Assembly (NCBI RefSeq): GCF_014840935.1 | Contig: NZ_CP062005.1 | Location: 3,224,001-3,288,000, forward strand | Direction: 5' to 3' | Source: Halomonas sp. YLGW01 | Lineage (GTDB): Bacteria > Pseudomonadota > Gammaproteobacteria > Pseudomonadales > Halomonadaceae | DNA: 64,000 nucleotides | Shown: positions 1-64,000 of the stretch, one piece after another | Position numbering within the stretch: the first letter of the stretch is position 1 | How the letters are laid out: each line of letters starts with the position of its first letter | Notes under the pieces: generated by a model | Database searches by the model: none | Told to the model about the DNA's origin: nothing | The model's input: only the letters and a program-made list of their open reading frames with translations | Translations under genes and position numbers: made by a program

Positions 1-648
1 GACGTGGTAGTCGGTGCCCTCCTGCTTGAAGGCCGGGTTGCGCAGGTAGGCCCACAGCACCGTGACCATGCCAAGCTCATGGGCTCGCTCGAAGGCCTCG
101 CTGATTTCCTCGATCTGACGGCGGCACTCCGGTGAGCCGAAATAGATGGTCGCCCCCACCGCCACGCAGCCCATGGCGTGGGCCTGATCGACGCTGGCGA
201 ACAGGGTCTGGTCGTGCATGGTCGGGTAGGTCAGGGTCTCGTTGTGGTTGAGCTTCAACAGCAGCGGAATCTTGTGGGCGTAGCGCCTTGCGACCGAGGC
301 CAGCCCGCCCAGCGTCGAGGCCACGGCGTTGCAGCCGCCCTCGAGGGCCAGCTCGACGATGTTGGCCGGGTCGAAGTAGAGCGGGTTGGGCGCGAAGGAG
401 GCGCCGGCCGAATGCTCGATGCCCTGATCGACGGGCAAGATGCTCAGATAGCCGGTACCGCCCAGCCGGCCGTGGTTGTAAAGGGCCTGCATGTTGCGCA
501 GCACCTGGGGGCTCCTGTCGTTGTCGATCATCACCCGGTCGACGAAGTCCGGTCCCGGCAGGTGCAGCTGCTCGCGGGGAATCGCGCTGCAGCGGTGCTC
601 CAGCAGGTAACTCGCTTCATCGCCCAGGATCTTGGCGGTCTCACTCAT
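1..648 (-). CDS. fbaB: Class I fructose-bisphosphate aldolase (DhnA/FbaB family), 3' end missing
   Basis: Cleaves fructose 1,6-bisphosphate to the two triose phosphates through a Schiff-base lysine; cytosolic, glycolysis/gluconeogenesis. Only the first 216 codons are inside the window; the catalytic lysine is expected in the missing C-terminal part. The visible protein begins [16 protein letters not shown] and carries the family signature [17 protein letters not shown] (about residues 64-80) and NHNETLTYP. The start at 648 is chosen over an in-frame ATG at 654 because AAGGAG at 658-663 lies 9 nt upstream of 648 but only 3 nt from 654. It is divergent from the CidA/LrgB pair. A class II aldolase, unrelated in fold, is encoded 3.9 kb away. 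Family call is confident; the choice of the symbol fbaB is by resemblance to the E. coli enzyme. Confidence 0.88.
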
Positions 649-854
649 GGTCATGCGCTCCTTGCAGGGGTGGCGAAGGGAAATGCCGTGCGGGTGCCCT
701 TTCAGCGTAGCCAGCGCCGGCTCGACCACAAGCGGGCGCGTCACGCTCATCCCCGGCGCACGTCAGGCCCGATGCACAGGCGACACGCCATGGCCCGGTC
801 GGTCGGCCAGGAGCTTTTCCCTCGCTCTCAAGGCATCATGGCGCCTGAGAGAGG

Positions 855-899
855 GGGCTATTCAGAAAGGGACTATTCAGCAAGGGACTATTCAGGAGA
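855..899. repeat. Three tandem 15-bp units ahead of the cidA-like gene
   Basis: Three head-to-tail copies of a 15-bp unit, roughly GGGRCTATTCAGMAA, start at 855, 870 and 885. The last copy runs directly into the ribosome-binding region of the gene starting at 906. Confidence 0.85.
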
Positions 900-905
900 A
901 AGGAC

Positions 906-1286
906 GTGATCGCAGTATTGCGCGGGTTTCTATGGCTGACGGCCTTCTGGCTCGCCGGCAGGACGCTGGTCGTGCTGCTCGACCTGCCGATCTCGGCGGG
1001 GGTGGTGGGCATGCTGTTGATGACCGCCATGCTGATGCTGCGCGGCGGGCGGCTCAGTGACATCGCCGCCGCCAGCCAGCCGCTGATCGGCCTGCTGGCG
1101 ATGCTGATCATGCCGGGCGTGGTGGGCGTGTTCTTCGTCGCCGATGAATTCGCCGGCCAGTGGCTGGCGGTGGCGGTGGCTTTGGTGGGAGGCACCCTGG
1201 CCAGCGTGCTGACCACCCTCTTGCTGATGCGCCGCTGCATCCCCGCTGAGCCCACCGCGAACACGCCGGACGAGACCCCATCATGA
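906..1286 (+). CDS. CidA/LrgA family holin-like membrane protein
   Basis: Small polytopic inner-membrane protein of 126 residues, the usual size for CidA/LrgA, a family linked to murein hydrolase export and overflow-metabolite handling. Four hydrophobic stretches are visible, with the family-typical segment DLPISAGVVGMLLM near residues 26-39 and LIGLLAMLIMPGVVGV further on. The start is GTG at 906, preceded by GGAGAAAGGAC. It overlaps the following LrgB-type gene by four bases (ATGA), so the two are translationally coupled as in cidAB/lrgAB operons. The upstream 15-bp tandem repeats touch its translation start. Whether it is CidA or LrgA cannot be told from sequence, and no CidR/LytTR regulator is adjacent. 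Confidence 0.85.
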   Translation: MIAVLRGFLWLTAFWLAGRTLVVLLDLPISAGVVGMLLMTAMLMLRGGRLSDIAAASQPLIGLLAMLIMPGVVGVFFVADEFAGQWLAVAVALVGGTLASVLTTLLLMRRCIPAEPTANTPDETPS

Positions 1287-2005
1287 GCGCGTCTCTCATC
1301 GAGCTGCGCGAGGCGCTGCTGGCCACCCCGCTTGCGTCCATCGCCCTGACGCTCGCCGCCTACCTCGCCGCTCTGTGGGCCGTCGAGCGCCTGGGGCGCC
1401 CCAGCTGGTGCCCGGCGGTACTGCTGGCCGCCCTGCTGGTCGCCGCCAGCCTGTGGGCACTGTCCATCGACGTCGCCGACTACCGTCGCGGCGCCGACTG
1501 GCTGATGCTTCTGCTGGGCCCGGCCACGGTGGCGCTCGGCGTGCCGCTCTACCAGCAGCTTCACCACATCCGCGCGCTGTGGAAGCCGCTGGCGCTGAGC
1601 CTGCCCCCGGCGGCGGCCTTGGCCTCCTGCTATTCGGTGGCGCTGGCCTGGGCGCTGGGCGCCAGCCCCGAGGTCATGGCCTCGCTGGCGCCCAAGTCGG
1701 TGACCGCGCCGATTGCGCTCGGCATCATCGAGGAGCTGGGCGGCTCTGTGCCGCTGCTGATGGGCGGGCTTTTGATCACCGGCGTGATGGCGACCCTGGC
1801 GGTCAGCCTGCTGGCCCCGCCGCTGGGCATTCGCGACCATCGCATCCTCGGCTTCGCGCTGGGGGTCAATGGCCACGCCATCGGCACCGTGCGCGCCTTC
1901 GAGATGAGCCCCACCGCCGGCGCCTTCGCCTCGCTGGGCATGAGCCTGACCGGCATCCTCACGGCCCTGTGCCTGCCGCTGGCCTGGCGCCTGCTGGGGT
2001 TCTAG
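1283..2005 (+). CDS. LrgB/CidB family membrane protein
   Basis: Partner of the preceding CidA/LrgA-type protein; 240 residues and almost entirely hydrophobic, the normal size for the LrgB family. The family-typical motif SLAPKSVTAPIALGI is present near residues 134-148, followed by the glycine-rich GFALGVNGHAIGTVRAFE region. The start codon overlaps the cidA-like stop (ATGA). The proposed role is with its partner in control of cell-wall hydrolase activity or transport of small carboxylates; this is family knowledge and was not tested here. The gene is followed by about 125 bp of non-coding DNA before epd. Confidence 0.9.
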   Translation: MSASLIELREALLATPLASIALTLAAYLAALWAVERLGRPSWCPAVLLAALLVAASLWALSIDVADYRRGADWLMLLLGPATVALGVPLYQQLHHIRALWKPLALSLPPAAALASCYSVALAWALGASPEVMASLAPKSVTAPIALGIIEELGGSVPLLMGGLLITGVMATLAVSLLAPPLGIRDHRILGFALGVNGHAIGTVRAFEMSPTAGAFASLGMSLTGILTALCLPLAWRLLGF

Positions 2006-2131
2006 GGGCTCGCCTGCCCGGCGCTTCCGGGCCGCCCTGCAGGGCGCGCCCTTTTGCGCTAGAATCGCCCTTTTCTTGCCATCGAGCGCGCCCCGCCGCC
2101 CCGCGGGCGCCTGCTGAGGGAAATCGACATC

Positions 2132-3217
2132 GTGGAGCCCGAGCGTCCCATGGCCTATCGGATCGCCATCAACGGTTACGGCCGCATCGGCCAATGCGTG
2201 CTGCGGGCGCTGACCGAGCGCCAAGCCCATGACAATCGGGTGCCGGGCGACGCCTCGCCCGTCATCGAGGTGGTGGCCATCAACGAGCTCTCCGATCTCG
2301 ACACCATCACCTACCTGACCCGCTACGACACCACCCACGGGCGATTCCCCGGCCGCGTCGAGGGCCGCGACGGCCACCTCTATATCGATGATCGGCCGAT
2401 CCGGGTGCTCAGCGAGCCGGACCCGGACCGCCTGCCCTGGCGCGAGCTCGACATCGACCTGGTGGTCGAGTGCTCGGGCAGCTTCAAGGACCGGACCACC
2501 GCCGAGCGCCACCTCGACGCCGGGGCCAGGCGCCTTTTGTTTTCCCAGCCCGCCGAGAGCGACGTCGATGCCACCATCGTCACCGGGATCAACGATGCCG
2601 ACCTGACGCCTGACTGCCGCATCGTCTCCGCTGCCTCCTGCACCACCAACTGCCTGGTGCCGGTGCTGACCATGCTCGACGAGGCGCTGGGGGTCGAGCA
2701 CGGCGTGACCACCACCATTCACTCGGCGATGAACGATCAGCCGGTGATCGACGCCTACCACCAGACCGACCTGCGCCTGACCCGCTCGGCGATGCAGTCG
2801 ATCGTGCCCGTCGACACCGGACTGGCCCGCGGCATCAACCGCCTGATGCCGCACCTCGCGGATCGCTTCGAGTGCCTGCACGTGCGGGTGCCGACCATCA
2901 ACGTCTCGGCCATGGATCTGGCCATCTGCGTGCGCCAGGACACCTGCGCCGAGGCCGTCAATGCGCTGCTCAAGCAGGCCTGCCACGAGCGGCTCTCGGG
3001 CCTCGTGGGCTACACCGAGGAGCCCATGGCCTCGGTCGACTTCAACCACGACCCGCGCTCCGGTATCGTGGACGCCACTCAGACTCGCGTCGCCGGCGGC
3101 CGGCTGATCAAGATGCTGTGCTGGTTCGACAACGAATGGGGCTTCGCCAACCGCATGCTCGACGTCACCGAACGACTGGCAAGGCTAGGCGCCGTCCCGA
3201 CAGTCGACGAGCGATGA
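2132..3217 (+). CDS. epd: Erythrose-4-phosphate / glyceraldehyde-3-phosphate dehydrogenase
   Basis: NAD-dependent aldehyde dehydrogenase of the GAPDH superfamily. The Rossmann motif INGYGRIG is at residues 13-20 and the catalytic cysteine at residue 170 in SAASCTTNC. The C-terminal WFDNEWGFANRM is family typical. It leads an epd-pgk-fba cluster, the arrangement in E. coli, where Epd makes 4-phosphoerythronate for pyridoxal phosphate synthesis. The long loop with ERQAHDNRV also resembles Epd more than glycolytic Gap. The start used is GTG at 2132 with TGAGGG at 2115-2120; an in-frame ATG at 2150 (MAYRIAING) is a reasonable alternative. Substrate choice between erythrose-4-phosphate and glyceraldehyde-3-phosphate is inferred from context. 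Confidence 0.85.
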   Translation: MEPERPMAYRIAINGYGRIGQCVLRALTERQAHDNRVPGDASPVIEVVAINELSDLDTITYLTRYDTTHGRFPGRVEGRDGHLYIDDRPIRVLSEPDPDRLPWRELDIDLVVECSGSFKDRTTAERHLDAGARRLLFSQPAESDVDATIVTGINDADLTPDCRIVSAASCTTNCLVPVLTMLDEALGVEHGVTTTIHSAMNDQPVIDAYHQTDLRLTRSAMQSIVPVDTGLARGINRLMPHLADRFECLHVRVPTINVSAMDLAICVRQDTCAEAVNALLKQACHERLSGLVGYTEEPMASVDFNHDPRSGIVDATQTRVAGGRLIKMLCWFDNEWGFANRMLDVTERLARLGAVPTVDER

Positions 3218-3303
3218 CCCGGCAAGGCAATGCCTGAAGGCCCCGGCATGAGCGTCGCCCTCGTCTTCCCCACCTGGCTTGCAACCCAGAGGACTCTGCC
3301 CCG

Positions 3304-4476
3304 ATGAATGTTCGCAAGATGACCGACCTGGACCTCGCCGGTCAGCGCGTGCTGATCCGCGAAGATCTCAACGTGCCGATCAAGAACGGCCATGTCACCA
3401 GCGATGCGCGGCTGCGCGCCTGCCTGCCGACCATCCTTGCCGCTCGCGATGCCGGCGCCAAGGTGCTGCTGATGAGCCACCTGGGCCGTCCCACCGAGGG
3501 CGAACCGGCCGAGGAGTTCTCCCTGGCACCGGTCGCCGAGCGTCTCGGCGAGCTGCTCGAGCGCCCGGTACGCGTGGTCAAGGACTACCTGGGCGCCAAC
3601 GTCGACGTGGCCGATGGCGAGGTCGTGCTGCTCGAGAACGTGCGCTTCAATACAGGCGAGAAGAAGGACGACGAGACGCTTTCCAAGCAGTACGCCGCCC
3701 TCTGCGACGTCTATGTGATGGACGCCTTCGGCACCGCCCACCGGGCTCAGGCCTCGACCCACGGCGTGGCACGCTTCGCCCCGACCGCCTGTGCCGGCCC
3801 GCTGCTCGCCCGCGAGCTCGAGGCCCTGGAAAAGGCGCTGGCCACCCCGGCACGCCCGATGGTGGCGATCGTCGGCGGCTCCAAGGTCTCCACCAAGCTC
3901 GACGTGCTGACCGCGCTCTCCGAGAAGTGCGACCAGCTGATCGTCGGCGGCGGCATCGCCAACACCTTCATCGCCGCGGCGGGCTACAACGTCGGCAAGT
4001 CGCTGCATGAAGCCGACCTGGTCGATCAGGCCAAGGCGCTGATGGCCAAGGTCGAGATCCCGCTGCCCACCGACGTGGTGGTGGCCACCGAGTTCTCGGA
4101 ATCCGCCGAAGCGGTGACCAAGCCGGTCGATCAGGTCGAAGACGACGAGATGATCCTCGATATCGGCCCCGACACCGCGGCCCGCCTGGGCGGCCTGCTC
4201 AAGGACGCCGGCACCATCCTGTGGAACGGCCCGGTGGGCGTGTTCGAGATCGACCAGTTCGGCCGCGGCACCGAAGCGCTGTCGAAGGCCATCGCCGAGA
4301 GCAACGGCTTCTCGATCGCCGGCGGCGGCGACACCCTGGCGGCCATCGACAAGTACGGCATCGCAGAAAAGGTGTCCTACATCTCCACCGGCGGCGGCGC
4401 CTTCCTCGAGTACGTGGAAGGCAAGACCCTGCCGGCGGTCACGGCCCTGCGCGCCGCCTTCGAGGCCGCGAAGTAA
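3304..4476 (+). CDS. pgk: Phosphoglycerate kinase
   Basis: Transfers the acyl phosphate of 1,3-bisphosphoglycerate to ADP in glycolysis, and works in reverse in gluconeogenesis; cytosolic monomer. The 390 residues match the bacterial size. Visible signatures include [15 protein letters not shown] at about residues 14-28, the substrate loop [11 protein letters not shown], the hinge segment [15 protein letters not shown], the nucleotide-binding [12 protein letters not shown], and the C-terminal [17 protein letters not shown]. It lies 86 bp downstream of epd and 72 bp upstream of fba on the same strand, so the three probably share transcripts. Nothing is unusual. Confidence 0.97.
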
Positions 4477-4548
4477 CCAAGCCCCCACATCCCTTGATCC
4501 TCACGGCGTGGCCCTGCCGCGCCGTCCTCATGTACAACAGGTGAGTTC

Positions 4549-5613
4549 ATGGCACTTATCAGCATGCGCCAAATGCTGGATCACGCCGCCGAGTACGGCT
4601 ACGGCGTCCCGGCCTTCAACGTCAACAACCTCGAGCAGATGCGCGCCATCCTCGAAGCGGCTGACAAGACCGATTCCCCGGTCATCGTTCAGGCCTCCGC
4701 CGGGGCCCGCAAGTACGCCGGCGCGCCCTTCCTGCGCCACCTGATCCTCGCCGCGATCGAGGAATTCCCGCATATCCCGATCGCCATGCACCAGGACCAC
4801 GGCACCAGCCCGTCTGTCTGCCAGCGCTCCATCCAGCTCGGCTTCTCCTCGGTGATGATGGACGGCTCCCTGGGCGAGGACGGCAAGACCCCGGCCAGCT
4901 ACGACTACAACGTCGACGTCACCCGCCGCACCGTCGAGATGGCGCATGCCTGCGGCGTCTCCGTCGAAGGCGAGCTCGGCTGCCTGGGCAGCCTCGAGAC
5001 CGGCATGGCCGGCGAGGAAGACGGCATCGGCGCCGAGGGCAAGCTCGACATGGAGCAGCTGCTCACCGACCCGGAAGAGGCCGCCGATTTCGTCAAGGCC
5101 ACCGGCGTGGATGCCCTGGCCATCGCCATCGGTACCAGCCACGGCGCCTACAAGTTCACCCAGCCGCCCACCGGCGACACCCTCTCGATCCAGCGCATCA
5201 AGGAGATCCACGCCCGCATCCCCGACACCCATCTGGTGATGCACGGCTCCTCCTCGGTACCGCAGGAGTGGCTCGAGGTGATCAACGAATACGGCGGCGC
5301 CATCCCCGAGACCTACGGCGTGCCGGTCTCCGAGATCGTCGAAGGCATCAAGCACGGCGTGCGCAAGGTCAACATCGACACCGACCTGCGCCTGGCCTCT
5401 ACCGGTGCCGTGCGTCGCTTCCTGGCCAACAACCCGGCCGAGTTCGACCCGCGCAAGTTCATGAAGGAAACCGTCAGCGCCATGCGCGATGTCTGCATCG
5501 ACCGCTACGAAGCCTTCGGCACCGCCGGCAACGCCTCGAAGATCAAGCCGCTCAGCCTGGAAGAGATGTTCAAGCGCTACGAGCGCGGCGAGCTCGATCC
5601 CAAGGTCAAGTAA
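4549..5613 (+). CDS. fba: Class II fructose-bisphosphate aldolase
   Basis: Zinc-dependent aldolase of 354 residues, of the Calvin-cycle-type subgroup of class II enzymes. Metal and substrate signatures are readable: MHQDHG at residues 80-85, [18 protein letters not shown] and [11 protein letters not shown], then KVNIDTDLR near the end. The start ATG follows AGGTGAGTTC. It is the third gene of the epd-pgk-fba cluster, and a 10-bp hairpin follows the stop. The window therefore carries both a class I (1-648) and a class II aldolase; the class II enzyme, beside pgk, is the likelier main glycolytic one. Confidence 0.95.
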
Positions 5614-5621
5614 GCCCTCCC

Positions 5622-5646
5622 GCCCACCGGCCTCGCGCCGGTGGGC
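5622..5646 (+). terminator. Hairpin after fba, without a T tract
   Basis: A perfect 10-bp stem (GCCCACCGGC / GCCGGTGGGC) with a 5-nt loop starts 9 nt after the fba stop codon. No run of T follows, so it may stabilise the mRNA end rather than terminate alone. Confidence 0.5.
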
Positions 5647-5664
5647 ACCCGCTCAGGACCCGCC

Positions 5665-5973
5665 ATGCACAATCTGTGGATACCCGTCGTCGCCATCCTG
5701 GCCGTTGCGGCGATGATCTTCGGCGGCCAGGCCTATTCCGAAGCCGAGCGCGATGCCCATATCGCCGCGCTCATCGGCGACCGCCTCGATAGCCAGACCC
5801 CGGCCGAGATCTCCCACCTGGCGAGGGTCAACAAGGGCTATGGGGTGTGCGGCGACTATGCGCTCTCAGGCGCCGACACCGGTCGCTTCTACTACAACAG
5901 CGCCACCGAGCGCCTGGCGCTGGGCACCGCTGCCCCCCTGTATCGCGACAACTGCGCCAACGTCTCACACTGA
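5665..5973 (+). CDS. Small membrane-anchored or secreted protein, unknown function
   Basis: A 102-residue protein beginning MHNLWIPVVAILAVAAMIFGG, an N-terminal signal or anchor helix, followed by a polar domain. The two cysteines in YGVCGDYAL and RDNCANVSH could form a disulfide outside the cytoplasm. An upstream in-frame start at 5641 would fall inside the fba terminator hairpin, so 5665 is preferred. The high-GC codon usage resembles that of its neighbours. No family is recognised. It sits between fba and a convergent histidine phosphatase, and no functional link is evident. Confidence 0.65.
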   Translation: MHNLWIPVVAILAVAAMIFGGQAYSEAERDAHIAALIGDRLDSQTPAEISHLARVNKGYGVCGDYALSGADTGRFYYNSATERLALGTAAPLYRDNCANVSH

Positions 5974-6024
5974 CCCCTTCAATGTCCTGACGGGCACCTT
6001 CACCGAGGCGCGATAAGCAGCGCG

Positions 6025-6630
6025 TCAGTGTCGCAGCCGCCCTACCACGTCAAGCGCGCCACCCTCCGGCGCCAGCACCAGCATCTCGCCGGAGCGCGGA
6101 TAGACGCCGGTGAGCGCCGTGATGTTGACCTGATGGGTGACCAGCACCAGTGTGCCTTCGCCGTTCCAGGCCGCGATCAGCGCGCGCAGCTCACGGGTCT
6201 GCCCCTCGGCCGCACCGCGGTTACGAAAGAAGGAATCCAGCGCCGGGGTAGGGATCACCTCGCCAAGCGCCAGCAGCTCGGCGGTGTCGAGGCAGCGACA
6301 CCAGCGGCTGGAGCGCACCGCAGTCACCTCGATGCCCCGTTCGCGAAACCGCTCGCCGATGGCGCGCGCCTGGGCACGGCCTTCCTCGGAAAGGTTGCGC
6401 TGGGTGGTGCAGTCATCGAGCGTGAAGCCCGCCGGGTCGCCGGTGCCAGGCGCCAGTGCATGGCGCATCAGGGCAATGTGACCACCTTGGGAAAGCGCGG
6501 CCCAGGTGGCGTGGTGGTCATCCAATGGCTGCGCCCCCGCCGGATGGGGTGCCAGCAAGGAGGCGGCGACCAGCAGAAGCGCCAGCATCGGCACTATCAA
6601 CCGCGATGACGTCAAACGGCATCGGAACAT
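6025..6630 (-). CDS. Periplasmic histidine phosphatase family protein
   Basis: A 201-residue member of the phosphoglycerate-mutase-like histidine phosphatase superfamily. The phospho-accepting motif is LMRHA at about residues 54-58 and the second catalytic histidine is in VLVTHQVN. SSRWCRCLDTAELL is the usual arginine-bearing stretch. The N-terminus (MFRCRLTSSR then a hydrophobic run ending AGAQP) is a signal peptide, so export is likely. The start at 6630 is chosen over 6732 because it gives a clean signal peptide and has GAGG about 5 nt upstream. The substrate is unknown; the exported versions in proteobacteria are mostly uncharacterised. Confidence 0.85.
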   Translation of the reverse strand: MFRCRLTSSRLIVPMLALLLVAASLLAPHPAGAQPLDDHHATWAALSQGGHIALMRHALAPGTGDPAGFTLDDCTTQRNLSEEGRAQARAIGERFRERGIEVTAVRSSRWCRCLDTAELLALGEVIPTPALDSFFRNRGAAEGQTRELRALIAAWNGEGTLVLVTHQVNITALTGVYPRSGEMLVLAPEGGALDVVGRLRH

Positions 6631-6923
6631 GGGGACCTCGGAGTGGGCATCGGGAAGGAGCGCAAGTCTTGCGCTCAGCCTAGTCCATCGCGCCTCGTCC
6701 ACCTCCTGCCTAGCACCGCGCGGCAGTGCCATTCGTCATCGCCGACGTCGTTCGGCTCGTTTGCCCACTTCCCCTGCGGATCCGCTTCGAATTAAAGAAC
6801 ACTGTTCCAAAATTGACTACACTATCGATATGCTCCGACGCGCCTACTTCAAGCTCCGGTGACGCGCGCCGATAACGGTAACATTGGTATGATGTCCCCC
6901 TGTCTTGCCCCAGAGGATCGGCG
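6631..6923. other. Divergent intergenic region, 293 bp, with a small palindrome
   Basis: Non-coding DNA between the divergent phosphatase and HAD genes. It is unusually AT-rich around 6780-6840. It holds an 11-bp palindrome GAACA-C-TGTTC at 6797-6807 and an extended -10-like TGGTATGAT at 6886-6893 ahead of the HAD gene. No credible ORF was seen. Confidence 0.5.
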
Positions 6924-7601
6924 ATGACAATTCCGCGATGCCTGCTGTTCGACTGCGATGGCACCCTGGTCGACAGCGAACCCCTGCTGGCCGCCGAGAT
7001 GGCGACGAGCCTCTCGGCACTCGGTCTCCCCTTTGCCCCCCATGATTATATGGGCGAGTTTCGCGGCGCCCGCTTCATGAACATCGTCGCCGAACTCCAG
7101 CGCCGCCACGGGACAATCGACCCCGAGGCGCTCAAGCAGGGCGAGGCCGACATGCGCTCGCGCCTGGCCGAGCGGCTGGCCAGCGAGCTGACGCCGCTGC
7201 CCGGCGTGCGCGAGGCACTGGAGGCGCTATCCGGCTATCCCCGGGCGGTGGTCTCCAACGGTCCGGAGACCAAGATCCGCACCGGCCTCACCACCACCGG
7301 CCTGAGCGATTACTTCGGCGACCGGCTGTTCAGCGGCTATACCGTCCAGTGCTGGAAGCCGGACCCCTGCCTCTACCTGCATGCCGCCAGTCTGATGGGC
7401 TACGAGGCCCACGAATGCATCGCCATCGACGATGCCATCGTCGGCGTCAAGGCGGCGCTGGCCGCCGGCATGCGCGTGATTCATCTGAACCGTTTCCCGG
7501 ACGTGGAGACTACCCCGGAAGGCGCGATCCAGATCAGCAACATGCATCAGCTGCCCACGGTGGTCGGCCACCTGGCGCATGAGGCGGTGGCCAGCCTCTG
7601 A
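6924..7601 (+). CDS. HAD superfamily phosphatase (subfamily IA)
   Basis: A 225-residue haloacid-dehalogenase-type hydrolase. Motif I FDCDGTLVDSE places the nucleophile and acid/base aspartates at residues 10 and 12. Motif II is in AVVSNGP, the motif III lysine is in QCWKPDP, and motif IV is IAIDDAIVGVKAA. The helical cap follows motif I directly, as in subfamily IA. The family dephosphorylates small sugar phosphates or 6-phosphogluconate (E. coli YieH is the nearest type I can name), but the substrate cannot be fixed. A hairpin with two DnaA boxes follows it. Confidence 0.85.
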   Translation: MTIPRCLLFDCDGTLVDSEPLLAAEMATSLSALGLPFAPHDYMGEFRGARFMNIVAELQRRHGTIDPEALKQGEADMRSRLAERLASELTPLPGVREALEALSGYPRAVVSNGPETKIRTGLTTTGLSDYFGDRLFSGYTVQCWKPDPCLYLHAASLMGYEAHECIAIDDAIVGVKAALAAGMRVIHLNRFPDVETTPEGAIQISNMHQLPTVVGHLAHEAVASL

Positions 7602-7624
7602 GCCAGGCTCGCCTGCCGCCCTTG

Positions 7625-7664
7625 CTTATCCACAGCCCTCGCCAGACGGGCGGCTGTGGATAAG
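7625..7664. promoter_or_regulatory. Inverted repeat containing two consensus DnaA boxes
   Basis: Perfect 13-bp inverted arms CTTATCCACAGCC and GGCTGTGGATAAG are separated by 14 bp. Each arm contains the consensus DnaA box TTATCCACA, facing each other. It lies between the HAD gene and yciH. It could also act as an RNA hairpin, but there is no T tract. Confidence 0.65.
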
Positions 7665-7748
7665 AAGCGGTGAGGCCGTCGCCCCATGAGTCGCGGGCGG
7701 TGCTGCGCTATCATGGCGGCATCCATTCTTCACCGTCAGGAGCGCGAC

Positions 7749-8123
7749 ATGGCTTCCCTGCAGGATCAACTGCGCGGCCTCGTCTATTCCACCGAGCATG
7801 GCGAGACCTGCCCCGACTGCCGCCAGCCGATCAACGACTGCGAGTGCCAGGCACTGGCCGAACGCGAGCGGCTGGCCGGCCTCGACGGCATCGTGCGCAT
7901 CCGTCGCGAGACCAGCGGGCGCAAGGGCAAGGGCGTGACCACCATCGACGGCGTGCCTCTCCCCGAGGCCGAGCTGAAGGCGCTGGCCAAGACGCTCAAG
8001 AAGCGCTGCGGCACCGGGGGCGCGGTCAAGGACGGGGTGATCGAGATCCAGGGCGATCATCGCACGACGCTCAAGGACGCGCTGGAGGCCCAGGGCTACA
8101 AGGTGAAGCTGGCCGGCGGCTAG
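7749..8123 (+). CDS. yciH: SUI1/YciH-type translation initiation factor-like protein
   Basis: A 124-residue protein with a C-terminal SUI1 (eIF1-like) domain: RKGKGVTTIDGVPL, LKKRCGTGGAVKDGVIEIQG and the closing DALEAQGYKVKLAGG are all typical. The N-terminal part carries four cysteines (TCPDC...DCEC), suggesting a small zinc site seen in some bacterial YciH relatives. In E. coli, YciH influences start-site fidelity and translation under stress. The start at 7749 is preceded by AGGAGCGCGAC; the longer frame from 7686 has no such signal. It is convergent with the sirtuin gene, 17 bp away. Confidence 0.9.
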   Translation: MASLQDQLRGLVYSTEHGETCPDCRQPINDCECQALAERERLAGLDGIVRIRRETSGRKGKGVTTIDGVPLPEAELKALAKTLKKRCGTGGAVKDGVIEIQGDHRTTLKDALEAQGYKVKLAGG

Positions 8124-8140
8124 GCTCGTGTCAGACAAGC

Positions 8141-9028
8141 CTAGCCAGGCGACGCCTCGAGGACCGCGACCAGCGCGGCCAGGGTGGCGCCGATCGGCCG
8201 TTCGAGCTTGAGCGCGAACAGCGCATCCGCCCGGGTGCGACCCAGGTTGAGACAGGCGATCGGCTTGCCGCGCTGTGCGGCCACTCGGGCAAAACGATAG
8301 CCGGAATAGACCATCAGCGACGAACCCACCACCAGCAGGGCGTCAGCCTCGTCCACGGCGGCCAGTGCGGCCTTAACCCGGGACACCGGCACACTGTCAC
8401 CGAAGAACACAACGTCCGGCTTGAGCACGCCGCTGCCGCAGCGGCCGCAGGGCGGCACCCGGAAGTCTGCGAAGTCGACCTCCAGGTCGGCATCGCCATC
8501 CGGTCCCGCCACGGCGTCGAGCTCCCGCCAGTGAGGGTTCTCGGCCTCGAGCTCGGCATGCAGGTCATGGCGCATGCGCCGCGCCTGGCAGCTCATGCAG
8601 CGCACCATCTCGGCACGGCCGTGCAGGTCGATGACCCGCCGGTTGCCGGCGCGCTGGTGCAGGCCATCGACGTTCTGGGTGATCAGGGTGTGCACATGGC
8701 CCAGCGCCTCGAATCGGGCCAGGGCATGGTGTGCCGCCCCCGGGCGCGCCTCGCTGAGCGCACGAAAGCCGACCAGAGCCCGTGCCCAGTAGCGTTGGCG
8801 GGCGGCGTGACTCTGCATGAAACGCTGGTGCTGCATGGGCGGCGGCCGCTTCCAGTCGCCGGCGGCGTCGCGGTAGTCGGGAATGCCGCTCTCGGTGCTG
8901 ACCCCAGCACCGGTCAGCACGACGAGCCGCGGGTGGGCGCGCACGAAGGCGGCCAGGGCCGCGACATCCACCTCAGCGGCGACGGCAGCATGAGGGGCAT
9001 CTGAGCACGTAGGGGATGACGGGGGCAT
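8141..9028 (-). CDS. Sir2-family NAD-dependent protein deacylase
   Basis: A 295-residue sirtuin. The NAD-binding [15 protein letters not shown] is at residues 40-54, QNVDGLHQ follows, and the catalytic histidine is in VIDLHG. The zinc-binding cysteine pairs are CMSC and CGRC, and [15 protein letters not shown] is the second NAD segment. Sirtuins remove acyl groups from lysines at the cost of NAD. A threonine replaces the more usual alanine in the GAGxS(A/T)ESG motif, and the insert [20 protein letters not shown] matches a bacterial/mitochondrial SIRT4-like subgroup. It stands alone between yciH and a NERD-domain gene. The start at 9028 has only a close AGAGAGG upstream. Confidence 0.9.
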
Positions 9029-9164
9029 GGCCTCTCTCTACTGTGGATGGGGCGCTAATGTTGATGGGGCGCTTCTGTCAGCATTAGGCGTTTGGGGCGT
9101 GGTCTCGGCTTCCCCGGCCCTCTAGAATGAATCCCCTCGCATCCTTTCGGGCAAGGAGGCCTCG

Positions 9165-10076
9165 ATGGCCTGGCTGGAATACCTGCTACCGCTGATCTTC
9201 CTGTTCCCGCTGGCGGCCATGGCGGTGATCGTGGTCGCGCTGCGCAACCTGCACGACGCGCGCGTGAGCTCGCCCTTCGATGCCCACCCGCTGCGGGAGC
9301 CCGGCCAAGTGCTGCGCGACCGACTCGACCGCGCCTTCGCCGGCCTGTTCCTCGACGGCGCCCTGGGCCCCATCGCCGTGCTCGCCCCGCTGGTCTACGG
9401 CATGGGGCGAATGCTCTTCGCCGAGCGTCAGAACTGGCTCGAATGGTCGCTCTACGGGGGGCTCAGCACGGCGCTGGTGCTGATCTGTTGCCTGCGCCTG
9501 ACCCGGGATTTTCAGCGCATTCGCCGTCTCAAGCTGGGGCTCGCCTGCGAGCTGGCGGTGGGTCAGGAGCTGCAACGCCTGGTCCGCCCCGAGACGCACC
9601 CCTACTTCATTTTCCACGATATCCCCGCCGATACCTACACCATCGATCATGTGGCGGTCACGCCCCATGGGGTCTTCGTGATCGAGACCCGGGCCCGCAC
9701 CCAACCGCTGGATGCGCGCGGCGTGCCTCAGACCCAGGTGGCGGTCGAGGCCAAGCGGCTGCGCTTCCCCGGCTGGAGCGAGCGCCAGCCGCTGCGCAAG
9801 ACCCGCCAGGCAGTGGCCTGGCTGCGCCACTGGCTTGGCCGGGAGTGCGGTGCCGAGGTGCCGGTGGCCGGTATCCTCGCCCTCCCGGGCTGGGACATCG
9901 ACAGCAGCGACGCCCCTGCGGATATCCAGGTGGTCGACGGCGACCGGCTGGCCGCGCTGCTCACCGAAACGGAACTCGCCCCGTTGTCCGATGCGCTTCA
10001 CGATCGCATCAACCAGGCGCTGATGCGGCGGGGGACCCATCTGCTGCCGGCACACCTCGACGGCCCCTCGCTCTAG
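9165..10076 (+). CDS. Membrane protein with nuclease-related (NERD) domain
   Basis: A 303-residue protein. An N-terminal membrane helix (about residues 5-27) is followed by a second hydrophobic region (about 64-105). From about residue 120 a NERD domain is recognisable by the spacing ELAVGQELQRL, then TIDHVAVTPHGVFVIETRAR and the late AGILALPGWDI. NERD domains have the fold of restriction-like nucleases and are found with DNA-processing or signalling partners. Here the core lysine of the usual ETK motif is replaced (ETR), so catalysis is uncertain. No operon partner is evident; the neighbours are transcribed in the opposite direction. Confidence 0.75.
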   Translation: MAWLEYLLPLIFLFPLAAMAVIVVALRNLHDARVSSPFDAHPLREPGQVLRDRLDRAFAGLFLDGALGPIAVLAPLVYGMGRMLFAERQNWLEWSLYGGLSTALVLICCLRLTRDFQRIRRLKLGLACELAVGQELQRLVRPETHPYFIFHDIPADTYTIDHVAVTPHGVFVIETRARTQPLDARGVPQTQVAVEAKRLRFPGWSERQPLRKTRQAVAWLRHWLGRECGAEVPVAGILALPGWDIDSSDAPADIQVVDGDRLAALLTETELAPLSDALHDRINQALMRRGTHLLPAHLDGPSL

Positions 10077-10210
10077 GAGGGCCTTCTCGCTCGTCGATCG
10101 TGCGTCGATTGACCTGTCTTTCTTCAGAAGACCTCTCTATCGAAGGTCCGTCTTCCTCGCGGCGCTCCTTCCATGGACGATCCAGACCGCCACTGGCCAC
10201 TAACTGGCCG

Positions 10211-11059
10211 CTAGGAGGAACCGCCCACCAGCTGCACCCGGGGCGCACAGCGCCCACGCCCCAGCGCCACCAGGCTGTCAGCGGCGGGGAAGGCCCCCAG
10301 CCGCTCGGCGGCGATGCCGATGCGCACCTCGGTGAGCACCCGGTTGCCGCGACCGCCGCACTCAAGGCGCAGCGCGCGCCCCGTGCCCTCGCCGAAGGCG
10401 GCCTCAAAGGCCGCGATCAGCGCATTCCGCGTGACCTCGCCGCCACGGTGGTGGTTGACGAAGGCCCCGAAGGCGCTGGCGTTCACCGTCTCACGCAGGG
10501 CCACGGCGGCCGCGAAGTAGTCGTCGACCGGCAGGGCCAGACAGGCGGCATGCTTGGCGTACTGATAGCGACCCAGGCAGCTCACCCGCCCCGGCATGGC
10601 GTGATCCAGCGAACGATCCAGTGCCTGAGGCAGATTCAGCGGGGGGTGAGCGCGGCAGAAGCTGCCGCTGGGACGCGGCGTCTCGATGAAGCAGCCCTGA
10701 CGCCACCACCGCTCGCGCCCGATGCCGCGCGCCTCGAGGCGTGCCGGCAGCGAGGGCCATAGCCCGTGCAGCACGAAGCCCTCCGCCGCGCCTGGCGCCA
10801 GCGACGGCTCCCGACACTCGCGGGGCGGCCGGCGACGCGTGTGGCAGAAGCCAGGGTGCCAGGTCAGCGCCAGGGTGTAGTGATCGAACCCCGAGCCCTC
10901 CAGGGCGGCAAGGGGGGCCAGCTCGGACGACGCGGTCGGCGGCGCCTCGGATCGGGCGGCGGCCGGCCCGCTCGGCGCCAGCACGAGCAGCAACGCCAGC
11001 CCCATCAGCACCGCCAAAACGGGCCAGCGGCGACGGCAGCCGGAGGAAGATCGCGACAT
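10211..11059 (-). CDS. RNase T2 family protein with altered second catalytic motif
   Basis: A 282-residue exported protein related to E. coli RNase I. The signal peptide spans about residues 1-35. The first catalytic block is intact (LHGLWPS, His98), as are the cysteines and HYTLALTWHPGFC. The second block reads YQYAKHAAC where, from memory, E. coli RNase I has YEYAKHGAC: the catalytic-site Glu is Gln (codon CAG, one base from GAG) and Gly is Ala, while Lys169 and His170 remain. Periplasmic RNA scavenging is the family role; activity of this copy may be reduced. The start at 11059 is preferred because AAAGGAG lies 5 nt upstream. Confidence 0.85.
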   Translation of the reverse strand: MSRSSSGCRRRWPVLAVLMGLALLLVLAPSGPAAARSEAPPTASSELAPLAALEGSGFDHYTLALTWHPGFCHTRRRPPRECREPSLAPGAAEGFVLHGLWPSLPARLEARGIGRERWWRQGCFIETPRPSGSFCRAHPPLNLPQALDRSLDHAMPGRVSCLGRYQYAKHAACLALPVDDYFAAAVALRETVNASAFGAFVNHHRGGEVTRNALIAAFEAAFGEGTGRALRLECGGRGNRVLTEVRIGIAAERLGAFPAADSLVALGRGRCAPRVQLVGGSS

Positions 11060-11181
11060 GCTGTCTCCTTTCATCAAGGGGTTAGCGAACGGGGGATCGA
11101 TAGTGCTGCGATAGTGCTTGCCAGACCGCGAGCCCCGGATAATAATCCGCGCCTTTCGCAGGAGTTGACGAACATTCCCTA

Positions 11182-12024
11182 ATGAAGATTATCACGTTCG
11201 ACGTCTTTCGCACCCTGGGCATTCCCGGCGTTCGCTACATCAAGCCCGAGCGCATGTATGATCATCTCGACGAGATCCAGGCGGCCGACTGGCTGTTGTT
11301 CCCGGCCTACTGGCAGCTGCACACCCTGGTCTACGGCCTCAAGGCGCGCATCTTCCCGAGTCTCGCCAGCTACCACCTGGGCCACACCAAGGTCGAGCAG
11401 ACCCGCGCCTTCATGGCGCTGTGCCCCGAGCATGTACCGCCCACCGAGATCCTCGATTCCTCCCGGGCCTCGCAGGAGCGGGTCGAGGCACGCTTCGGCT
11501 ATCCCTTCATCGCCAAGCGCATCAAGAGCTCAATGGGCGAAGGCGTCAGCCTGATCGATTCCCGCGAGGCCCTGCACGCCCACCTCGAGGAAGAGCCGGT
11601 GCTGTATGCCCAGGCACGACTGCCGATCGATCGCGACCTGCGCATCGTGGTGGTCGGCGGCGAGGTGCTCACCGCCTACTGGCGTGTCACGCCCCTCGGC
11701 GGCTATCGCGCCAATGTCAGCCAGGGCGGACGCGTCGCCCACGACGACATCCCCGAGGCGGCCATCGCCCTGGCCCTGCGCCTGGCCCGGGAACTCGATA
11801 TCGATCACGCCGGCTTCGATATCGCCATGGTCGACGGTCACCCCTACGTGTTCGAGTTCAACCGCCTGTTCGGCAATCAGGGCATCGCCGACAGCAGCAA
11901 GCGTATCGGCCTCGCCATCCAGCGGGTGATGGGACTCGGCGACGACCGGGACCCGGACGGCGATCCCGACGGCGACCCGAACCGTGACCCGGACGGCGAG
12001 CCGCCGCTCCAGCTCACCGCCTGA
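11182..12024 (+). CDS. RimK-like ATP-grasp ligase with Asp-rich repeat tail
   Basis: A 280-residue ATP-grasp-fold protein. The lysine and glycine-rich loop is in FIAKRIKSSMGEGVSLI, the metal/ATP acidic residues fall in HAGFDIAMVDGHPYVFEFNR, and RIVVVGGEVLTAYWRV is the typical central strand pair. Such enzymes form amide bonds between a carboxylate and an amine using ATP; RimK adds glutamates to ribosomal protein S6, but the substrate here is unknown. The C-terminal 25 residues are a low-complexity tail of DPDGD-type repeats, probably disordered. It lies alone between divergent RNase T2 and convergent dgt. Confidence 0.8.
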   Translation: MKIITFDVFRTLGIPGVRYIKPERMYDHLDEIQAADWLLFPAYWQLHTLVYGLKARIFPSLASYHLGHTKVEQTRAFMALCPEHVPPTEILDSSRASQERVEARFGYPFIAKRIKSSMGEGVSLIDSREALHAHLEEEPVLYAQARLPIDRDLRIVVVGGEVLTAYWRVTPLGGYRANVSQGGRVAHDDIPEAAIALALRLARELDIDHAGFDIAMVDGHPYVFEFNRLFGNQGIADSSKRIGLAIQRVMGLGDDRDPDGDPDGDPNRDPDGEPPLQLTA

Positions 12025-12065
12025 CCTGCCTCGACACGAGGCGACCGACGACGGGCGCCCGGGCG

Positions 12066-13403
12066 TCAGTCGCCCTTCAGGCGTCCGCCCATCTCCTGGG
12101 CCAGGTCCACCGCATAGTGATCGGTCATGCCGCCGATGAAGTCGAGCATGCGCCGGTAGCTGTCGTAGAGGCTCCAGGACGCCCGCGGCGTGTTCTCGCC
12201 GATCAACGCCAACACCCGCTGATGCTTGAAGGTCGAATGCCCGGTGGTATGCAGCTCATGAGCCGCACCGATGAAGGCTTCTAGCAGGATGCCGAGGGTG
12301 GTGTAGGCGCCGATCTCCAGCTTGGCCTTGCGTTCGTTCTGGAAGATCCGCTCCCGGGCCAGCTGTTTGGCGGCGGTCACGCCCCAGCCGAGATCCGGGT
12401 GGCAGAGCTCCAGCAGGTCGTCGCTGAGGGTGCCGGCGAGCAGCTCGTGCTCGTGCTGGACGAAGACCGCGCCGACATCGTTGACCGCCCGTTCCATGGC
12501 GGCGCCGCGCAGGGCGGCGATGCGGCGGCGCTGGGACACGCCCTGCTCGCCCATGGCGTGATAGTCGGCCGGCTCGCCGCCGGCGATCTGGATCAGGATC
12601 TCGGCGACCTCGTCGAAGCGCAGGATGCCCATCTCCAGGCCGTCCTCGAGATCCAAGAGCGCGTAGCAGATGTCGTCGGCGGCCTCGACCAGCCAGGCCA
12701 GCGGATGGCGACACCAGGCCCAGTCGTCGCGCTGCTTGAGGCCCAGCCGGCGCGCCACCTCGGCGAGCTGCTCGCGCTCCGACTGATAGCAGCCAAACTT
12801 GCCGGCCGAACCGCCGTGCTCCACCGTCCAGGGATACTTGAGCAGGGTGCCCAGCGTCGCCCCGGTCAGGCGCATGCCGCCGTTGAACTGGTTGTATTCG
12901 ATCTGGGTGACGATGCGAAAACCCTGGGCGTTGCCCTCGTAGGTCAGCAGATCGCGGCGCTGAAGCGGCGACAGCTCCTCGAGATAGCCCAGGCCATCGG
13001 CCTCGGCGCGCTTGAACCAGTCGCGTATCGCATACTCGCCGGCATGACCGAAGGGCGGGTTGCCGATGTCATGACCGAGGCACGCCGCCTGCACGATCAC
13101 GCCGAGATCCGCCGGGGTGATCCAGTCGGGCAGCCGCTCGCGCAGCCCCTCACCGACGATCATGCCGAGGCTCCGGCCCACGCAGCCGACCTCCATCGAA
13201 TGGGTCAGGCGGGTGTGGATATGATCGTTGTCGGTGAGCGGATGGACCTGGGTCTTGCGGCCCAGGCGCCGGAAGGAGCCGGCGAAGACGATCCGGTCAT
13301 GATCCTTGTGGAAGGGGCTGCGGCCCAGCTCCTCACGGGGCGCGCGGGGCTTGTCGTTGAGCCGGTGAGGATCCAGCAGGCGTTCCCAGTGCATCAGCGT
13401 CAT
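12066..13403 (-). CDS. dgt: Deoxyguanosinetriphosphate triphosphohydrolase
   Basis: A 445-residue HD-domain dNTPase that hydrolyses dGTP (and often other dNTPs) to the nucleoside and triphosphate. The N-terminal substrate region RSPFHKDHDRIVFAGSFRRL, then THSMEVGCVGR and the metal-binding CLGHDIGNPPFGHAGE, are all present. Later motifs include EYNQFNGGMR and ADDICYALLDLEDG. The start at 13403 (MTLMHWERLL) is chosen over 13430 because GGAGG lies 5 nt upstream. It probably helps balance nucleotide pools; some relatives act against phage by depleting dNTPs, but nothing in this context points to defence. It precedes the LysR gene on the same strand with an 82-bp gap. Confidence 0.92.
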   Translation of the reverse strand: MTLMHWERLLDPHRLNDKPRAPREELGRSPFHKDHDRIVFAGSFRRLGRKTQVHPLTDNDHIHTRLTHSMEVGCVGRSLGMIVGEGLRERLPDWITPADLGVIVQAACLGHDIGNPPFGHAGEYAIRDWFKRAEADGLGYLEELSPLQRRDLLTYEGNAQGFRIVTQIEYNQFNGGMRLTGATLGTLLKYPWTVEHGGSAGKFGCYQSEREQLAEVARRLGLKQRDDWAWCRHPLAWLVEAADDICYALLDLEDGLEMGILRFDEVAEILIQIAGGEPADYHAMGEQGVSQRRRIAALRGAAMERAVNDVGAVFVQHEHELLAGTLSDDLLELCHPDLGWGVTAAKQLARERIFQNERKAKLEIGAYTTLGILLEAFIGAAHELHTTGHSTFKHQRVLALIGENTPRASWSLYDSYRRMLDFIGGMTDHYAVDLAQEMGGRLKGD

Positions 13404-13485
13404 GGCGCCTCCAAAGGTCAGGCTCTCCATTCTGGCACCCCCCTTCGCCCCCCGCCAGAGGCCACCCGCCCCGCGATCGGGGCAT

Positions 13486-14406
13486 TCAGGACGCGATCAG
13501 CGCGTTCAGCGCCTCGAGATAGCTCTCCAGCACCCGGTTGGGGGGCGCGCCCTTGCGAGTGATGGCGCAATAGCGGGTGACGTAGCCCCGGGTCTGCGGG
13601 GCCAGCGCCCGCATCCGGCCATCCCGCACCCAGCGCTCGGCATAGTGCGTCGGCAGGTAGCCGATATAACGGTCGGAGAGGATCAGGAAGGCGATGCCCT
13701 CCCGGTCGGTGGCCGAGGCGGCGGCCCTGAGCGGTTCATGCTGCGCCTTGATCTCCGGGCGCTGGGCATAGGCCGGCAGCACGGCATCGCAGTGCGCCAG
13801 CGCCGCGTCCGATACCGTCTCGGCCTCGAACAGCGGATGGCCGGAGGCGCAGTAGAGCCGCGAGGTCTCCTCGTAGAGCGGCAGGTAGTCGAGCCCGGGC
13901 AGGGTCTTGAGCGCGGGCACCACCCCGGTATGCAGGCTGCCGTCCAGCACGGCGAGCTCGATATCGTGGGGCGGGATCATACGGATGTTGATGCGCACCT
14001 CGGGGCCGCGCTCCTTGAGGGCGCTGAGCGCATCGGTGATATACATCTCGGGCATGGTCACCAGGTTGTCGGTGATGCCGATGTTCAGCTCGCCCTTGAG
14101 CCAGGCATGCAGGCCGTTGACCCGGGTCCGAAAGCCTTCCGTCGCCGCCAGCAGCTGCAGGGTGGCCGCATAGACCTCGGCCCCCTCGTCGGTCAGGGCG
14201 AAGCCGCTGCGCCCCCGCTGGCACAGCCGGAGCCCCAGGCGCGTCTCCAGGTCGCTCATCGCCATGCTGATGGCAGCCCGGCTGATGTTCAGCTCCACCT
14301 CGGCGGCGGAGAAGCCGCCGCACTCCACGACCCGGCGATAGATGCGCAGCAGCCGCAGATCGGTGTCGCCAAGCGAGCCTGTCAGGGCCTCCTTGCGACG
14401 TGCCAT
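13486..14406 (-). CDS. LysR-family regulator, likely of the divergent beta-alanine genes
   Basis: A 306-residue LysR-type transcription factor. The winged helix-turn-helix occupies about residues 15-75 (DLRLLRIYRRVVECGGFSAA, then NISRAAISMAMSDLETRLG), and a periplasmic-binding-like effector domain follows. It is divergent from an omega-aminotransferase and mmsA, the usual geometry for a LysR regulator and its target, so control of amine or beta-alanine degradation is likely. The shared 204-bp region contains an inverted repeat at 14520-14534. The start at 14406 has GGGGAGC upstream. Confidence 0.9.
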   Translation of the reverse strand: MARRKEALTGSLGDTDLRLLRIYRRVVECGGFSAAEVELNISRAAISMAMSDLETRLGLRLCQRGRSGFALTDEGAEVYAATLQLLAATEGFRTRVNGLHAWLKGELNIGITDNLVTMPEMYITDALSALKERGPEVRINIRMIPPHDIELAVLDGSLHTGVVPALKTLPGLDYLPLYEETSRLYCASGHPLFEAETVSDAALAHCDAVLPAYAQRPEIKAQHEPLRAAASATDREGIAFLILSDRYIGYLPTHYAERWVRDGRMRALAPQTRGYVTRYCAITRKGAPPNRVLESYLEALNALIAS

Positions 14407-14610
14407 GGTGCTCCCCTTGCGTGGTGTGAAGTAAAAGGTGTGAGGCGTGGTCCGGCGCAGCGCCGGACGCCCCTGAAAGCCGCACCGGGCGCCCCTGAAA
14501 GTTAACTCTACGCTTACATGAGATTCAACATCTCTAGATTTAACTTATCTGCGCTCGACGCCAGGCTAGCGTTAAAGGCAACCGACACCACCACAAGAGG
14601 GGGAATTGCC
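14407..14610. promoter_or_regulatory. Divergent control region with candidate LysR operator
   Basis: The inverted repeat GAGAT-TCAAC-ATCTC at 14520-14534 sits in a locally AT-rich stretch and is a candidate LysR site. Nearby, CGCCCCTGAAAG occurs twice (14468-14479 and 14490-14501), a 22-bp tandem period. A possible in-frame extension of the aminotransferase from 14518 would run through the operator and is not used. Confidence 0.5.
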
Positions 14611-15954
<1,344 letters not shown>

Positions 15955-16155
15955 CGCCGTGCCCCCTAACGCCCCTGCCCGGCAAGCGCAGCGGGCGCAT
16001 TCGGGAGCAAGACGCCGCGAGGGCGCGGTGAACCCTTCCCTGGGCGCTACTTTTGCCATCCATGGCAAAGGACCCTCGCTCTGTCTTGCTTCCGATGGCC
16101 GTCATCGGGGGCTCACTGCATCGACACCCAATATCCACCTCTGGAGAGAAACCCC

Positions 16156-17646
16156 ATGACCACGCTTGGCCATCTGATCAACGGCACCCGCGTCGACCGC
16201 GACGGACGCACCCAGGACATCTTCAATCCCTCCACCGGCGAGGTCGCCGGCCAGGTCAGCCTGGCCAGCAAGTCCACCGTCGAGGAGGCCATCGCCGCCG
16301 CCGAGGCGGCCCACCCGGCCTGGCGCGACACCCCGCCCGCCAAACGGGCGCGAGTCATGTACCGCTTCAAGGCACTGCTGGAGCAGCATGCCGACGAGAT
16401 CTGCCGGTTGATCGGCCAGGAGCACGGCAAGATCGTCCACGACGCCCAGGGGGAGCTCGCCCGCGGCATCGAGAACGTCGAATACGCCTGCGGGGCGCCG
16501 GAACTGCTCAAGGGCGAATACAGCAAGAACACCGGCCCCGGCATCGACTCCTGGAGCGAGTTCCAGCCGCTGGGTGTGGTCGCCGGCATCACGCCCTTCA
16601 ACTTCCCGGCCATGGTGCCGCTATGGATGTATCCCATGGCCATCGCCACCGGCAATACCTTCGTGCTCAAGCCCTCGGAACGCGATCCCAGCTCGGCACT
16701 CTTCATCGCCGAGCTGGCCCTGGAGGCGGGCCTGCCCACCGGCGTGCTGAACGTGGTCAACGGCGACAAGGAAGCCGTCGACACCCTGCTCGACGACGAC
16801 CGGGTCAAGGCCGTGAGCTTCGTCGGCTCCACGCCGATCGCCGAGTATATCTACAGCCGCGCCAGCGCCAACGGCAAGCGCTGCCAGGCGCTGGGCGGCG
16901 CCAAGAACCATGCCATCGTGATGCCCGATGCCGACATGGACAACGTGGTCAGCTCGCTGACCGGGGCCGCCTTCGGCTCGTCGGGCGAGCGCTGCATGGC
17001 GTTGTCCGTGGCTGTGGCCGTGGGCGACGCGGCCGCCGACGCCCTGATCGCCAAGATGCAGGAGGCGATGAAGACCCTGAAGGTCGGCCCCTTCCATGCC
17101 GCCGAGAACGACTTCGGCCCGGTGATCACCCGCGCCCATCAGGAGAAGGTCTGTGGCTATATCGACGGGGCCGAGCGCGAGGGCGCGGAGCTGGTGGTCG
17201 ACGGACGCGGGGTGACGGTACCGGGCCATGAGAACGGCTTCTATGTCGGCGGCACCCTGATCGACCGGGTGACTCCCGAGATGACCTGCTACCTCGAAGA
17301 GATCTTCGGGCCGGTGCTGCTGGTGGTGCGGGTCGACTCCATGGACGCCGCCATGCGCCTGATCGACGATCACGAGTACGGCAATGGCACCTGCCTCTAT
17401 ACCCGTGACGGCGAGGCGGCCCGCTACTTCAGCGACCGCATCCAGGTCGGCATGGTGGGCATCAACGTACCGCTGCCGGTGCCGGTGTCCTACCACAGCT
17501 TCGGCGGCTGGAAGCGTTCACTGTTCGGCGACCTCGCCGCCTACGGTCCGGACGCCGTGCGCTTCTACACCAAGCGCAAGACCGTCACCCAGCGCTGGCC
17601 ATCGGCCGGCATCCGCGAGGGTGCCCAGTTCTCCTTTCCGTCATGA
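16156..17646 (+). CDS. mmsA: CoA-acylating (methyl)malonate-semialdehyde dehydrogenase
   Basis: A 496-residue aldehyde dehydrogenase of the MmsA subgroup, which oxidises malonate or methylmalonate semialdehyde with NAD and CoA to acetyl- or propionyl-CoA and CO2. The catalytic cysteine is Cys280 in GSSGERCMALS. The nucleotide-binding part includes PFNFPAMVPLWMYP and VLKPSERDPSS. The C-terminal INVPLPVPVSYHSFGGWKRS is a hallmark of MmsA as opposed to ordinary ALDHs. It lies 201 bp after the aminotransferase with GGAGAG ahead of the start. A strong hairpin follows. Confidence 0.95.
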   Translation: MTTLGHLINGTRVDRDGRTQDIFNPSTGEVAGQVSLASKSTVEEAIAAAEAAHPAWRDTPPAKRARVMYRFKALLEQHADEICRLIGQEHGKIVHDAQGELARGIENVEYACGAPELLKGEYSKNTGPGIDSWSEFQPLGVVAGITPFNFPAMVPLWMYPMAIATGNTFVLKPSERDPSSALFIAELALEAGLPTGVLNVVNGDKEAVDTLLDDDRVKAVSFVGSTPIAEYIYSRASANGKRCQALGGAKNHAIVMPDADMDNVVSSLTGAAFGSSGERCMALSVAVAVGDAAADALIAKMQEAMKTLKVGPFHAAENDFGPVITRAHQEKVCGYIDGAEREGAELVVDGRGVTVPGHENGFYVGGTLIDRVTPEMTCYLEEIFGPVLLVVRVDSMDAAMRLIDDHEYGNGTCLYTRDGEAARYFSDRIQVGMVGINVPLPVPVSYHSFGGWKRSLFGDLAAYGPDAVRFYTKRKTVTQRWPSAGIREGAQFSFPS

Positions 17647-17701
17647 ATCCAGAACCGTAAGTCGTGAGCCGTGAGCCGCGACCGGCCATGAGCCCTTAAC
17701 G

Positions 17702-17737
17702 ACAACGCCGACCCCGGGTAACCGGGGTCGGCGTTGT
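17702..17737. terminator. Strong symmetric hairpin after mmsA
   Basis: A perfect 16-bp stem with a GTAA loop lies between the convergent mmsA and ntrC genes. There is no long T run on either side, but its stability and position suggest a shared transcript end. Confidence 0.65.
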
Positions 17738-17877
17738 GGCATCGGGCCGGCGACAGCCCTCCGTCGCCCGGCCGCACCGACAGCGACGTCCTCAATCGTC
17801 GGTCAATGCCGGCAGTAGGGCCTTCAGCTTGCCGGGGGGTATGACAAGCAGGTGTTGCGCCTCCAGCCGAGCCCTTC

Positions 17878-19287
<1,410 letters not shown>

Positions 19288-19339
19288 GATGCCTCCAGCA
19301 GGGTCGGGGCGTGAGCAGTGATAAGAACGGTAGAAACCC

Positions 19340-20404
19340 TCATGGCCGGTCCTCCGAACGGGAAGACGAGGCATCCAGCGGCACCAGCAACCGGAATTCG
19401 GTGGCGCCCGGCTCGCTGTCGCACTCGATCAGCCCCTGATGCTTGTGCAGGATGGACTGGGCGATGGACAGCCCCAGGCCACTGCCCTCGGCGCGGCCGG
19501 AGACCATCGGGAAGAACAGGGTCTCGCGCAGCGACTCGGGGACTCCCGGGCCGTTGTCGATGATCGCCACCTCGCAGACCAGCCGATGGCGCTCGGAGCC
19601 GAGGGTGAACTGGCGCCGGGCGCGGGTGCGCAGGGTCAGGCGCGGGGCCTCGGTGCCGGCCTCGCCCATGGCCTCGACGGCGTTGCGGGCGATGTTGAGC
19701 ACCGCCTGGATCATCCGCGCCTCGTCCCCCACAAGCTCCGGCAGGCTGGGGTCGTAGTCGCGCACCAGCTGCACGTCCGGGTGTTCGGCGACGATCAGGG
19801 AGCGCACCCGCTCGAGCACCTTGTGAATGTTGAACAGCGCATCATGAACCGGCTGGTTGGGACCGAGCATGCGATCGACCAGATCGCGCAGGCGGTCCGC
19901 CTCCTCGACGATGATGCGGGTGAACTCCGCAAGCGACGGGTCCGGCAGATCGCGCTCCAGCAGCTGGGCGGCCCCTCGGATGCCCCCCAGGGGATTCTTG
20001 ATCTCGTGCGCCAGTCCGCGGGTCAGGGTCTTGATGGTCTGCTGGCGGGCAATCAGCGCCTCCTCCCGGGAGATGCGCATCAGGCGGTCGCGGGGCTCGA
20101 TCTCGAGCAGCAGCTCCTGCTGCGACAGCGGCGTGACCGTGAAGTCGGCGGTGACCACCTCACCGCTGCCGGTGGTCAGCACCGCCTCCCGCTGGGTGAA
20201 GGGATGCAGCTCATCGCGGGCCTTGCACAGCACCTCGGCGATGGCGCCGTCGATGCCCTCCAGCGGTTCGAGACAGGTGCCGTGAACCCGCTTGAGGCTG
20301 ACGGCCAGCAGCGCCTCGGCGGCGGGATTCATCCAGCGCACCCGAAGACCACCATCCAGCAGCAGGACGGCGGCACTCAGGTGCTCCAGCAGACGTTGAT
20401 ACAT
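19340..20404 (-). CDS. ntrB: Nitrogen sensor histidine kinase/phosphatase NtrB (NR-II)
   Basis: A 354-residue cytoplasmic histidine kinase. A PAS-like N-terminal domain (LLEHLSAAVLLLDGGLRVRW) is followed by the phospho-accepting histidine (His133 in GLAHEIKNPLGG) and the ATPase boxes (N box NIARNAVEAM, G1 IIDNGPGVPE, G2 GSGLGLSIAQ). It phosphorylates or dephosphorylates NtrC according to PII (glutamine/2-oxoglutarate) status. No membrane segment is present, as expected. The start at 20404 has AAGGG just upstream; a GTG at 20416 is possible. An NtrC-box match lies 104 bp upstream, consistent with autoregulation. Confidence 0.96.
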   Translation of the reverse strand: MYQRLLEHLSAAVLLLDGGLRVRWMNPAAEALLAVSLKRVHGTCLEPLEGIDGAIAEVLCKARDELHPFTQREAVLTTGSGEVVTADFTVTPLSQQELLLEIEPRDRLMRISREEALIARQQTIKTLTRGLAHEIKNPLGGIRGAAQLLERDLPDPSLAEFTRIIVEEADRLRDLVDRMLGPNQPVHDALFNIHKVLERVRSLIVAEHPDVQLVRDYDPSLPELVGDEARMIQAVLNIARNAVEAMGEAGTEAPRLTLRTRARRQFTLGSERHRLVCEVAIIDNGPGVPESLRETLFFPMVSGRAEGSGLGLSIAQSILHKHQGLIECDSEPGATEFRLLVPLDASSSRSEDRP

Positions 20405-20738
20405 GGTGCCCTTCACTCGGTCAGCATTTCCTATTGCTCTGCAAGAAGCGCGCCAGCCTTGCCGAGGCGGTCACGCCGGCCCTGGCAGACCATGGCGACC
20501 GCACATGTGCACCATATTAGTGCAGAACGAGTCCTGGTGTCGCCTCACTGCACGCCTCACGACGCCGCGAGGGTCGGCGCCTGTCATCGAACCGGCGGCA
20601 TCGAATCGGCGCGAGCACGAGCCCCGGGGTCTCAGCCATCCGTCTCGTGAACGAGGACCATCACGATCACCCAGCGCCACGCCCATCGGGCAGGAGGCAC
20701 CGGGTGACCGGGGGGAGCTGACTGGAGTCCGAGGGGCG
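20405..20738. other. Non-coding region between DUF4124 and ntrB
   Basis: About 330 bp with no supportable gene. The clear feature is the NtrC-box match at 20508-20524. The rest is high-GC DNA in which the frames are uninterpretable. Confidence 0.6.
20508..20524. promoter_or_regulatory. NtrC-binding-site match upstream of ntrBC
   Basis: TGCACCATATTAGTGCA matches the NtrC consensus TGCAC-N7-GTGCA with both arms perfect. It lies 84 to 100 bp upstream of the ntrB start, the classic position for NtrC autocontrol of its own operon. Confidence 0.8.
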
Positions 20739-21293
20739 TTACTGGGGATTGCGAGGCAGGTTGACGCTGGCGCGCTGCACGAAGAGGGTGACCGGCTCAC
20801 TACGATGGCGCACGCGGCCATCGGCATCCAGCAGCTCTGCGACCAACTGGTGCTCGCCTCGGTCCAGATTGGTGAGCATGAAGGCGTCGGAGTGCAGGGC
20901 CGACTGACTGAGCCGACCATCGAGGAGCAGGCGCACCCGATGATCCTCCCGCAGGGCCGGCTCGATGGCGACCTCGACCTGGACATTGCCGGCATAGCCC
21001 GTCGGCAGGGTCTGCTCGTCGCCGGGAGACGCAATGCGGAAGGTGGAATAGGGCAGGAAGGGTGGCGACGGCGTAGCCGCCTTGGCGGTGTCGCGACCGG
21101 TGAACGTTGAGGAGGCGCGCGGCGCAGGCACCACGGTCAGCGGCGCCAGCTCGACCGCCTCCCCCTGCTGCGGGCGGTCGGAGTAGCTGACGTTGCCCTG
21201 CTCATCGACGTGGCGATACACCGTGGCGGCCTGCACCGACGGCATTAACACGGCCATCAACAGGACTCCCGCCGTCCTTCTAGCTCCTCGCAT
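20739..21293 (-). CDS. Exported DUF4124-domain protein
   Basis: A 184-residue protein with a signal peptide (MRGARRTAGVLLMAVLMPSVQA) followed at once by the DUF4124 motif TVYRHVDEQGNVSYSDRP. A Pro/Ser-rich linker then leads to a beta-rich C-terminal part (NVQVEVAIEPALREDHRVRL, then DRGEHQLVAELLDADG). DUF4124 is a short periplasmic domain common in gammaproteobacteria and often encoded beside glnA/ntrBC; its function is unknown. The start at 21293 has GGGAGAGC about 6 nt upstream and gives the signal peptide directly; the longer frame from 21329 does not. Confidence 0.85.
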   Translation of the reverse strand: MRGARRTAGVLLMAVLMPSVQAATVYRHVDEQGNVSYSDRPQQGEAVELAPLTVVPAPRASSTFTGRDTAKAATPSPPFLPYSTFRIASPGDEQTLPTGYAGNVQVEVAIEPALREDHRVRLLLDGRLSQSALHSDAFMLTNLDRGEHQLVAELLDADGRVRHRSEPVTLFVQRASVNLPRNPQ

Positions 21294-21365
21294 CGCTTGC
21301 TCTCCCTGGCTGCTGGCTATGCCGCCCACCGGCGGTGTCCGCTGCTGACTACCTCGAGTGTAACC

Positions 21366-21394
21366 AAAAAGGGGACCGCGTGAGCGGTCCCCTT
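21366..21394 (-). terminator. Rho-independent terminator of glnA
   Basis: On the minus strand an 11-bp perfect stem (AAGGGGACCGC / GCGGTCCCCTT, TCAC loop) is followed by T residues, 58 bp after the glnA stop. Confidence 0.85.
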
Positions 21395-21451
21395 GAGCCG
21401 ATTGGCCAACGCTTGCCGACAGGGCCGGCAGGCGTCGATCAGCAGCTGTCG

Positions 21452-22858
21452 TTAGCAGCTGTAGTACATGTCGAACTCGATCGGATGCGTGGTCATGCGC
21501 AGACGCTCGACGTCCTCTTCCTTGAGTTCGATGTAGGCATCGATCATGTCATCGGTGAAGACGCCACCCTCGGTCAGGAAGCCGCGATCGGCGTCCAGCG
21601 CCGCCAGCGCCTGGTCCAGGCTCTCGGCGACGGTCGGGATGGCCTTGCCCTCTTCCGGCGGCAGGTCATAGAGGTTCTTGTCCATGGCATCGCCCGGATG
21701 GATCTTGTTCTTGATGCCATCGATACCGGCCATCAGCATCGCCGCGAAGCACAGGTACGGGTTGGCGGTCGGGTCCGGGAAGCGGGCCTCGACACGCTTG
21801 CCCTTCGGGCTGGCGGTGTAGGGGATACGGATGGAGGCGGAGCGGTTGCGAGCCGAATAGGCCAGCATCACCGGCGCCTCGAAGCCCGGCACCAGACGCT
21901 TGTAGGAGTTGGTGGAGGCGTTGGTGAAGGCGTTCAGCGCACGGGCGTGCTTGATGATGCCGCCGATGTAGTAGAGCGCCATTTCGGACAGGCCCGCGTA
22001 CTCGTCGCCGGCGAACTGGTTGACGCCGTCCTTCCAGAAGGACTGGTGGACGTGCATGCCGGAGCCGTTGTCACCGACCAGCGGCTTGGGCATGAAGGTG
22101 GCCGTCTTGCCATAGGCGTGCGCCACGTTGTGGATCACGTACTTCATGGACTGCACTTCGTCGGCCTTCTTGACCAGGGTGTTGAACTTGACCCCGATCT
22201 CGTTCTGGCCGGCGTTGGAGACCTCGTGGTGATGCACCTCGACGCTCTGGCCGATGGCTTCCAGGGTGTTGCACATGGCGCCGCGCATGTCGTGGAAGCT
22301 GTCCACCGGCGGAACCGGGAAGTAGCCGCCCTTGACCCGCGGACGGTGGCCCAGGTTGCCGCCTTCGACGGCACTGTCGGTGGCCCAGGCACCTTCCTCG
22401 GAAGTGATCTTGTACATCGCGCCCTGGATGTCGGACTTCCAGTGCACCTCGTCGAAGATGAAGAACTCAGGCTCCGGGCCGAAGAAGGCGGTGTCGCCAA
22501 GGCCAGTGGACTGCAGGTAGGCCTCGGCGCGCTTGGCGATGGAGCGCGGATCACGCTCGTAGCCCTGCATGGTGGCCGGCTCGATGATGTCGCAGCGCAG
22601 TACCAGGGTAGCGTCTTCGGTGAACGGGTCCAGGTAGGCGCTGCCGTCTTCCGGACGCAGGATCATGTCGGACTCGTTGATGCCCTTCCAGCCAGAGATG
22701 GAGGAACCGTCGAACATCTGACCGTTGTCGAAGAACTCCTCATCCACGGAGCTGGCCGGAATGGTGACATGCTGCTCCTTGCCGATGGTATCGGTGAAGC
22801 GCAGGTCAACCCACTTGATGTCGTGTTCTTCGATCAGTGCGAGGGTCTTATCAGACAT
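21452..22858 (-). CDS. glnA: Glutamine synthetase type I
   Basis: A 468-residue GSI-beta enzyme forming glutamine from glutamate, ammonia and ATP, active as a dodecamer. The start [19 protein letters not shown] and the metal/ATP motifs ([28 protein letters not shown] as [11 protein letters not shown] here, NRSASIRIP) are present. The adenylylation tyrosine is in the [10 protein letters not shown] motif, so activity should be tuned by GlnE. GGAGG lies 5 nt before the start at 22858. A sigma-54 promoter match and two NtrC-like sites upstream explain its nitrogen control. A terminator follows. Confidence 0.98.
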
Positions 22859-23052
22859 GGTGTCCTCCAGAGGATGAGCGATGGCTCTTGTGATTGGCGT
22901 GTGTGTCCGGCGAGGTCCTTCGAGCTGCGTTTCGCCTCGGCGGCGAAATGAAACGCCTCGTTTGTACCATGCCAGAGGCGAGAGGCCCATGGCCGCCGAT
23001 ACAGGACATGAATCGCGTCATGTCACTGCGTCATGTCACTTGGGGAGAATAA

Positions 23053-23068
23053 TGCAGGGGACGTGCCA
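23053..23068 (-). promoter_or_regulatory. Sigma-54 promoter of glnA
   Basis: On the minus strand TGGCACGTCCCCTGCA matches the -24/-12 consensus TGGCACG-N4-TTGCA with one mismatch and the correct GG-to-GC spacing. The predicted start near 23042 gives a leader of about 180 nt. Confidence 0.8.
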
Positions 23069-23199
23069 AAATGGCGCACCACGCCACAGAAAAATCAACA
23101 ACCAATTGATAAAAAAGAGTTTTTCAAGTGCATCGCAAAGAGGCAGCGGTTAAAGCCCGGCGATTTCGGCGCCTGGCAGGGATCGTTCACTCCGGCTTG

Positions 23200-23247
23200 T
23201 GCACCAAAATAGAACAGAGCAAACCATTAATGCACCATGATAGATCG
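23200..23247. promoter_or_regulatory. Two NtrC enhancer-like sites for glnA
   Basis: TGCACCAAAATAGAACA (23200-23216) and TGCACCATGATAGATCG (23231-23247) each have a perfect TGCACCA arm and a degenerate second arm. They are spaced 31 bp apart, about three helical turns, and lie 130-180 bp upstream of the sigma-54 promoter, a typical enhancer geometry. Confidence 0.65.
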
Positions 23248-23486
23248 CCGCCGGCACCGCCCCCTGTGTTTAGCCTGCCCACCAGTTTGGATGAGTCCTC
23301 GCCGGGCCCTGCGGGCCGCCATATCAGGAAAAGAGGTTATTGATACCCAGGGAAACCAAAAGCTACACTTTATTACACAACAATGGCCCCGGCATGATCT
23401 GACTGCCTGGAGGTGGCGGCACTCCTCTCTGCACTGCGCCCTCCCCGAGGTCGGCCGCCCTCGTTCACTCAGGAGCGTCGCTGCAG

Positions 23487-24026
23487 ATGAATGCCTACAG
23501 CATCATTGTCGATTCCACGCTCCTGGGCGCCCACCTGCCACGCTGCCTGGCGACCCTCAGCGAGGCAGCGAGACGACACCCGTCGCGGGTCGACATCCTG
23601 GTCATCGGCCCCACCGATGAGGCTCGCCTGACGGCTCTCAGCCGGCGCTTCGGGGGACGCTTCACGGCCTGCGACCAGGACACCATCGGCGCTCGCGGCA
23701 ACGCCGCCGCCCGTACCAACTCGGCCACCATCCTGGTCTTTCTCTCGCCCCACGGGCGACTACGCAGCGACTGGCTCGACCGGGTCAACCAGCTGCTCGA
23801 TCACCAGGCGTGGGACGCAGTGATCTTCCAGCCGCATAGCCCTGCCCTGCTGACGAACCTGCGGCGGCTGTGGCATGTCTCCCGACCACCCGGTACCCTG
23901 TGCGTCGCCCGCCAGTGGTTCGAGCGCATCGGGGGCTTCGACCCCGCCCTCGACAGCACCGCCCACGAAGACCTGGTGGAGCGTCTGCGTGCCTGTCACG
24001 CGCGCATCGTGGAAGTACCGCTATAA
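23487..24026 (+). CDS. Short glycosyltransferase-2-like protein lacking the DxD motif
   Basis: A 179-residue protein with the outline of a GT-A (family 2) fold: MNAYSIIVDSTLLGAHLPRCL opening, GARGNAAARTNSATILVFL leading to where DxD should be, and WFERIGGFDPALDSTAHEDLVERLR resembling the acceptor-side GGFDE..ED motif. At the metal-binding position it reads FLSPHGRL instead of an Asp-rich DDD/DxD, and the protein is shorter than typical GT2 enzymes. It may be inactive, or it may use a different donor mechanism. The neighbours (glnA, typA) give no pathway. Confidence 0.6.
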   Translation: MNAYSIIVDSTLLGAHLPRCLATLSEAARRHPSRVDILVIGPTDEARLTALSRRFGGRFTACDQDTIGARGNAAARTNSATILVFLSPHGRLRSDWLDRVNQLLDHQAWDAVIFQPHSPALLTNLRRLWHVSRPPGTLCVARQWFERIGGFDPALDSTAHEDLVERLRACHARIVEVPL

Positions 24027-24348
24027 TCCCGCGGACACCCTCAAACCAGCAGCAACGACAAGCAACGAGAGAGTATCCCCGGATCCCCCTCGCGCCCTGC
24101 CAGACTCACCGCCAGGCCCCTCACACTGGGGCGACGACAGCATCTGCACAGCATCTGCGTCGTGCGGCCAGCGCCGAACGGGCCCGCCATGCCGGATGTC
24201 ATGTGCATGTCGGGCCGGCAGGCCCGGGCATCCAGGGCTGGAGATCAAGGACTTGGGGCTATCGGCCGCGTGAATTCGCGCATAGCGCTGGTAGCCGCAC
24301 CGGCCCGGATACTATAATGTCGCCCAATTTTCGCAGCAGGATCCCTTC
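24027..24348 (+). promoter_or_regulatory. typA upstream region with consensus -10
   Basis: About 320 bp with no supportable gene. TATAAT at 24313-24318, 30 bp before the typA start, is a perfect sigma-70 -10 hexamer. The -35 (around 24288-24293, CTGGTA) is weak. Confidence 0.55.
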
Positions 24349-26178
<1,830 letters not shown>

Positions 26179-26188
26179 TTCATGCCCT

Positions 26189-26217
26189 CGGCGCTCCTCA
26201 CGGAGCGCCGTCTTCCT
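26189..26217 (+). terminator. First hairpin after typA
   Basis: A 9-bp stem (CGGCGCTCC / GGAGCGCCG) with a TCAC loop is followed by a T-rich TCTTCCTT. Confidence 0.6.
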
Positions 26218-26250
26218 TGACGCTCATGGCGCCCTGTCGCCCGAGCCGAA

Positions 26251-26278
26251 AGCCCACCCTTCGCGGTGGGCTTTTTTA
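26251..26278 (+). terminator. Second, strong Rho-independent terminator after typA
   Basis: AGCCCACC / GGTGGGCT stem, CTTCGC loop, followed by six T. The T run is part of the target duplication of the adjacent insertion sequence. Confidence 0.85.
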
Positions 26279-26279
26279 T

Positions 26280-27312
26280 GGCTATGTCCCCATTATGTGT
26301 TGAAAAGCTACCTTGATAGGTGAAGGCCCTCCGAGGTAGCTCCCATGGACACGCACACCTTTCGGCACTGGTTGAGTCAGCTGCCACGTCTCAATGCCCG
26401 ACAGAAACGCCTGCTCCGACATCGACTTCATCAGCCGCCTCGACAGGATGCCCTCCACGATACCTTTCCGGCGCTACAGGCCTGTCCGCACTGTGCGGCG
26501 TCTGCCGCGCAGCTGGCCCCATGGGGCTGGAGTCGTGGCCTGCGCCGCTATCGGTGCCGGGCATGTCGTCGTACCTGCAACACGCTGACGGCTACCCCAC
26601 TGGCTCGTCTCCGCCGGGTGGAATGCTGGCAGGATTACGCCCAGGCCTTGATCGAGGGACTCACAGTACGCGCGGCGGCGCAGCGTTGTGGTATCAGCAA
26701 GAATACCGCCTTCCGGTGGCGACACCGGTTTCTGACACGAATCGCCCAACACAGCGACACCCGCGAAACCGGCATCGTGGAAGCCGATGAGACCTTCTTT
26801 CTGGAATCCTTCAAGGGCCAACGCCACTTGCCACGACCACCGCGCAAGCGCGGTGGCGTTGGCGCAACACGCGGTACGGGGCCCGACCAGATTCCGGTGA
26901 TGGTGGTGCGTGACCGGGAAGGGCACACGGCCGATTTCCTCCTGAGCAAGCTCGATGCCCGCCACGTCCATGAGGCGCTCGCGCCGCTGGTTGATCAGGA
27001 GTCTGTCCTTTGTACGGACGGGGCCAGTGTGTACTCAGCTTTCGCCAGCCGGTGTGGCATCACTCACCAGATAGTACATGCCAAGCCCGGGCAGCGTGTC
27101 CGTGCAGGCGCCTTTCACATCCAGAACGTCAATGCTTACCACAGCCGCTTGAAAGGCTGGATGCACCGTTTCCATGGCGTCGCCACCCGATATCTCGTCC
27201 ACTATCTCGGATGGCGGCGCATGCTGGAGCGGTATTCAGCGACGATACGGCCCGTTCACTGCCTTCAAGAAGCCGTGGGTCGTCCCGTGCAACACGCAAC
27301 GGGGACATAGCC
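26280..27312 (+). mobile_element. Complete IS1595-type insertion sequence, 1033 bp
   Basis: The ends are 23-bp imperfect inverted repeats (26280-26302 and 27290-27312; 20 of 23 identical, starting GGCTATGTCCCC). Both flanks carry the same 8-bp direct repeat TTTTTTAT (26272-26279 and 27313-27320), the target duplication length expected for IS1595. The single transposase gene is intact and its stop codon lies inside the right repeat, so the element looks complete and recently inserted. Confidence 0.92.
26345..27310 (+). CDS. IS1595-family transposase
   Basis: A 321-residue DDE-type transposase. An N-terminal zinc ribbon has cysteines at 47, 50, 71 and 74 (CPHC, CRAC), followed by a helix-turn-helix ([21 protein letters not shown]) and an ISXO2-like catalytic domain ([13 protein letters not shown], then [12 protein letters not shown], then [18 protein letters not shown]). 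No frameshift or internal stop is present. The start at 26345 lies 43 bp inside the left inverted repeat. The reading frame ends two bases before the element's right end. Confidence 0.93.
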
Positions 27313-27415
27313 TTTTTTATGTCCCGTGGAAACCGCTAATCTACGGACGTCGCAAAAGTGGCTAACCTCAAAGCAAGATCCAGCTCTGGATATCACTGCC
27401 TCAAGGAGACACGAG

Positions 27416-27733
27416 ATGCACAAGCACGTGGAATGGGATGACCCGGGTAAGTACAGCGTGAAGACCTTCTTCGCAAGCGACCCCGACGACTATCCCGCCG
27501 CCTACCCCGGGCGCATCATCTGCGGTCACTACCGCGGCATCACGGTGCGGGTGCGGGTCGAGGCCTATGTCGGCGACGACACCAGCATCGGCGAGGTGGT
27601 GGCGCTGATCGACCCCCAGACCGGCGAACGCCTGCCGGTGCATGACAAGCTCGCCCTGGGCGACATGGTGCGCCTGCCCGATGCCATGCGGGCCATCGAG
27701 TCCCACCTGCCCGACGATGAGGATGCCGACTGA
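27416..27733 (+). CDS. Conserved-looking small cytosolic protein, unknown function
   Basis: A 105-residue acidic protein (starts MHKHVEWDDPGKYSVKTFF) with no signal or membrane segment. The central part (RIICGHYRGITVRVRVEAYVG) looks like a small beta-barrel or sheet. The start at 27416 is supported by AAGGAGACACGAG just upstream; the longer frame from 27326 would begin at the insertion-sequence flank. It lies 53 bp upstream of a dienelactone-hydrolase-like gene and may be cotranscribed with it. No family is recognised. Confidence 0.65.
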   Translation: MHKHVEWDDPGKYSVKTFFASDPDDYPAAYPGRIICGHYRGITVRVRVEAYVGDDTSIGEVVALIDPQTGERLPVHDKLALGDMVRLPDAMRAIESHLPDDEDAD

Positions 27734-27786
27734 CCGCATGGGCCCACGCCCGCGTCTCGCGGACCACTCACTCCTGGAGGTTCTCC

Positions 27787-28524
27787 ATGCAAGCACCCGC
27801 GCTGTACTCCCTGCTGTTGACCCTGGCCGCCGCCCCGGCGCTGGCCGGTCAGGCCGTCGACTACGAGATCGATGGCGAGCCCTATCAGGGCTATCACGCC
27901 GTCGCCCAGGGCAACCCCAAGGGCAGCGTGCTGATCATTCACGACTGGGATGGGCTGACCGACTACGAGATTCGCCGCGCCGACATGCTGGCCGCGCAGG
28001 GCTACGACGCCTTCGCCGCCGATCTGTACGGTACCGGCAACCGCCCGGTGGAGACCGACGCCAAGAAGGCCGAGACCGCCAAGCTCTACGCGGATCGCCA
28101 GGCGATGCGCGAGCGCACCCTGGCGGCACTCGCCCAGGCGCAGCGACTGGGCGCCAGCGATACCGTCGTGATGGGCTACTGCTTCGGCGGCGCCGTGGTG
28201 CTGGAGCTCGCGCGCGCCGGCACCGCCGAGCACATCAAGGGCTACGCCACCTTCCATGGCGGCCTCGCCACGCCCGAGGGGCAGGCCTACCCCGCCGACA
28301 TGCCGCCATTGCTCGTCGCCCACGGCGGTGCCGATGCCGCAATCGGCATGGACCAGGTCGCCGCCCTGTCCCAGGAGCTGGAGGCGGCCGGCGCCCCCTA
28401 CGAGATCCAGGTCTACTCGGGTGCCCCCCACGCCTTCACGGTGCTCGGCAGCGAACGCTACGATGCCCGCGCCGACCGACAGTCCTGGGATGCCTTCACC
28501 GACCTGCTCGAGGAGGTGTTCTAA
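27787..28524 (+). CDS. Exported dienelactone hydrolase family protein
   Basis: A 245-residue alpha/beta hydrolase with a signal peptide (MQAPALYSLLLTLAAAPALA). The triad of the dienelactone hydrolase family is readable: nucleophile Cys in VMGYCFGGAVV, Asp in VAHGGADAAI and His in SGAPHAFTV. The conserved N-terminal part is VLIIHDWDGLTDYEIRRADMLA with FAADLYGTG. Family members open lactone rings or cleave esters; periplasmic copies are uncharacterised. The substrate is unknown. It starts 53 bp after the preceding small gene, with GGAGG upstream. Confidence 0.88.
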   Translation: MQAPALYSLLLTLAAAPALAGQAVDYEIDGEPYQGYHAVAQGNPKGSVLIIHDWDGLTDYEIRRADMLAAQGYDAFAADLYGTGNRPVETDAKKAETAKLYADRQAMRERTLAALAQAQRLGASDTVVMGYCFGGAVVLELARAGTAEHIKGYATFHGGLATPEGQAYPADMPPLLVAHGGADAAIGMDQVAALSQELEAAGAPYEIQVYSGAPHAFTVLGSERYDARADRQSWDAFTDLLEEVF

Positions 28525-28669
28525 CGTCCCTTCTCACGGCGCTCACCATGTCCCTTTGACAGAAAAAATCATTACCTATCAGCAAATAAGCACTCACTCC
28601 TTTCTGTAGTATCGTCGGTTTGCAGCATCAAGCACCGCTGCATAACCACAACACAGAAAGGAGTCTTAC
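28525..28669 (+). promoter_or_regulatory. Promoter region of the DAACS transporter
   Basis: AT-rich intergenic DNA with a perfect -35 TTGACA at 28556-28561. A plausible -10 is TATCAG at 28577-28582 (15-bp spacing, short). GAAAGGAG lies 6 nt before the GTG start. Confidence 0.45.
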
Positions 28670-29926
28670 GTGTCGCATCAAGCCACCGCCACCGGCAGCA
28701 ATGCCTGGCAACGCATCCCCCTCTGGCAGAAGATCCTCGCCGGCCTGGCGCTCGGCGTACTGGCCGGCGCCCTGATGGGCGAGCAGGCCAGCGTCTTCAA
28801 GCCGCTCGGCGATATCTTCATCAACGCCATCAAGATGCTGATCGTGCCGCTGGTGTTCTCCACCCTGGTGGTGGGCATTACCGCCATGCGCGACCCCCAG
28901 AAGATGGGCCGCATCGGCGCCCGCACCATCGCCCTCTACTTGCTGACTACGGCCTTCGCCATCGCCATCGGCCTGCTGGCCTCACTGATCTTTCAGCCCG
29001 GCGTCGGCTTGGAGATGAGCTTCGAGTCCGGGGTCGAGGCCAAGGAAGCGCCGAGCCTGGTCGAGATCCTGGTGGGACTCGTGCCCCAGAACCCCATCGA
29101 CGCCCTGGCCAGCGGCAACATCCTGCAGATCATCGTCTTCGCCATCGGCCTCGGCATCTCGCTGACCCTGATCGGCGAGAAGGGCGAGCCCGCGGTACGC
29201 GTCTTCGAGAGCTTCGCCGAGGCGATGGTCAAGCTGACCAACATCGTCATGGCCTTTGCGCCCTTCGGCGTCTTCGGTCTGATCGCCCATGTGGCCGGCA
29301 ACTACGGCCTGGACGTGCTGCTGCCGCTGGCCAAGGTGATCGGCGTGGCCTACCTGGCGAGCGTGGTGCATGTGCTGGTGGTCTACTCGGGCCTGCTGGC
29401 CCTGCTCGGCCGCCTCAACCCGCTGCGCTACCTGCAGGGCATCCTCGACGCCCTGGTGGTGGCCTTCTCCTCGGCCTCGTCCTCCGGCACCCTGCCGGTC
29501 TCGCTGCGCTGCGCCCAGAAGAACCTCGGCGTCTCCGAGGGCGTGGCCGGCTTCGTGCTGCCGGTGGGCGCCACCATCAACATGGACGGCACCGCCATCT
29601 ACCAGGGCGTGGTCGCGGTGTTCATCGCCCAGCTGCTGGGCGTCGACCTGAGCATGGCCGACTACGGCATGATCATCGTCACCGGCACCCTGGCGTCCAT
29701 CGGTACCGCCGGCGTGCCCGGCGCGGGCCTGGTGATGCTGTCCATCGTCATGGCCCAGATCGGCCTGCCGCTGGAGGCCATCGCCGTGATCGCCGGCATC
29801 GACCGCATCCTCGACATGGCCCGCACCAGCGTCAATGTGGCCGGCGACCTGATGGTCACCACCCTGGTCGGCAAGAGCGAAGGCGAGCTCGACGAAGCCG
29901 TCTACAACGCCCCCGGCAAGAGCTGA
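28670..29926 (+). CDS. Dicarboxylate/amino acid:cation symporter (GltP/DctA family)
   Basis: A 418-residue inner-membrane transporter that couples uptake of glutamate, aspartate or C4-dicarboxylates to Na+ or H+. The family hallmarks are the serine-rich reentrant loop SSASSSGTLPVSLRC, the NMDGTAIYQG motif and the second hairpin VPGAGLVMLSIV, followed by ICATIVE-like IAGIDRILDMARTSVNVAGD. The start is GTG (MSHQATATGSNAW) with GAAAGGAG upstream. The exact substrate cannot be assigned. The gene stands alone. Confidence 0.92.
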   Translation: MSHQATATGSNAWQRIPLWQKILAGLALGVLAGALMGEQASVFKPLGDIFINAIKMLIVPLVFSTLVVGITAMRDPQKMGRIGARTIALYLLTTAFAIAIGLLASLIFQPGVGLEMSFESGVEAKEAPSLVEILVGLVPQNPIDALASGNILQIIVFAIGLGISLTLIGEKGEPAVRVFESFAEAMVKLTNIVMAFAPFGVFGLIAHVAGNYGLDVLLPLAKVIGVAYLASVVHVLVVYSGLLALLGRLNPLRYLQGILDALVVAFSSASSSGTLPVSLRCAQKNLGVSEGVAGFVLPVGATINMDGTAIYQGVVAVFIAQLLGVDLSMADYGMIIVTGTLASIGTAGVPGAGLVMLSIVMAQIGLPLEAIAVIAGIDRILDMARTSVNVAGDLMVTTLVGKSEGELDEAVYNAPGKS

Positions 29927-30018
29927 TCGACGGCACCGGGCGGGGCTCAGGTCTCGCCCGGGGCCCCTCCCCGCCCGTGCTAGGCTGAGCGGGTCGCCAT
30001 GTCCCTCGGGAGGTCACC

Positions 30019-31071
30019 ATGCTCAGCGCCTTCTCCGGTTCCCGCCGCGAGATCGGCGAGGCCCACGGCCACACCCACGCCGCCCTGATCACTGCGAGCC
30101 TCGAGGTCTACGACCGGCTGTTCTACGACTTCGTCGGCCTTCGCTGGGCCGAGGCCCGCCGGGTCGCCGAGCGCTTCCTGCCGATGATCGAGCGCGGCTT
30201 CCCGGCGGTGCTCGACGAGATGGCCGGCATCGCCCGGGGAGCCGGGCTCGACCTCGAGGATATCCTGACCCTCAACTGTCGCAGCGAGATCTCGCTGACT
30301 CAGGCCAGCGGCGGCTGCACGGCGTTTTCCGTGAACCGCGACGGCACCCAGTGGCTGGCCCAGAACTGGGACTGGCGCCACGACCAGCTGCACAACGTGG
30401 TGGCGATGGAACTGCACCCCGAGGGCGTCCCCAGGCTGGTAAGCGTCGGCGAGGCCGGCATGGTGGCCAAGATCGGCCTGAACGCTCATGGAGTGGGCGT
30501 GTGCCTCAACGCCATTCGCTCGCGAACCCTGGGCGAGGGGCTGCCGATCCACGTGGCGCTGCGCAAGATTCTCGAGGCCGAGTCGTTCGATGCGGCGATC
30601 CGGGTGGTCACCCATGACCGGGTCTGCTCGCCGGCCCACTTCCTGATCGCCTCAGGCGACGGCCGCGCCGCCGGCTTCGAGGTGCACCCCGGCCTGCCCG
30701 GCGTGCTGGAGCCCCGCGGCGGTGCCGTCACCCACACCAATCACCTCTATGCCGAGGCCGCCACCTGCCAGGTGGAGGACTTCCCCCGCCCGGACTCCGG
30801 CACCCGGCTCACGCGCATCGACCGGCTGCTGCGCGAGCGCCTGCCGCCGGGGGCCGCGATCGACGCCGACACCCTGTTCGCGATGCTCGCCGACCACGAC
30901 AACGCCCCGCTGTCGATCTGCCGGCACCTCAATCCCGACCAGCCGGCCGAGGAACGCATGGAGACGCTGTTTTCGGTGGTAATGAACCTGGGCGAGCGAC
31001 GCCTCACCCTGCGCCACGGCAAGCCCTGTGAGCGCGAGGATACCCTCGAGGTGCGACTCGACGGTGCCTGA
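30019..31071 (+). CDS. C45-type autoproteolytic acyltransferase/hydrolase-like protein
   Basis: A 350-residue Ntn-hydrolase resembling fungal acyl-CoA:6-aminopenicillanate acyltransferase and its bacterial relatives. The autocleavage junction is Gly99-Cys100 in SGGCTAFSV; after self-processing the new N-terminal Cys would be the nucleophile. AQNWDWRHDQ and NAHGVGVCLNA are typical following motifs, and THTNH appears later. Bacterial members hydrolyse or transfer acyl groups on small amides; the substrate is unknown. It has no operon partner in the window. GGGAGGTCACC precedes the start at 30019. Confidence 0.82.
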   Translation: MLSAFSGSRREIGEAHGHTHAALITASLEVYDRLFYDFVGLRWAEARRVAERFLPMIERGFPAVLDEMAGIARGAGLDLEDILTLNCRSEISLTQASGGCTAFSVNRDGTQWLAQNWDWRHDQLHNVVAMELHPEGVPRLVSVGEAGMVAKIGLNAHGVGVCLNAIRSRTLGEGLPIHVALRKILEAESFDAAIRVVTHDRVCSPAHFLIASGDGRAAGFEVHPGLPGVLEPRGGAVTHTNHLYAEAATCQVEDFPRPDSGTRLTRIDRLLRERLPPGAAIDADTLFAMLADHDNAPLSICRHLNPDQPAEERMETLFSVVMNLGERRLTLRHGKPCEREDTLEVRLDGA

Positions 31072-31172
31072 GCCCGGATGATGGAAGGAGCCGGGCGGAA
31101 GGGGCCGGGGAAAGAATCCCAGCGACAGAGCCCGGCCGCCCTTCTCCCGGCATTTCTTCAGGCGTCGGGGGC

Positions 31173-31763
31173 TCAGCCCGCCAGCGCCTCCTCCACCAGC
31201 CGTCTCGCCTCGTCGCTCATCGGCAGCCCCAGAGCCAGTTCGTGGGCCCCGGGCGACATCTTCTTCCACGTCTTCTGCACGATGCGGATCAGGTGATCGT
31301 GATCGACCTGCCGGGAGAAGTCGGTGAAGTAGTTCTCCAGGAACACCAGGCAGGCGCAGTCCTCCACCGCCTGGGTGCCCGCGTCGCGCCCGAGCCCCTG
31401 CTTGCGGATCATCGCCGCCACCCGCTCGGCGTCTTCCGCCGCGTAACCGGCCTCGCGCATCAGGCCCGCCGTCGTCTCGCCGGCGCGCTTGCCCTGATCG
31501 CGGCGCCAGGTGAGGTAACCCACCCGGCCCTCCGGGTAGTCGCCGCGCGGCACCTGCCAGCGCTGCAGGTGCTGGCCCCGCACCGCCAGCCGCACCAGTT
31601 CATCCGGCGCCTCCTCGAGCGCGTCCAGCCAGGCGCTCATGCGACCGGCATGCCACAGCTCCAGCGGCAGGTGCTCACCCGCTGCCTCCACCCGGCGCGG
31701 GTCCTCGGCATGCAGGGCATCCAGCGCGGCCAGCGCTCGTGCATAGGGTGACGAATCCGTCAT
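31173..31763 (-). CDS. DUF4202 family protein
   Basis: A 196-residue cytosolic protein matching DUF4202 by its overall pattern: RALAALDALHAEDP opening, LELWHAGRMSAWL, LRLAVRGQHLQRWQVPRGDYPEGR (LVRLAVRG here) and YLTWRRDQGK, then a helical C-terminus with ENYFTDFSRQVDHD. In other bacteria DUF4202 genes often lie near sulfur or glutamate metabolism, but here it is single. Conserved histidines (EHLPLE, RGQHLQRW, DHDHL) suggest a metal site; no activity is known to me. Confidence 0.82.
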   Translation of the reverse strand: MTDSSPYARALAALDALHAEDPRRVEAAGEHLPLELWHAGRMSAWLDALEEAPDELVRLAVRGQHLQRWQVPRGDYPEGRVGYLTWRRDQGKRAGETTAGLMREAGYAAEDAERVAAMIRKQGLGRDAGTQAVEDCACLVFLENYFTDFSRQVDHDHLIRIVQKTWKKMSPGAHELALGLPMSDEARRLVEEALAG

Positions 31764-31971
31764 GGGGTCTCCTTGTTGTTGTGAAAGGGCATGTTGTTGA
31801 GAAAGAACCTAGCGTGGTGAATCGCAAGTGGTCATCGAAGCATATCAAAGCGGTCATCTGTCCATGGAAGCATGTCGGGGCGCTGCTGACAGCCTTCGTA
31901 ATCGAGGCAAGCTTGCTCCCTCGCCGCCGGCACGCTAGGTTATTGCACGCTCATTCAATAAAAGGACGCTC

Positions 31972-32898
31972 ATGAATATCGCCATTCGCCTCCCCCTCGC
32001 CACCGCCCTGGCCCTCGGGCTCACCGCCCCGCTCACGGCCCAGGCCGATGCCCTCGAGCAGCAGCTCGCCGACCTTCAGGACTTCCAGATCATCGCCCAC
32101 CGTGGGGCCAGCGGCCATGCGCCGGAGCACACTTGGCCGGCCTACGAGCAGGCCCGCGAGATGGGTGCCGACTACCTCGAGCTGGACCTGCACATGAGTG
32201 CCGACGGCGAGCTGATGGTGATCCACGACACCACCCTGGATCGCACCACCGACGGCGAGGGCAAGGTGAAGGATTTCACCCTCGACGAACTCAAAGCGCT
32301 GGATGCCGGCGCTTGGTTCAACGCGGCTCACCCCGAGCGGGCCCAAGACGCCTACGCCGGCGCCGAGCTGCTGACCCTCGACGAGGTGATCGACCGCTAC
32401 GGCAGTGACGTGCGCTATTACATCGAGACCAAGTCGCCGGAGCGCTACCCCGAGCTGCAGCGCGCCCTGGTCGAGACCCTGGAGGCCGAAGGGCTGGTCG
32501 CGTCCGGCTCGGTGGTCATCCAGTCGTTCAGCCGCGACAGCCTGCAGCAGGTCCACGCGCTCAACGCCGATATCCCGCTGGTGCAGCTGGTGTGGTACTC
32601 CCCCGCCGAGGACGGCGAGGGCCTGACCGAATGGACCGGCGTGACCCCGGCGCCCGCCGAGATCACCGACGCCGACTTTCAGGCCATCGCCGAGTACGCC
32701 GTGGGCGTCGGCCCCAACGTCGTCTATGACGGCGAAGACGTGATCGACGAAAGCTTCGTGAAGCAGGCCCACGCCAACGGCCTGCTGGTGCACCCCTACA
32801 CCATCAACGACCCCGAGCAGATGCAGCGCCTGCTCGACTGGGGTGTGGACGGCATGTTTACCAACTTCCCGGACCGGTTGAGGGCGCTGGTGGAATAA
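31972..32898 (+). CDS. Glycerophosphodiester phosphodiesterase, periplasmic
   Basis: A 308-residue GDPD-family enzyme of the GlpQ kind: a signal peptide (MNIAIRLPLATALALGLTAPLTAQA), then the catalytic HRGASGHAPEHTWPAY, LELDLHMSADGELMVIHD (metal acids and second histidine) and DRTTDGEG. It hydrolyses glycerophosphodiesters to glycerol-3-phosphate and alcohols, providing carbon and phosphate. No glpT neighbour is present. AAAGGACGCTC precedes the start. The 200-bp upstream region is relatively AT-rich and probably holds the promoter. Confidence 0.92.
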   Translation: MNIAIRLPLATALALGLTAPLTAQADALEQQLADLQDFQIIAHRGASGHAPEHTWPAYEQAREMGADYLELDLHMSADGELMVIHDTTLDRTTDGEGKVKDFTLDELKALDAGAWFNAAHPERAQDAYAGAELLTLDEVIDRYGSDVRYYIETKSPERYPELQRALVETLEAEGLVASGSVVIQSFSRDSLQQVHALNADIPLVQLVWYSPAEDGEGLTEWTGVTPAPAEITDADFQAIAEYAVGVGPNVVYDGEDVIDESFVKQAHANGLLVHPYTINDPEQMQRLLDWGVDGMFTNFPDRLRALVE

Positions 32899-33023
32899 GG
32901 GCTATATCGCTGGAGAATAGCACCGTAGAGGGCCAGTTTGCGTGACCCTCTCCGGTGTAACGTTTCCTTCAACAGAGCAAGCGCATTAGCGACAGAGTCT
33001 GCCGAAAGGGCTTACTAAGCTTT

Positions 33024-33533
33024 TCATCTCTCTGAATCAACATTAAACCATGGCTTCCAGGTACCAATGAGCCGATCTTCAGTAAAGAAACGTTCGGCAA
33101 TAGCATTTTCAGAAAAGTTCGTAGTGTATGAAAACCCAACGTTATCAAAAATTATGTCCAAGGGTTCTTCGGCCTCTCGAAACACATGCTCTATGCCATA
33201 ACGCAACTGACAAGAGGTAGTCACTGCTCTTTGTTTTTCATTTGTCACGGGTATTTGATGAAGCCTTCCTTTACATTTTCTTTTTATATGCAAAGAAAAT
33301 CGGCTTTTGATATTGGTTGACTTACCAACATATAGACATGGATATTCTATTTCCGGTGGCCACCACTCCATAAACTTAACATCAACAGGCTTTTCGCCGG
33401 GACCTTTGAGAACGATGTGCCTGTTTGCCTGCAATAGCACATCCCGTTTACCTAGCCACCAAAAGGCGTAAACACCAGGTTCTTCGGGCAATGCAATTCT
33501 TTGGCCTTTAAATATATCTCTAACGAGTCGCAT
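33024..33533 (-). CDS. GIY-YIG-nuclease-like protein in an AT-rich islet
   Basis: A 169-residue protein whose core fits the GIY-YIG fold: GVYAFWW for the first GIY strand, CLYVGKSTNIKSRFSLHI for the YIG strand and following helix, and FSENAIAERFFTEDRLIGT with a possible metal-binding Glu (catalytic residue not proven). Codon usage and base composition are visibly AT-rich compared with all neighbours, indicating recent transfer. Start 33533 is taken from the conserved-looking MRLVRDIFKGQRIALPEE; 33587 is a possible upstream start and neither has a clear Shine-Dalgarno. A role as a stand-alone homing or defence nuclease is possible but unproven. Confidence 0.7.
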   Translation of the reverse strand: MRLVRDIFKGQRIALPEEPGVYAFWWLGKRDVLLQANRHIVLKGPGEKPVDVKFMEWWPPEIEYPCLYVGKSTNIKSRFSLHIKRKCKGRLHQIPVTNEKQRAVTTSCQLRYGIEHVFREAEEPLDIIFDNVGFSYTTNFSENAIAERFFTEDRLIGTWKPWFNVDSER

Positions 33534-33961
33534 TGATGTTTTTCTGTGCAAAACCTGCTTCCTATATAAACTTAACACCGCCAGCATGCGCGGATTTTAT
33601 TGGAGGCGAAGCCGCAACGAAAAAGACGTCGCCGTGCCTGGCCTTGTTAGGGCTAATGAGGCAACTGAGGTGCCGGCGGTACAGCACCGCCCCTCTTTCC
33701 CTGTTGGAATGCCCGCGCACCCATAAGGAAAAATGCAATTAGCTAAACAGGATTAAGAGAACTTCGCCACCGTTGCGCATCCCTTGATGCCAACGCCTCG
33801 ATGGTTGCTTGGCACGGCTCGACGTCGAGCGAGCGGTTAACGGCAACGCTGAGGAGAGAAATGAGAGAATAACGTGGGCGGACACAACGCGGGAACACTC
33901 GAGGCATGCCCCGCATCATGGTCAACGGCGCAGCCGCTGGAAGAGGGAGACGATGCCGGCC
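33534..33961. other. Mostly non-coding junction of the AT-rich islet
   Basis: About 430 bp between the GIY-YIG gene and the next small gene. It contains the attC-like imperfect inverted repeat at 33570-33652 and fragments of open frames with no recognisable product. Base composition returns to the high-GC norm near 33780. Confidence 0.55.
33570..33652. repeat. Imperfect inverted repeat resembling an integron attC site
   Basis: The left end TAACACCGCCAGCA and the reverse complement of the right end TAACAAGGCCAGGCA align with one extra base, and RYYYAAC (ACTTAAC) opens the left end. The right simple site GTTAGGG departs from GTTRRRY at its last base, and the unpaired spacers are shorter than normal. 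Only suggestive. Confidence 0.3.
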
Positions 33962-34210
33962 TCACACCGGCGAGCCCTTGCCGTCGACGGTCTCGCCCTT
34001 CAGGTACTGCTCGGTGGTCAGCAGGAACAGGCGACGGAAAAGCTCGTGGATCGCTTCCTCGCGCCTGAGCGCCAGCAGCTCCTCGTCCTCGCTCTCGGCC
34101 AGCATATGGCGCGGATACTCCCAGGCCAGGCGCACCGCGCCGGAACTGGCATCACGAATCTGCAGGCTGGGGTTGGCGCCCCGCAGGCGGGTATCGATCT
34201 GGTAAGGCAT
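33962..34210 (-). CDS. Small conserved-looking protein behind a Fur-like box
   Basis: An 82-residue soluble protein (MPYQIDTRLRGANPSLQIRD) rich in acidic and basic residues, with a helical middle (DEELLALRREEAIHELFRRLFLLTTEQYLKGE). GAGGACACCCTC places a Shine-Dalgarno about 8 nt before the start. A Fur-box match lies 28 bp upstream, so it may be iron-repressed. It is divergent from the GCS2-type ligase gene. No family is recognised; it looks like a real gene from its codon usage and regulation rather than from known homology. Confidence 0.7.
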   Translation of the reverse strand: MPYQIDTRLRGANPSLQIRDASSGAVRLAWEYPRHMLAESEDEELLALRREEAIHELFRRLFLLTTEQYLKGETVDGKGSPV

Positions 34211-34237
34211 GAGGGTGTCCTCGATAGCTGCAATTAA

Positions 34238-34252
34238 TGATAACGATTGTCA
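34238..34252. promoter_or_regulatory. Fur-box match between divergent genes
   Basis: TGATAACGATTGTCA fits the 7-1-7 Fur pattern TGATAAT-N-ATTATCA in 12 of 14 defined positions. It sits between the small minus-strand gene and the GCS2 gene and could control either. Confidence 0.65.
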
Positions 34253-34414
34253 TTTGCAATCTAGGCGACCCGGCACGCTCTGTCAAAGACGCCTCGACCG
34301 GGAACGGAGGCCGCGCCCCTCGACCAAATCCTGCAACCGGCCCGATCGTGAGCGGCAGTTCTTCATTCTTGCCTAGACTGGAGGTATCGCGGGATGCCGC
34401 CAGGGAGCGTGGCC

Positions 34415-35905
34415 ATGGGGACCAACATCGATCGGGAGCGGTTCACGGCATCCGACATGAAACGCTTCACCGCTCGCCTCCACGAGAGCCTCGCGGTGCT
34501 GCGCGAGCTGCTCGACCAGCCGAGCTTCGGGCGTGGCGCGCCAAGCCTCGGCGCCGAGCTCGAGACCTATATCGCCGATGACAACGGTCGCGTGCTGCCC
34601 CTCAACCAGCGGCTGATCGACGAGATGCAGGACCCTCAGGTGCAGCTCGAGCTGAACCGCTTCAATATCGAGTACAACCTGACGCCGCTGCCCCTGGCGG
34701 GCGCCCCCTTCGCCGCCCTGGAGCGCCAGCTCGTGGCGGCCCTGGCGCGGCTGCAGGGCGCCGCCACGCCTCACGGCGGGCATATCGTGCCGATCGGCAT
34801 CCTGCCGACCCTGACCCGGGCCGATCTCGGCGCCCATGCGATGTCCGACAGCCGTCGCTTCCGGGCCATGGAGCGCCAGCTCAAGGCGCTGCGCGGCGAG
34901 GCCTTCAGCATCGAGATCCACGGCCAGGACCGACTGGCGCTGAAAAGCTCCCATGTCGCCCTGGAGGGCGCCAACACCTCCTTCCAGCTGCACCTGCGGG
35001 TGGAACCCGAGCGCTTCGCCGACACCTTCAACACCATACAGCTCATCACCCCGCTGGTGCTGGCACTGGCTGCCAATTCGCCGCTGTTCCTTAAGCAACG
35101 GCTGTGGGACGAGACCCGCATCGCCCTGTTCAAGCAGTCGGTGGACGACCGCCAGCGCGGAAGCGATGCCTGGCGACGCCCGTCGCGGGTGGCCTTCGGC
35201 CAGGGCTGGGTGCGCCGCGGGGCCTGGGAGCTGTTCGCCGAGACGGTCGCCCTGCACCCGCCGCTGCTGCCAGTGCTCGGCGACACCGCCCCCGGCGCCT
35301 GGCGGCCGGGCGACCCCGCCCCGGCGCTGGGCGAACTCCGGCTGCACATGGGCACCGTCTGGCCCTGGAACCGCGCCGTCTATGACCCCGCCGACGGCGG
35401 CCATTTGCGTATCGAGATGCGCGCCCTGCCGGCCGGCCCGACCCCGCGCGACATGGCCGCCAACAGCGCCCTGCTGCTCGGCCTGGCCCTCGGCTTGCGC
35501 GATGATATCGAGGCCCGACTCAGCGCCCTGCCCTTCCACTACGCGGAGTACAACTTCTACCGCGCTGCCCAGCAGGGCCTTTCGGCGCGGCTGCTGTGGC
35601 CTCATCGCCAGCATCACCGGCTCGAGGAGATGCCCCTCGCCACCCTGCTGGAGGACCTGCTGCCCCACGCCCGCGCCGGCCTGATGGCCGGCGGCGTCAG
35701 CCCCGCGGATGCCGATGCCTTCCTCGCGGTGAGCGAGGCGCGCTTGGCGGCACGTACCAGCGGCGCCACCTGGCAGCGCGGCATGCTGGCGGCCTTCGAG
35801 GCGCGCGGCCTGTCCCGAAGCAAGGCCTGCCGGCACATGCTCGGGCGCTACCGCCATGAGGCCGCGACCCAGCGCCCGGTGGCCGACTGGTCGACGGAGG
35901 CCTGA
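34415..35905 (+). CDS. GCS2-type glutamate--cysteine ligase family protein
   Basis: A 496-residue ATP-dependent carboxylate-amine ligase of the GCS2 (bacterial/plant glutamate-cysteine ligase-like) superfamily. The acidic N-terminal metal site is in LGAELETYI, followed by ELNRFNIEYNLTP, SFQLHLRV and a late HLRIEMRALPAGPT. The family ligates glutamate or similar acids to an amine; it includes authentic gamma-glutamylcysteine synthetases and amidoligases of unknown substrate. The coupled downstream AspA-type hydrolase suggests the latter. The start at 34415 has GGGAG upstream; an in-frame ATG at 34394 with GGAGG is also credible. Confidence 0.82.
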   Translation: MGTNIDRERFTASDMKRFTARLHESLAVLRELLDQPSFGRGAPSLGAELETYIADDNGRVLPLNQRLIDEMQDPQVQLELNRFNIEYNLTPLPLAGAPFAALERQLVAALARLQGAATPHGGHIVPIGILPTLTRADLGAHAMSDSRRFRAMERQLKALRGEAFSIEIHGQDRLALKSSHVALEGANTSFQLHLRVEPERFADTFNTIQLITPLVLALAANSPLFLKQRLWDETRIALFKQSVDDRQRGSDAWRRPSRVAFGQGWVRRGAWELFAETVALHPPLLPVLGDTAPGAWRPGDPAPALGELRLHMGTVWPWNRAVYDPADGGHLRIEMRALPAGPTPRDMAANSALLLGLALGLRDDIEARLSALPFHYAEYNFYRAAQQGLSARLLWPHRQHHRLEEMPLATLLEDLLPHARAGLMAGGVSPADADAFLAVSEARLAARTSGATWQRGMLAAFEARGLSRSKACRHMLGRYRHEAATQRPVADWSTEA

Positions 35906-35908
35906 GCC

Positions 35909-36970
35909 ATGCCGCTCGCCCCGTCCTTCGCCCTGCCCGTGCTCACCGCACCAACGCTCGCCGCGGCAGGCGCCTCGACCATCACCCACAGCGACGCGAC
36001 GACCTGGCTGCGCCACGCCCTCGGCGGGCCCACCTGGCTGCACCTGCCGGGGGAGGACGCGAGCCGCTGCCGGGTGATCACCACCCTGCTCCACGGCAAC
36101 GAGCCCTCCGGCGTGCTGGCCCTGCACCGCTGGCTGGGCGAGGCGCCGCGCCCCAGGGTCAGCCTGGCGATCCTGGTGGCCAATGTCGCCGCCGCCCTCG
36201 CCCCGCCGATCTTCACCCATCGCATCGCCCCCGGCGGACGGGATCTCAACCGCTGCTTTCGCCCACCCTTTGGTGATGCCAGCGGCGAGCTGGCTCGGCG
36301 CATCGCCATGGACATCGCCGCCTGGGCACCGGAATGCGTGATCGACCTGCACAACACCTCCGGCAGCGGCCCGGCCTTCGCCGTCGCCCTGGCCCGCGAC
36401 CCCGCCATCGAGCGCCTGGCGAGCCACTTCTGCGACCGACTGATCGTCTCGGACTTCCGGCTTGGCAGCCTGATGGAGCTGCCACTGACCGCCCCGACCC
36501 TCGCCGACTGCCCGATCTTCACCCTCGAATGCGGTGGCGCCCGGGACCCGGCCGCCCTCGAGGTGGCGGCCGACGTCTATCGTCGGCTCGGTGACTGGCC
36601 GGACCTCGCGGCCCTCACCCCCGCCCCCGGCCTCGAGGTGCTGATCCATCCGCTGCGGGTCGAACTGCGCCCCGGTGCTAGCCTCGCCTATGCCCGCGGC
36701 CCGGAGCCCGGCGCCGATATCACCCTCTGGGCCCGCATCGACACCTGCAACCGCGGTATCACCGACCCGACCACCTGCCTCGGCTGGCTCGGTGAGGGGG
36801 GCCTTCGCTACCTGCAGGCCGTCGACGCCCGAGGCAGCGACCGTCTGGGGGAGCTGCTCTGCGCGCGAAACGGCAGGCTCTACCCCCGCCGCCCACTGCG
36901 CCTGTTCATGGCCACCACCAACGCCGAGATCGCCCGCAGCGACTGCCTGTTCTACGCCGTGCCGGAGTGA
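35909..36970 (+). CDS. Succinylglutamate desuccinylase/aspartoacylase family hydrolase
   Basis: A 353-residue zinc-dependent carboxypeptidase-like hydrolase (M14, AspA/AstE family). Zinc ligands lie in LLHGNEPSGVLAL (His, Glu) and CVIDLHNTSGSG (His), the substrate arginine in GGRDLNRCFRP, and the catalytic Glu in IFTLECGG. The family removes acyl groups from acyl-amino acids. It begins 3 bp after the GCS2 gene stop with its own GGAGG, so the two are coupled: one enzyme likely builds an amide and the other opens one. The substrate is unknown. Confidence 0.85.
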   Translation: MPLAPSFALPVLTAPTLAAAGASTITHSDATTWLRHALGGPTWLHLPGEDASRCRVITTLLHGNEPSGVLALHRWLGEAPRPRVSLAILVANVAAALAPPIFTHRIAPGGRDLNRCFRPPFGDASGELARRIAMDIAAWAPECVIDLHNTSGSGPAFAVALARDPAIERLASHFCDRLIVSDFRLGSLMELPLTAPTLADCPIFTLECGGARDPAALEVAADVYRRLGDWPDLAALTPAPGLEVLIHPLRVELRPGASLAYARGPEPGADITLWARIDTCNRGITDPTTCLGWLGEGGLRYLQAVDARGSDRLGELLCARNGRLYPRRPLRLFMATTNAEIARSDCLFYAVPE

Positions 36971-37021
36971 GCGCCAAATGTTGGTAACCGATAATGCTAG
37001 GACTTACTGGGTGCTTAAGGA

Positions 37022-40000
37022 TGGTTGAGCCCCGCGCCTGCGGGGATCGGGAGCTGGCCCACATGCGGGCCTGGGCCGAGGCCGGTTGAGCCCCGCGCCT
37101 GCGGGGATCGGACCTTGGCTTTGCCGTCCTCGTCGGTCGCTGGCGGTTGAGCCCCGCGCCTGCGGGGATCGGATCATGCCCAGGGGATTCAGTGCCCCGG
37201 TGATCGGTTGAGCCCCGCGCCTGCGGGGATCGGGGCGGGTGTCATGTGGCAATCTCCTCTGGACGCGGTTGAGCCCCGCGCCTGCGGGGATCGGGATAGC
37301 GGAGTGCGCTCGCAACTCGGGCCGATCGGTTGAGCCCCGCGCCTGCGGGGATCGGCTCGGCGCCGAACTAGCCGCCGGGGCCACCACCGGTTGAGCCCCG
37401 CGCCTGCGGGGATCGGCTCGGCGCCGAACTAGCCGCCGGGGCCACCACCGGTTGAGCCCCGCGCCTGCGGGGATCGGGGCCCTGGCGTCGTCGCGCCAGA
37501 AGCCTTTCACGGTTGAGCCCCGCGCCTGCGGGGATCGGTCCATGACAGCCACCGTGAGTCGTGCAATGACCGGTTGAGCCCCGCGCCTGCGGGGATCGGT
37601 CCGAAATGCGGATTCGAGTTCGATGACTAAGCGGTTGAGCCCCGCGCCTGCGGGGATCGGTCTTGCAGTCGTCAGCGTAGACGCCCCAGCGGCGGTTGAG
37701 CCCCGCGCCTGCGGGGATCGGTCTTGCAGTCGTCAGCGTAGACGCCCCAGCGGCGGTTGAGCCCCGCGCCTGCGGGGATCGGCGGCGGTCATCGTTGCGG
37801 ATCCAGTCGACGAACGGTTGAGCCCCGCGCCTGCGGGGATCGGGATATCGTCGAGCAGTCGGGCAAGAAGGCTCACGGTTGAGCCCCGCGCCTGCGGGGA
37901 TCGGGACTGGGCCGAGGGCACGGTATCCAGCGAAACCGGTTGAGCCCCGCGCCTGCGGGGATCGGGAGCCCCCCGAGGGCATCGAGGAGATCACCATCGG
38001 TTGAGCCCCGCGCCTGCGGGGATCGGGTCGGCGATGTTGTTGCGACGCAGCTTGCCGGCGGTTGAGCCCCGCGCCTGCGGGGATCGGCTTCGCTGACTGC
38101 ACAGAGTTTACTCGCAGTGCGGTTGAGCCCCGCGCCTGCGGGGATCGGGACCTGCCTACGGTCGCCGATGTGCGTCAGACCGGTTGAGCCCCGCGCCTGC
38201 GGGGATCGGGCATCCTTGACCGGCCGGAAGTAGGGGGCAAACGGTTGAGCCCCTCGCCTGCGGGGATCGGTTTGGTCGCTCTGGACGCAGCCCTGGAGGC
38301 GTCGGTTGAGCCCCGCGCCTGCGGGGATCGGTGCGGACGGAAGGTGCGCAGCAGGATATTGCGCGGTTGAGCCCCGCGCCTGCGGGGATCGGTCGCGGCG
38401 GTGGTCTCGCTCATTCGTAGATCTCGGTTGAGCCCCGCGCCTGCGGGGATCGGTTTATGTCAACTGGCGGCGGCGAGCTTAAGGACGGTTGAGCCCCGCG
38501 CCTGCGGGGATCGGATCAGACATGGCCATTTGCAGCGGGTCGCCAACGGTTGAGCCCCGCGCCTGCGGGGATCGGTGCGCCAGCGAATGCGCTATCACCG
38601 ACCTCTACTGGTTGAGCCCCGCGCCTGCGGGGATCGGGACCCCATGATTTCGACCGGTGCGGTCGGGTTCGGTTGAGCCCCGCGCCTGCGGGGATCGGCC
38701 GTTGCGCGTTGCGTGGTGGGATCAGTGGCGCGGTTGAGCCCCGCGCCTGCGGGGATCGGAAAATTTTTTCTTCTTTGGTGAGTTTTCTAGACGGTTGAGC
38801 CCCGCGCCTGCGGGGATCGGAATCGAACGCAGGAAGCCGAAACGATGAAAAACGGTTGAGCCCCGCGCCTGCGGGGATCGGTGCCAGCGCTGGTAGACGA
38901 TGCCGTTCTGGTCCGGTTGAGCCCCGCGCCTGCGGGGATCGGGATGGGTCCAAATTTGGGCCGATTCTAATCATCGGTTGAGCCCCGCGCCTGCGGGGAT
39001 CGGCAGCTAGTCCGCGCCCTGGTGCCAGCCTCCGGCGGTTGAGCCCCGCGCCTGCGGGGATCGGATCGATTATCTCTTGCAACGCCATGCCTGATGCGGT
39101 TGAGCCCCGCGCCTGCGGGGATCGGCTGCCACCGACCCGCGAGGCTGCCCTCGCCTCCGGTTGAGCCCCGCGCCTGCGGGGATCGGACGCCACGGCGGCC
39201 CGTGGCGTCTAGTCACTGCGGTTGAGCCCCGCGCCTGCGGGGATCGGGTCGATGTTGCGGATGTAGTCGCGCAAGGCGCCGGTTGAGCCCCGCGCCTGCG
39301 GGGATCGGCGGATGTCCTCGTCGGTGGCGCCGTTGGCCACCGGTTGAGCCCCGCGCCTGCGGGGATCGGGCTTTTTCGGTCCTCGGCATTGGCCTGGCCT
39401 CCGGTTGAGCCCCGCGCCTGCGGGGATCGGCAGGCGATCGGCGTTAAAACGCAGGCGCTGGGCGGTTGAGCCCCGCGCCTGCGGGGATCGGTCGATGCGT
39501 AGGGTGTCGAAGCGGTGGCAGCGCGGTTGAGCCCCGCGCCTGCGGGGATCGGGCCGACGTAACCCATCATTTCATCACTGACGCCGGTTGAGCCCCGCGC
39601 CTGCGGGGATCGGGTGGCCTCTTGAGCGGACGCGCTGGCCTCGTTCGGTTGAGCCCCGCGCCTGCGGGGATCGGGGCACGATCGTGTAGGTGGTGGTCGG
39701 CTTCTCCGGTTGAGCCCCGCGCCTGCGGGGATCGGCGCGCCACCCCCGGCGCCGCCGGCTGGGATGTCGGTTGAGCCCCGCGCCTGCGGGGATCGGTGAC
39801 GATGCGGCTCTGGTGTTTCGTGATCGGGCGGTTGAGCCCCGCGCCTGCGGGGATCGGCCGCGCGATGAGGCTCTGGCCTACTCGAAGATCGGTTGAGCCC
39901 CGCGCCTGCGGGGATCGGGAATCCGAGATGGGGGCCGTGCCTGCGCTCGACGGTTGAGCCCCGCGCCTGCGGGGATCGGACCACGAAACTCCATCACCGG

Positions 40001-43000
40001 GTCGACCACTCCGGTTGAGCCCCGCGCCTGCGGGGATCGGACATCGGCCATCTCAGCGATGCGTGATTCCAGCGGTTGAGCCCCGCGCCTGCGGGGATCG
40101 GTAGGGCAGCTTGTTGAGGATCGTCTCGTCTACCGGTTGAGCCCCGCGCCTGCGGGGATCGGCGGCTGGGACTGATACGCGGCATGGGGTGTACCGGTTG
40201 AGCCCCGCGCCTGCGGGGATCGGTAGAACTTGCGGTACACGCGATAGGTGCCGCCCGGTTGAGCCCCGCGCCTGCGGGGATCGGGCGGTGGTCACCAGCC
40301 AGCCATTGTCGGTCGCCGGTTGAGCCCCGCGCCTGCGGGGATCGGGAGCACGCTGGCGATGGCCGACCCGATGGCCGCGGTTGAGCCCCGCGCCTGCGGG
40401 GATCGGCTACTCGCTGTCGCTCGCGGGCCTCAGTCGTGCGGTTGAGCCCCGCGCCTGCGGGGATCGGATGTTTGAGACGTGGCTTTCGGTGTGTCCTAAC
40501 GGTTGAGCCCCGCGCCTGCGGGGATCGGACGTTGTAGTAGCTGGGCAGGCTGAGCAGCATCGGTTGAGCCCCGCGCCTGCGGGGATCGGAGGGTGCGGCG
40601 AGTGCCTGCCCCCGAACCGCTCGGTTGAGCCCCGCGCCTGCGGGGATCGGGCGTGGATTATCAACGTCTCAGCATTGGAGATCGGTTGAGCCCCGCGCCT
40701 GCGGGGATCGGCACTACGCCTCTGCCAGCCGTGACGGCGCGCCCGGTTGAGCCCCGCGCCTGCGGGGATCGGTGTCATGTTGGTTGGTGAATGGTTTCAT
40801 GTTGCGGTTGAGCCCCGCGCCTGCGGGGATCGGAAGCACTACGCCGACCAGCTGGCCCTGCACGACGGTTGAGCCCCGCGCCTGCGGGGATCGGGATGTC
40901 GTTCAATGCGGCGGCGATACGTTTGCCGGTTGAGCCCCGCGCCTGCGGGGATCGGCGCAACTCCCGGCGGGCCGCCAGGTCCACGATCGGTTGAGCCCCG
41001 CGCCTGCGGGGATCGGCTGGACCTGATCCTGAAGGCCCGCCAGCTCGGCGGTTGAGCCCCGCGCCTGCGGGGATCGGGCCAAGGCCTTCGAGACCCTGGC
41101 CCGCTCCTCCGGTTGAGCCCCGCGCCTGCGGGGATCGGCGGGTGGCGGGCCTCAAGGCCCTGCGTCAGGCCGGTTGAGCCCCGCGCCTGCGGGGATCGGG
41201 CCAGGCCGATGTGGATAATGTCGATAACGTCGGTTGAGCCCCGCGCCTGCGGGGATCGGGTCGTGCTTCCATAGCCGCTAGAGGTATCGGCCGGTTGAGC
41301 CCCGCGCCTGCGGGGATCGGTAGCGTTCGTCTCCGATGGCGGCGGGCTGATCCGGTTGAGCCCCGCGCCTGCGGGGATCGGGGTTGCCATCGAGTACAGC
41401 GCCGACAACTCGACGGTTGAGCCCCGCGCCTGCGGGGATCGGAGGCTCGGGATCTGGCGCTTGTCACGGATGATCGGTTGAGCCCCGCGCCTGCGGGGAT
41501 CGGGCACCTCAAGGTATCGGACGGTGCCGTCGAGGCGGTTGAGCCCCGCGCCTGCGGGGATCGGACCAGACAGGACGTCTCCGGGGCATCGAAGCCCGGT
41601 TGAGCCCCGCGCCTGCGGGGATCGGGTCTATGGATAGGCTGTAGGTGAGACCGTGGGCGGTTGAGCCCCGCGCCTGCGGGGATCGGTTGAAGCACTGCGT
41701 CCTGATCGGCACTGGCGCCGGTTGAGCCCCGCGCCTGCGGGGATCGGCGAGCGTTGGTCATCGAGGTCTTTTCCCCGGCCGGTTGAGCCCCGCGCCTGCG
41801 GGGATCGGAGCTCGTCCTCATGCTCGAAGATTTCAGCGACCGGTTGAGCCCCGCGCCTGCGGGGATCGGACGCTGCGCGAGGCGCAGATCAACTACGACA
41901 ACGGTTGAGCCCCGCGCCTGCGGGGATCGGGCCGGCGAGGACATCCTGATCACCCGCTCGCACGGTTGAGCCCCGCGCCTGCGGGGATCGGGTCGGTCGC
42001 GGATCAAGCAGCAGAACGAGACGCGGTTGAGCCCCGCGCCTGCGGGGATCGGGGCATCAAGACCACGCTCACCACCGATCAGGACGGTTGAGCCCCGCGC
42101 CTGCGGGGATCGGTACGGCAGTTTGTTGAGGATGGTCTCATCCACCGGTTGAGCCCCGCGCCTGCGGGGATCGGCTAACCAGACAAGCGTTCTCACATCC
42201 TGCCAGCGGTTGAGCCCCGCGCCTGCGGGGATCGGGCGCCAGTACATCGGCGGCATGGACGTTCTAACGGTTGAGCCCCGCGCCTGCGGGGATCGGGCAT
42301 AGGCCTGCAGCTGGGCCTCGGCGCTCTCCGGTTGAGCCCCGCGCCTGCGGGGATCGGGGAAAGCAGCCGGGCAACATGAAGACCGCGACCGGTTGAGCCC
42401 CGCGCCTGCGGGGATCGGCGCTGCGCCTCGACCTCGGCGCTGATAATCGCCGGTTGAGCCCCGCGCCTGCGGGGATCGGAGCACCAGCGGCACCGTCGAG
42501 GGCGAAGACGGCGGTTGAGCCCCGCGCCTGCGGGGATCGGGTCGCCATGTATGAGGAGGATGTGCTGACCAACGGTTGAGCCCCGCGCCTGCGGGGATCG
42601 GCGCGAGGCGCTGGTCGCGACCTATGTCGAACGCGGTTGAGCCCCGCGCCTGCGGGGATCGGCTGAAAGACTATGCCGGCGTGACCGTCGAGAGCGGTTG
42701 AGCCCCGCGCCTGCGGGGATCGGGGCTGCCGTCCGAACCAGTCGGCATAATTGGTCGGTTGAGCCCCGCGCCTGCGGGGATCGGGCCGCCCGCTTCACCC
42801 TGGCGGATACGCTCTACGGTTGAGCCCCGCGCCTGCGGGGATCGGTTGAAGGCTGACGATCGGTGGGCCTCAGGCACCGGTTGAGCCCCGCGCCTGCGGG
42901 GATCGGACATACCCGCTGGAGAAGACGCCCTGGATCGCCGGTTGAGCCCCGCGCCTGCGGGGATCGGGCGTCTCGCTCGCGCTCCGGCAGCAAGCTGATC

Positions 43001-43821
43001 GGTTGAGCCCCGCGCCTGCGGGGATCGGGCAAGGCCGGGGTATTCGCAATCCGGGTCGTGCGGTTGAGCCCCGCGCCTGCGGGGATCGGGTAGACCTCCG
43101 GCATGTCGTGTTCAGCCAGCTCGGTTGAGCCCCGCGCCTGCGGGGATCGGGCTGTAGGGATCGTCGGCACAGGCGATGATCTCGGTTGAGCCCCGCGCCT
43201 GCGGGGATCGGGGAGGTTGAGTGCATTATCCCGCCCTGCGATCGGGTTGAGCCCCGCGCCTGCGGGGATCGGCGACGCCTGTCCTCTCGCTGCGCTGGTG
43301 CTGCCGGTTGAGCCCCGCGCCTGCGGGGATCGGGAGTGGAAGGCGACCGGGCGCGACCCGCGAAACGGTTGAGCCCCGCGCCTGCGGGGATCGGGGCGAG
43401 ACCATCTGCCTGATCGCTCGCCGTAACGGTTGAGCCCCGCGCCTGCGGGGATCGGAAAGAGCTTGGCGTGCGCGCGCAGTGGCTCATCGGTTGAGCCCCG
43501 CGCCTGCGGGGATCGGGCCACCTCGGTGTCGATCTCGAGCGGGCGGCCCGGTTGAGCCCCGCGCCTGCGGGGATCGGACCAGCCTGGTGATCGAGAAGAA
43601 CGGCGACACCGGTTGAGCCCCGCGCCTGCGGGGATCGGCAGCGCGAGTACCCCTCGACCCCCGAGGAGGCCGGTTGAGCCCCGCGCCTGCGGGGATCGGA
43701 TGGAGCTGCTCCCCGATGGAACCATGGAGGACGGTTGAGCCCCGCGCCTGCGGGGATCGGTGGCGGGCACGCTCGGGGTCGATGCCTTCGTACGGTTGAG
43801 CCCCGCGCCTGCGGGGATCGG
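37022..43821 (-). CRISPR. Type I-E CRISPR array, 112 repeats and 111 spacers
   Basis: The 29-bp repeats (CCCCGC...GCGGGG palindromic stem; the crRNA-sense end reads CTCAACCG) recur every 61 bp from 37022 to 43793. I followed every unit: 109 spacers are 32 nt, one is 33 nt (38576-38608) and one is 31 nt (41200-41230). Four repeats differ from the consensus: 38254 (G to T in the stem), and the terminal base at 37022, 38609 and 43244. Orientation is minus, because the reverse complement matches known I-E repeats and the AT-rich leader and cas2 lie at the high-coordinate end. The oldest end, at 37022, contains two tandem-duplicated spacers. Confidence 0.98.
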
Positions 43822-43931
43822 ACTAATCGTAGACGATTGTTTAAAAAGAACAAAATCGCTGGCGGAAAGTCCACCAGCGATTTTGCTCATTATTCGATCA
43901 ATGCAATTTGTTAAAGATCCGATAAAATCAA
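43822..43931 (-). promoter_or_regulatory. AT-rich CRISPR leader with internal hairpin
   Basis: A 110-bp leader between cas2 and the first repeat. It contains a 15-bp inverted repeat (43851-43885, one mismatch, 5-nt loop) followed on the minus strand by TTCTTTTT, which looks like a terminator. A palindrome AATCGT-AG-ACGATT (43825-43838) touches the first repeat. A perfect IHF consensus match (AATCAATTAGTTG) lies at 43926-43938, farther from the junction than the E. coli IHF site. Confidence 0.75.
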
Positions 43932-45147
<1,216 letters not shown>

Positions 45148-45185
45148 CGCGGCCTCCTTGCCGGTGATGTATCAGGGGTGACGAA

Positions 45186-45887
45186 TCAGGGGCGGCGCAC
45201 CAACAGCAGGCCGCAGCCGAAGGCCTTGGCACGCCCCACTCCCTGCGCCAGGGTCTCGATCAGCCGCCCTGGGTCGGTGACCTCCAGCAGCCCCTCGTAG
45301 TCGACGCTGGAGAACTGGATAGCATCGCGCCGCCCGGGCTTGTTCAGGGCGTGCTGCCGATAGGCCCCCACCTCTGGGGCCACCGGCAGACGAAAGCCAC
45401 TGCCCTCGGCGCGGGTCTCGAGCCAGTCGCGTGCGGCGGCATCCATCGCATGCACGCATTCGGTGCTCGTTCGCTGCCCGGGTGGGAAGGGCTTCTTCGC
45501 CGCCATCAGTACGTCGCTGCGCGGCGAGTGCTTGGCGCCTGCCACGCGCCTGGCCACGGTGGGGTTGGCCCGTAGCCGAAAGGCCAGCTGATCGCCGACG
45601 GCTAGCGTCGGGGCGAAGGGCTTGCATTGCACCTCCAGCAGCCCCTGAGAGGCGGCCGGCTCGCGATCGGAGAGCAGATAGAATAGCGGCAGTCCCTTGG
45701 GAGCCTTGTTCTGGCTAGCGTCCCCTTCTTCCATCTCCTGGCGGAACAGGAAGGGGCGCGCGCCGTCATGGCCCGGAAACAGCTGCCACAGCAGCTGGTG
45801 GGCCGCATAAGCGCCGCCCCCCATGATCTCGAACAGGCTTTCGCGGGACAGCCCGTTGAGGTCGACCCTCACACGTGAGAGATACAT
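45186..45887 (-). CDS. cas6e: crRNA endonuclease Cas6e (Cse3/CasE)
   Basis: A 233-residue RAMP endoribonuclease that cuts each repeat of the precursor RNA and stays bound to the crRNA 3' hairpin. The start MYLSRVRVDLNG, the catalytic-region histidine in YAAHQLLWQLFPG, and the glycine-rich GVGRAKAFGCGLLLVRR near the C-terminus are characteristic. The start codon shares one base with the cas5e stop (TGATG). The expected target is the palindromic stem of this locus's repeats; the one stem variant repeat (38254) would lose a base pair. Confidence 0.95.
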   Translation of the reverse strand: MYLSRVRVDLNGLSRESLFEIMGGGAYAAHQLLWQLFPGHDGARPFLFRQEMEEGDASQNKAPKGLPLFYLLSDREPAASQGLLEVQCKPFAPTLAVGDQLAFRLRANPTVARRVAGAKHSPRSDVLMAAKKPFPPGQRTSTECVHAMDAAARDWLETRAEGSGFRLPVAPEVGAYRQHALNKPGRRDAIQFSSVDYEGLLEVTDPGRLIETLAQGVGRAKAFGCGLLLVRRP

Positions 45888-46651
45888 CAGCGCGCCTCCT
45901 TGGCGTTGGCATCGCGGGCGAAGCGCCGATACTCGACGCGCGGCCCGAACTGCCAGCGGCGACGGTTCAGCGGTTGATCCCAGACATCGTTGGATTCCAC
46001 GCCGTGGGCCTCGCCGTCGAGGCGTTCGGCGCCGCCTTCCCAGGCATACATCACCTCATCGGTCAGGCCCAGCGCCAGGCGCTCGGCCCGCTCAGAGTGG
46101 CCGACCAAGGGCGGGAAGCTCGAGTCCAGGGCGTCTCGCAGGCACGCGGCTTCGACCCGTCGAGGCGCCAGCGGCGCCGCCAGCGGGCAGGCCTTGCGCC
46201 CGAGAAACAGCGCGAAGCGGGGGCGCTCGAGCGCTGCCTGCAGCTCCTCGAGCAAGTGCGTGGTACCGTCAGCGCTCCATACCGCGACGGTCCAAAGGCC
46301 GTCGCAGCGATAGTCGCGGCTGGAGAGAATCGTATTGATGGCCTTGCGCGGCGCGTTGAGTTCGTCACTCCGGGTGCGATAGGTCACCTTGGCCTGGGTC
46401 GAGGGCACTTGAGCGGTGTGATAATCCCGCAACAGGGTCCCGGGCGAGCGCTGCTTGACGGCGATGCACACGCTGTCGCCAAACGCCTGCTGGCCGGCAT
46501 CATCATCGCGTCGGATGCCCAGCGCCGCGCCCAGCAGCCCGAGGATCGCGCCGCGCCCGGGGTGGGTGGCGGTGGGGCGCATCTCGCCCACCGCAGCCTC
46601 GCCCCAGCTGGCGAGCGGCGCATAGAGCCGAAAGAGCAGATATTCCGTCAT
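45887..46651 (-). CDS. cas5e: Cascade subunit Cas5e (CasD)
   Basis: A 254-residue RAMP protein that caps the crRNA 5' end in Cascade. The start MTEYLLFRLYAPLASWGE and PTATHPGRGAILGLLGAALGI (family-typical G-rich segment) are clear, and the thumb-like DYHTAQVPSTQAKVTYRTR follows. The start at 46651 has AAGGGGGG upstream, while a longer frame from 46696 would overlap cas7e. It is 10 bp from the cas7e stop. Confidence 0.95.
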   Translation of the reverse strand: MTEYLLFRLYAPLASWGEAAVGEMRPTATHPGRGAILGLLGAALGIRRDDDAGQQAFGDSVCIAVKQRSPGTLLRDYHTAQVPSTQAKVTYRTRSDELNAPRKAINTILSSRDYRCDGLWTVAVWSADGTTHLLEELQAALERPRFALFLGRKACPLAAPLAPRRVEAACLRDALDSSFPPLVGHSERAERLALGLTDEVMYAWEGGAERLDGEAHGVESNDVWDQPLNRRRWQFGPRVEYRRFARDANAKEAR

Positions 46652-46661
46652 GTCGCCCCCC

Positions 46662-47753
46662 TTAACGGCCGGCCTTGAGCCATTCGACCAGCTCACCCAG
46701 GGTGCCCTTGCTCACCTCGCCCGCGAGCGACGGCGTCTCATAGCCGGGCAGCGCGGCGACGACGAAGCGCCGCTCGGCGCCGGCGCCGTAGGCGCCATCG
46801 AACGCGCTGGCCTGAGCCTCGAGGCGCGCGACGGCCTCATCCGCCTGATCCTGGCCGGCAACCGGGCGCAGGAAGGCCGCCGAGAGCGAGCGTGGCTGCT
46901 GGTCGCCCTGCTCGGCGAGCACATAGCTCGCGTAGGCGCGGGAGCCGAAGCTGTTCTGCTTGCCCTTGGGCGAGGTGCGCGTGGCTGCGTCGGCCAGTGC
47001 GGCGATGGCGCGCTCGGCCAGCTCGCTGTCGCCGTCGAGGTTCTCGACCAGCTGGCGGCGATCGATGCAGATATAGGTGTAGAAGAGGCCCGCGGCGAAG
47101 CCGGCCTCGCCGATGTGGGCAGCGCCGCGATCCTCGTCGCCATTATTGAGATCGTCGACGGCGGTGAAGTAGTCGTCTTCCACTTCCGCGGTGTGCACGG
47201 TGATGGCATGCGCCACCTGGCAGGCCGCCTCGACGTTGTACTCCGGCACCGCCGCCAGCATGCGGCCGAACAGGGCGATGTCGGCGGCGGCCGGCGTGTG
47301 GCGCAGCAGCTTCAGGTCGTTTTCCTCCGGCACGCGGTTCTCGGCGACCAGCGTCTCGACCAGGGCGTCCAACGCCGCCAGCTCTTCCGGACCGACGTGC
47401 ACCAGCTGCTCGATCTCGAACTCGTGGGCCTCGCCCTTGCCCGCCTTGCGCAGCTTGCCGAACACGCCGGCGATCTTTTCGGCACACTGCGCGGCGAGCT
47501 TGTCGGCCATGCCGCGCTCGACCAGGCGATCGTAGGCCTGCTTGCCCAAGCGCTTGGTGCGCTGGCCGCGATACTCGCTCAGCGCCTCGGTGAACAGCGA
47601 CGAGGTGCGCCAGGTACGCTTGAGGCTCTGCGACGACACCCGCAGACGCTTGGCGCCGCCCATGATGGCGGTCTTGGGCCGCCCCAGGTCATCGCGATTG
47701 AGGTTGGCCGGCGGGTAGGACGTCAGCAGGTGCAGCTGGATAAAGTGGCTCAT
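46662..47753 (-). CDS. cas7e: Cascade backbone subunit Cas7e (CasC)
   Basis: A 363-residue RAMP protein, six copies of which form the Cascade filament on the crRNA. The conserved start MSHFIQLHLLTSYPPANLNR and MGGAKRLRVSSQSLKRTWR are unmistakable, and later QNSFGSRAYASYVLAE is typical. The start at 47753 fits other Cas7e proteins and has AGGGG 8 nt upstream. An alternative ATG at 47792 overlaps the cse2 stop (ATGA) but lacks a ribosome site. Confidence 0.95.
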   Translation of the reverse strand: MSHFIQLHLLTSYPPANLNRDDLGRPKTAIMGGAKRLRVSSQSLKRTWRTSSLFTEALSEYRGQRTKRLGKQAYDRLVERGMADKLAAQCAEKIAGVFGKLRKAGKGEAHEFEIEQLVHVGPEELAALDALVETLVAENRVPEENDLKLLRHTPAAADIALFGRMLAAVPEYNVEAACQVAHAITVHTAEVEDDYFTAVDDLNNGDEDRGAAHIGEAGFAAGLFYTYICIDRRQLVENLDGDSELAERAIAALADAATRTSPKGKQNSFGSRAYASYVLAEQGDQQPRSLSAAFLRPVAGQDQADEAVARLEAQASAFDGAYGAGAERRFVVAALPGYETPSLAGEVSKGTLGELVEWLKAGR

Positions 47754-47788
47754 GGTTAAAACCCCTGTGTCATGAGTGATGTCGGTGG

Positions 47789-48472
47789 TCATTTCGCGTC
47801 GCGCTGATAGGTGGCCAGCGTAGTGAAATAGTCGTGGGCCCAGCGAAAGGCCAGACGGTCGTCGGTGCGCCGCGAACGCGGCAGATCGCTCGCTTGTTCC
47901 CGGTGCCATAGCAGGATGTCGTCGGCGAGATTGACCGCGCTGATGCCTTCTTTGCCAACCAGCGCCAGGCCACGCCGCAGCCGGCGGGTCAATTCGTCGC
48001 TGGTGTGGCTTTGCTGCAGCTGCTGGAAGCGCAGCTCGCTGACCAGCGGCTTGCCGGTTTCGGCCTTTTGCTCACCGAACCGGTGGCCGAGGGTCGCGGC
48101 GGATTTCTCGGAGCCTAGCTCGGCCAGCACCGTGGCGACACTCGCCCAGGCCTGCATGTCGCGGCGCCGATAGGCGGGCATATCGGCAGGTTCGGCGGCA
48201 TCCACATCCAGCATCTGCCAGAGCTTGCGGAAACCTTCGGTGAGCACGGCGGCTTCCGGTGTTGCGCAACGACGCAGCACCGCCCTGACGCCACGCGGCC
48301 ATGGCGGCGGCAGCCGGCGCTCCCGAGCCTCGGCGTCGCTCAGCGTCAGCCGCTGCCACCATAGGCGCACCACCCGACGTTCGTCATCACTCAGCAAGCG
48401 TGCGCGCTTCGCCTCCTTGGCGAGCGCCGGGGTGTCCTCGTCGAAACGGCTGTCTGCCACTGCCTCATTCAT
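47789..48472 (-). CDS. cse2: Cascade small subunit Cse2 (CasB, Cas11)
   Basis: A 227-residue helical protein forming the two-copy Cascade belly that stabilises the displaced DNA strand. WWQRLTLSDAEARERR, ALRRCATPEAAVL and FGEQKAETGKPLVSELRFQQL are recognisable family segments, as is the C-terminal WAHDYFTTLATYQRD. It overlaps cse1 by eight bases. It is somewhat longer than E. coli Cse2 (about 160 aa), with an added hydrophilic N-terminus. Confidence 0.93.
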   Translation of the reverse strand: MNEAVADSRFDEDTPALAKEAKRARLLSDDERRVVRLWWQRLTLSDAEARERRLPPPWPRGVRAVLRRCATPEAAVLTEGFRKLWQMLDVDAAEPADMPAYRRRDMQAWASVATVLAELGSEKSAATLGHRFGEQKAETGKPLVSELRFQQLQQSHTSDELTRRLRRGLALVGKEGISAVNLADDILLWHREQASDLPRSRRTDDRLAFRWAHDYFTTLATYQRDAK

Positions 48473-50156
48473 GGGCCTTCTCCTTGTCGTCTACCGGATG
48501 CTGCAAGGGGCGCAGGTCAAAACCACCCCTATCGGCGAAATGTGCCACGCTATTGCGGCCCTTGCCGCCGCCCAGGAACCAGAACAGCAGGAACTGTCGC
48601 GCACGCACCAGGCGCTTCATGTCCATGTCCTCCATGGGGCCGGACAGCGCGTGGGCGTCGAACAGCCGTAACGCCTGACGGCGCAGGGCGAGGTACCAGT
48701 CCCGCGCCGCCTCCGCGGGCACTAGAGCCTCAACGCCACCATCACGCAGTACCTCGCCGAGGCGGCGCAGGACGCGGAAGAAATCGGCCTGGGTTGCCTC
48801 ATAGAACTGCTTGTCGAGATAGCCAAGATCGCCCTTGGCATCCTGGGGGCGCTTGAACCAGGCCATCTTGACCTGGTCACGCAACTTGCCGGCCGCTTCC
48901 TGGGCCAGCCCTACGAAGTTCTTCACCCATTCTCGCAGCCGCTCCTGCTGCTCGGCGGGCACGGCCACCAGCGGCATCTCGAGGCTGTACCAGCCTCTCG
49001 CCTTCATATTGTCCATGTCATAGCCGAAGGCCCACAGCCGGACGGGCAACAGCAACCGCTCGACGGCCATGCCCGACTGCAGGTCCTCCCGGTTGATGCG
49101 CACCTTGTCGGACAGGTAATCGACGACCACCGCCGCCGGCAGAGCCCCGCTGTCGCTGGCATCGTCGAGCACGAAGCCTGCCCAGTGTCGATAGCCGAGG
49201 CCGTCATCCTGTGGCTTGCGGGAATACGGCAGCTCCTGGGGCTTCTTGGGGTTGCAGCGATAGGGCGTCAGCGGGTGCCGCCAGGCACCGTCATAGTTGG
49301 CCCCATAGTTCTTGGCACGAATCTCGCTTATCCGATGCTCGGCCTGACGACCACAGAGCTGACAGCGACAGGGGCTGTCCTCCACCAGCAGGCGAAAGCG
49401 CCGCGGCATGGCCCAATAGGCATGCAACGGGTGCACATCGCCGGGCAGCACTTCCGTGCCTGGCTTGTCACTGACCCGTGTCGGGCCCATCCAGGGGAAG
49501 ATGGCGGCGTCGTCTGCCTTGGGGGCGGTATGCGCCTGCCCGTCGGCGGTGATACGCGCCGGCGGCAGGACGTTGAGCCACAGCTTGTGCCACAGGCTGG
49601 CCTCGGGATCGTCCGGCAGGATCAGGGTAGTCAGTGGTCCGCCGCCGCGCAGCCCGACGCGGACCCCGGCGCCACCCGCCGGCGCGCTGATCTGCATGGT
49701 GAACAGTGCAATGGCCGTGCAGTCCCGACAGATCTCGTCGGCGATCCCCCGCTTGATGAAGTGATCGATGTTCTTCTTTCGAGTGCTTTCTCCGGGTGCC
49801 TCGATCAACAACGCGGCTACCGTCGAGGGAGCCGTTTGCTCCAGCGGGTCCAGGTCCTGCATGAAGCGCGGCCCATCGCCATCCAGTGCGAAGGCGCCGG
49901 CAAAGGGAGCGAAGGCATCCTTCAGCTCGTCTTCGGTGGGGAGTGCCTCGAACCGTTCGGTCCAGTCCATGCCATCTTCCGGGGACAGGGCCGTTTGCAG
50001 CAGACCGATCAGCCATTGATAGGCCGCGCCCTGGAAATCAGCACGCGGGAAGGCCAGATCGATGACCTCGGGGTCAGCGATGGCTGCCGGCGGACGGTAG
50101 AGAATGCTGTCGTCGCGGTGGCGAAACGGCAGCCAGGGGGCGCTTAACAGATTCAA
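48465..50156 (-). CDS. cse1: Cascade large subunit Cse1 (CasA, Cas8e)
   Basis: A 563-residue subunit that recognises the PAM and recruits Cas3. The start NLLSAPWLPFRHRDDS and the zinc-type cysteines (CRDC, then CRCQLCGR) with ISEIRAKNYGANYDGAWRHPLTPYR are typical of Cas8e, and GPRFMQDLDP also fits. The start codon is TTG at 50156, supported by AAGGAG 6 nt upstream, an uncommon initiator that may lower expression. It lies 51 bp after cas3. Confidence 0.94.
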   Translation of the reverse strand: MNLLSAPWLPFRHRDDSILYRPPAAIADPEVIDLAFPRADFQGAAYQWLIGLLQTALSPEDGMDWTERFEALPTEDELKDAFAPFAGAFALDGDGPRFMQDLDPLEQTAPSTVAALLIEAPGESTRKKNIDHFIKRGIADEICRDCTAIALFTMQISAPAGGAGVRVGLRGGGPLTTLILPDDPEASLWHKLWLNVLPPARITADGQAHTAPKADDAAIFPWMGPTRVSDKPGTEVLPGDVHPLHAYWAMPRRFRLLVEDSPCRCQLCGRQAEHRISEIRAKNYGANYDGAWRHPLTPYRCNPKKPQELPYSRKPQDDGLGYRHWAGFVLDDASDSGALPAAVVVDYLSDKVRINREDLQSGMAVERLLLPVRLWAFGYDMDNMKARGWYSLEMPLVAVPAEQQERLREWVKNFVGLAQEAAGKLRDQVKMAWFKRPQDAKGDLGYLDKQFYEATQADFFRVLRRLGEVLRDGGVEALVPAEAARDWYLALRRQALRLFDAHALSGPMEDMDMKRLVRARQFLLFWFLGGGKGRNSVAHFADRGGFDLRPLQHPVDDKEKAHE

Positions 50157-50207
50157 GGCGAGCTCCTTTCGAACATCGGTTGGGTGGGAAAAGCAACAGT
50201 CCGGCGT

Positions 50208-52886
50208 TTAGTCATCGGCGCTGTCCTCGCGGCCAAAGCAAATTCCATAACGGGTGTCGTAATGGCAGGCAGCATCGTTTTCCACCAGCCAGGGCTGAAC
50301 GAACCGCAGGGATTTTTCGCGTTCCTGGAGCGCTTCCCAGGCGGGCTGATAGTCGGCCGGCAGGGCCGCCAGATTCTTCGCCTGCGACTCCCGCAGCCGC
50401 AGCTGGCTGAGCATCGCGGCATGGCGAACGCCGTCATGCCATAGCCGCAATCGGCCCGGTCCGGCAGGCGCCAGCAACACGACATTGACGTTCGGCTCAT
50501 CCATCAGCCGGGTGCCGATCTCCACTTCCTCGCTCCATTGATTGCCGCTGAGATAACCGTCGTCCAGCGGCAGGGCGTGATAGGTGGCGAGGCCAGCATC
50601 CTTACGTTGCTTGCTGCTGTGCTCGAGGCGGCTCTGCTCCAGTTCCGCCGGCACTTGTTCGATATCGGCGCCATAGACACCCTCGATCAGCGCCCGGGCC
50701 TGCTCCGGCAAGCGGATACCACCCAGCTGGCGCAGTACGCGCTGGGTCAACCAGCATAAGGACGTATCGCGATAGACCGCATGGGTACCGGGCAGGAAAC
50801 GCTGCAGCCAGTCCGCATCGGGGGCCTCGGTCCATTCGGGAGCCAGTACCAGTAGCCGAGGGGCTTCACGCTGCCCACGCTGGTGGCGCTGCAGGCGTCC
50901 GGCGCGCTGGATCAGCAGGTCGATGGGAGCCAGGTCGCTGACCATGAGGTCGACATCGCAGTCGAGCGACTCCTGGAAGACCTGAGTGCTGATCAGCACC
51001 TGCCCCTGACGTGCCTCGGGCGTGGAGTCCTTGCCCAGGCGCTCGAGCACCCTGGCTTCCCGCTGCTGTCGGTCGGCCATGGTGAAGCGGCTATGAAAGA
51101 GCAGGCAGCGCTCGGGCGCCGGATGGCACCCGCGTACCGCCTCGAAGGCGCGAATCGCATCGTCGACGGTGTTGCGTACCCAGGCCACGCATTGGCCCTT
51201 CGCCACCGCGTCGAGAACCACGGCGGTGGCGTCTTCCTCGGTGCTCAGCCACTCGGTCTGCACTTCGCGACTGACTTCGGCCCGGGCGGCCACCGGGACT
51301 TCCTGGTAGCCTTCCCGGAATAGCTGGGTCAGCAGCGGAAAGTCATCCTCGAGCATCGGCGCCGACTCGACTGACAGGCCGGCGCTCCAGGCGTCGGCCA
51401 GGGACTGGCGCATCTGCCGCGGCAACGTGGCAGTCAGCAGAATGGCGCTGCCCCCCTGGCGAGCGTGATAGGTCAGCAGGCGCTGCAGCAGCTGCTGCAT
51501 GTAGATGTCGTAGGCGTGCACCTCGTCGACGATCAACACCTTGCGGGCCAGCCCGTAGAGCCGCAGCGACTGATGACGAAAGGCCAGCACGCTCATCAGC
51601 ACCTGATCGACGGTGCCCACGCCCACATCGGCCAGCAGCGCTTTCTTGCGCGAATCGGCGAGCCAGTGATTGCATTGGTAGGAGGCGCTGTACTCATCGG
51701 GTTGGTAGTTGCGGTCCACTGGCTGCTCGTGGCCCAGCGCCCTAGCGAAGTCCTCGTTCAGCTCGCGCGCGCCATGCGCCAGCACGAAGGAGGGGGCAGA
51801 GGCCGGCGTGTAGAAGCGTCGATGCAGCGCACCGAGACGCGCATACATGGCGTTAGAGGTCGCCATGGTGGGCAGCGCGAAATAAAGGCCTTCTGCATGA
51901 CCATCCGCCAGCAATCGCTGAGCCAGGATACAGGCGGCTTCCGTCTTGCCGGCGCCGGTGATGTCCTCAAGGATGAACAGCTGCGATCCCGAGGGCAGCT
52001 CCGCCTGCTCGGCCTGGTGCTGCAACGGCGTCGGTTCGACCGGCTGACCATCGAACCAGCTCGCCATTCCAGCGTACGCAACTGGCACCGGCGGTTGGCC
52101 GAACCCGAAAGCCGTCAGCGCTTCCCCGGCTCGCCGCTTGGCAAGCGCCCAGTATTCGGCCAAGGGCATCGGCCGGTCATGGTAGGGAAAGTGCCCTTGA
52201 TGGGAGCCGATCCAGTCGCAGAGCACCGCCCAGCCCGCTAGCTGCCAGCTCAGCGGTTTGAGGGCCTCATGCCAGGCGGGAGACAAGAGCTGCACCTGTG
52301 ACCATGGCACCTCGCTGAGCCGGCACCACTCGGCGATGAAGGCCGAGGCTGCCTGGACGTCATCACCACTCGCATCGCTGCCGAAAAAATCACGCATGTT
52401 AAGGCCGTTGCCCGCCACCGGCTTGCCGTGGTGGCCGAACATCGGCGTCAACAGGGTGCTGAACGTCCTGGAAAGCTGGTCACGCTCGCGTCGCCCGGGC
52501 GGGCTTCCTGGCCAGTTCAGCACCCCGTCCTTCAGCCATTCCATCCAACACTCTTGCCACAGCAGAGCACCCAGCCGGTCGTGACGCTGGCTGTACGCGA
52601 AGCGGGGCAAAGCAGGCACCATTTCGTTTTCTTGCGACTGGGCAAGCCCCTGGAAAGCCCGCGAAAACTTGCCGAGATCGTGAAGTCCCAGCAGGAAGAC
52701 GAAAAAACGTCGCAGCGCCTCGGGCGCTATATCCAACTGCGCCGCCATGCGCTGAGTCAGCGCCCGTTCAGGCGACAGCAATTGCCAGCCGACGGCGGCT
52801 ACATCGAGGCTGTGATATGGCAGCAGATGGTAAGGAGCACCGTCGCCTGCTGGCTTGGCCTTGCCCCAATAGCGGTAGTAACTCAC
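50208..52886 (-). CDS. cas3: CRISPR helicase-nuclease Cas3, type I-E
   Basis: An 892-residue enzyme that unwinds and degrades DNA marked by Cascade. The N-terminal HD nuclease (YHSLDVAAVGW, then GLHDLGKFSRAF, then FGHHGKP) is followed by an SF2 helicase with Walker A GAGKTEAA, DEVHAYD and ILLTATLP, and motif VI VSDLAPIDLLIQRAGRLQRH. The start is taken as GTG at 52886 (SYYRYWGKAK next), because AAGGGAG lies 8 nt upstream and the length then matches E. coli Cas3 (888 aa). It opens the cas operon. Confidence 0.95.
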   Translation of the reverse strand: MSYYRYWGKAKPAGDGAPYHLLPYHSLDVAAVGWQLLSPERALTQRMAAQLDIAPEALRRFFVFLLGLHDLGKFSRAFQGLAQSQENEMVPALPRFAYSQRHDRLGALLWQECWMEWLKDGVLNWPGSPPGRRERDQLSRTFSTLLTPMFGHHGKPVAGNGLNMRDFFGSDASGDDVQAASAFIAEWCRLSEVPWSQVQLLSPAWHEALKPLSWQLAGWAVLCDWIGSHQGHFPYHDRPMPLAEYWALAKRRAGEALTAFGFGQPPVPVAYAGMASWFDGQPVEPTPLQHQAEQAELPSGSQLFILEDITGAGKTEAACILAQRLLADGHAEGLYFALPTMATSNAMYARLGALHRRFYTPASAPSFVLAHGARELNEDFARALGHEQPVDRNYQPDEYSASYQCNHWLADSRKKALLADVGVGTVDQVLMSVLAFRHQSLRLYGLARKVLIVDEVHAYDIYMQQLLQRLLTYHARQGGSAILLTATLPRQMRQSLADAWSAGLSVESAPMLEDDFPLLTQLFREGYQEVPVAARAEVSREVQTEWLSTEEDATAVVLDAVAKGQCVAWVRNTVDDAIRAFEAVRGCHPAPERCLLFHSRFTMADRQQREARVLERLGKDSTPEARQGQVLISTQVFQESLDCDVDLMVSDLAPIDLLIQRAGRLQRHQRGQREAPRLLVLAPEWTEAPDADWLQRFLPGTHAVYRDTSLCWLTQRVLRQLGGIRLPEQARALIEGVYGADIEQVPAELEQSRLEHSSKQRKDAGLATYHALPLDDGYLSGNQWSEEVEIGTRLMDEPNVNVVLLAPAGPGRLRLWHDGVRHAAMLSQLRLRESQAKNLAALPADYQPAWEALQEREKSLRFVQPWLVENDAACHYDTRYGICFGREDSADD

Positions 52887-53216
52887 CCACGAACTCCCTT
52901 TCGTATTGAGATTACCCCACTCATATAAGCATCCGATCTTCTTCCCTGCCACCACTCGCATTACTGAGCAGACACTCACTCTGACTGAGGTGGCGCGCAT
53001 CATACTTTTTCGGAGGCCCATGGCGCCCCAAGCCCTTAACGCCTTCTGTTTTAGCGCCACGCCCTCTCAAGACGTTCTGCCATACGAAGCAGATTCTGGG
53101 TCTATCGTTCACTTACCCGCCGTCTCTCTGGCCTCGAGAGACTTTGTTATGTTATAACCTCCGCCCTATCTCAAGCCCGATCCCCTCGTCCAAGACCCCA
53201 CTCAAGAGATCGCACC
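52887..53216. other. Divergent region between the cas and zinc-transport operons
   Basis: About 330 bp carrying control DNA for both operons. On the cas side TATGAT at 52999-53004 (minus strand) is a possible -10 with no good -35. On the znu side is the Zur-like box at 53145-53159. No further gene was seen. Confidence 0.5.
53145..53159 (+). promoter_or_regulatory. Zur-box-like operator of the zinc operon
   Basis: TGTTATGTTATAACC fits the core of the proteobacterial Zur site (TGTTAT-N3-ATAACA) with one arm mismatch. It lies 57 bp before the His-rich ORF, as expected for zinc repression of znu genes. Confidence 0.65.
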
Positions 53217-53363
53217 ATGGCACACCGCCACCACCATCGGCCGGAAGGCCCCTGTCATTTCTCGCTGATGTCGCTGTCCTGGGCACGGCGCCTGCTGCTG
53301 GCCGCCGCCCCGCTCGCGGCGCTGTGGCTGGCGGTGTCCTGGGCCGCGGGGTGGTGGTCCTGA
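53217..53363 (+). CDS. 48-residue His-rich single-span membrane protein coupled to znuC
   Basis: An untracked short ORF starting MAHRHHHRPEGPCHF, then a hydrophobic helix (about residues 22-46) ending WAAGWWS. Its TGA overlaps the znuC ATG (TGATG), and the Zur-like box lies upstream of it, not directly upstream of znuC, so it would be the first gene of the operon. The His4-7 cluster plus Cys13 near the membrane could bind zinc. I know of no such protein in E. coli znu. A weak AAGAGA ribosome site is present. It may instead serve only to couple translation of znuC. Confidence 0.6.
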   Translation: MAHRHHHRPEGPCHFSLMSLSWARRLLLAAAPLAALWLAVSWAAGWWS

Positions 53364-54103
53364 TGGCGCGCCTGGCCCTGCATGATCTAAGCCTCGCCCA
53401 GGGCGGCCGCACCGTGCTCGAGCACGTCGAGGGCGAGTTCCCGGACGGCGCCATCACGGCGCTGATCGGCCCCAATGGCGCCGGCAAGAGCACCCTGATC
53501 CAGGGCATCATGGGCCTGCTCAAGCCCAGCCGGGGGCGCATCGACTGCGCCGTGCCCAAGGAGCGCCGCGCCTGGCTTCCCCAGCAGCTGGCACTGGATC
53601 TGTCCTTCCCGATGAGTGTGGAAGAGCTGGTGATGACCGGAACCTGGCCAAGCCACGGGGCGCTCAAGGGCTACTGCGGCCCCCATTACCGCAAGGCCCG
53701 TGAGGTGATGGCGCGGCTGGGCATCTCGCACCTGGCGCACCGCCCGCTGGGCGAGCTGTCCGGTGGTCAGCGCCAGCGCGCCCTGTTCGGCCGCACCCTG
53801 ATGCAGGAGGCGGAACTGCTGCTGCTCGACGAGCCCTTCGCCAACGTCGATATCGACACCATCGAGGTGCTGACCGGGGTGCTGCGCGAGATGGCCCGCC
53901 AGGGCACCACCATCCTGGTGGTGCTCCACGACCTGGACCAGCTGACCCGGCTCGCCGACGAGGTGCTGCTGCTGGCCGACGGCCATGCCCGCTGGAGCAC
54001 ACCCAAGGCCGTCATCGACCACCGCCAGAGCGGCCTACGCGCTGCCATGCCGCTCATGCCGACTTATTCCACGGAAGCGTCCCATGCTCGAACTGCTGAA
54101 TAG
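53363..54103 (+). CDS. znuC: Zinc ABC transporter ATPase ZnuC
   Basis: A 246-residue ABC ATPase (MARLALHDLSLAQGG start). Walker A is GPNGAGKS, the Q-loop is in WLPQQLALDL, the signature LSGGQRQR is followed by Walker B LLLLDEPF, and the H-loop is VVLHDLDQL. It energises uptake of zinc (the family also covers manganese) from the periplasm. It overlaps the preceding small ORF by one base and znuB by 20. Assignment to zinc rests on the Zur-like box and the His-rich ZnuA. The C-terminal tail (after RQSGLRAAMPL) is variable. Confidence 0.93.
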   Translation: MARLALHDLSLAQGGRTVLEHVEGEFPDGAITALIGPNGAGKSTLIQGIMGLLKPSRGRIDCAVPKERRAWLPQQLALDLSFPMSVEELVMTGTWPSHGALKGYCGPHYRKAREVMARLGISHLAHRPLGELSGGQRQRALFGRTLMQEAELLLLDEPFANVDIDTIEVLTGVLREMARQGTTILVVLHDLDQLTRLADEVLLLADGHARWSTPKAVIDHRQSGLRAAMPLMPTYSTEASHARTAE

Positions 54104-54974
54104 CCTCGTCCTCGCGCCCTTCGACTACGGCTTCATGCAGCGGGCGCTGGTCGCCGGCCTGGCGCTGTCACTGGCCGCGCCGGCGCTGGGGGTCTTCTTG
54201 ATGCTGCGCGGCATGAGCCTGATCGGCGATGCCATGGCCCATGCCATCCTGCCCGGGGTGGCGCTCGGTTTTCTGCTGGCGGGCTTCTCGCTGCCGGCGA
54301 TGAGCCTCGGCGGCATCCTCTCGGGCCTGCTGGTCGCCGGGCTCGCCGGCAGCGTCTCGCACATGAGCGGCCACCGGGAGGACTCGGCGATGGCCAGCTT
54401 CTTCCTGATCTCGCTGGCCGGCGGGGTGATGCTGGTGTCGCTGGGCGGCAGCAGCGTAGACCTGACTCATGTGCTGTTCGGCTCGATCCTCGCCGTGGAC
54501 TCCACCGCCCTGGTGCTGATCGCCGCCATCAGCAGCCTGATCGTGGTGGTGCTGGCCGTCGTCTTCCGGGCCCTAGTGGTCGAGTGCCTTGACCCGCTGT
54601 TCCTGCGCGGCCAAGGCATGGCCGGCGGCCTGGTGCATGGCGTTTTCCTCGGCCTGGTGGTGCTCAACCTGACCGCCGGCTTCCAGACGTTGGGCACCCT
54701 GATGGCGGTAGGCCTGATGATGCTGCCGGCCACCACCGCGCGCTTCTGGTCGAAGCGCCTCGAGGGCCTGATCGGCCTGGGCATTCTGCTGGCCGTGTTC
54801 GCCACCAGTGGCGGGCTGCTGCTCTCCTATCACCTCGAGCTGCCCTCGGGACCGAGCATTATCCTGCTCGCCGGAGCCTGCTATGTGCTCTCGGCACTGC
54901 TTGGCCGCCATAACAGCCTGCTGGCGAAGCTGCGCCGCCGCGACGCCCCGCTGGAGCCGCGGGAGGCCGACTAG
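54084..54974 (+). CDS. znuB: Zinc ABC transporter permease ZnuB
   Basis: A 296-residue ABC-3-type permease with about eight membrane helices (MLELLNSLVLAPFDYGFMQRAL start). The conserved MSLIGDAMAHAILPGVALGF and the later LMAVGLMMLPATTARFW are typical of ZnuB/MntB permeases. The start overlaps the last 20 bases of znuC, and the longer frame from 53985 lies inside it. It ends in a basic cytosolic tail. Together with ZnuC it forms the transporter core. Confidence 0.93.
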   Translation: MLELLNSLVLAPFDYGFMQRALVAGLALSLAAPALGVFLMLRGMSLIGDAMAHAILPGVALGFLLAGFSLPAMSLGGILSGLLVAGLAGSVSHMSGHREDSAMASFFLISLAGGVMLVSLGGSSVDLTHVLFGSILAVDSTALVLIAAISSLIVVVLAVVFRALVVECLDPLFLRGQGMAGGLVHGVFLGLVVLNLTAGFQTLGTLMAVGLMMLPATTARFWSKRLEGLIGLGILLAVFATSGGLLLSYHLELPSGPSIILLAGACYVLSALLGRHNSLLAKLRRRDAPLEPREAD

Positions 54975-55028
54975 CTCGACAGCCTTCGATCGCCAACCGA
55001 CCCGCCAACTCTCTACCGGATACCCGAC

Positions 55029-56018
55029 ATGCGCCACGCCTTCCGACTGACCCTCGCCACCGCCGGCCTCGCCGCCGCCGTCACCAGCGCCCCGCTCCAG
55101 GCCAACGAGCCCATCGAGGTGGTCGCCAGCTTCAGCGTGCTCGCCGACATGGTCGAGCGGGTCGGCGGCGAACACGTCACGGTCACGTCCCTGGTCGGCC
55201 CCGACAGCGACCCGCACATGTTCTCGCCGAGCCCCACCGAGGCCCGCGCGGTCTCCCGGGCCGACCTGGTGGTCTTCAACGGCCTGAACTACGAGGGCTG
55301 GATGGAGCGCCTGATCGAGGCCAGCGACTACGACGGCGCCCGGATCGTGGCCAGCGAAGGCATCGCCGCGCTGGGCCATGAACCCCATCAGGGCCATGCA
55401 GGTCACGACGGTCACGACGACCATGAAGGTCACGACCATGGCCCTCAGGACCCCCACGCCTGGCAGGACCTGACCAACGCCGCCACCTATGTCGCCAACA
55501 TCCGCGACGGCCTGATCGCCGCCGACCCGGCGCATGAAGAGGCCTACCGCACCAACGCCCGCGCCTATGGTGAGGCCATCACCGCCCTGGACGAGGAGAT
55601 CCATGCCCTGCTGGCCGAGGTGCCCGCCGACAGCAGCGTGATCACCGGCCACGTCGCCTTCGAGTACTTCGCCAACGCCTACGGCATCCGCTTCCTGGCG
55701 CCCACCGGGCTCTCCACCGAGGCCGAGCCCTCGGCGGCCGACATGGCCCGGCTGATCGACGTCATTCGCGAGCAGGGCGTCAGCGCGCTGTTCCACGAGA
55801 GCATGACCAGCACCGCGACTCTCGAGCAGCTCGCCGAGGAGACCGGCCTGCCGATCGCCGGCACCCTCTATTCCGGCTCCCTGGCCGCCGAGGGCGAGGC
55901 CTCGAGCTATCTCGGCATGATGCGCCACAACGCCCGGGTGCTGCATGAGGCCCTGGCGCAGCCGGGACACCACGAGGCGCACGACCATGGACACGAGCAC
56001 GATCACCACGACCACTGA
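55029..56018 (+). CDS. znuA: Zinc-binding periplasmic protein ZnuA
   Basis: A 329-residue cluster-9 binding protein (signal peptide MRHAFRLTLATAGLAAAVTSAPLQA). Expected metal ligands lie in SDPHMFSPSP, GHVAFEYFANAYG and LFHESMTS. It carries a long His/Asp loop (about residues 117-140, GHEPHQGHAGHDGH and following) and a His-rich tail ending HDHGHEHDHHDH, both features of zinc rather than manganese binders. The extra tail is unusual beyond the loop and may collect zinc. It follows znuB by 54 bp; a terminator follows. Confidence 0.94.
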   Translation: MRHAFRLTLATAGLAAAVTSAPLQANEPIEVVASFSVLADMVERVGGEHVTVTSLVGPDSDPHMFSPSPTEARAVSRADLVVFNGLNYEGWMERLIEASDYDGARIVASEGIAALGHEPHQGHAGHDGHDDHEGHDHGPQDPHAWQDLTNAATYVANIRDGLIAADPAHEEAYRTNARAYGEAITALDEEIHALLAEVPADSSVITGHVAFEYFANAYGIRFLAPTGLSTEAEPSAADMARLIDVIREQGVSALFHESMTSTATLEQLAEETGLPIAGTLYSGSLAAEGEASSYLGMMRHNARVLHEALAQPGHHEAHDHGHEHDHHDH

Positions 56019-56040
56019 GCGTTGAATCTCGGTCGTCTCG

Positions 56041-56068
56041 GGCGCTCCCTGCGGGGGGCGCCTTTTTT
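56041..56068 (+). terminator. Rho-independent terminator after znuA
   Basis: GGCGCTCCC-TGCG-GGGGGCGCC stem (one G-T pair) is followed by six T. Confidence 0.85.
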
Positions 56069-56113
56069 GTGGGATGCTGTCAGAGCCAGCATCACCGCTC
56101 GCCCGGAGACGAC

Positions 56114-56782
56114 ATGCTCGAGATGCGCGATATCCGCAAGGCCTATGCCACCCCGCAGGGCCCCCTGTCGGTGCTCGACGGCGTCGACCTCACCCTCGCC
56201 GCCGGGGCGAGCCTGGCGCTGATGGGCGAGTCCGGCAGCGGCAAGTCGACCCTGCTGCACCTGGCCGCCGGCCTCGACACCCCCGATGGCGGCGAGATCA
56301 CCCTCGATGGCCAGCGCCTCTCCACCGCCCGCGAGGCCGAGCGCGCCGCCCTGCGCCGCAACCGCCTGGGACTCGTGTTCCAGCAGTTCCATCTGGTGCC
56401 GAGCCTGACCGTCGCCGACAACCTGACCCTGCAGGCGCGGCTGGCAAACCGCGAGGCCCCGGCCTGGAGCCAGGAACTGCTCACGCGGCTGGGGCTTGCC
56501 GAGATGGCCGACCGCTACCCCGAACAGCTCTCCGGTGGCCAGCAACAGCGCCTCGCCATCGGCCGCGCCCTGGCCGGACGACCGGCGCTGCTGCTCGCAG
56601 ATGAACCCACCGGCAACCTGGATGAGACCAGCGCCGAGACGGTACTGACGCTACTGCTGGAGCTTATCCGCGACAGCGACTGCGCGCTGCTGATGGTCAC
56701 CCACAGCGCGCGGGTGGCGAGCCGCCTGGAGAGGCGGTTGAGCCTTTCCCATGGCCGGCTGCTGGTCGAGGAGGCCCGCTGA
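56114..56782 (+). CDS. ABC transporter ATPase, LolD/MacB-like
   Basis: A 222-residue ATPase (MLEMRDIRKAYATPQG) with Walker A GESGSGKST, the signature LSGGQQQRLAIGRAL, Walker B LLLADEPTGNLD and H-loop MVTHSARV. The YATPQGPLSVLDGVDLTL opening and the EPTGNLD motif place it in the family that works with FtsX-type permeases (LolD, MacB, YbbA). Its stop overlaps the start of the permease gene (TGATG). CGGAGAC precedes the start at 56114. Confidence 0.92.
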   Translation: MLEMRDIRKAYATPQGPLSVLDGVDLTLAAGASLALMGESGSGKSTLLHLAAGLDTPDGGEITLDGQRLSTAREAERAALRRNRLGLVFQQFHLVPSLTVADNLTLQARLANREAPAWSQELLTRLGLAEMADRYPEQLSGGQQQRLAIGRALAGRPALLLADEPTGNLDETSAETVLTLLLELIRDSDCALLMVTHSARVASRLERRLSLSHGRLLVEEAR

Positions 56783-59355
56783 TGGACGGGCTTGGCTCCC
56801 CTCGCCTGGCGATGGCGCGCACTGCGCTGGTCACGCTACTCTCCCACTACCGCCGCCACCCGGGCCAGCTGGCCATGCTGCTGGTCGGCCTGTGGGTGGC
56901 CAGCGCCCTGTGGAGTGGCGTGCAGGCGATCAATGCCTCGGCCCGGGACAGCTACGACCGGGCCGAGGCCCTGCTCTCCCCGACCCTCGAGCGCCTGGAA
57001 CGCCGCGACGGCGCTCCCCTCGACTATGCCGACTTCGCCACTCTGCGCCGGGCCGGCCTGCCGGTCTCGCCGCTGCTCGAGGGCACGCTGACACTCGCCG
57101 GCGGAACGCGCCTCGACATGCTGGGCATCGACCCGCTGAGCCTGCCGGCGAATGGGCTGGGCGCAGCGTCTGGCGCGACACCCGGTACGGCATCCGGTAC
57201 GGCACCCGGTACGGCCGACGGCGGCGTCCTCGGGCTGCTCACGCCTCCCGGCCAGGCCCGTCTCGCCCCCGAGACCCTGGCCGCCCTCGAGGCCGCCCCC
57301 GGAGACCGGCTCCTCCCCGAAAGCGGCGCGCGGCTGCCGCCGCTGGTCATCGACGCCCAGCTGCCCCCCGGCACCCTGGTGCTGGAGATCACCAGCGCAG
57401 CCGACCTGCTCGAACGCGGCCACCGAATCGATACCCTGCTGCTGGCTCCGGGGGCCACATCGCCACTACCCGAGGCCTATCGGCGGGTGCCCGCGGCCCG
57501 GACGTTGTCGCCCGGCCAGCTCAGCGAGAGCTTTCATCTCAACCTGACGGCCCTTGGGCTGCTGGCGCTGGTGGTGGGGCTTCTGATCGTGCATGCCGCC
57601 CTGGGTCTCGCCCTGGAGCAGCGTCTGGGGCTGTTGCGTACCCTGCGCGCCCTGGGTGTGCCGGGGCGTACCCTGGTCGTCCTGCTGGCGGCCGAGCTGA
57701 TACTGCTGGGGCTGGCCGGCACCCTGCCCGGCATTCTCGCCGGACTGTGGCTGGCCAGCGTCCTCCTGCCGGACGTGGCGGCGAGCCTCGAGGCGCTCTT
57801 CTCGGCCCCAGTCGGGGCCACCCTGTCGCTGCCCTGGCATTTCTGGGCCGGCAGCCTCGCCATCACCCTGGGCGGCCTGGCGACCGCGGGCCTGGGGATG
57901 CTGTGGCGCACCGCTCGGCTGGATATTCTCACCCTCGGTCACGCCCGCCCTTCCCGCGCGAACCTTCGCCGCCGGCACAGGCGCCAGGCGGGGCTCGCCG
58001 CCCTGGCCTGGCTTTCGGCCCTGGCGCTGTGGGCCTGGCCGACGCCTCCCGGCACACCGCGCTTGATCACCGCTTTCGCCATGGTGGCGCTGGCGCTCGC
58101 CGGCAGCGCGCTGAGCCTGCCGGTGCTGCTGGGCGCGGCCCTCGAAGGCCTCAAACGGGCGCTGAACGCCACGTCTCCCAGAGCCACCCTGATCCACTGG
58201 GCGCTGGCCGACTTGCAACTGCAGCTGCCCCGATTGCAGCTCGCGATGATGGCGCTGCTGCTGGCGCTTTCCACCAACCTCGGCGTCGCCGGCATGGTCG
58301 GCGGCTTTCGCCTGACTTTCCTCGACTGGCTCGACCAGCGCCTGGTCGCCGATCTCTACCTGCGCCCGCCGCCGGCGACCCATGACGCCTGGCGCGACTG
58401 GCTCGAGGCGCGCCCTGACATCGCCACGCTGCTCGAGCGTCGCGAGGCCGAGACACGCCTGATCCGCACCGATGGCGAGCGTCCGGTGGCCCTGCAGGGC
58501 ATCACGCCCGACCCGGCGCTGATGGAAAGCTGGCCGCTGCTGGCGACCCTGAACGACGACCGAGCGGCGGCCTGGCAGTCACTGCGCGAAGGCGAGGCGC
58601 TGATCAACGAGCAGCTGGCGATCGCCACCGGTCTGGCCCCGGGCGACCTGTTGACCCTCACAAGCCCCGGCGAGCCGTTCACCACTCGGGTGGTGGGCAT
58701 CTACCCCGACTATGGCAACTCCCGGGGCGAGGTGACCCTGACGGTCGAGCGCCTGATCACCCGCTTCGCGGCCCCGCCAGGCTCGCTGGGTCTGGTGCTC
58801 GAGCCGGGGCTCGCGACGGCCGACGAGGCCGCCCTGCGCCAGGCACTGACCAGTCCTCTGCCGGCGGCGGGCGAGGCACCAACACCATCGCTGATCGACC
58901 AGCGCACCCTGCATCGTCAGGCCCGCCAGGTCTTCGAGCGCACCTTCGCCGTGACCCGGGCGCTGACCGGCCTGACGCTCGGCGTCGCCGCGCTCGCGCT
59001 CTTCACCGGCCTGCTCGCCCAGGCCCGGGAGCGCCGCGCCCGGCTGGCGCCGCTGTGGGCGCTGGGCCTGACCCGCACCACCCTGCTCGGTGTGACCCTC
59101 GCGCAGCTCGGCGGCCTGGCGCTGGCCACGGCGCTGCTGGCCCTGCCGCTGGGGCTGGCGCTGAACTGGGCCTTAATAGCCGAGATCAATGTCGCCGCCT
59201 TCGGCTGGCGACTGCCGCTGCATGTCTTCCCCGCGGCCTGGGCACAAGCCCTGGGGCTCGCCGTGCTAGTGGCCCTGCTGGCCGCGGCGCTGCCCGCCTG
59301 GCGGCTGTGGCGTGCGCCACCGCGTCAGTTGCTCGAGGAGTTCGCCGCCTCATGA
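56782..59355 (+). CDS. Large FtsX-type ABC permease
   Basis: An 857-residue permease with two FtsX-like halves. An N-terminal helix (about residues 28-48), a large periplasmic domain, then membrane helices near 250-400, and a second half with helices near 470-510 and 735-850. YbbP-type proteins have this duplicated layout. It partners the preceding ATPase; the stop and the start of the next gene overlap (ATGA). The family exports lipids or lipoproteins, or senses the envelope; the substrate is unknown. Gly/Pro/Thr-rich repeats occur around residues 130-145. Confidence 0.88.
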   Translation: MDGLGSPRLAMARTALVTLLSHYRRHPGQLAMLLVGLWVASALWSGVQAINASARDSYDRAEALLSPTLERLERRDGAPLDYADFATLRRAGLPVSPLLEGTLTLAGGTRLDMLGIDPLSLPANGLGAASGATPGTASGTAPGTADGGVLGLLTPPGQARLAPETLAALEAAPGDRLLPESGARLPPLVIDAQLPPGTLVLEITSAADLLERGHRIDTLLLAPGATSPLPEAYRRVPAARTLSPGQLSESFHLNLTALGLLALVVGLLIVHAALGLALEQRLGLLRTLRALGVPGRTLVVLLAAELILLGLAGTLPGILAGLWLASVLLPDVAASLEALFSAPVGATLSLPWHFWAGSLAITLGGLATAGLGMLWRTARLDILTLGHARPSRANLRRRHRRQAGLAALAWLSALALWAWPTPPGTPRLITAFAMVALALAGSALSLPVLLGAALEGLKRALNATSPRATLIHWALADLQLQLPRLQLAMMALLLALSTNLGVAGMVGGFRLTFLDWLDQRLVADLYLRPPPATHDAWRDWLEARPDIATLLERREAETRLIRTDGERPVALQGITPDPALMESWPLLATLNDDRAAAWQSLREGEALINEQLAIATGLAPGDLLTLTSPGEPFTTRVVGIYPDYGNSRGEVTLTVERLITRFAAPPGSLGLVLEPGLATADEAALRQALTSPLPAAGEAPTPSLIDQRTLHRQARQVFERTFAVTRALTGLTLGVAALALFTGLLAQARERRARLAPLWALGLTRTTLLGVTLAQLGGLALATALLALPLGLALNWALIAEINVAAFGWRLPLHVFPAAWAQALGLAVLVALLAAALPAWRLWRAPPRQLLEEFAAS

Positions 59356-60581
59356 GCCGCTATCCGCCGATCTGCCACCGTGGTGCGAAACGCGTCGTAC
59401 GCCTGAGCCTCGTCGCGCTGCTGGGGCTAGCCCTGGGGATCGGGCTGCTGACCTCATCGTTCCTGCGTTCGCCCCCAGGCCAGGACACCGGCTTCGCGGG
59501 CCTGGGTCGCGACGCCGAGGGCTTCGCCGCGGCAAGGCCCGGCCGGGGGCTACGCTTCCCCGAGGATCATGGCGCCCATCCCGCCTTTCGCACCGAATGG
59601 TGGTACCTCACCGCCAACCTGCGTGACGAGCACGGCCAGGCGCTTGGCGTGCAGTGGACGCTGTTTCGCCAGGCACTGGCGCCGCCTGCTGTTAGAGAAG
59701 AAACCCGCGAGGAGGCCAGCACGACGATCGCGACCAACCCCTGGGCCTCGAGCCAGCTGTGGATGGCTCACGCCGCCGTCTCCCGGGGCCCGCGCCATGT
59801 GGTCGCCGAGCGCCTGGCCAGCGGCGCGCCCGAGGGCCTCGCCGGCCCAGCGGGGGTGCGCGCTGAGCCCTTCTCGGCCTGGATCGACGACTGGCAGCTG
59901 ACCGGCACGGCCCCCGCCGACGCCGATGCCCTGAGCCAGCTGAGCGTTACCGCCAAGCTGAATGACAGCACCGGCTATCGGCTGACGCTGAGCGCCGAGG
60001 GCCCGCTGGTCGCCCACGGCGAGGCCGGTTTCAGCCAGAAGGCCGTCGATGGCCAGGGCTCCTACTATTACAGCCAGCCCTTCTACCGGGTCGACGGCCA
60101 GGTGACCCTCAACGGCGCCACCCACCGCGTCAGCGGCCGCGCCTGGCTCGACCGGGAATGGAGCAGCCAGCTACTGGGGGAGGCCCAGCTGGGCTGGGAC
60201 TGGCTCTCGCTGCACCTCGCCGATGGCGCCAAGCTGATGGCCTTTCGCCTGCGCGGCGGCGAGCCAGAGGGAGAGGGAGAGGGAGAGGGAGCGCACGATT
60301 ACCTGTCCGGCAGCTTCATCACCCCGGACGGCACCGTCACGCCGCTCGGCCCAGACGCGCTTTCACTGACCCCGCTCAGCGAGAGCGCGGTAGCCGACCG
60401 GCGGCTGCCCACCCGCTGGCGTCTCGAGGTGCCAGGCCAGGGGCTCGACCTGACGATCGCGGCACATCATCCAGAGCGCTGGATGGCCACCCGGGTGCCC
60501 TACTGGGAGGGAGCGGTGACGGTGACGACTCCCGACGGCCAGCCCGCCGGAGAGGGCTACCTGGAGATGACCGGTTACTAG
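59352..60581 (+). CDS. AttH/CrtC-like lipocalin-domain protein
   Basis: A 409-residue exported or membrane-anchored protein (hydrophobic segment about residues 18-38, then FPEDHGAHPAFRTEWWYLTANL, the hallmark of the CrtC/AttH family). VDREWS (LDREWSSQLL here) and WDWLSLHLADG are further conserved blocks. The family includes carotenoid 1,2-hydratases and AttH proteins encoded with ABC transporters. Here the ABC partner genes make the AttH role more likely. A GAGGGA microsatellite (60266-60291) encodes a Gly-Glu repeat. The start overlaps the permease stop. Confidence 0.88.
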   Translation: MSRYPPICHRGAKRVVRLSLVALLGLALGIGLLTSSFLRSPPGQDTGFAGLGRDAEGFAAARPGRGLRFPEDHGAHPAFRTEWWYLTANLRDEHGQALGVQWTLFRQALAPPAVREETREEASTTIATNPWASSQLWMAHAAVSRGPRHVVAERLASGAPEGLAGPAGVRAEPFSAWIDDWQLTGTAPADADALSQLSVTAKLNDSTGYRLTLSAEGPLVAHGEAGFSQKAVDGQGSYYYSQPFYRVDGQVTLNGATHRVSGRAWLDREWSSQLLGEAQLGWDWLSLHLADGAKLMAFRLRGGEPEGEGEGEGAHDYLSGSFITPDGTVTPLGPDALSLTPLSESAVADRRLPTRWRLEVPGQGLDLTIAAHHPERWMATRVPYWEGAVTVTTPDGQPAGEGYLEMTGY

Positions 60582-60730
60582 GTGGCGCCGACCTTCGCGG
60601 ACAAGACCTATACACCCAGCAAGAAGTCGTGGCGCCTTGCGCTCCAGACCACCGTGCCGACATACCGATAAATCGCGGATTGAAGGGGAGGAAAAGGGCT
60701 GGACAGGTGCAAGAAAGATTCTACATTAAT

Positions 60731-60745
60731 TGTACAAACCTGTAC
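60731..60745 (+). promoter_or_regulatory. TGTAC direct repeat before the DUF6482-like gene
   Basis: TGTACAAACCTGTAC holds two TGTAC copies 10 bp apart (one helical turn), 15 bp before the start codon. A possible operator; no known factor matches. Confidence 0.3.
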
Positions 60746-60759
60746 TGGAGACCTCCGCC

Positions 60760-61122
60760 ATGATTGCCGCCGACGCTTCCACCCACGACTACCCCGCCCC
60801 CGAGACACAGTTCACCATCACCAGTCTCTCCCACGCCCTCGCCGAGGGCATGTCCCCGATCGTCGAGGTCATCTCCATGGACGGCATCTACTCGGTGCGC
60901 TTCCACCACGCCAACGGCATGTCGAGCCTGGTCGATGCTGCAGGCAACGTCTGCACCTTCAAGGGCACCGGCGAGATCCGCGACCTGATGAGCGCACTGG
61001 GCCTCACCCATGGCGTGCTGACCTGGGCCGATCAGTGCGGTGACGAGATGATCGGCGTTCCCAGCAAGGCCATCACCGCCGAGGAAATGCTGACCTACGG
61101 CACCCGTATCGCCTTTCGCTGA
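60760..61122 (+). CDS. DUF6482-like small protein
   Basis: A 120-residue soluble protein (MIAADASTHDYPAPETQFTI). The block IVEVISMDGIYSVRFHHANG, with VDAAGNVCTFKGTGEIRDLM, resembles DUF6482, found in Pseudomonas and Halomonas, of unknown function. GGAG lies about 9 nt before the start at 60760; the longer frame from 60730 would include the TGTAC repeat. It is convergent with the OpuAC gene across a bidirectional terminator. Confidence 0.65.
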   Translation: MIAADASTHDYPAPETQFTITSLSHALAEGMSPIVEVISMDGIYSVRFHHANGMSSLVDAAGNVCTFKGTGEIRDLMSALGLTHGVLTWADQCGDEMIGVPSKAITAEEMLTYGTRIAFR

Positions 61123-61204
61123 TACCTTCTCGGCGGCTGGACCGCTCGCCACTCATAGGCCGACCGAACAGGCCAAACAAGCCAGATACGAAACAGCCAG
61201 ACAC

Positions 61205-61234
61205 GAAAAAGGCCGCCCGTAGGCGGCCTTTTTC
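61205..61234. terminator. Bidirectional terminator
   Basis: GGCCGCC-CGTA-GGCGGCC stem flanked by A5 on the left and T5 on the right, serving the two convergent genes. A short direct repeat (GCCAGA.ACGAAA) lies just upstream at 61181-61206. Confidence 0.9.
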
Positions 61235-61265
61235 ATGCCATATCGCACTTGCGTCAGGCGTCGAC

Positions 61266-62228
61266 TCAGAGGCCGAAGGCCTTCTGCAGGGCGGGCCAGG
61301 CCGGCTCGCCGTCGATGGTGGTCACGCCCTCGGCAAAGGCCTCGACGCGCTCCGGGTGCTGTTTGATCCACTCGATCGCGACTTCCTCCGAATCACGCTC
61401 GTTATAGCTGTACTCGTAGATCATGGCGCTCTGGTCATCGGCGCTGAAGGTCACCTGATCGAGCAGGCGCGTCGCATTGGGATGCGACTCGGAGTATGTC
61501 TTGCTGAGCAGGGTGCGGACGTCACTGCTGCCGCCATTCGGCCCCCACATGTCCTGGGGATCATCGAGATAGACCACGTCGTATTCGATGTTCATCCAGT
61601 GCGGCGTCCAACCCGCGAAGACGATCCACTCGTTGTTGTTGATGGCGTTGTTGACGGCACTCAGCATGCCCGGCGTGGAGGTCTCCACCGGCGTCCAGTC
61701 ACCCAGGCCATAGGTGTCGTTGTCGATGCCACCGTTGAGGGTCTCGCTCATGCCCGAGCCCACCTCGATGGAGTAGATCTCGCGGCCAAGCTTCTCGGCG
61801 AACTCGTCCTTGTCCAGATCTTCGAGGGACGTCAGACCGGCCTCGGCCACGTAGCGCGGCACGGCCAGGCCGAGGCGCGCGCCATCGACGTTGTTGCCCA
61901 GGTCGACCAGGGTGTCCTTCTCGATCGAGGCCTCGTACATCGGCCCCTGAGCAGGGAGCCAGGCCGCCATGAAGGCGTCGACCTCACCCAGGTTCAGGGC
62001 CTCATAGGCGATGGTGGCACCGACTTCCTGCTGGCTGGTCTCGTAGCCCAGGGCGGTGAGCAGCTCGGCGGTGAGCTGAGTCTTGACGGTGACGCCCGGC
62101 CAGGACGGTGTCGCGAAGCGGATCTCGGCGCTCTCGGCGGCGGAGGCGACGGCCGGCAGCAGCGCCAGCGGAGCGGCCACGAGGCCGCCGGCGAGGATGC
62201 GAGTCATGGGACGGTTAGCATTGTTCAA
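61266..62228 (-). CDS. OpuAC-type glycine betaine/choline-binding protein, orphan
   Basis: A 320-residue periplasmic binding protein of the OpuAC/ProX family. After the signal peptide, aromatic residues suited to a quaternary-amine cage lie in ATPSWPGVT, FMAAWLPAQGP and FAGWTPHWMN. No ABC ATPase or permease is adjacent, so it must use a transporter elsewhere; halophiles often have several such proteins for compatible solutes. The start is TTG at 62228 with AAGGAT upstream (an ATG at 62207 without a ribosome site is the alternative). Confidence 0.9.
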   Translation of the reverse strand: MNNANRPMTRILAGGLVAAPLALLPAVASAAESAEIRFATPSWPGVTVKTQLTAELLTALGYETSQQEVGATIAYEALNLGEVDAFMAAWLPAQGPMYEASIEKDTLVDLGNNVDGARLGLAVPRYVAEAGLTSLEDLDKDEFAEKLGREIYSIEVGSGMSETLNGGIDNDTYGLGDWTPVETSTPGMLSAVNNAINNNEWIVFAGWTPHWMNIEYDVVYLDDPQDMWGPNGGSSDVRTLLSKTYSESHPNATRLLDQVTFSADDQSAMIYEYSYNERDSEEVAIEWIKQHPERVEAFAEGVTTIDGEPAWPALQKAFGL

Positions 62229-62380
62229 GGGGATGATCCTTGGCAGGTCATGCCATGAATGGGTTCGCCAATACGCTACGCACCTCTACCGTTAAAAGAA
62301 TAAACGCCCCGGACCAGCCGGAGCGTTGGAGGGGCGGAGGGCCGCGCACGACGCGGCCCCCATGCCGATCGGTCACCGCC

Positions 62381-62914
62381 TCAATCGCCGATGCTGGCCA
62401 GGCGCGCGGCCTCGACGATCTCGATCCAGTAGCCGTCGACGTCCTTGACGAAGACCACGTCCTTCATCTTGCCCTGATCGGAGCGCTTGATGAACTCGAC
62501 CTCGTTGGCATCGAACCAGGCCTCCGCGGCGTCCAGGTCCGGCACCGAGAAGCAGATGTGGCCGAAGCCCTGGGGCTCGGCGTTGCCGTCGTGGTAGGCG
62601 AAGTCTTCCTGGTCCTCGGTGCCCCAGTTGTGGGTCAGCTCGAGCAGGCCCTTCTGGCTGAAGGTCCAGACGGTGCGCTCGCCGGTATTCTCGGGCACCC
62701 GGTCGCCGTCCTCGAGCCGCGCCAGGAAGTACAGCGAGAAACCCAGCTCCTCGAAGTCCAGCTTGCGCAGCACGCGCATGCCGAACACCCGGGTATAGAA
62801 GGCCAGCGACTTCGCCGGATCCTTGACCCGCAGCATGGTGTGGTTGAGGCGAAAGCCCTGGGATTCGGCGGTCGGTGCCTGGACGCCGGGATGCTGTTCT
62901 CCGGTAAAGCTCAT
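62381..62914 (-). CDS. gloA: Lactoylglutathione lyase (glyoxalase I)
   Basis: A 177-residue glyoxalase that isomerises the methylglyoxal-glutathione adduct to S-lactoylglutathione. The metal ligands are His in RLNHTMLRVKD, Glu in LLELTHNWGTE, His in GFGHICFSV and Glu in GYWIEIVE. FYTRVFGMRVLRKLDF is also conserved. The length and the Glu/His set match the longer zinc-type glyoxalases of pseudomonads and yeast. GGAGG precedes the start at 62914. Confidence 0.95.
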   Translation of the reverse strand: MSFTGEQHPGVQAPTAESQGFRLNHTMLRVKDPAKSLAFYTRVFGMRVLRKLDFEELGFSLYFLARLEDGDRVPENTGERTVWTFSQKGLLELTHNWGTEDQEDFAYHDGNAEPQGFGHICFSVPDLDAAEAWFDANEVEFIKRSDQGKMKDVVFVKDVDGYWIEIVEAARLASIGD

Positions 62915-63032
62915 GAGACCTCCATTGCGGTCGTATACGGTGTGCTATGGTCAGATAGATGCGCCTGAGGCCGGTGCTTTTCAAGGCCTCGGCCTCTTGC
63001 CACGCATCCGCCCCAGGCTCGGGACCCTCGCC

Positions 63033-63566
63033 ATGATGCCCATCGCCTCGCTCTTCAGACACGCCCGGCACGCGCCGTCCCGGCTCCGCCAGGCACGGCC
63101 GCGGCGACGGGCGGCCCTGTCGCTCGTATTGGCGACCGTGACGCTGCTCGCCGGCTGCGCCGGCCCCAGGCTCGCCACCGATGATCATGCCGCCGGGCTT
63201 TCCATCGAGCGGCTGCTGGTGCTCGACCAGGCGCGAGAGGCCCTCGGCACCCCCTATCGCTGGGGCGGCGCCTCGTCCGGCGGACTCGACTGCTCGGGGC
63301 TGGTACTGGTCAGCTACCGCGCCGCGGGGCTCAGGGTGCCGCGCACCGCCGATGCCCAGTATCGGGCCCTGCCTCCCATCGAGGCCGCGCGCCCCGGGGA
63401 TCTTCTGTTCTTCGGCCGCGGCAGCCGCGCCAGCCATGTGGGCATCTATGCCGGCGACGGCCGCATGATCCATGCGCCGGGGCGCGGGCGGGCGGTCACT
63501 ACCACCGCCCTCGAGCTGGACTACTGGCAGGAGCGCTTCCTGGGCGCCGCCGCGCCGGCGCCCTGA
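63033..63566 (+). CDS. NlpC/P60-family lipoprotein (Spr-like endopeptidase)
   Basis: A 177-residue lipoprotein. The signal peptide ends in the lipobox LLAGC (Cys near residue 36), followed by an NlpC/P60 domain with catalytic Cys in GGLDCSGLVL, His in ASHVGIYAG and third polar residue His in MIHAPG. The family cuts peptidoglycan cross-bridges or stem peptides; E. coli Spr (MepS) is the usual comparison. Two in-frame ATGs (63033, 63036) are equivalent. It stands alone, divergent from gloA. Confidence 0.92.
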   Translation: MMPIASLFRHARHAPSRLRQARPRRRAALSLVLATVTLLAGCAGPRLATDDHAAGLSIERLLVLDQAREALGTPYRWGGASSGGLDCSGLVLVSYRAAGLRVPRTADAQYRALPPIEAARPGDLLFFGRGSRASHVGIYAGDGRMIHAPGRGRAVTTTALELDYWQERFLGAAAPAP

Positions 63567-63597
63567 GGCGACGCCCGCGTCTGGCTATCTGTTAGCA

Positions 63598-63692
63598 CAT
63601 AAGCTTATGGGAAATCGGCTTATCCAGGTGCCTTGTTTCCGGGCCGCCTCGTCCTGATATAGAGGAAGGAGACATCATCAGATGTTCATCTG
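63598..63692 (+). promoter_or_regulatory. Peroxiredoxin upstream region with two palindromes
   Basis: The palindromes CATAAGCTTATG (63598-63609) and CAGATG-TT-CATCTG (63679-63692) flank a plausible promoter (TTGTTT near 63633, GATATA 17 bp later). They could be operators for oxidative-stress control; neither matches OxyR clearly. Confidence 0.35.
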
Positions 63693-63709
63693 CTAACAAG
63701 GAGGACAGC

Positions 63710-64000
63710 ATGGCCCTGCAACTTGGCGATATCGCCCCGGACTTCACCCAGGACAGCACCGATGGCCCGATCCACTTCCACGAGTGGGCCGGCGACAACT
63801 GGGTGATCCTGTTCTCGCACCCGAAGGACTTCACGCCGGTCTGCACCACCGAGCTTGGCGAGGTCTCGCGCCTCAAGCCCGAGTTCGACAAGCGTAACGT
63901 CAAGGCGATCGGCCTATCGGTGGATCCCCTCGAGGATCACAAGGCCTGGGTCGGCGACATCCAGGAGACTCAGGGGCAGGCGCTGAACTTCCCGCTGCTG
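63710..64000 (+). CDS. 1-Cys-type peroxiredoxin (Prx6 family), 3' end missing
   Basis: The first 97 residues of a peroxiredoxin that reduces H2O2 and organic peroxides. [20 protein letters not shown] opens the protein, the peroxidatic cysteine lies in [12 protein letters not shown], and [13 protein letters not shown] with the following [14 protein letters not shown] fits the Prx6 subfamily (SHPKDF rather than YPLDF). AAGGAGGACAGC precedes the start. The C-terminal part beyond residue 97 is outside the window, so a resolving cysteine cannot be excluded. Confidence 0.93.

Follow-up and report, generated by a model that had tools for sequence, protein, structure and literature searches.

Does a type I-E CRISPR array of more than a hundred units, with hardly any variation among its repeats, mark a system that is still acquiring spacers? 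The question is raised by a 64,000-nucleotide stretch of the Halomonas sp. YLGW01 chromosome (NZ_CP062005.1, 3,224,001-3,288,000; hereafter the window, to which all positions refer unless stated otherwise). The original prediction had described the array, from so little repeat decay beside a complete cas set, as still acquiring spacers and as a rich record of past invaders. A recount by script reproduced its coordinates (37022-43821) and its figures exactly: 112 repeats of 29 nt and 111 spacers, with four deviating repeats and two spacers of variant length. The other 108 repeats are exact, while repeats 10, 86, 92 and 112, numbered from the leader, each carry a single-base change. The spacers are 32 nt long in 109 of 111 cases, the exceptions being S43 (31 nt; 41200-41230) and S86 (33 nt). 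Palindromic 29-nt repeats separated by spacers of about 32 nt are those of type I-E. A pattern search of the entire genome, a single contig of 3.45 Mb, with the repeat core at up to three mismatches likewise returned 112 copies, on one strand throughout and, among the matches listed (about the first 100), all inside the array. Tandem Repeats Finder split the array over many overlapping rows and gave no one count.

Transcription is assigned to the minus strand because of the position of the cas genes and the leader and the orientation of the repeats. The leader lies on the right side, and S1 (43761-43792) is the leader-end spacer. By script, two pairs of neighbouring spacers proved identical, S100 with S101 (37661-37753) and S105 with S106 (37356-37448), and such units could be duplicated assembly. 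That the length of the array is an artefact of assembly or counting is nevertheless rejected as barely conceivable, given 109 distinct spacers, a genome in a single contig and relatives with equal or longer arrays.

The original prediction had also taken the length as remarkable, a reading that comparison did not sustain. In the available part of the survey PMC5575924, type I-E arrays average 30 spacers, with the median at 19 and the third quartile at 37, and the figures end with 239, which we read as the maximum. Our own comparison set comprised 46 arrays of at least eight repeats, from 45 of 80 relatives' loci plus the window; the other 35 loci had no such array by the searched core, and several counted arrays end where the locus ends. 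The window array is the fifth longest of the 46, behind L027 and L029 (at least 157 repeats each, reaching the locus end), L021 (150) and L033 (114), so that three arrays have at least 150 repeats. Thus, 111 spacers lie in the upper tail for type I-E but are ordinary among the relatives and not exceptional in Halomonadaceae. Near-uniform repeats also recur, with 156 of 157 exact in L027 and 145 of 150 in L021; L036, with 84 of 108, and L048, with 37 of 72, are examples of less uniform arrays. Like the window, other Halomonadaceae I-E loci such as L021, L027 and L029 combine long, near-uniform arrays with a related leader and its hairpin, the array beginning 110-130 bases after cas2.

Because new repeats are copies, their uniformity says nothing about present acquisition. 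It gives no date, and would also be seen in an array that an active I-E system built by copying and that has since stayed intact but frozen, acquisition having ceased. The state of the cas genes bears on this alternative. A full type I-E set lies right of the leader in one locus, on the minus strand: cas2e (43932-44225; TIGR01873), cas1e (44227-45147; TIGR03638), cas6e (45186-45887; TIGR01907), cas5e (45887-46696; TIGR01868), cas7e (46662-47909 as the open frame is listed; TIGR01869), cse2 (47789-48472; TIGR02548), cse1 (48465-50156; TIGR02547) and cas3 with its HD and helicase parts (50208-53060; TIGR01587, TIGR01596). Each of the eight matched I-E or Cas3 family models at E 4.5e-31 or better, in accord with the complete set that had been predicted beside the array, and all eight frames are full length as judged by family match. 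The true start of cas7e is probably further in, since its family match begins at residue 56. Cas1e aligned over nearly its full length with the solved Cas1 3nkd and has E, H and D at the positions that we take to be catalytic in E. coli Cas1 (E141, H208 and D221). Cas3 aligned with 4q2c in the HD region, weakly (21.8 bits), and also in the helicase part. Full-length frames and a conserved Cas1 active site speak against a frozen array. Separately, comparison of the window operon (43932-53060) with 50 relatives' loci revealed that identity drops along it, from mostly near 90% in cas1 and cas2 to mostly 42-54% in cse2 and mostly 52-68% in cse1 and cas3.

Spacer content in relatives points the same way. 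Onishia taeanensis As1101 (L012), of the same genus, has an identical repeat, an almost identical leader and a Cas1 that is 99% identical, whereas its Cas3, Cse1 and Cse2 are only 66%, 61% and 50% identical. Nevertheless, the stretches holding its two arrays contained no match to any window spacer within eight mismatches, so that the comparison with related strains that had been proposed as a check turned up, for this same-genus strain, no shared spacer. Nor did we see near-identical spacers in the arrays of the other relatives. Related spacers with 4-6 or more mismatches do occur, for S29 in L046, S31 in L041, S90 in L036 and S99 in L029, and from their sequences they resemble the products of independent sampling of the same phage genes.

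The locus itself is unevenly distributed in the genus. Cas3 is present in two of seven genus genomes, the window's own included, and the zinc-transporter permease that adjoins cas3 in the window is present in all seven. On the distal side, the array is adjoined by an AstE/AspA-like gene (35909-36970) for which a search of the seven genus genomes gave, besides itself, a single weak match, at 31% identity; being nearly absent from them, it places a variable region at the array's distal border. The Onishia genome G006 (contig C66, 75000-114000; L110, L111) has two I-E arrays. One adjoins a complete cas set whose Cas1, Cas3 and Cse2 are 99%, 66% and 50% identical to those of the window, and the other adjoins a fragment of cas2, pieces of a broken cas3 and the zinc-transporter permease. 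This layout would fit the loss of an older I-E locus from the site that the window's locus occupies, and the arrival of another next to it.

What the spacers record was explored by searches against phage, plasmid and prophage DNA. With named phages, the whole array gave 62 records at E of 10 or less, mostly at chance level, the best being the LUZ100 RNA polymerase for S12 (E 4e-3). Genomes of the genus and the family yielded prophage-like matches, and related viral contigs were fetched using genes of the matched prophages and phages. The 109 distinct spacers (two duplicates removed) were scanned against 383 phage or prophage loci (5.8 Mb), which gave 197 places for 23 spacers at up to six mismatches; 19, 13 and 9 spacers were matched at up to five, four and three mismatches, respectively. 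Three control sets, two of them equivalent, gave no match at up to six mismatches; looser limits populate them, with one match in each of the three at seven mismatches and two at eight. A degenerate pattern added S1, with 3, 4, 4 and 6 mismatches in four contigs, and the same approach gave no match for S2 in viral contigs. In total, 24 of the 109 distinct spacers have a counterpart in tailed-phage or prophage-like DNA at up to six mismatches, a share that is biased because the scanned loci were picked through first matches, and the other 85 had no match. The predicted rich record of invaders therefore holds in that several phage groups are represented, and is narrowed by the 85 spacers with no target. 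The listed plasmid matches (40 of 165 records) look like CRISPR arrays of other species that share the repeat rather than protospacers. As to self-targeting, a search of the own genome beyond the array gave a best E of 0.011 and nothing near perfect among the 40 of 88 candidates that were scored.

The matched DNA falls into several groups, labelled here by query genes and PHROG names and not by phage taxonomy. One group comprises phages whose terminase resembles that of Burkholderia phage DC1; it is matched by S3 (43639-43670), with one mismatch to a prophage terminase gene and an AAG PAM, and by S45 and S46 (41017-41109) in the same terminase gene (L409); S13 and S104 match contigs related to this group. 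LUZ100-like T7-type phages account for S11, S12, S21, S33, S35 and S61, of which S11 and S12 (43090-43182) lie in their RNA polymerase genes. P2-like prophages are matched by S89 and S90 (38332-38424), at the terminase end and in the portal region, and once by S41. To the lambda-like group, meaning prophages with a phrog_15-type terminase, belong S4, S77 and S107, S29 and S105, and S52 and S99, the last two in one prophage of genome G003; S4, S107, S29 and S105 all match a single contig, IMGVR_UViG_3300027082_000002 (L122 and L504). The four loci of S1 lie in tailed phages, in a gene for head scaffolding (seen in L519). The match of S4 in genome G001 lies near a helicase-like gene outside any recognised phage, and its assignment to phage rests on the lambda-like match. 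The matches of S25 and S41 are weak, as is that of S14 (one locus, four mismatches, a gene of unknown function), and S14 and S25 fall outside the named groups. The gene targeted by S29 (L417:7246-8901) resembles a RecE-type exonuclease with, at its C-terminal end, a match to families of inhibitors of the host RecBCD nuclease.

The flanks of the protospacers are those of a type I-E system, with AAG or a similar PAM on the 5' side and G at position -1. G precedes the best match of 11 of 13 spacers at up to four mismatches and of 18 of 23 at up to six, and AAG, the commonest PAM, does so in 6 of 13 and 9 of 23; for S1, CAG precedes the match in all four contigs. More distant homologous places often have no G (for S3, AAC at 17 of 35; for S46, AAC or AAA at 31 of 63), and for S11 AAG stands at none of five places in the 383-locus scan. 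In each of the adjacent pairs S11/S12, S45/S46 and S89/S90, both spacers match the same phage group and strand, at distances of about 0.6, 1.3 and 0.3 kb, of which the first and last are estimated from offsets in different contigs. Primed acquisition would give such a pattern. Overall, three of seven adjacent pairs share a phage group, a number that does not reach significance (p 0.13, or 0.05 when positions are random).

Spacer order bears further on whether acquisition has ceased. The further a spacer lies from the leader, the higher its best mismatch number tends to be (Spearman 0.49, p 0.018, n=23), so that leader-near spacers tend to match better; the trend is only suggestive because the loci were chosen through first matches. 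Most spacers' best targets are mismatched, with none of the 24 matched spacers perfect in the loci scanned, as an array frozen for some time would also show. Weighed against the intact cas frames, the Cas1 residues and the absence of any spacer in common with Onishia taeanensis As1101, we consider a frozen array unlikely. The claim of continuing acquisition is thus kept on other grounds than its original one: repeat uniformity is no evidence for it, and the cas set, the Cas1 residues and the unshared spacers suggest that acquisition probably continues.

The four deviating repeats, located by script, are informative about how units were added. Three of them are changed only at base 29: repeat 10 (G to C; 43244-43272), repeat 86 (G to A; 38576-38637 together with the 33-nt spacer S86) and repeat 112 at the leader-distal end (G to A; 37022-37050). 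Repeat 92, with C to A at position 17 (38242-38270), is the sole ordinary internal repeat mutation. In E. coli type I-E, the PAM of the incoming spacer supplies the last repeat base, according to the available part of PMC3338789, and the available part of PMC8482600 likewise states this origin. Among the internal repeats of the 46 arrays, 62 of 64 variants at position 29 are isolated, as against 97 of 610 at positions 1-28, where 513 are common to a neighbour, for the most part in arrays whose repeats come in mixed alleles (L075 and L048, for example); these tests set aside the final repeat of every array, and hence repeat 112. By position, base 29 has 62 isolated variants, and no other base has more than 11. 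Position-29 variants, moreover, adjoin 33-nt spacers in 11 of 64 cases versus 85 of 2722 (odds ratio 6.4, p 7.5e-6), and G is the first base in 10 of the 11 spacers concerned. A G-initial 33-nt spacer suggests a one-base slip of the PAM, as in repeat 86 and S86, whose two changes are probably one event. The isolated variants and their link to 33-nt spacers thus indicate, indirectly, that the last repeat base of these I-E arrays apparently comes from the PAM. For the reading of I-E arrays in general, a lone change at position 29 would more likely record that the spacer was acquired behind an unusual PAM than that the repeat has decayed.

The leader (43822-43931, minus strand) occupies the interval between cas2e and repeat 1 and was aligned with 38 relatives' leaders. 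It contains a terminator-like hairpin (43848-43888, minus strand; stem prediction), 27-67 bases upstream of repeat 1, which is kept with compensatory changes in the I-E leaders of Halomonadaceae and Ectothiorhodospira. Over 14 pairs in 37 leaders (36 distinct; L057 and L058 of the 39 were left out as unalignable), 94.8% of the cells in the distinct leaders pair. Thirteen cells are changed on both sides, versus 3.2 in shuffles, and none of 500 shuffles reached as high; the covariation score is 0.275, versus at most 0.191 when the hairpin is slid. On two weaker measures, 39 and 35 of 500 shuffles came as high. Because of its T-rich tail and its location after cas2, the hairpin is most simply a terminator of the cas operon. 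In E. coli type I-E, an IHF site lies near the leader-repeat junction. No IHF consensus was found near that junction in the window; 11 of the 39 leaders have an exact consensus, and only at -117 to -105, where it overlaps the end of cas2. A sigma-70-like promoter was not found in the leader either. It is conceivable, though very improbable, that the hairpin is more than a terminator and serves as an adaptation element, which would replace the IHF arrangement of E. coli as a docking site for Cas1-Cas2 or a host factor and would help these bacteria to build very long arrays. In G006, the leader recurs at the second array but is accompanied there by a cas2 fragment, so the hairpin is not separable from a terminator. 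Titles and abstract beginnings on I-E leaders, spacer acquisition and IHF or on Halomonas and Halomonadaceae CRISPR, among the matches listed, do not mention such a hairpin.

Having read the hairpin as most simply a terminator, we return to the locus as a whole, whose order of cas genes is of the same kind as in E. coli type I-E. The two also share the eight cas families, 29-nt repeats, 32-nt spacers and a PAM that is mostly AAG, while repeat and leader differ, and no IHF consensus was found near the leader-repeat junction of the window. In light of the available part of PMC3338789, the last repeat base is apparently PAM-derived in both, and the window array is much longer than the K-12 loci of 12 and 6 spacers. 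By analogy with the known I-E biochemistry, Cas1-Cas2 would insert PAM-selected fragments at the leader end, on the right side, each fragment's PAM providing the last repeat base; Cas6e would cut the minus-strand transcript, Cascade (Cse1, Cse2, Cas7, Cas5 and Cas6) would find the protospacer, and Cas3 would degrade the target. Growth of the array may come partly from primed acquisition from recurring phages.

Judged from sequence, we are therefore highly confident that this is an intact, phage-fed type I-E system whose array is probably still growing, perhaps partly by primed acquisition. It appears as a system of a known type, well preserved, with a long array that is ordinary for Halomonadaceae and whose sequence gives good evidence of earlier contact with phages. 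The array is an ordered record of the phage encounters of a halophile, one that covers prophages with DC1-like terminases, LUZ100-like T7-type phages, and P2-like and lambda-like prophages.
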